22,367 bases of DNA from a virus, in IMG/VR virus record IMGVR_UViG_3300025897_000098, positions 1 to 22,367 of that record; one strand, given 5' to 3'. A model generated the notes under the pieces. The model searched no databases. It had not been told where the DNA came from and saw only the letters and a list, made by a program, of their open reading frames with translations. Shown piece by piece: positions 1 to 22,367 of the stretch. The translations under genes and the position numbers were made by a program. Positions within the stretch are counted from its first letter, which is position 1; every line of letters starts with the position of its first letter.

Positions 1-98
1 ACCATCGCACCAGTAGAGGAAGTCACCGCAGGAACAATACCTGATAGATCTACTTCTCTGATTGTGACAGCGGGAGACTCAGATGGTGAAAATGCCAT
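1..98 (-). CDS. 18: Tail sheath protein gp18, N-terminal fragment
   Basis: This is the beginning of the contractile tail sheath subunit, which polymerises around the tail tube and contracts during DNA injection. Only 32 codons are in the window; the rest lies beyond base 1. The translation opens MAFSPSESPAVTIREVDLSG and continues into a Val/Thr/Ser-rich stretch, which matches the N terminus I know from T4-like tail sheath proteins of marine phages (S-P-x-V-x-x-R-E-x-D-L-S). The ATG at 98-96 is preceded by an AAAGGA ribosome-binding site at 106-111 with a 7-base spacer, and by an exact T4-type late promoter at 162-169. Lying downstream of gene 17 agrees with T4 order 16-17-18. The assignment is strong although the fragment is short. 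Confidence 0.9.
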   Translation of the reverse strand, partial: MAFSPSESPAVTIREVDLSGIVPAVTSSTGAM

Positions 99-105
99 AG
101 TCGTG

Positions 106-111
106 TCCTTT
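106..111 (-). promoter_or_regulatory. Ribosome-binding site of gene 18
   Basis: Reading the minus strand, AAAGGA lies 7 bases before the ATG at 98-96. It is a good Shine-Dalgarno match and fixes the tail sheath start. Confidence 0.7.
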
Positions 112-161
112 TTTCGTTAACATGAATAAGATATCATAATACGGAGATTTCTCAATGTATT

Positions 162-169
162 TATTTATA
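162..169 (-). promoter_or_regulatory. T4-type late promoter upstream of gene 18
   Basis: The minus strand reads TATAAATA, an exact match to the T4 late promoter -10 element recognised by gp55-programmed RNA polymerase. It sits about 63 bases upstream of the gene 18 ATG, in the only real intergenic gap here (99-171), just after the TAG of the oxygenase gene. It is followed by a second, offset AAATA (158-162). A dedicated promoter for the sheath fits the need for many sheath copies per virion. That last point is inference. Confidence 0.75.
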
Positions 170-171
170 TA

Positions 172-723
172 CTATGAATTCTTAACATACCAACTGACCA
201 GCACTATCCGATGTCCCTGTCGGACTTGACTAACCCCATGGAGTACATCATGATTATAGACCAGACTGCTACCATTTTGAGAGGGCGCCACAACAGGAAC
301 GATATCTTTTTTGTGATTGAGAGGACCTTTTCTTACTCCTTCCTGTGGCAAGTCGTAGTGTTTATCCATAACCAACGTGTCACCACCAACCAAGTCTTCA
401 GATGATTCTAGAAACGTAATGATTGTTTTTTCAACCAACTCATTATTGTCTTCATGGAGTCGCGTAAATGAATACGGAATATACTTAAGAAAATAATGTG
501 AGTAATTTTTTAACCCTCGTGTTGCGGCATAATTATCTAAATGCTTAATAGCAGGACAATCTTTTACGTCTTCACTTCTTGGATTGTATCGGTGTAGATT
601 GAAAAGGTTATAGAATTGATCTATGTACTCGTGTCTGGATTTATTATATAACTCCCAGAGACTCTGCATTTCTGCGTCAGATAAGATCGTATCAATCTTA
701 AAATTATGCCATTGATTTACCAC
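172..723 (-). CDS. 2-oxoglutarate/Fe(II)-dependent oxygenase, prolyl-4-hydroxylase-like
   Basis: This 183-residue protein resembles the single-domain 2OG-Fe(II) oxygenases common in T4-like marine phages. These use 2-oxoglutarate, O2 and Fe(II) to hydroxylate a protein or small-molecule substrate. The likely iron-binding triad is visible: HxD as His90-Glu-Asp92 and a distal His162 in a LHGVSQV context, followed by Arg172 in GHRIVLVSW, the expected 2-oxoglutarate carboxylate ligand. The GTG at 723-721 is the best start, since an in-frame TGA lies a few codons upstream and no ATG intervenes. It overlaps the end of gene 17 by 7 bases, has no good Shine-Dalgarno sequence and is probably translationally coupled. 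Translation ends at a TAG just before the gene 18 promoter. The substrate is unknown. The family call is fairly secure; any role in modifying virion or host proteins is inference. Confidence 0.8.
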   Translation of the reverse strand: MVNQWHNFKIDTILSDAEMQSLWELYNKSRHEYIDQFYNLFNLHRYNPRSEDVKDCPAIKHLDNYAATRGLKNYSHYFLKYIPYSFTRLHEDNNELVEKTIITFLESSEDLVGGDTLVMDKHYDLPQEGVRKGPLNHKKDIVPVVAPSQNGSSLVYNHDVLHGVSQVRQGHRIVLVSWYVKNS

Positions 724-2327
724 GGATTTTGTAGATCATGATCCCAAGGTATTGACCAGTTTTTGTCTTTCATACTTTCAATATCTTCTAGCGAATCAAT
801 ATACTCATCATTGTTATCATGATAACCAAACGGCACCAAATCTGCCTCAATAGAATCCATTCTACTTTGAAATAACATTTGTTTCATATCAATATCGGTG
901 AGATCGTTGAATCTACTGTCGGTGGTAAAATATCCAAACATCACCAAATTCATCATGAGATCATCGTGGTTGCCATCGCTTGCTTCATATGATTGCCCTC
1001 TGGCACAAAACGTAGATATTTCTAATATAGTATTCTCATCAACAATTTCTAATTTGTTTTCTTCTAATAGATCTTTGATACCCGAACAACCAAGCCGCTT
1101 AGTCTTCCGATTGATTTCAATGCCCATTTTATTTTTTGATACTGATTCAACATGCATGTTCTCATATTCTAAATCTAGATATAAGCCATTACATACTAAA
1201 GTACCTTGATCATTTGATTCAACAACAACATATGCTTCATTGTAGACTTTCGCATACTTATAGATAATATTAGGAAAGAGCAAGGGCGAGATAGTGTTAC
1301 AGCGATACACAGCCACCTGTTTAAAAGGTCTCGTGCTAATGTCGATGATATTGAATGTAGAATAGTCCTGTCCTCTTCCCTTGCTTACATCAACACACAT
1401 GATGTAATCATGATCTGGTTGCGTTTCTTGATAAACAAGAAGATCGCCACCTTCCATATGTGTGATAGGATCTGTGGCACGTAATTTCATCAAGGTGTCG
1501 GCGCTTATTAATGTGTCGCCCGTACCGAAGAATGTGTTACCGAATTCCTGGTCAAATTGAAGAATGCTAGTGTTTGCTATGGTCTCCGCTTTCCATTGCT
1601 CATCACGTCCTGGCACGTCAAACCAATCCACACGAAAAGGTATAAACTGATTTATCCCTTGGTTGGCGCCTTCCCATATTTTATGGAATATATTTCCGAT
1701 ACCATTTGCTGTAGATGTGATAATAACCTTTGTATCTTTTCCGGCAGAGACAACAGGATAGGTGGAAGTGTAGAATTCTGATGCTCGCTCAACAAAAGCA
1801 AACTCATCGAGATAGAGGAGATTAACAGACATACCCCGAATAGAACTGCCGCTAGTACTAGCAGCCACAATCCTACTGTTATTAGAAAAATCGATACTAC
1901 CCTTATTAAGAGTCTTGCAGCCAGGTTGTAAAAAGAACGGCAAGTTCTCAAGCATAAGTGTAATACGTCCGAGCATTTCTCGCGAAGTGGAACCTTTGTT
2001 AGCCAGAACAGCAATGGTTTTTTCGGGATTGAAAATCGCATACCAGAGAAGATAGGCGACAGACGAAATTGATTTGCCAGATTGTCTGCAAGCAAGTACA
2101 ATGTTAAAACGATTGCTGTTAAAATGATGGAACATACGTTCTTGATAGGGATAAAGATTAAAAGGAACAAGACCCCTATCCAGTGAAATAATCTTGACAT
2201 ATTTTTCTGCAAAATATGAGGGATTTTCCATACACTTTTTATATTCAAGAACTTCCTCCTGTGTCCACTCTTGGACTACACCATCTTTCTTGACTAAGTG
2301 ATTATATTGATACGTGTCATTGGACAT
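717..2327 (-). CDS. 17: Terminase large subunit gp17 (packaging ATPase and nuclease)
   Basis: This is the motor of headful DNA packaging: an N-terminal ATPase drives translocation through the portal and a C-terminal RNase H-fold nuclease cuts the concatemer. Numbering from the ATG at 2327, the motifs are Walker A CRQSGKS (80-86, Lys85), Walker B LLYLDE (170-175, catalytic Glu175), coupling motif TSTANG (204-209), and nuclease acidic residues Asp313 (CVDVSKGRGQDY), Glu370 (VVESNDQG) and Asp455/Asp456 (GNHDDLMMNLVMFG). All align with T4 gp17, which is 610 residues against 536 here; most of the missing length is at the N terminus. A TTG 24 bases upstream (2351) could extend it, but the ATG is preferred and overlaps gene 16 by 11 bases. 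The gene is complete with no sign of damage. Confidence 0.97.
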   Translation of the reverse strand: MSNDTYQYNHLVKKDGVVQEWTQEEVLEYKKCMENPSYFAEKYVKIISLDRGLVPFNLYPYQERMFHHFNSNRFNIVLACRQSGKSISSVAYLLWYAIFNPEKTIAVLANKGSTSREMLGRITLMLENLPFFLQPGCKTLNKGSIDFSNNSRIVAASTSGSSIRGMSVNLLYLDEFAFVERASEFYTSTYPVVSAGKDTKVIITSTANGIGNIFHKIWEGANQGINQFIPFRVDWFDVPGRDEQWKAETIANTSILQFDQEFGNTFFGTGDTLISADTLMKLRATDPITHMEGGDLLVYQETQPDHDYIMCVDVSKGRGQDYSTFNIIDISTRPFKQVAVYRCNTISPLLFPNIIYKYAKVYNEAYVVVESNDQGTLVCNGLYLDLEYENMHVESVSKNKMGIEINRKTKRLGCSGIKDLLEENKLEIVDENTILEISTFCARGQSYEASDGNHDDLMMNLVMFGYFTTDSRFNDLTDIDMKQMLFQSRMDSIEADLVPFGYHDNNDEYIDSLEDIESMKDKNWSIPWDHDLQNPW

Positions 2328-2676
2328 TGGTAGAATCAGACTCAACTTCAATCACCTTTTCTTCATTCTGTAATAATCTTTGTAGATCAGTTGTGCTTCC
2401 TAGAAACACATTGTTGTTAGTAATATTCTTTTGCTCTTTCAAAGGCACGTGGGTAATATCTTTGTGCTTTTTGTTTAGATCCATTAATTTGTCAGTAACA
2501 TCTGCAACATTTTTAATCATGCCAGATAATACTTCAAATGCTCTGGGATGCTCACTTTCACGAGCCACCTCAATCATCAAATCAAGACCGCGTTTACCGC
2601 CTTCTATCAGTTCCAGGTACGTGTCCCGACTCGTTTCGTAGTCGTTCTTGATGTTCGGGTTTTCTTTGTCGGTCAT
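2317..2676 (-). CDS. 16: Terminase small subunit gp16
   Basis: This 119-residue protein is the small terminase, which in T4 forms a ring, recognises DNA ends or concatemers and stimulates the gp17 ATPase. The core (residues about 13-80) carries the family signature: YETSRDTYLELIEGGKRGLD, then ARESEHPRAFEVLSGMIKN, then VTDKLMDLNKKHKDI. It is predicted to be mostly helical and probably coiled-coil. T4 gp16 is 164 residues, so this form is short, as I recall for marine T4-like phages. The ATG at 2676 has an AAGGA site at 2683-2687 with a 6-base spacer. The stop lies inside the start region of gene 17, so the two subunits are coupled. A one-mismatch late promoter lies about 75 bases upstream. Confidence 0.93.
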   Translation of the reverse strand: MTDKENPNIKNDYETSRDTYLELIEGGKRGLDLMIEVARESEHPRAFEVLSGMIKNVADVTDKLMDLNKKHKDITHVPLKEQKNITNNNVFLGSTTDLQRLLQNEEKVIEVESDSTNVQ

Positions 2677-2761
2677 TATGATTCCTTTTATAGATTCTTC
2701 GGTCTTCTGCTATTTGTTGCCAGAATCTATCGTCAATGTCTTTTATGTCTATATTTATCAT
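2594..2761 (-). CDS. Possible 55-residue protein overlapping gene 16 out of frame
   Basis: An ATG at 2761-2759 overlaps the TGA of the preceding 322-residue gene in an ATGA arrangement typical of translational coupling. It opens a 55-codon frame with a coding-like, very charged start (MINIDIKDIDDRFWQQIAED, then RRIYKRNHNDRQRKP). The last 27 or so codons run through the start of gene 16 in another frame and end at a TAA. An AAGAAG-type purine run lies just before the ATG. Against it: it is short, overlaps a secure gene by 83 bases, and I recognise no homologue. The first 28 or so codons, outside the overlap, are the part most likely to be meaningful. Confidence 0.35.
   Translation of the reverse strand: MINIDIKDIDDRFWQQIAEDRRIYKRNHNDRQRKPEHQERLRNESGHVPGTDRRR
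2752..2759 (-). promoter_or_regulatory. Probable T4-type late promoter upstream of gene 16 (one mismatch)
   Basis: The minus strand reads GATAAATA, one mismatch from the TATAAATA late consensus. It lies 75 bases upstream of the gene 16 ATG, at the end of the 322-residue gene, the same placement as the exact copies elsewhere in this window. The mismatch makes it less sure than those. Confidence 0.5.
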
Positions 2762-3726
2762 AATCGCTTCTTAGATATGTAGGCTTTTATTCCAAGCACA
2801 TTTAGATCGGAATCTGTTCTGTCATATACAGCAGAAAATAACCACGGTCTTGCGGTTATATCAGACGGCACTGGCCATGTAAATCCATGTTCCGTACAAA
2901 AATCACGAACAGGTTGCTCAGTGTAAGATATGAAGTAAGCATCCGCTTGAGGTAATTCTCCATTGGCATCCCATGAACGACTTGTGTGCGTTACGTGTGC
3001 GCCTTCTGGTAACTCAGGTGTTATTCCACCAAACTCTAATTTTGCGGCTTTAAGTATCTTTGTACCATTATCTAGATTAAATTTAAGACCGTAATGATTT
3101 GAAATACCTGTTAAAGATGAATTCGTCATATCCAACACTTGAGATGCAGAGTCAGGAAAATAAGAGGCGGTAACACTATCTAATTCAGCAAAATTGTACC
3201 AACTAACGTGTCTTCCCGTGTACGGTTGACGATATCCTTGAGCAACGCCTATAAAATTACTTTCTCGGGTAAGAAAAAAATCGCTGTCATATTCAGAAAA
3301 CATACTCACAATTTCATCAATGTAAGGCTTTGCGGCTGAATCACGAGGACCAATATCTACTCGTTGAAGTTGACCCTCATAGTACATATTATCACGTACA
3401 GTTTTTAAAAGAATAATCTGGGGTGTGATGTATCTTTCGTTGTCAGGAACGTCATAATGGTTGGTTGATATCCAATGAGCAAAATTATTATAGTTTATGG
3501 TTTCAAGTGCATTCGCTAATGTTTCTGCGGAGTCTATATTACCTAGATCATTGAGGGCAGGTGCCGCAAACATGTTTGCACCTTGATATTCATAATGATA
3601 GGCATACTCGGTGTCGCCAGTCCACGGTACAGTCTGTTCTTTCCAGCCATTAAATTTAGTTATGGCTTTAAGTTGATTGTCGCTGTCCCAGATAACCTGA
3701 TCCCACAAAATAGCATTAATAGACAT
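2758..3726 (-). CDS. Unrecognised probable virion protein, 322 residues
   Basis: I do not recognise this protein. It is soluble in character, with no signal peptide or membrane segment, and is rich in aromatic residues and Asp/Asn (for example WDQVIWDSD near the start, YAYHYEYQG at about 42-50, and RPWLFSAVYDRTDSDLNVLG near the end). Low-complexity repeats are absent, unlike its neighbours. It starts at an ATG overlapping the TAA of the upstream 1245-residue Ig-repeat gene (TAATG), with a GGTGGG purine run just before, so the two are probably co-translated. It shares the late unit that begins at 9287. Context suggests a fibre-associated, tip or chaperone-like partner of the Ig-repeat protein, but that is inference. 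Confidence 0.8.
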   Translation of the reverse strand: MSINAILWDQVIWDSDNQLKAITKFNGWKEQTVPWTGDTEYAYHYEYQGANMFAAPALNDLGNIDSAETLANALETINYNNFAHWISTNHYDVPDNERYITPQIILLKTVRDNMYYEGQLQRVDIGPRDSAAKPYIDEIVSMFSEYDSDFFLTRESNFIGVAQGYRQPYTGRHVSWYNFAELDSVTASYFPDSASQVLDMTNSSLTGISNHYGLKFNLDNGTKILKAAKLEFGGITPELPEGAHVTHTSRSWDANGELPQADAYFISYTEQPVRDFCTEHGFTWPVPSDITARPWLFSAVYDRTDSDLNVLGIKAYISKKRL

Positions 3727-6700
3727 TAGTTCCCACCATTGTTATCCAGGGTCGCGATCACGATTAAATCCCAGTTAATAACAATGTTGTTGCCTGGTGC
3801 CGCCGCTTCATAGATTTGAAAATCAATTTCTAACTCTCTGCTGACACTACCATAATTACCTAGTTTAAAAGACAAGAAAAAATCCGCATAAGGAGATGAT
3901 TGTGTCCCATTACCAATGTCCAGTGGAGTATCAAAAGATCCACCTACAGTAGCGCCCGTGATATTCTCGGTACCTTTTGTCGCAATAAGTTTGTAACCTG
4001 TATAGGGCGCAGTGCCTCCTGATATCCAAGTGCCTACCTTAACATACAAAGCCGAGTCCGGTGTCCGCCCACTATTGAAAGAATCTCTGCCGCGAGCGTA
4101 TATACCACCATCATTATCAAATCTAACATTAGCAGTGGCAGTAACGGGAGAAAAAGTATCATATACTTGTTCATACGCCTCATTAGTGTAACTTAATAAC
4201 GCAGTATATCCTAATATGCCATTACCTGCGACATTCTGAATGGTGATCGTCTCAGACGCCAACACAGTTGAGTTTACATTCTCTTCAACATCATGCAGTT
4301 CGTAAACAAACGCTTTGTTTTCCTGAACGGCGCTCGTAGTAATATCTACATCAAAGGTTCCTGTGCCACCTGAAATAACCACCGTACCTGTAGGTTTATT
4401 TGCACCATCAAAGTAGGCATAATTTGAAGCACTAGCAAACACAGGAAGCATGCCGAGTACAGTAAGAGACGATGTTGCCGACATGGTCAGCGAGTTCGAA
4501 TTAATATTATTGATGGTTCCATTGACCCCAGTAGTTCTTTGTGTGTCTCCTGCGAGCAAGGTAGAATATGAAGAAGTGGCAGATTGTGTGGACAAAATCG
4601 TACTGCCTGATACACTGTCAACTATTACAGGTTCAAAACCCTGAGGTCTGTAATAGTAAGTGCCATCGGGTCCAGTCACAGTAAAAGTTACAGTGGTGGC
4701 TTCATCTGGTGTAGTATCACTCGCAGTCAACGTAAAGTTTTGAGGATCAGTCAGTGTAGTGATTGGATCAAGCGCAACAGTTGGACCTGCCAAACTAGTT
4801 CTTCTAACCGTAGTAAGAAAACTTCTATTAGATTCTTCTGTAAGATTGTCGCCAAGTGTTACATATGTTACCTCTACAGATTCACCGGAATCTGGTCCTA
4901 TGATCTCTTTATCTGCACCTCCTACATATTGTGTACCAATAGAACTCGGCGTAAGACGTATAAACAATGGTTCGGGTGCACCAACATCGGTTGCTGTAAT
5001 TGTAAGTACCAAATTTTCATCTTCTGTAACCGTTGCGGGCATAGTTAGTGAGTATGTTTGCTGACTAGTATCTTGAACTACAACACCCGCGCTTTCACCA
5101 ATAATTGCAAACACACCTGATCCTGGTGCTGTCTCTTCTCCTACCACAACAGTAAAGGTTTCTGAGCCTTCTGTTTTAAAATCATTTGCAATAGCAAGAG
5201 ATACTTGTCCGGCACTGCTGGTGATTGTCAAGTCTACGGGTGCTGAAACGTTTGAGTAACCAGAGTCAAAGTCTGAAGACGTGACATTAGTGCCAGCAAT
5301 CCAATACTTGTAAACACCACCACTTCCTGTGTCTTGATAAGTTCCACCTAGTGTTACATCCACAGTGATCGTATCGCCTTCTTCAGGAGCCAAATCACTT
5401 GGAGTTATGGTAACCGAGTTAGATGTGCCCGCGATAATTCTATTACCTTCTGCTAATTCAGTGCCGCCTGTGGCTTGATCATATACAAATATCTGATAGA
5501 AGTTATCCGCAGTATCACCGTCGGCAGTATAAGCAGTTGGATTCGTAACAGTTCCAGTACCACCTGATACTGTGACTGCAAGTCTGCTGCCATTTCTGGG
5601 TGGAGTACCTACCCAGTCAGCATCGTCAGTGTCAATATCATTGATATAAAAGTAAACTGTCCCGTCAGGAATATTTTGACCACCCACTGTGTAAGTAACA
5701 GCACCACCGTCTTGACCTACGGCAGGACTGCCGGTGATCGTGTAGGCGGGTGGTCCATCGTTAACAGTGAATGACTCGTTGTCTGAAATTTGAAAACCAG
5801 CGTCTAAATTATTATCTGTTGCAGTAAACGTACCCGCAGTAGGGCTTTCGTAAGTGTCCGTTGCGCTAACAGGAATAGAAGTAACCGCAGTTGATCCACC
5901 TAGACCGTCATCTATCATGGTGACTGAGCCTGTAAGATCAGCGGTTGCGATACGACCGTCAGATACCACGGCACCTGTAATCGCATAATCAATATCTTTG
6001 CCTACATTATAACCGCCTGAGGTGATTGTAATCTCTAAGTTGTTACCCTCAATAACTGTCACACCTGGTGCTACGGTAAGTGTGGGTACTACCTGTGTAA
6101 GATACTGAACACGAGAAACTTTTTCAATGTTGTTCTCATTCAGAAGTTTGATAACATAGTTGCTGTTTGACTGAGGATCACCATCTACTCGGCTTTTTAT
6201 CTGAAACGAACCTGTACTGCCTGTTATCGTAACATCTTGTGCTGTGCCAGGTGATGTTGGTATTGTCGTTTCAAAGTTGGTTTGATCGGTTGTACTAACT
6301 CCAAAATCAACATACCATTTAAGAACAGCACTGCCAGCATTGGGCACATTTGTTCCGTTAATGGTAAATGTTACATTGTCACCTTCATCTGAGGTATCGC
6401 CGGCTTCTACGGTTTGATCGGGTGCATCTGTTGATATAGTATATGAAGGAATAAGATCCGTTATCGTAAGAGGGAAGTTATCAATAGCACGACCATCACC
6501 GTCTTCAATGTAGACTGTAAACGTCTCATCACCTTCGGCTATCGCTGTCTCGGCATCAATGACAGAGACCACTGAGAACATACCACTTGACCCATTGATC
6601 TCAAAGTATTGTTTGTTATTCGCATCAGGTAAACCTGTTGTTTGATCATACGAGTTAATGCCGAAGTCAGCATCATTTGTCGTACCGTGTACTCCATACC

Positions 6701-7463
6701 AATAGAGTGCGTCTATGCCATCAGGCACATTTGTTCCTGTAATGGTAAAGACGAAATCAGTGCCTTCGTTCTGTGTGGTTGCATTTACGCTGGCCGAATA
6801 AACGGGCGTGTTGTATGTGAGTAATGCGTCATTGAGTGCTTGAATATCAACCGCAACATCATCAACAATGAACACCTCACCGCCAAGATACATTCCTGCA
6901 GGATGAACAAACAGTTTAAACGTTTCTCGCCACTTCGCAATAGGAACACCCACACGAACCAAAAGCGCAAACGTTTGATATAACTTGTCATCTGTGATAT
7001 ACTTGAGAGAGTCAGCACCGATCTGTGAATCTGTTTCACCTATCTTAAAGACATTCTCTTTTGGATACAATACTTCAACGTCTTCACCATAAAAAGATCT
7101 AAAGAACCATTCTATCGCAAACTTACTACCCTTTGATCTAAACAGTGTGTTGGAAAAGTTTGCTGCCGCTCGGAGTTCAGTATCGTTTGAACCAAACTTC
7201 TGAAAATAGGATTCGCCTAAAAGTAATTCGTCCTCAATATAAGTGAGAAGAGTGATGTCGGTTTCATTAATATCACGAGTTGCAAATAAGTGATTGAGCA
7301 ATTCTGTAGACTCGTTCTGATCCTGAAACTCATAATACTTCTTTAACAGAGTAATGAATTTTGGATATAACGCCGCAAAATGCTCAGGCAATATATTGCC
7401 AATAGCCGGCTCTCTCAGGTTGAGAGAGCGTCTGCGTTTATTAACAAATCTTTCGTGTGACAT
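3726..7463 (-). CDS. Large Ig-repeat virion protein with helical N-terminal module, 1245 residues
   Basis: Residues 1-205 form a compact, largely helical region (ILPEHFAALYPKFITLLKKY; then RSKGSKFAIEWFFRSFYGED; then VEVLYPKENVFK). It resembles an N-terminal module I recall from large structural proteins of marine T4-like phages, and probably anchors the protein to the virion. Residues about 222-1078 are a chain of about seven Ig-like or Calx-beta-like beta-sandwiches of roughly 105-120 residues, with recurring EGD(T/N)xTFT and TITGTNVPDG-type strands; the last is interrupted by a Ser/Thr-rich insertion (about 950-1000). Residues about 1085-1240 look like a separate C-terminal beta domain. The ATG at 7463 lies 3 bases after the preceding stop and has no clear Shine-Dalgarno sequence, suggesting coupling. 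The role is probably carbohydrate or surface binding; this is inference. Confidence 0.85.
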   Translation of the reverse strand: MSHERFVNKRRRSLNLREPAIGNILPEHFAALYPKFITLLKKYYEFQDQNESTELLNHLFATRDINETDITLLTYIEDELLLGESYFQKFGSNDTELRAAANFSNTLFRSKGSKFAIEWFFRSFYGEDVEVLYPKENVFKIGETDSQIGADSLKYITDDKLYQTFALLVRVGVPIAKWRETFKLFVHPAGMYLGGEVFIVDDVAVDIQALNDALLTYNTPVYSASVNATTQNEGTDFVFTITGTNVPDGIDALYWYGVHGTTNDADFGINSYDQTTGLPDANNKQYFEINGSSGMFSVVSVIDAETAIAEGDETFTVYIEDGDGRAIDNFPLTITDLIPSYTISTDAPDQTVEAGDTSDEGDNVTFTINGTNVPNAGSAVLKWYVDFGVSTTDQTNFETTIPTSPGTAQDVTITGSTGSFQIKSRVDGDPQSNSNYVIKLLNENNIEKVSRVQYLTQVVPTLTVAPGVTVIEGNNLEITITSGGYNVGKDIDYAITGAVVSDGRIATADLTGSVTMIDDGLGGSTAVTSIPVSATDTYESPTAGTFTATDNNLDAGFQISDNESFTVNDGPPAYTITGSPAVGQDGGAVTYTVGGQNIPDGTVYFYINDIDTDDADWVGTPPRNGSRLAVTVSGGTGTVTNPTAYTADGDTADNFYQIFVYDQATGGTELAEGNRIIAGTSNSVTITPSDLAPEEGDTITVDVTLGGTYQDTGSGGVYKYWIAGTNVTSSDFDSGYSNVSAPVDLTITSSAGQVSLAIANDFKTEGSETFTVVVGEETAPGSGVFAIIGESAGVVVQDTSQQTYSLTMPATVTEDENLVLTITATDVGAPEPLFIRLTPSSIGTQYVGGADKEIIGPDSGESVEVTYVTLGDNLTEESNRSFLTTVRRTSLAGPTVALDPITTLTDPQNFTLTASDTTPDEATTVTFTVTGPDGTYYYRPQGFEPVIVDSVSGSTILSTQSATSSYSTLLAGDTQRTTGVNGTINNINSNSLTMSATSSLTVLGMLPVFASASNYAYFDGANKPTGTVVISGGTGTFDVDITTSAVQENKAFVYELHDVEENVNSTVLASETITIQNVAGNGILGYTALLSYTNEAYEQVYDTFSPVTATANVRFDNDGGIYARGRDSFNSGRTPDSALYVKVGTWISGGTAPYTGYKLIATKGTENITGATVGGSFDTPLDIGNGTQSSPYADFFLSFKLGNYGSVSRELEIDFQIYEAAAPGNNIVINWDLIVIATLDNNGGN
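4229..6800 (-). repeat. Array of about seven Ig-like domains in the 1245-residue protein
   Basis: The protein-level repeats begin near residues 222, 340, 460, 573, 683, 802 and 908. Each starts with a beta strand and an E-G/E-D-x-(V/L/I)-x-(F/L)-T-(I/V) pattern (EGTDFVFTITG, EGDNVTFTING, EGNNLEITITS, EEGDTITVDV, TEDENLVLTITA, PDEATTVTFTVTG). Sequence identity between units is low, so they are old, diverged duplications, not recent tandem copies. Confidence 0.65.
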
Positions 7464-7466
7464 AAT

Positions 7467-9254
7467 TTATACTATGTTAATGGTATTACCCATACCAGAA
7501 TGAGCAGTACACTGATAATACAAGGTTGGCGGAGCACTCATTGGTACTTTAAACTGTGTGATGCCAACTTGACTTGTGCCAGATATTACTGAAACACCTG
7601 TTGTGTAAGCCGCACCTGCATTACTTACTCTGATCTCAAATGGATGACCCGAATGATTGTGATCGAATCTATATGTATCACCTCGCCTCAGGTAAAGTAT
7701 AGGATCGTTTTCGCTTGTAGGGAACCAAACATTTCCTGTATCAGACAGAACGTAATCAGTTGATCCGTTGTTCGTGACATTAAACGAATACTGTACGCCG
7801 GTGCCTACCGACATACTAATGTCTGAGTCTGCACCTAGCAACAGTCTACTGCCTGAAGCAGACAGATGCATCGCGTCTAATCCTGGATTCACCCGAATGT
7901 TTGAGTTAACTTTTGTGCCATTACCTCCACTGGTACTACCACTAAACATGAGATAGTTTACTGAGTTGGCAGTGTCAGCAGTTACTGCAACGTTGGTTGC
8001 CGTTGTTGCTGTTATTGCGTCAACATCTGTGAGTGATGCACCGCCTCCTGAGAATTGTGGAGAAAATAGTGTGCCGCCGTCGGTAGTCGTGTTATACGTG
8101 AGATCTGTGATACAACCCACACTGTCTTGACCTGTTGAGGTTTCCCTCATCATAAGATAGTTAACACCATCTTCGGGAACCTTAGCAGTCGTCTGTTGAG
8201 CGTAAGTAACACCCATCGCTCCAAACAAAGCATTGCCGGGATCTTGCAAGATCGCATTGATAGGATCATACAAAAGATTGTTATCTGTTAACGCACTATC
8301 TGCTAAAGGATTCACACCACTGCCTGTGGTTTCAACCATCGTGAGATAATGAAGACTTGACAATGTTGCCTGTTTCGTATATATTTTAGTCGCTTCGGTT
8401 ACTGTGGCACTCGCAGTGACATTTGTTAACAGACTACCATCACCTGAAAAGAAAGGTGCAGAAAATACTTCAGTGACGGTATTGTAATTGACTAGTGAGT
8501 TTGTATTTACACTATCTACTCCATCTAATAAACCAGACATGAGGGGATAGTAAGTGCCAGCGTCTGTTTGTGCTACTTCTTGAAACTTACTGACTCGTGC
8601 ATGATCCGCACTATCTGCATTTACATTTATAAGAAGCGAACCATCGCCAGCGAATAAAGGTGAATATAATGCTTCAGTGTTTTTATCAAAATAAACCGCA
8701 GGGTCTGTATTAACACTATCTTCGCCTGTTTGTATTGGCGACATGGTTATAAAGTAATTTTGTGCGTCAACCAAAGTTGCTACTTCTTGAAACTTACTGA
8801 CTCGGGCATGATCGGCAGAATCAGAACGGAGAGCAAACTGAATATCGGTAATATTACGGCCATCACCAGATGCAACACCTCCCCAGAAAATATTATCTCT
8901 AACAGTAAGATCACTGTCAATAACAGTATCACCTAAAATTCTGAGACCACATATGCCATCGGCGTCTACCGAGTCTCGGGCACAATTAATAGTGCTTGCT
9001 TCTAAATCAGAAATATCAACGCCATTGATTGTACCCGTGACCGTAAGATCACCCGTGACTGTAGATCCACTAGGATCATCATCAATGTTTTGGTTTGCGA
9101 GATCTCGGAGTGCCTGAAGAGTGGTTCTCTTCGTAATAGCAGTAATAGGTGGTCCGACATCAACGTCATTGACGATGATTTCATCTTCCAATCCTAGAGG
9201 GGGCACCGTTGTCCCGTCTATCAAATTTAAACCTGAAATTTTTATGTCTGCCAT
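7467..9254 (-). CDS. Tail-fibre-like repeat protein with cupredoxin-like C-terminal domain, 595 residues
   Basis: The protein starts MADIKISGLNLIDGTTVPPL, a short N-terminal segment of the kind seen on phage fibre proteins. It then carries beta-strand repeats of about 70 residues (about 166-463) with the pattern Y(L/F)xM followed by xSVNTD and SPxFSGDGSLLTNV. Residues about 485-595 resemble a cupredoxin fold: RRGDTYRFDHNHSGHPFEI near 523-541 supplies His537, and YYQCTAHSGMGN at 579-590 supplies Cys582, His585 and Met588, which together resemble a type-1 copper ligand set. Similar tips recur in marine phage structural proteins. Whether copper is bound is unknown; the fold may only serve binding. 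The gene has its own late promoter 25 bases upstream and leads the unit with the 1245- and 322-residue genes. The fibre role is inferred. Confidence 0.85.
   Translation of the reverse strand: MADIKISGLNLIDGTTVPPLGLEDEIIVNDVDVGPPITAITKRTTLQALRDLANQNIDDDPSGSTVTGDLTVTGTINGVDISDLEASTINCARDSVDADGICGLRILGDTVIDSDLTVRDNIFWGGVASGDGRNITDIQFALRSDSADHARVSKFQEVATLVDAQNYFITMSPIQTGEDSVNTDPAVYFDKNTEALYSPLFAGDGSLLINVNADSADHARVSKFQEVAQTDAGTYYPLMSGLLDGVDSVNTNSLVNYNTVTEVFSAPFFSGDGSLLTNVTASATVTEATKIYTKQATLSSLHYLTMVETTGSGVNPLADSALTDNNLLYDPINAILQDPGNALFGAMGVTYAQQTTAKVPEDGVNYLMMRETSTGQDSVGCITDLTYNTTTDGGTLFSPQFSGGGASLTDVDAITATTATNVAVTADTANSVNYLMFSGSTSGGNGTKVNSNIRVNPGLDAMHLSASGSRLLLGADSDISMSVGTGVQYSFNVTNNGSTDYVLSDTGNVWFPTSENDPILYLRRGDTYRFDHNHSGHPFEIRVSNAGAAYTTGVSVISGTSQVGITQFKVPMSAPPTLYYQCTAHSGMGNTINIV
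8571..8610. repeat. 40-base direct repeat, copy A
   Basis: This matches 8778-8817 at 38 of 40 bases. It encodes the SADHARVSKFQEVA segment (about residues 215-228) of the 595-residue fibre protein. The two copies are 207 bases (69 codons) apart and in frame, so they could support recombination that changes fibre length. Confidence 0.85.
8778..8817. repeat. 40-base direct repeat, copy B
   Basis: This is the partner of 8571-8610 and differs at two positions. It encodes the first SADHARVSKFQEVA copy (about residues 146-159). Its near-identity contrasts with the low identity of the remaining repeats in this protein. Confidence 0.85.
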
Positions 9255-9279
9255 TGTACCTGATCTCGTTTCTTTGGTT

Positions 9280-9287
9280 TATTTATA
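9280..9287 (-). promoter_or_regulatory. T4-type late promoter upstream of the cupredoxin-tipped fibre gene
   Basis: The minus strand reads TATAAATA exactly, just after the gene 15 stop and with 25 bases between it and the ATG at 9254. Transcription would start a few bases downstream, giving a short leader. It heads the three-gene adhesion block inserted between genes 15 and 16. Confidence 0.8.
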
Positions 9288-9291
9288 TCGG

Positions 9292-10578
9292 TTACGTTAT
9301 GGTAACAGTAACGATTGCTGTTTCTGAAATACCTTGTTCTGGTGATGCACGATAGATAAAGGTATCTTGCCCAGTGTATCCTGGATTAGGTGTATATGTG
9401 TATGTGCCAGCGGAAGCATCTAGTACGACCACAGATCCGTTAGATGGTTGTCCACCTACAGCAACAGAGAATACTGTATTGCCTGCTTGCCAAGTATCAT
9501 TGCCACTCACTGTGATATCAACTGGTGTGTCAACAGTGGTTGAGGCACTGACTGCATATGCATCTTGGACTGGATCAACTGTGATGGATATGGGGAAATA
9601 TTTCGCACCCCAATCGCCTAGAACACTCACATTAAATGAGTCTGTTCCGTTCCAATCTGGATTAGATTGATAACTCCAAGTACCTTTCGCAGTAATAATA
9701 CCTTCGTTGTTTGTAGTCAGCGTTTGATATTCCGCCGAAGCAGTTCCATTTTGTGGATCACTCACTGTAAATGACGTGGGTGTTCCTGGAATATTTACAA
9801 TAGTGAACGGCGCCACATACTGTGCGTTATCTTCAGAAAGATTCAAACTCAAAGGACTGGCTGTCCATGCACTATCAGTACATGTCTTGACAAACAATTC
9901 TTCGTCTGTGCCGCCGTCTAGATTCAAAAAGTTTACACACGCTTCTTCAATAATCTTAGAACCATCTGCAATTGACTTGTACAGGTATAGTTTCATGTCA
10001 AAGTCCATCGTGTATATGATAGACCGCCTGCTCTCTAAAGGCGCTTCATAATCATCTGAGAACGTAATACCTGTCATGGTAATAGGCGAATCCTCTACAA
10101 CATCAAAGTCGTTGAGTGGCTTGATTGTCACTGTGTAATTTGGTGTAAAATAAGGAAGAATCTGTTCAACAATCTGCAAGGCATCATCTTGTGTCTTGGC
10201 ATATGCATTCAACTGAAACGATATAATGTAAGGAACAGGAGTGTATAACTTACTAGCGCCATCGCCATAGTTATCAGGAAACACTACACATGAATTTGTC
10301 CGAGGCATTTGTCGCGCGGCATCATACTGCATGGCTAATATCTCAAAAGAAAGCCTGGGTAATTTTAAAGCAATCTGTCTCTCAGCGTTTTCGCCATCGT
10401 TCATTGCATCAATACGTGCTACAAAATCTCTCTTAGGAGAGTATGACAAAGGTACTTTGACTTGTGATAATGAGTTACCTGCGGCGTCTTTTCTTACCAC
10501 ATATATGTCATTGAACAATGATCCAAAAACAGCAACGGCTTTTCTAATTCGCTGATGATAAAAATGAGTACCAAACAT
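9292..10578 (-). CDS. 15: Tail sheath stabiliser and completion protein gp15 with two C-terminal Ig-like domains
   Basis: Residues 1-225 are gp15, the terminator that caps the tail tube and sheath and connects to the neck. The family signature is clear: MFGTHFYHQRIRKAVAVFGS, then VPLSYSPKRDFVARID, then PRLSFEI, MDFDMKLYLY and the region up to residue 222. T4 gp15 is 272 residues; this protein is 428. Residues about 245-335 and 336-428 form two beta-sandwich domains of the tandem cadherin/Big type, with the hallmark NPDWNGTDSFNVSV and YTPNPGYTGQDTFIY loops followed by ITV or VTVTI strands. The ATG overlaps the gp14 stop (TAATG) and has a GGAGA site 8 bases upstream. It ends 5 bases before the next late promoter. 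The extension would project from the neck/tail joint; any binding role is inference. Confidence 0.9.
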   Translation of the reverse strand: MFGTHFYHQRIRKAVAVFGSLFNDIYVVRKDAAGNSLSQVKVPLSYSPKRDFVARIDAMNDGENAERQIALKLPRLSFEILAMQYDAARQMPRTNSCVVFPDNYGDGASKLYTPVPYIISFQLNAYAKTQDDALQIVEQILPYFTPNYTVTIKPLNDFDVVEDSPITMTGITFSDDYEAPLESRRSIIYTMDFDMKLYLYKSIADGSKIIEEACVNFLNLDGGTDEELFVKTCTDSAWTASPLSLNLSEDNAQYVAPFTIVNIPGTPTSFTVSDPQNGTASAEYQTLTTNNEGIITAKGTWSYQSNPDWNGTDSFNVSVLGDWGAKYFPISITVDPVQDAYAVSASTTVDTPVDITVSGNDTWQAGNTVFSVAVGGQPSNGSVVVLDASAGTYTYTPNPGYTGQDTFIYRASPEQGISETAIVTVTIT

Positions 10579-11480
10579 TATGGATCTCCGAACGGATTAG
10601 ATTCTGAAAAATCAATAAAATTGATCTCTCCACCTTCTAGTGTTGTATCAAAGGCAGTATTCATAGCACTGTCTTGTAGATCTTCTCCTATAGCATTAGG
10701 CGTACCAGTAGCACCTGATGTTGAACCAACCATAGGAGCGGTAGTGGTCCACTCATGATACTCACCGTCTGAAGCACCTCCAGTGTGAGCAACATATATC
10801 TTCTTAGCCGATGGATTTGAATTGTCTATTTTGACAATCTCACCGGTGAGAGTAAACGAATCATTTGTTTGAGTCACAGTCTCATTAAATGCAAACGCAC
10901 CCGTGACTGATGGGAATGTAAACACGGTCTGAAACGCATGATCTCCCTCAACATTATCAATTGCTTGTACACCCGTATCAAAGTCTTCGTCGTTGTACTC
11001 AAACAATTCTGCACGAATCTTAAACACTGGTATATCTTTTAACTGATAGAAAGGTGATTCGTCTTCTACCTTCGTGATCTCAAATATAGAGTTAGAAAGT
11101 GGAAGAGAAATCAAATCTCCTTCGCGAGGCCTATAAAACTGGCCGCCGGGTTCTAATGTCTGTTCATACTTAGAAACGGTTGACAAAAATCTCCTACGTG
11201 ATACAATAAAGGTAGCGGCATCACGAATCTCTACACCAAACTTAGTGAACAGATCTCCTTCTCCGTCAAAGCCTTCGGTATTCTCAATATACATTTCCAG
11301 TTTATATGCATCATCAAACCGTGATACATTATCATCCTGGAATATAGAATCTTTATTGACCATCTCTCTTGGCATATAATAGACATCTTGTCCATATATT
11401 TTGAGAGATTCAATAATCAGATCTTCATAGAGTTCTTGCTCTGAGTATCTGCCTTGAGTAAAATAGAGATTAGTAGCCAT
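10578..11480 (-). CDS. 14: Neck protein gp14
   Basis: gp14, with gp13, forms the neck that closes the packaged head and receives the tail. Matches to T4 gp14 are YYMPREMVNKDSIF (about 34-47), the ENTEGFDGEGDLFTKFGVEI segment (66-85), EGDLISLPLSNSIFEI (120-135) and SPFYQL (142-147), ending in FSESNPFGDP, comparable to the NPF/SPFDND end in T4. T4 gp14 is 256 residues; this is 300. The additional length lies mainly at residues about 181-275, a Gly/Ser/Thr-rich beta region with a GSTSGATGTPN stretch between the core and the conserved tail. The ATG follows the gp13 stop by 3 bases and the stop overlaps gene 15, so genes 13, 14 and 15 are a coupled set. Confidence 0.93.
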   Translation of the reverse strand: MATNLYFTQGRYSEQELYEDLIIESLKIYGQDVYYMPREMVNKDSIFQDDNVSRFDDAYKLEMYIENTEGFDGEGDLFTKFGVEIRDAATFIVSRRRFLSTVSKYEQTLEPGGQFYRPREGDLISLPLSNSIFEITKVEDESPFYQLKDIPVFKIRAELFEYNDEDFDTGVQAIDNVEGDHAFQTVFTFPSVTGAFAFNETVTQTNDSFTLTGEIVKIDNSNPSAKKIYVAHTGGASDGEYHEWTTTAPMVGSTSGATGTPNAIGEDLQDSAMNTAFDTTLEGGEINFIDFSESNPFGDP

Positions 11481-11483
11481 GCA

Positions 11484-12245
11484 TTAACCCATGAAAAAAT
11501 CTGGTGGAAATTCGTTTTCATTACGTAATTTTTCTTCCAGTTTTTCTAGTTCTGCTGTAGCATCGTCATAGTATTGACGACCGTTTAATTGCACACCACC
11601 TGGTAAAGTCATGCCTTCAAATTTCATCATGTTACCACCCCACTGTTGTTTGATCAACTGTGTGGTATAGTCTTTGAGAAATTTGTCGTTCCAAACGTCA
11701 GCGAATGATGCGGGATCAACAAGTGACAAACACTCCGCAATGATGTAATCACCTACGGCTAAATTGTTATACTGATTAGGAGCCCATTCGCCAAAAATAT
11801 ATAATCTATTCTGATGCCTTGAAAAATTAACTCGTGGCTCACCGTCTAGAATATCAGCAATAAATTCTAAATACTGTTCCATCTGATAGTAATACGATAA
11901 ACCACCCGCAAAGTTCATAAAGTCGCCCATGCTGTTCAACATCATCTGATACTTAATATCAAACATGTTGGTACTACCAAAGGTCTTGCTAAATGGATAT
12001 ACTTTGGTAAGATACAGCACTGTGTTTGGAATAGTAATGTATTCATTTGTTACATCATCGGCTGTTATCTGATGCTTAATATAAGTGGTAAAAGTAGCGT
12101 CGGCATGATACTCTTGAAACATCTGAAGCGCATCATCAACTTTATCTTCAAGTTGATCATCGTCTACATTAATTTCAAGAACAGGCGAACCTAATCTCCG
12201 CAAGCAGAAATCAACTAGTTCTTGTCTTGTTGTGGGCGATGCCAT
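11484..12245 (-). CDS. 13: Neck protein gp13
   Basis: gp13 is the head-completion/neck protein that binds the portal after packaging and, with gp14, makes the platform for tail joining. The start ASPTTRQELVDFCLRRLGSP and following VLEINVDDDQLEDKVDDALQ, then FQEYHADAT, match the N terminus of gp13 from T4-like phages; the C terminus (YYDDATAELEKLEEKLRNEN) is a predicted helix. At 253 residues it is shorter than T4 gp13 (309). It has a good GGAGA site at 12253-12257 with a 7-base spacer, and a TATAAATA late promoter at 12268-12275. It opens the 13-14-15 unit. Confidence 0.93.
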   Translation of the reverse strand: MASPTTRQELVDFCLRRLGSPVLEINVDDDQLEDKVDDALQMFQEYHADATFTTYIKHQITADDVTNEYITIPNTVLYLTKVYPFSKTFGSTNMFDIKYQMMLNSMGDFMNFAGGLSYYYQMEQYLEFIADILDGEPRVNFSRHQNRLYIFGEWAPNQYNNLAVGDYIIAECLSLVDPASFADVWNDKFLKDYTTQLIKQQWGGNMMKFEGMTLPGGVQLNGRQYYDDATAELEKLEEKLRNENEFPPDFFMG

Positions 12246-12267
12246 GTAAATGTCTCCGGTTTATGTT

Positions 12268-12275
12268 TATTTATA
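12268..12275 (-). promoter_or_regulatory. T4-type late promoter upstream of gene 13
   Basis: The minus strand reads TATAAATA exactly, with 22 bases to the gp13 ATG. It overlaps the TAA stop of the upstream subtilase gene, so it uses no separate intergenic space. It is the first element of the 13-14-15 unit. Confidence 0.8.
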
Positions 12276-14100
12276 CGACTCGGCGCCACGTTCGGGCAGT
12301 TCTTTGTCTAGGGTATGCGACACCTGATGAGGGTCTTGCAAGATGTATATTCTTTGTTTCTATTCTGCCAGACTGTGGGCGAATATCACCAATAGACATA
12401 GCCACACGTGGTGATTCAGTCGATTCAAAACAAAACGCATTAGGCCAATCGTTGCCTAAATCTCCACATTCATTTTCTGCTAATGTTCGACTTCTCATCA
12501 CCATATAGTCATATAGTTGTGCGGGTGTCATATCAGGAAAACGTTCTAGTATGCAAGCAAGTTGCCCGGTGAGCATCGGTGCACCCGCCGAAGTACCATT
12601 AAATGTTCTAAGAGTATAACTTGCGTTTCGAGGATCAGCGACCTGCCCACCGTTTCCATTGTAACCCGCGGTGACACCATCTGCAAATGTATAGAAGTCT
12701 ACACCTAATCCACAATTTGAATAAGACACCCGACACTCGCCTTGACCTGCACTACCGCCGGCTCTCAGTCTTGATTTTGTGCTGAGTGTTCCAACAATGT
12801 AACATCCTTTTTGGTCGGTACCAAAAGAGCGCGACTTCCAGTTTTGTGTTGTCGCATCTTGTAGTGTAACAGTATTGTTTGTGTGTTCAGTGGTGTTTGT
12901 GAAAGCCATTAATGTGTTATCATTACTAGCCGAGATAACAACATGAATGCCATCGTTGATACAGTCTTCGACATCTGCAATAACAAAGTCAATGAAACTG
13001 TTACTACCATTAGTGCCCATTACCGAATAAAAATATCGATTCCCGGCGCTGCCGACTATATCGCCTACGCCAGCCAATTGAGCATCTTCGACTTGTTGAT
13101 TCGTCATTGGGTTGATACCATCGCCATAAGTAACACCACGATTTGTGGCTTGTACAGGCCATGTGTTATCACCTTCTGAAAACAGTTCACTAAAACCAGT
13201 GCTACAATTAATGATAGTAGGATTCTTAAATCCTGTTGCTTGGTTTACCGTCTTTGCATTGTGCCACGCTCGAATATAATCGAAGTCAGTGTAATTAGGA
13301 TAGCCATCTGGGGAACTGAAATTGCCGTAGTCTAGTTGACTGGCAGTATACGGATCAAACGAATATATGTTTGCGCCCGGCGCCAGACCCAGCGTTGAGC
13401 CAGCGGCACATGTTGAAACCGAAGCGCCGTGTTGCCTTTGTCTGCTTATATCACTATTGCCTGAAGTGTATGGGCTGTACACATAATCCTGTGCTAAGAA
13501 ATAATCAGAAGAACCAAAAGCCTCATAACCCTGTACAGTGGTCGTGTATAGATTCCAGTTAATCTCGTTAACTCGTGAGCCGCCCGTACCATCTGCGTTA
13601 ATCTGTAAGTCTGGCATGTTAGGATCTGGATGCCCATCTTTAACCACAATGTCAACGTGCTTACCAGTCTCGGTGAATGTCTCACTACTGGTATATTTTT
13701 CACCCGTTACCTGATCAGGATTTAAAAAGTCATCTGCCCAGTTGTCGATAATAGACTCGTTGCCTTCGTATGTGTTTCTAGAACGCCATGTGCCCCAATT
13801 CTTTGATTGTGAATCATTGGGTGGTTCGTTTGCGCCTTTGTCATACTCAAAGTCTGTACGAGTAAATGCGGTGGGTTTCATTTCTGGGCGATCTGACCAA
13901 CGAGCAACTTGTCTTACACGAGAATCAGCCTTGACTGCGGCCGCCTCTTCTGATGTGAGCATGTACATAGTTGTTCGCGACAAAGGTCTGCGACAACAGA
14001 TATCGATAGCACGTTCTAAAATACCGCCAGTTGTCTCCATGTCCGCATAGAAAGTATCTAGGTCATCATGGCTATGTAATAAAACCAGATATTCTTCCAT
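12271..14100 (-). CDS. Subtilisin-family (S8) serine protease, probable virion component
   Basis: The 609-residue protein has subtilase features. The catalytic His is His224 in HGASVSTCAAG (usual HGTHVAG); the nucleophile is Ser504 in NGTSAGAPMLTG (usual NGTSMAAPHVAG); the Asp is probably Asp155 in VDIVVKDGHPDPNMPDL, with Asp150 the alternative; the oxyanion Asn is probably Asn393 in VVISASNDN. Residues 1-70 look like an inhibitor-I9-type propeptide, with EEYLVLLHS at the start and MLTSEEAAAVKADSRVRQVA at about 47-66. There is no signal peptide, so it is not exported as a free enzyme by Sec. A basic tail (RQRTARTWRRVV) ends the protein. The start overlaps the preceding fibre gene (TAATG), with GGAAG 5 bases upstream. 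It precedes gene 13, where T4 has wac (fibritin). A virion protease that trims fibres or digests host surface protein is plausible but unproven; host intracellular action is another option. Confidence 0.88.
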   Translation of the reverse strand: MEEYLVLLHSHDDLDTFYADMETTGGILERAIDICCRRPLSRTTMYMLTSEEAAAVKADSRVRQVARWSDRPEMKPTAFTRTDFEYDKGANEPPNDSQSKNWGTWRSRNTYEGNESIIDNWADDFLNPDQVTGEKYTSSETFTETGKHVDIVVKDGHPDPNMPDLQINADGTGGSRVNEINWNLYTTTVQGYEAFGSSDYFLAQDYVYSPYTSGNSDISRQRQHGASVSTCAAGSTLGLAPGANIYSFDPYTASQLDYGNFSSPDGYPNYTDFDYIRAWHNAKTVNQATGFKNPTIINCSTGFSELFSEGDNTWPVQATNRGVTYGDGINPMTNQQVEDAQLAGVGDIVGSAGNRYFYSVMGTNGSNSFIDFVIADVEDCINDGIHVVISASNDNTLMAFTNTTEHTNNTVTLQDATTQNWKSRSFGTDQKGCYIVGTLSTKSRLRAGGSAGQGECRVSYSNCGLGVDFYTFADGVTAGYNGNGGQVADPRNASYTLRTFNGTSAGAPMLTGQLACILERFPDMTPAQLYDYMVMRSRTLAENECGDLGNDWPNAFCFESTESPRVAMSIGDIRPQSGRIETKNIHLARPSSGVAYPRQRTARTWRRVV

Positions 14101-16316
14101 TATGCTTCCAGTGCGAGCAAGGTGAGCGTTACTGTGATTGCTCTTGCACCACCACTAAGATTGGTAACTCTCGCATGAACGGTTGTTCCCGTGTCAAGCC
14201 AACCTATGACGCCGGGTGACATCTTGATCACCTGGTTACCTGTGGTAATAATCTCTGCTACAACACCAGCATCGGGCGCAGGATCGTCTGTAATTAATCG
14301 TGAGGCGTCTGCTGTTCTTGATGCGGTGTCTGTATACAATCGCACCCATGATGCATCATTTGATTGAATCTTGAGAAGTGCATAAGTAGGTGCACCACCA
14401 GTAATGTCTAAGTCTGCTGAGTTGTTATCTGATATCGTACCTGTTGTGCCAATAATAGTAGATCGTGTACTGAGTGCACCGGTTACTCCAGGAATGGTTA
14501 CTGTGACATCATCGCCGCTGTTTGTTGCAGTAACACCAGTACCAACAAAGTTGAACGAGGTCGTACCAGTCGTAAGACTTGAGCCCTCATCTGAAGTTGT
14601 GATGCTAGAGCCACCACCGCCCGTCTGATTTACAAATGAGAAGTTACCTGCGCCATCTGTCTGGAGAACTTGTCCGTTCGTGCCATCGCTTGCAACATCT
14701 GTCAGATTTAGAAGTGATAACTCAGGAGGAGTGTATGTAAATACGCCGCTTACATTACTATAAGATAATGTACCAGTACCTGATGCGACTTGTTGTACAA
14801 CTGAAAGATCAGTGAGCGCAATGCCAGCACCGCCGACACCTGTATTATCTGGTCCTACAACCCAAGCACCTGATCCACCTGCCGCAAACTCGTCCCACTT
14901 GACAACATATCCACTTGTGATAGGCTCTGATATAGAAACATCTGCTAGATCAATGAGTCTTGCAACCGCACTTGCTCCACCTAGATTGCCTGCACTAGTC
15001 CCGTTATTACCCCACAGCAAAGCACCCGCTGAATCGTAAATGACAAACGATCTACCCGCACTGTCAAGCAGTCTGCCGGAATTGGTTTGAATCTGTACAT
15101 CACCTGCGATAAATGTTGAATCAAGATTTGTTAATCCATTGGCAACAATATTTTCGGTTGTAAAAATGTTAGTGCTGGGATTGTATGTGAGTGTTGTTGT
15201 GTCTATCAGCGCACTATCAAATCCACCTACACCGTTGTTTGCATAAGTGAACATGAGATAGTGAGTAGCATCTGAGTCTGTGTCGCTCGTAGATATCTGA
15301 TCTACGTTGGCAACTGTAGTCTCGCCTTCAAGAATGACACCATCTGATTGTCTTCGAAACAATATCTTTGCTGTAGGATCTTTTGGAAGAACTTCCTTTA
15401 ACTCTAGAAGACCATCAATCGTGGTAGAGTCTAACTGAGTTAGACCTGCAACATCAAGATTGGCAGATACATTCGCACTACCTTGAACGTCAAGTGCTAC
15501 CGAAGGATTGTCTGTTCCAATACCAACCTGTCCTACAGCATCAATCGTGACGGTATCGGTAGGATTGCCTGTACCGCCACCACTGAGACTTAACTTATCA
15601 CTTGTACCATTTTCGCCTACGAAAGTAAGATTGTTGTTACCGAAATATATTTTCTTATCAGTGCCGTCTAACTCAAGATCTTTGTTGAGTCTCCAGCGAT
15701 CACTTGATGCTTGATATGTTATTGTGGCATTTGCACCGTCTAATGTGAGACCACCACCGTCCGCAGTCGCCGCGTCTGGTGCACCTTCAGCGATTACAAT
15801 ATTCTTATCATCAACCGTAAGAGTGCTTGAATTGATAATTGTCTCAGTACCATTGACCCACAAGTTACCATCAATTCTTACACCGCCCGAAAAGACCGCA
15901 GAGTCAGCATCTAAGTTAGCAATTGTTATGGACTGTGTAGTGACATTACCACGATCGGTAACAGTTTGAAGAGTATCTACTTCTTCAAACTCACCCAGCG
16001 ACCACGCAACACTGTCATCTAATCCAATGCCTGCTTGTGAACCAGGCTCTTCCTTGAAGACAAGAAAATAACTAGGCTGGCTGGGTGGATCAATCTGTTC
16101 AAGAGATCCTGACTTAAACGATAACTGAGTAAGACGTGGCTCTGTAGTAAAACTCCGAGTCCCATCAACACCCGATATAAAGAGTGCACCTTCTGAATCA
16201 GGTAAACCCGCGTTTGGTTCTGTCTGATCTAATGTTATGAATTCATAACGATCAGAATCTAACTCGGATTTATCTCTAAGTGGAACGTAACCTGATATTG
16301 TAGTGAGTTGCGACAT
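14100..16316 (-). CDS. Fibre-like structural protein, 738 residues
   Basis: This is a beta-rich modular protein. Around residues 164-215 is a module widely seen in marine T4-like phage fibres (STLTVDDKNIVIAEG, then ATADGGGLTLDG, then a W). Another recurrent one is GTGTLSYSNVSGVFTYTPP at about 512-530. Residues about 349-395 (THYLMFTY and TLTYNPSTNIFTTENIVANG) resemble the repeat in the 595-residue fibre protein. Residues about 535-610 are rich in Ser/Thr/Gly, and the last 90 residues (SNDASWVRLYTDT to ITVTLTLLALEA) form a C-terminal beta domain whose end recalls the VLSLLE tail of the small upstream protein. It ends in TAATG, coupled to the subtilase. Fibre or whisker function is inferred from composition and position. 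Confidence 0.8.
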   Translation of the reverse strand: MSQLTTISGYVPLRDKSELDSDRYEFITLDQTEPNAGLPDSEGALFISGVDGTRSFTTEPRLTQLSFKSGSLEQIDPPSQPSYFLVFKEEPGSQAGIGLDDSVAWSLGEFEEVDTLQTVTDRGNVTTQSITIANLDADSAVFSGGVRIDGNLWVNGTETIINSSTLTVDDKNIVIAEGAPDAATADGGGLTLDGANATITYQASSDRWRLNKDLELDGTDKKIYFGNNNLTFVGENGTSDKLSLSGGGTGNPTDTVTIDAVGQVGIGTDNPSVALDVQGSANVSANLDVAGLTQLDSTTIDGLLELKEVLPKDPTAKILFRRQSDGVILEGETTVANVDQISTSDTDSDATHYLMFTYANNGVGGFDSALIDTTTLTYNPSTNIFTTENIVANGLTNLDSTFIAGDVQIQTNSGRLLDSAGRSFVIYDSAGALLWGNNGTSAGNLGGASAVARLIDLADVSISEPITSGYVVKWDEFAAGGSGAWVVGPDNTGVGGAGIALTDLSVVQQVASGTGTLSYSNVSGVFTYTPPELSLLNLTDVASDGTNGQVLQTDGAGNFSFVNQTGGGGSSITTSDEGSSLTTGTTSFNFVGTGVTATNSGDDVTVTIPGVTGALSTRSTIIGTTGTISDNNSADLDITGGAPTYALLKIQSNDASWVRLYTDTASRTADASRLITDDPAPDAGVVAEIITTGNQVIKMSPGVIGWLDTGTTVHARVTNLSGGARAITVTLTLLALEA

Positions 16317-16328
16317 CGTATCTTCCGT

Positions 16329-16733
16329 TTAAGCGTTCAAAGATTCTAACAATGATAGTACTAAATTCAATGTATCATCTGCGTCATTTGTTCCTGAACC
16401 ACCAGCATCTGACCGAGTAACCCTTTTATGACAGTATCCATATATTTGGTTGCCCTCTTGAATAATTAATTTACCTGTCAGAGGTGTCGCCGCATCATTT
16501 TGCCTTACCGGAAACTTATTCACCAGTGGTGTTTCTTGTCCAGTGCCAACATCTTTGTGCACAAAAGAGAATCTTGATGTACCTCCTCCGTCAGAATCTA
16601 CGTTAGATATCTGCGCCATTAAAACAATAGCGGTCACGCCTGGAGGTGTGTTATATATTAACTTACCCTGGCTTGCCGCTGAGTCTCTCAACGTCCAGAC
16701 TTTAGTTTTAAACGCATTTAATGGAGTTGCCAT
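16329..16733 (-). CDS. Small beta-rich structural protein, 134 residues
   Basis: This single-domain protein is predicted to be a small beta-sandwich: a GKLIYNTPPGVTAIVLMAQI segment, a Gly/Ser-rich middle, a GKLIIQEGNQIYGY turn, and a C-terminal LNLVLSLLESL. This pattern (a xxVYTxPxGxTAIVLGxxxxN start and a VVLSLLE end) is common for small proteins next to phage fibres, but I cannot name the gene. The start (ATG at 16733) follows the stop of the giant fibre by 1 base with an AGAGGGA site in between; the stop precedes the 738-residue gene by 12 bases. It may trimerise or attach to the fibre; that is inference. Confidence 0.8.
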   Translation of the reverse strand: MATPLNAFKTKVWTLRDSAASQGKLIYNTPPGVTAIVLMAQISNVDSDGGGTSRFSFVHKDVGTGQETPLVNKFPVRQNDAATPLTGKLIIQEGNQIYGYCHKRVTRSDAGGSGTNDADDTLNLVLSLLESLNA

Positions 16734-16734
16734 G

Positions 16735-19700
16735 TTATCCCTCTAGTGCTAATATGAATGGGGTCATTACTGCAAACAATGATCTGTCAAATGTTACACC
16801 AGTAATGTTACCCTGTTCTCTGTTAATTGTTAAGTCTTCACCAATTCTAAAGTCACCACGTTCGTCTGTCGCAGTAAAATATACCAGACCAAAGTTTGGT
16901 GTGGCGGCATCTGCCGAGTCAAATTGTATTTCGTTTTGTTTCTTGGGTACACCACCGTTTTGTGGGATAGCCGTGAACATGTTTGTTCCGGATCCTACAT
17001 ATTCAAATGTATGACCTGATGCGGTAATCAATGATCTCTGATGGAAACTTACATTTTGAAGTGACTTCAAATTCCTGTTCAATGCAGGCGCAAGTTCTAT
17101 CTCATATGATCCTGTTTCATCTAGAATAGACCAGTATTCAAAAAATGCACCAAATTGTGTGTTTGCATCTCCTTGATCAGATCGTCTATCTTGAGCACCA
17201 ATAAGAATATAATCACCTGTGCCGCCGACGGCGACTGAGTGTCCTGATCCACCGTATTCGTCGTTACCTATTGATGCCGCATTTGCAGGAGTCAATGGTT
17301 CAAGTCTAGAGATCCTTCTCCAGTCACTTCGGGCACGTTCAATAACCGAGACTTCGTTCTTGATTGAGTTGACGTTTGGATTGTTACCAACAGCAACAAG
17401 ATCACCTCGTGTGTTGATATCAACATCGTATCCATATCCAAAGTCTTTGACAGCATCATAAGGTGCTTCAATAATATCTTCTGTTACCCACTGACCTTCA
17501 TCAAACAAGAAGAACTCACTGACACCTGTGTTCTGAATATACACCTGGACGTCCGTGAAGTTACCACCCGGTGTAAATGCAGGCGTGACTGACAGTGTGT
17601 TAGATGTTCTGTCGGTGATTGTATAATCACCATCGTTTGCACCAGCACCTTCAATTGTCACTACTGTGTTCGTTGGAAAATCTGTTGTGAAATTTATCCA
17701 CCGATCAACGTCAGTCGTAGACAAAAGAGTACCTGATAATGTTGCCTGATCTAATTTCTGTTTTCTTGCATATTGAAGTTGACCACCAAGATCGCTGTCA
17801 GTTTGAATGTTCGTGAAGTAACCACGAGGCGCATTCTTATCACCCATGACAAAGTGTGTGGTGTTCTTTCCAAGTCTAATCTTGGAATCTCTACCGTTAG
17901 CCCCAACGTTTGACCGCGGTATGATTACCTGTGCTAGAATGAATACGTTGTCAATGTTTTTCTGATAGTAATAAATTTTATTGGTGAGTGAATTTTTCCA
18001 TTGGATTAGAAGATCAGCACCGTCATCATTTATTGTGACTTCAGGTTCACCCGCGTTTGCGCCCGTACCATCAGGTATCGTAATACGTTGAGTCTGTGAC
18101 CAAGATGATGAAGCCGGCGCAGTTCTCTGGAAGACGTATACAGCACCAGCACTTGCGGGACTTACATCGTTCACAGTAGAAGCGGCAAGATATAATCCAC
18201 TCTCGCTCATGTCAAACGATCTACCAAAGAATCGTGATCGGTCTGCAACCTCAGCAAGATTAACAATGGAATCTTGTGTCCAAGATTCACCACTTCTTCT
18301 GAACATGTAGATCGCACCGTTGTTCTGCGCACCACCACTTCCGTCTACATTCTTTTGACTAGGTGCACTGACTGCCAGATAAGATCCGTCTTCGTTCAGT
18401 CGTGTTTCGTATCCAAAGTCAATGTCGGATGTTGTGTTTGTGCCAAATGCAACCGCAGGATTAATTGTTTGTACAAAGTCCCACTGTGGTATACCGCCTA
18501 CAATGTCTGATTTGCGAATCTCAACAGCCGCCAGTTCGCCCGGCAATGTTGCACTTTGACCCACTGCGGCATAGAGATCGTTTGAACTCATGTGAACACT
18601 TGAACCATACTTAGTAAGATTAACTGTGTTTGTTTGTTTCAGTGTGGTTGATTCGGTGGTGTTTCCAGTTGTTCCCCAGTCCTGAGTAATCTCATCTGAT
18701 ACATTGAGAATTGTATAATAGAAGTTATCCGAGTCAAATTTGATAGCATCATTGTAGTTAGGCTTCTTGTAATCACCGAGATTCAACGTGTAGTCTGCCG
18801 AGTCTTGTGTGATAACTCCGTTGACCCGAATGAAGTCGTCGTTCTGAATATAGTTTGCGTGAAGATCGCCGTTGTAAAGTGATGGTGATCCACCTGTAGC
18901 AACAAGACCACGTTCACCGAACGATGAGTTTGAGTTTGTGAGTGAGCATTGACCGCCAGTCTCAGCCAAAACTGAGGTGGTTGTTGATACTGTAAACAAT
19001 GATACTAACTGTGAGTATCCACGGTTTAGGAGATACACACCTGTACCACCAGCGTTGAACTGTGTAAATGCGTCTAGTACCATACTTCGGAGACCAGACA
19101 CTTTGCTTCCATCAATTCGTAAACCAATACCAGATGAAGTCAAAGACGTACAGTTCTGTACATAAGGTGACTGTGTAATAAATGGTCCTGCTCCGGGCGA
19201 ATCAACACGAGGATCAAATGCGAGAACAGCGGCACCATCCTGATGATCTCGGAACGTAATTTCTTTAATGTACACACCATTGTCTGCCCAGAAGATATCA
19301 CTATCAACGTTCTTAGGACGAATGGTTGTTGTTCTGAGTGCATCACCAATAATCGCAGTCTTGGGTGGTAGTTTAATCGGGTTATTGATAACATAATCAC
19401 CAGACTTCAAGAAGATCGTCGTGTCTGTCCCTTGGTTATTTGCGACAGCATTTGTCGCTCGGACAATCGTAAGTCTTTCACTCGCACCAACGTTGAATTC
19501 TTGGTGGGCTAGATACAAAGCATTGTATGTCACTTTATGACCCAAAGCAATCAGATCTGGGAATGTTTGTGAATCATATCCAACTGCCAATCCTGTAGGA
19601 TAGTTGTACTGATACAAGTCTAAAGATCTGTCAGCACCAAAGAAATTGCCTAGTGTAAATGTGCCTTGATTTGTTTGAATGATTGCTTTGAGAATAATAT

Positions 19701-22367
19701 CAAGCAGATTGTTCTTCGTAGTTTCAATGCCTGCGTCCAGAGTCTCAAAGTAATTCTTGAGAATGTTTCTCTTCAGATGTCTATATGCTTTAATGGTCAT
19801 TGTGAATTCATTCTGACCTAACAGATCACCATATCCATTGTTGAATATAGAGAAGTAAGATCTCATCGCAATGGACGTAGCACTGTTACCACCATACTTG
19901 ATATCATATGTCAGTGCGTCAAGAATAAATCCAACGTCACGTCTACACTTAGATTGATTGTAAGTATATGCGGGGAATATCTGATTCGCATAAAGAACTG
20001 TCTGATCTTTGTAGATTGTTTTCTGCGCCTGAATCAACAACGGATCGTTTAAAAATGAGATTGGTGTTGATGGAATCGCTGTGTTATCACTCGCAGTAAT
20101 AGAATCAATAATGATGTCCATCAGATTGCCAATAGCGCTTTGCTCGGTAGTAGTCGTCACGATTTGATTGATGAAAGCCTTAAGTTGCGCATATGCCGCG
20201 GCAGTGGTTACTACTTCGTTCTGACCTAATTGATTCTTATAAGTGTCAGCAACACCGTCCAGATTCTCGCTTTGATTTGGATTGTTTTCTATGTTAAGAT
20301 CTGTCTCAACCCAGTAAGATCGGGCTATAGTTTCGGCAGCATATTGTCCATCATATAGAATATCATGAACAAGTCCATCAACAATATAACCAATATCCCG
20401 TTCACACGCATCGGGATCATATTCAAAGGTGTCGTAGTTGACTTGGATCCAAGTGGTGATTTGCTTCTGAAGTTGACGCCTGTTGGCACGAAGTGCATTG
20501 GCAGCATTGACTTTATCAAGAACAACATTGGTCGTGTTATATGATATTGGATCACCATCTACTTTACCATACTCGGTGCTTTGAGTCAGCAGATCAGTAA
20601 TCTCTAGAGTCCGAGCGGTCACATAAGTCTTTGTGGTAGAATCAATGCTAGGCGTGCCGTTAATAAGATCACGAAGATAGTTGATCGCAAGGATGGTGTA
20701 TTTTAACTGGTCACTTTGGACTTTATTTGCATTGCCTCTTTGATAGGCTAAACCAGCAGTAATGCTATTATAATTGGTTTGGTTCTGGATGTCAAGACAA
20801 ATCGCATCAATAATTAAGAGAGAGTCTCGTGCACATTTTTCATCATCAAAAGCATCCACTGGATTAGAATCATTAACGAAATCAATGACTGCATTTTGCG
20901 TTTGAGTCTTTGCTGTTTGAACTGCATTAAAGCCTGCTATGTCAGTAGCATCCTCACCTATTGTTGAAGGCAATACCAATGCCGGCATGTTTTGTGTGGT
21001 GTCTGCTTTGATTGCGTCAATTACAATATCAATTTCGCCCGTGATGTACGCAAGAATGGATGCTGTTTGATCTGTGCCTTGGGCTAGGTTAGCATCAAGA
21101 GGTAGATTAGTCGTAAGATAAGTTTTCAGATATTCATATGCGGCAATGGTTGCTTCTATTTCGGCACTATCATTGCCTAAAGCATTGACAACACCCGTAA
21201 AATAACTCTCAGCAAATTGGCGAATACACCAGTTCGTGCCGGTATCTACATCATATGCAAGTGCTTGCAAAAGAATGATCAAATCTTCTTTACATATGGT
21301 ATTATCAAACGAGGTAATGCCTAATGTATTGTTAACATAGTTTATGACGGCATCAGCATAGGCATTGTTTTGCAGATTCAGTGTGTTCTGTGCCGCAATC
21401 GTGTTAGCGGTAGAACCCGTACTGTCTACACCACCGACAGTACCGGTGTACAATGAAGTATTCGGGTTAACCCAAGCACGATCTACACCAGAAGTGTATA
21501 CTCCTGCGTTGATTCCTTCACGAATTCTATCGAACGGGTCATTTGTTTTGAGTGGATCACCACCGCCATTGGTCAATGCAGTCTTTAATAAATCTTCTGC
21601 ATAGTTAACTGCCGCCAGTGTTGCAGCCCTTTGTTTCAAATAAACATTTTGTGCACTAGGTCGTCGGTACGACAATGCAACGAAACGATCTGGTGCTTCG
21701 CTTCCTGCAATAATGAAGAGTGATAATGCATCTACAATGAGACCAATATCTCTCGCACATTTTGCTTGATCGTATGCAGGATTAAAAAATAAATCATTGA
21801 TGAATAATATTGTATCATCTTGAATCTGTAATGTTGCGGTTGTTATAGCATCAAAATCTGTACTTGTCAACCCTGCGGTTGATATTTCTACTTCCGCTGG
21901 AAGATTGTCTAAATTACCATCTTCAATTACATCAATAATAATGTCAAGCGATGCTTGAATTTCGGTAATGATTGTAGTGTCAAGACCAGTGGTGTAAGTT
22001 GACAGTATGCTTTTAAATTGTTCGTAACCAGCAACTGTTGCTGTTGTTTCAAATGGACCTAATTGACTTACACTGCCTACGTAGTATGAAGCGGCGTTCT
22101 GTCTTGCGGCAGTGTTACCACTATAAAGAAGATCGTGACATATGGCGTCAATAATATAACCTGCGTCTCGCTTACATTTATTTGTGTCATACTCAAGTGC
22201 AGGATATTCTAGATCAATATAATCAATAAGAGCGGTTACAGCAGCCGATCGATTGGTTTGAAGATTTGATACCGCAGTAATCCTGTCTCCGCCTAGTGAA
22301 CCGTCGTGAGTACCACCAGGAGCAGTATAAGTTGGTGTTTCGTAAGTGGTTACAATTCCATTGAGAA
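16735..22367 (-). CDS. Giant multi-domain fibre or adhesin-like protein, 5' end outside the window
   Basis: The frame stays open to the window edge, so the protein is N-terminally truncated here; 1876 residues are visible. A TTG at 21870 is internal, not the real start. Visible residues about 50-910 carry six units of 139-155 residues, mostly helical, with a Cys-x-(R/E)-D motif (KCKRDAG, KCARDIG, ICKEDLI, KCARDSL, ACERDIG, KCRRDVG). About 910-1175 is a pectin-lyase-like parallel beta-helix. About 1185-1800 has FG-GAP-like propeller blades (LNEDGSYLAVSAP, NNGAIYMFRRSGESWTQ, FGRSFDMSESGLYLAAS). The C terminus (about 1770-1876) has GHTFEYVGSGTNMFTAIP, familiar from marine phage fibres. Probable role: host attachment. 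I cannot name the gene. Confidence 0.85.
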   Translation of the reverse strand, partial: LNGIVTTYETPTYTAPGGTHDGSLGGDRITAVSNLQTNRSAAVTALIDYIDLEYPALEYDTNKCKRDAGYIIDAICHDLLYSGNTAARQNAASYYVGSVSQLGPFETTATVAGYEQFKSILSTYTTGLDTTIITEIQASLDIIIDVIEDGNLDNLPAEVEISTAGLTSTDFDAITTATLQIQDDTILFINDLFFNPAYDQAKCARDIGLIVDALSLFIIAGSEAPDRFVALSYRRPSAQNVYLKQRAATLAAVNYAEDLLKTALTNGGGDPLKTNDPFDRIREGINAGVYTSGVDRAWVNPNTSLYTGTVGGVDSTGSTANTIAAQNTLNLQNNAYADAVINYVNNTLGITSFDNTICKEDLIILLQALAYDVDTGTNWCIRQFAESYFTGVVNALGNDSAEIEATIAAYEYLKTYLTTNLPLDANLAQGTDQTASILAYITGEIDIVIDAIKADTTQNMPALVLPSTIGEDATDIAGFNAVQTAKTQTQNAVIDFVNDSNPVDAFDDEKCARDSLLIIDAICLDIQNQTNYNSITAGLAYQRGNANKVQSDQLKYTILAINYLRDLINGTPSIDSTTKTYVTARTLEITDLLTQSTEYGKVDGDPISYNTTNVVLDKVNAANALRANRRQLQKQITTWIQVNYDTFEYDPDACERDIGYIVDGLVHDILYDGQYAAETIARSYWVETDLNIENNPNQSENLDGVADTYKNQLGQNEVVTTAAAYAQLKAFINQIVTTTTEQSAIGNLMDIIIDSITASDNTAIPSTPISFLNDPLLIQAQKTIYKDQTVLYANQIFPAYTYNQSKCRRDVGFILDALTYDIKYGGNSATSIAMRSYFSIFNNGYGDLLGQNEFTMTIKAYRHLKRNILKNYFETLDAGIETTKNNLLDIILKAIIQTNQGTFTLGNFFGADRSLDLYQYNYPTGLAVGYDSQTFPDLIALGHKVTYNALYLAHQEFNVGASERLTIVRATNAVANNQGTDTTIFLKSGDYVINNPIKLPPKTAIIGDALRTTTIRPKNVDSDIFWADNGVYIKEITFRDHQDGAAVLAFDPRVDSPGAGPFITQSPYVQNCTSLTSSGIGLRIDGSKVSGLRSMVLDAFTQFNAGGTGVYLLNRGYSQLVSLFTVSTTTSVLAETGGQCSLTNSNSSFGERGLVATGGSPSLYNGDLHANYIQNDDFIRVNGVITQDSADYTLNLGDYKKPNYNDAIKFDSDNFYYTILNVSDEITQDWGTTGNTTESTTLKQTNTVNLTKYGSSVHMSSNDLYAAVGQSATLPGELAAVEIRKSDIVGGIPQWDFVQTINPAVAFGTNTTSDIDFGYETRLNEDGSYLAVSAPSQKNVDGSGGAQNNGAIYMFRRSGESWTQDSIVNLAEVADRSRFFGRSFDMSESGLYLAASTVNDVSPASAGAVYVFQRTAPASSSWSQTQRITIPDGTGANAGEPEVTINDDGADLLIQWKNSLTNKIYYYQKNIDNVFILAQVIIPRSNVGANGRDSKIRLGKNTTHFVMGDKNAPRGYFTNIQTDSDLGGQLQYARKQKLDQATLSGTLLSTTDVDRWINFTTDFPTNTVVTIEGAGANDGDYTITDRTSNTLSVTPAFTPGGNFTDVQVYIQNTGVSEFFLFDEGQWVTEDIIEAPYDAVKDFGYGYDVDINTRGDLVAVGNNPNVNSIKNEVSVIERARSDWRRISRLEPLTPANAASIGNDEYGGSGHSVAVGGTGDYILIGAQDRRSDQGDANTQFGAFFEYWSILDETGSYEIELAPALNRNLKSLQNVSFHQRSLITASGHTFEYVGSGTNMFTAIPQNGGVPKKQNEIQFDSADAATPNFGLVYFTATDERGDFRIGEDLTINREQGNITGVTFDRSLFAVMTPFILALEG
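16930..18810 (-). other. FG-GAP-like beta-propeller region of the giant fibre protein
   Basis: The blades have the pattern DxxYLAVSAPxxxNxGAIYMFxRxGxSWTQxxxV, typical of FG-GAP/integrin-like repeats. Complete or partial examples occur in visible residues of about 1185-1800, with an intervening insertion (the LLSTTDVDRWINFTTDFPTN segment). Blade number and closure of the propeller cannot be decided by eye. Confidence 0.55.
18840..19640 (-). other. Parallel beta-helix (pectin-lyase-like) region of the giant fibre protein
   Basis: Visible residues about 910-1175 begin with GADRSLDLYQYN, then contain a regular hydrophobic/Gly/Asn ladder (TIFLKSGDYVINNPIKLPPK, AIIGDALRTTTIRPKN, VYIKEITFRD, GIGLRIDGSKVSGLRSMVLD, GGTGVYLLNRGYSQLVSLFT). 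This is typical of right-handed beta-helix phage tailspikes. No catalytic lyase or hydrolase residues can be assigned from sequence alone. Confidence 0.55.
19640..22220 (-). repeat. Six helical Cys-x-Arg/Glu-Asp repeats in the giant fibre protein
   Basis: The conserved Cys codons start near 22176, 21759, 21294, 20835, 20406 and 19947, giving spacings of about 139, 155, 153, 143 and 153 residues. The consensus around each is (Y/F)xYDxxKCxRDxGxIIDAxxxD; downstream units share the Ala/Tyr-rich pattern with a Tyr or Phe about 30 residues after the Cys. Units are diverged (low identity outside the motif), and the first (about 22060-22220) lies close to the window edge, so more copies may occur upstream. 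Confidence 0.8.

Follow-up and report, generated by a model that had tools for sequence, protein, structure and literature searches.

The closest described counterpart of the protein reported here is the tail sheath terminator gp15 of phage T4 (PDB 4hud, 4huh, 3j2m and 9mkb), which has the same core and the same place after gp13 and gp14 but carries no Ig-like domains. Its residues 203-245 are reported to contact the C-terminal region of gp14 (PMC12270204). Ig-like domains are exposed on other structural proteins of phage virions, among them lambda gpV, T5 pb6 and T4 Hoc (PMC8718954, PMC9022992), and a review of the subject distinguishes five classes of Ig-bearing phage proteins, among which its relevant passages name no terminators (PMC9022992). 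In the collars of the Agrobacterium phages Milano and 7-7-1, a decorating domain is inserted in a wall domain, and the protein forms pentadecameric rings (PMC10491603, PMC12796354). The authors of the Milano structure liken its decorating domain to glycan-interacting and surface-binding proteins, and their account calls the function of the collar unknown (PMC10491603).

The window analyzed here, a stretch of 22,367 nucleotides from the IMG/VR virus record IMGVR_UViG_3300025897_000098, contains a minus-strand frame at 9292-10578 that is open over 428 codons and codes for a gp15-type tail-sheath terminator of 428 amino acids with a C-terminal pair of Ig-like domains. The gp15 core occupies residues 1-216 (9931-10578, minus strand). 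PF16724, the family of the T4 gp15 tail sheath stabiliser, spans residues 5-219 (E = 2.9e-63, 213.8 bits; Pfam cut-off 25), phrog_227 matches the core with an E-value of 5.3e-69, and a sequence search of the PDB aligned T4 gp15 with residues 1-217 (E = 6e-20). The modelled core also resembles T4 gp15 in fold, with a Z score of 17.8 to 4hud (rmsd 3.9, 178 residues aligned) and a Foldseek E-value of 6.7e-13 to chain AB of 9mkb. A preliminary description had assigned the N-terminal part to gp15 and contrasted its 428 residues with 272 in T4, and both statements agree with these data and with the length of the T4 protein in 3j2m. PADLOC returned no match for gp15.

Beyond the core lies a linker of low model confidence (residues 217-237; 9868-9930, minus strand), which, judged by pLDDT and by the tail profile and motif described below, sits at the place of the C-terminal tail of plain gp15. 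It is followed on the same strand by Ig1, at about residues 238-335 (9574-9867), and Ig2, at about residues 338-428 (9295-9567). The C-terminal part scores above the Pfam cut-offs of Big_9 (67.6 bits in two stretches; cut-off 23.6), which covers both domains, and of Cadherin_5 (33.2 bits; cut-off 26.5), which contributes to the assignment of Ig1. The Ig part of all 13 Ig-type members scanned, as we call gp15 proteins with this C-terminal pair, matches both families. Comparison by hhalign shows the two domains to be related (95.8% over 44 columns). The two C-terminal Ig-like modules proposed earlier are therefore present. They had been placed at residues 245-428, which with the stop codon correspond to 9292-9846; Ig folds are indeed predicted within that interval, although the modelled Ig1 starts slightly earlier, near residue 238.

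An AlphaFold model of the whole chain, based on 45 sequences, had a mean pLDDT of 77.1 and a pTM of 0.44, with values below 50 at residues 1-7, 181-183, 204-219 and 225-237. The Ig pair modelled alone from 13 sequences gave two beta-sandwiches (mean pLDDT 88.1, pTM 0.71), and pLDDT in the Ig domain models was mostly above 80. The low-confidence linker precedes both sandwiches, so that the tether of the pair is predicted to be flexible, and the single-chain model does not fix how the two Ig domains are arranged toward one another or toward the core.

The window is a metagenomic contig, and the fusion might in principle be an artefact of assembly or sequencing. An identical protein (100%) occurs in at least five IMG/VR contigs and a 91% identical one in at least two, with the same junction and frame, but identical contigs may not be independent and these five may in part be re-assemblies of the same samples. 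Stronger proof of the fusion comes from the diverged relatives. Thirteen further contigs, six and then seven more, share the junction and frame at 48-73% best-segment identity. The fusion was thus recovered in at least 20 IMG/VR contigs that represent 15 distinct proteins (12 complete), with identities down to 48%; in three contigs (L085, L086 and L087) the contig end falls inside the Ig part. Change along the whole frame is mostly synonymous, and no independent contig has a stop codon between the two parts, in keeping with the earlier observation that the reading frame is unbroken at the junction. With diverged relatives that share the junction region and fall in one clade, there is virtually no chance that the fusion is an artefact, and we consider that explanation ruled out.

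When 119 gp15 cores were placed in a tree, those of 13 distinct Ig-type proteins formed a single clade (support 100/98), recovered in 100% of 200 bootstrap trees. The nearest to this clade among the proteins listed are L014, L025 and L029, plain gp15 proteins of 265 amino acids, and the joint group has a support of 98/88. The IMG/VR relatives were drawn from lists of the best 80 matches, so the 12 Ig-types among 116 distinct complete gp15 proteins are no census, and other origins of the Ig pair could be missed by a tree built from these lists. A tblastn search with the Ig pair (residues 216-428) found no match among 50,697 phage records; gp15 matched 2305 phage records, none of them across 80% of the query. 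Metagenome-assembled genome bins yielded four gp15 relatives of 248-423 amino acids, and all of these alignments end by residue 261. In seven Ig-type contigs scanned, one of them 153 kb long, Big_9 exceeded its cut-off solely in gp15 frames, and it did so nowhere in the plain-gp15 contig L025. Big_9 is nonetheless a common cellular domain, present in five of 14 control genomes. A scan of eight contigs for psbA (PF00124) found none. The titles, opening parts of abstracts and passages returned by a literature search held no description of Ig-like domains on a T4-type gp15.

Plain gp15 has a conserved C-terminal tail, and sequence comparison indicates that the Ig pair stands in its place. Among the matches listed, a tail motif is carried by 62 of 94 plain proteins, by one of ten otherwise extended proteins and by none of the 12 Ig-types (distinct complete gp15 in each case). 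A profile of plain gp15, made from half of that set, aligned as far as position 251-258 of 259 with the 47 plain proteins held out, and as far as 219-252 (median 224) with the Ig-types. PF16724 alignments of the seven Ig-types scanned stop at model position 206-213 of 245, and the residues GP, which 87 of 104 other proteins among the matches listed have near residue 204, are missing there from all 12 Ig-types. Four of the 12 align weakly into the tail region, to profile position 242-252 of 259, so "exchanged" could in part mean "diverged". The earlier wording, that gp15 is extended by the Ig pair, holds for the presence of the pair but not for the tail, which is no longer recognizable. Simple addition after an intact gp15 is rejected for most members, from which the tail motif is missing.

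The absence of the tail from the very proteins that bear the Ig pair bears on what the pair does. The main rival to an adhesive role is a structural one, in which the pair would clamp either the gp14-gp15 joint or the first disc of the sheath and so reinforce the junction of neck and sheath in place of the lost tail. The region altered in Ig-type gp15, after about residue 203, is also the one with which T4 gp15 contacts gp14 (203-245, PMC12270204). The C-terminus of the XM1 terminator is described as entering the sheath (PMC10457771), as is the C-terminal arm of the Milano terminator, so that some compensation would be required where the tail is lost. In Staphylococcus phage 812, the terminator's beta-sandwich is reported to bind and lock the sheath, with the C-terminal strand complementing domain I of the sheath; both the sandwich and the decoration proteins of the neck are interpreted as structural, the latter as probably reinforcing the neck (PMC12886913). 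A collar spike of XM1, whose N-terminal domain is called Ig-like, attaches to the stopper and terminator (PMC10457771). Against a clamp, the linker is predicted to be floppy and the sheath is of similar length in both groups: among six contigs searched, the five with a match gave open sheath frames with lengths of 583-616 in the Ig-types and 597 in plain L025, with no altered length in the Ig-types. A compensating change in gp14, sought in the end motif of 11 distinct Ig-type gp14 proteins, was not seen either; the motif DF[ST]ExNPFG is present in all 11 and, among the matches listed, in 93 of 102 others.

Rates of change also argue against a clamp, since change is fastest in the Ig domains, and both the core and the gp14 end are conserved. 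In the L001/L006 pair, dN/dS was 0.07 for the core, 0.36 for Ig1 and 0.15 for Ig2; Ig1 changed faster than the core (Fisher p = 0.0005), whereas Ig2 did not (p = 0.72). Pooling five close pairs gave 74 synonymous and 18 non-synonymous changes in the core versus 56 and 59 in the Ig part (p = 2.9e-6; these and the following figures are rounded Nei-Gojobori counts). The contrast persisted without L084/L085, a pair whose difference lies at a contig end (68 and 17 versus 47 and 46, p = 4e-5), and when L001/L006 was left out as well (p = 0.02). In the larger comparisons dN/dS is below one, which indicates that the Ig domains are kept under constraint. The proteins of L084 and L085 are 99-100% identical over the core and Ig1 and 76% identical at the start of Ig2 (residues about 335-375), but L085 ends within Ig2 and an assembly fault may lie behind the lower figure. 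Weighing these observations, we regard a structural clamp as somewhat unlikely.

The best match of the whole model in the PDB outside gp15 is the Milano collar protein gp13 (Z = 13.1, rmsd 1.2, 84 residues aligned, 21% identity), on whose residues 69-153 residues 338-428 (Ig2) superpose; the 7-7-1 collar is next (Z = 11.9, 85 aligned). With the Ig pair alone as query the same two collars lead, at Z = 12.2 and 11.1, and the following row scores 9.3. A profile of the Ig pair searched against 177,635 PDB sequences matched an RTX protein (3e-7), the Milano collar (2.7e-5) and the 7-7-1 collar (0.0019), together with two further weak matches. Milano gp13 itself exceeds the Big_9 cut-off (27.8 versus 23.6 bits), and Ig2 and the Milano collar domain, compared as a single pair by hhalign, gave 91%. 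With the whole model and the Ig pair as queries, rather than the wall domain itself, matches to the collar proteins were confined to the decorating domain, and we do not class the terminator as a collar protein. Other Foldseek rows (a fucoidan hydrolase, transpeptidases, titin and cadherins) were read as common Ig-type folds only; such folds match many proteins.

The preliminary description had called the added domains weak adhesion modules, which fits their predicted family, given the RTX protein as top profile match and the cadherin/adhesin-type folds of the models. We accordingly favor the following reading, to which, taken whole, we give about even chances. The core of a gp15-type sheath terminator would join gp14 to the tail, and a single exchange, in the clade's ancestor, would have put two adhesin-type (Big_9/cadherin-like) Ig domains in place of the protein's own C-terminal tail. 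If this gp15 forms a hexamer as in T4, the neck would be surrounded by six Ig pairs on flexible tethers, twelve domains in all. They probably lie outside it, pointing outward, where they could provide weak, low-affinity binding to a host surface or polysaccharide. Weak adhesion is the most likely use of the pair: it belongs to an adhesin-like family, its closest relatives of solved structure are neck decorations, and it is the most variable part of the protein. Some caution is advisable, since in phage A-1(L) the neck fibre's carbohydrate-binding module is reported not to have bound the host (PMC10966104).

The neighborhood of the gene has changed along with its C-terminus. The window keeps the order gp13-gp14-gp15: a gp14-type neck (head closure) gene lies directly upstream of gp15 (10578-11480; PF11649, phrog_460), preceded by a gp13-type head-tail adaptor gene (11484-12245; phrog_211); these and all further window genes given with coordinates are on the minus strand. 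Directly downstream of gp15 is a gene for a 595-residue fibre-type structural protein (7467-9254), which matches phrog_677, "baseplate wedge tail fiber protein connector", at residues 388-595. The next gene of the same cassette (3726-7463) encodes 1245 residues with a baseplate-wedge-like N-terminal part (PF23786 at 106-191); after it comes a long, repetitive-looking region with no Pfam match. The cassette lies between gp15 and the gene for the small, gp16-type terminase subunit (2317-2676; PF11053), so that gp15 is not directly followed by gp16-gp17 and three genes intervene. In 110 of 113 plain loci among the matches listed, the start of gp16 or gp17 lies no more than 600 nt from gp15, and a terminase gene is equally close in nine of 11 otherwise extended gp15 loci; the direct order gp15-gp16-gp17 is not, however, a defining trait of the gp15 protein. 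A fibre or wedge gene, scored as a relative of the window's 595-residue or 1245-residue protein, follows gp15 in 24 of 24 Ig loci and 17 of 17 testable contigs among the matches listed. These 24 loci comprise 17 distinct contigs and seven repeats, and L084 has only 645 nt downstream. In two of the 24 the terminase lies farther downstream, and in the rest it is beyond the flank that was fetched.

The co-occurrence of the altered C-terminus and the inserted cassette suggests one recombination event. It also raises the question of whether other parts of the virion, such as the fibres coded by the cassette, dock on the Ig pair as on a collar, in the way that T4 neck fibres are described as meeting and holding the long tail fibres (PMC12270204). 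The constant presence of the cassette after Ig-type gp15 would be expected on that account, but it may merely reflect the one recombination event, and the cassette proteins diverge strongly among members. A Fibritin_C search found no match in six records, but none in 14 control genomes either, and is hence uninformative. We consider docking unlikely, and retain weak adhesion as the preferred role of the pair.

Two other genes in the window deserve mention. Amid the neck genes, just upstream of gp13, a frame at 12271-14100 encodes a 609-residue subtilase-family (S8) protein with what are presumably the catalytic motifs D, H (HGA, 224) and S (GTSAG, 502). It is 44% identical to its counterpart in L006, whereas the adjacent gp13 and gp14 are 95-97% identical, so the subtilase looks exchanged or fast-changing. 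Downstream of the large terminase gene, a 183-residue protein (172-723) has a sub-cut-off match to Oxygenase-NA (22.5 versus 26.2 bits).

Additions at the C-terminus of gp15 are not confined to Ig domains. Extended proteins include L055 (493 amino acids), L128 (423), seven of 324-349 (L134, L152, L123, L125, L130, L140 and L147), Vibrio phage 1.081.O (L081, 411) and Campylobacter phage CPt10 (456); Big_9 was found in none of those scanned (L055, L128, L134, L125, L081, L152, L147 and CPt10). The gp15 of L055 (1661-3142) retains the tail and then adds a region closing with a cupredoxin-like motif. A similar end, the stretch YYQCTAHSGMG, which we take from its motif to be cupredoxin-like, closes the 595-residue fibre protein (7467-9254) without a Pfam match, and a scan with the C-terminal part of the L055 protein found 449 related stretches in viral contigs. 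The gp15 proteins of L134 (5001-6050) and L152 (5001-6044), about 348 residues long, have an insert followed, close to the C-terminus, by a tail-like motif (DDFGF) out of its usual position, and that of L081 (3992-5227) ends in a run of YSTEWDY-type repeats, which is coding sequence although the record annotates parts of it as CRISPR spacers. Inserts of some 200-300 residues precede the conserved end of gp14 in L053 (4448-5998), L070 (2617-4392), L105 (2582-4336) and L014 (2950-4903). In L053, Laminin_G_3 is barely above its cut-off (28.7 versus 27.6); in L014, gp14 is split across two overlapping frames, the second of which holds the gp14 end.

The varied gp15 C-termini and the gp14 of L053 suggest that T4-like neck rings are open to accessory modules. 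A bolder extension is that the terminator itself became a collar, one recombination at the 3' end of gene 15 having exchanged the tail for the Ig pair and introduced the fibre/wedge cassette to produce a six-armed adhesive crown. This crown would have arisen independently of the collars of the flagellum-binding phages Milano and 7-7-1, which bear a domain of the same type at the corresponding site. On that view contractile-tailed phages would use the neck generally for adhesion and fill it with interchangeable modules (Ig domains on gp15, Laminin_G_3 in L053 gp14, the cupredoxin-like part on L055 gp15). We offer this with considerable doubt. An assembly-critical ring protein does nevertheless tolerate, and has long retained, a swapped C-terminus with adhesin-type domains. 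If these bind host surfaces, the neck joins the capsid and the tail tip as a site for adhesion modules, and the C-terminus of gp15 would be a natural display site with six copies per virion; if they clamp the sheath instead, they are an example of the replacement of one end of a conserved joint.

The fusion is real and conserved. Ig modules are known from other phage structural proteins, but gp15 is an uncommon carrier for them. The neck or tail terminator had been called an unusual place for such domains, and the five classes of the review (PMC9022992) agree with that; the Milano and 7-7-1 collars and the phage 812 terminator are precedents nonetheless. Lambda gpV, T5 pb6 and T4 Hoc use other Ig families and carriers, in up to hundreds of copies along the tail or head, compared with a presumed six for the Ig-type terminator. 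The RTX protein of PDB 36gk, the top PDB sequence match of Ig2 (1.9e-4 with Ig2 alone, 3e-7 with the profile), was so named by its depositors and, by that name, is not a phage protein, unlike gp15. The phage 812 terminator (gp99) likewise has an extra beta-sandwich, described as binding the sheath (PMC12886913). Nearest to Ig2 are the collars of Milano (gp13) and 7-7-1 (gp118), which share the fold of Ig2 (Z = 11-13, rmsd 1.2-1.8) and, like Ig-type gp15, place a Big_9-type domain at the neck; there the carrier is a separate protein with the domain set into its wall, whereas Ig2 hangs on the terminator.
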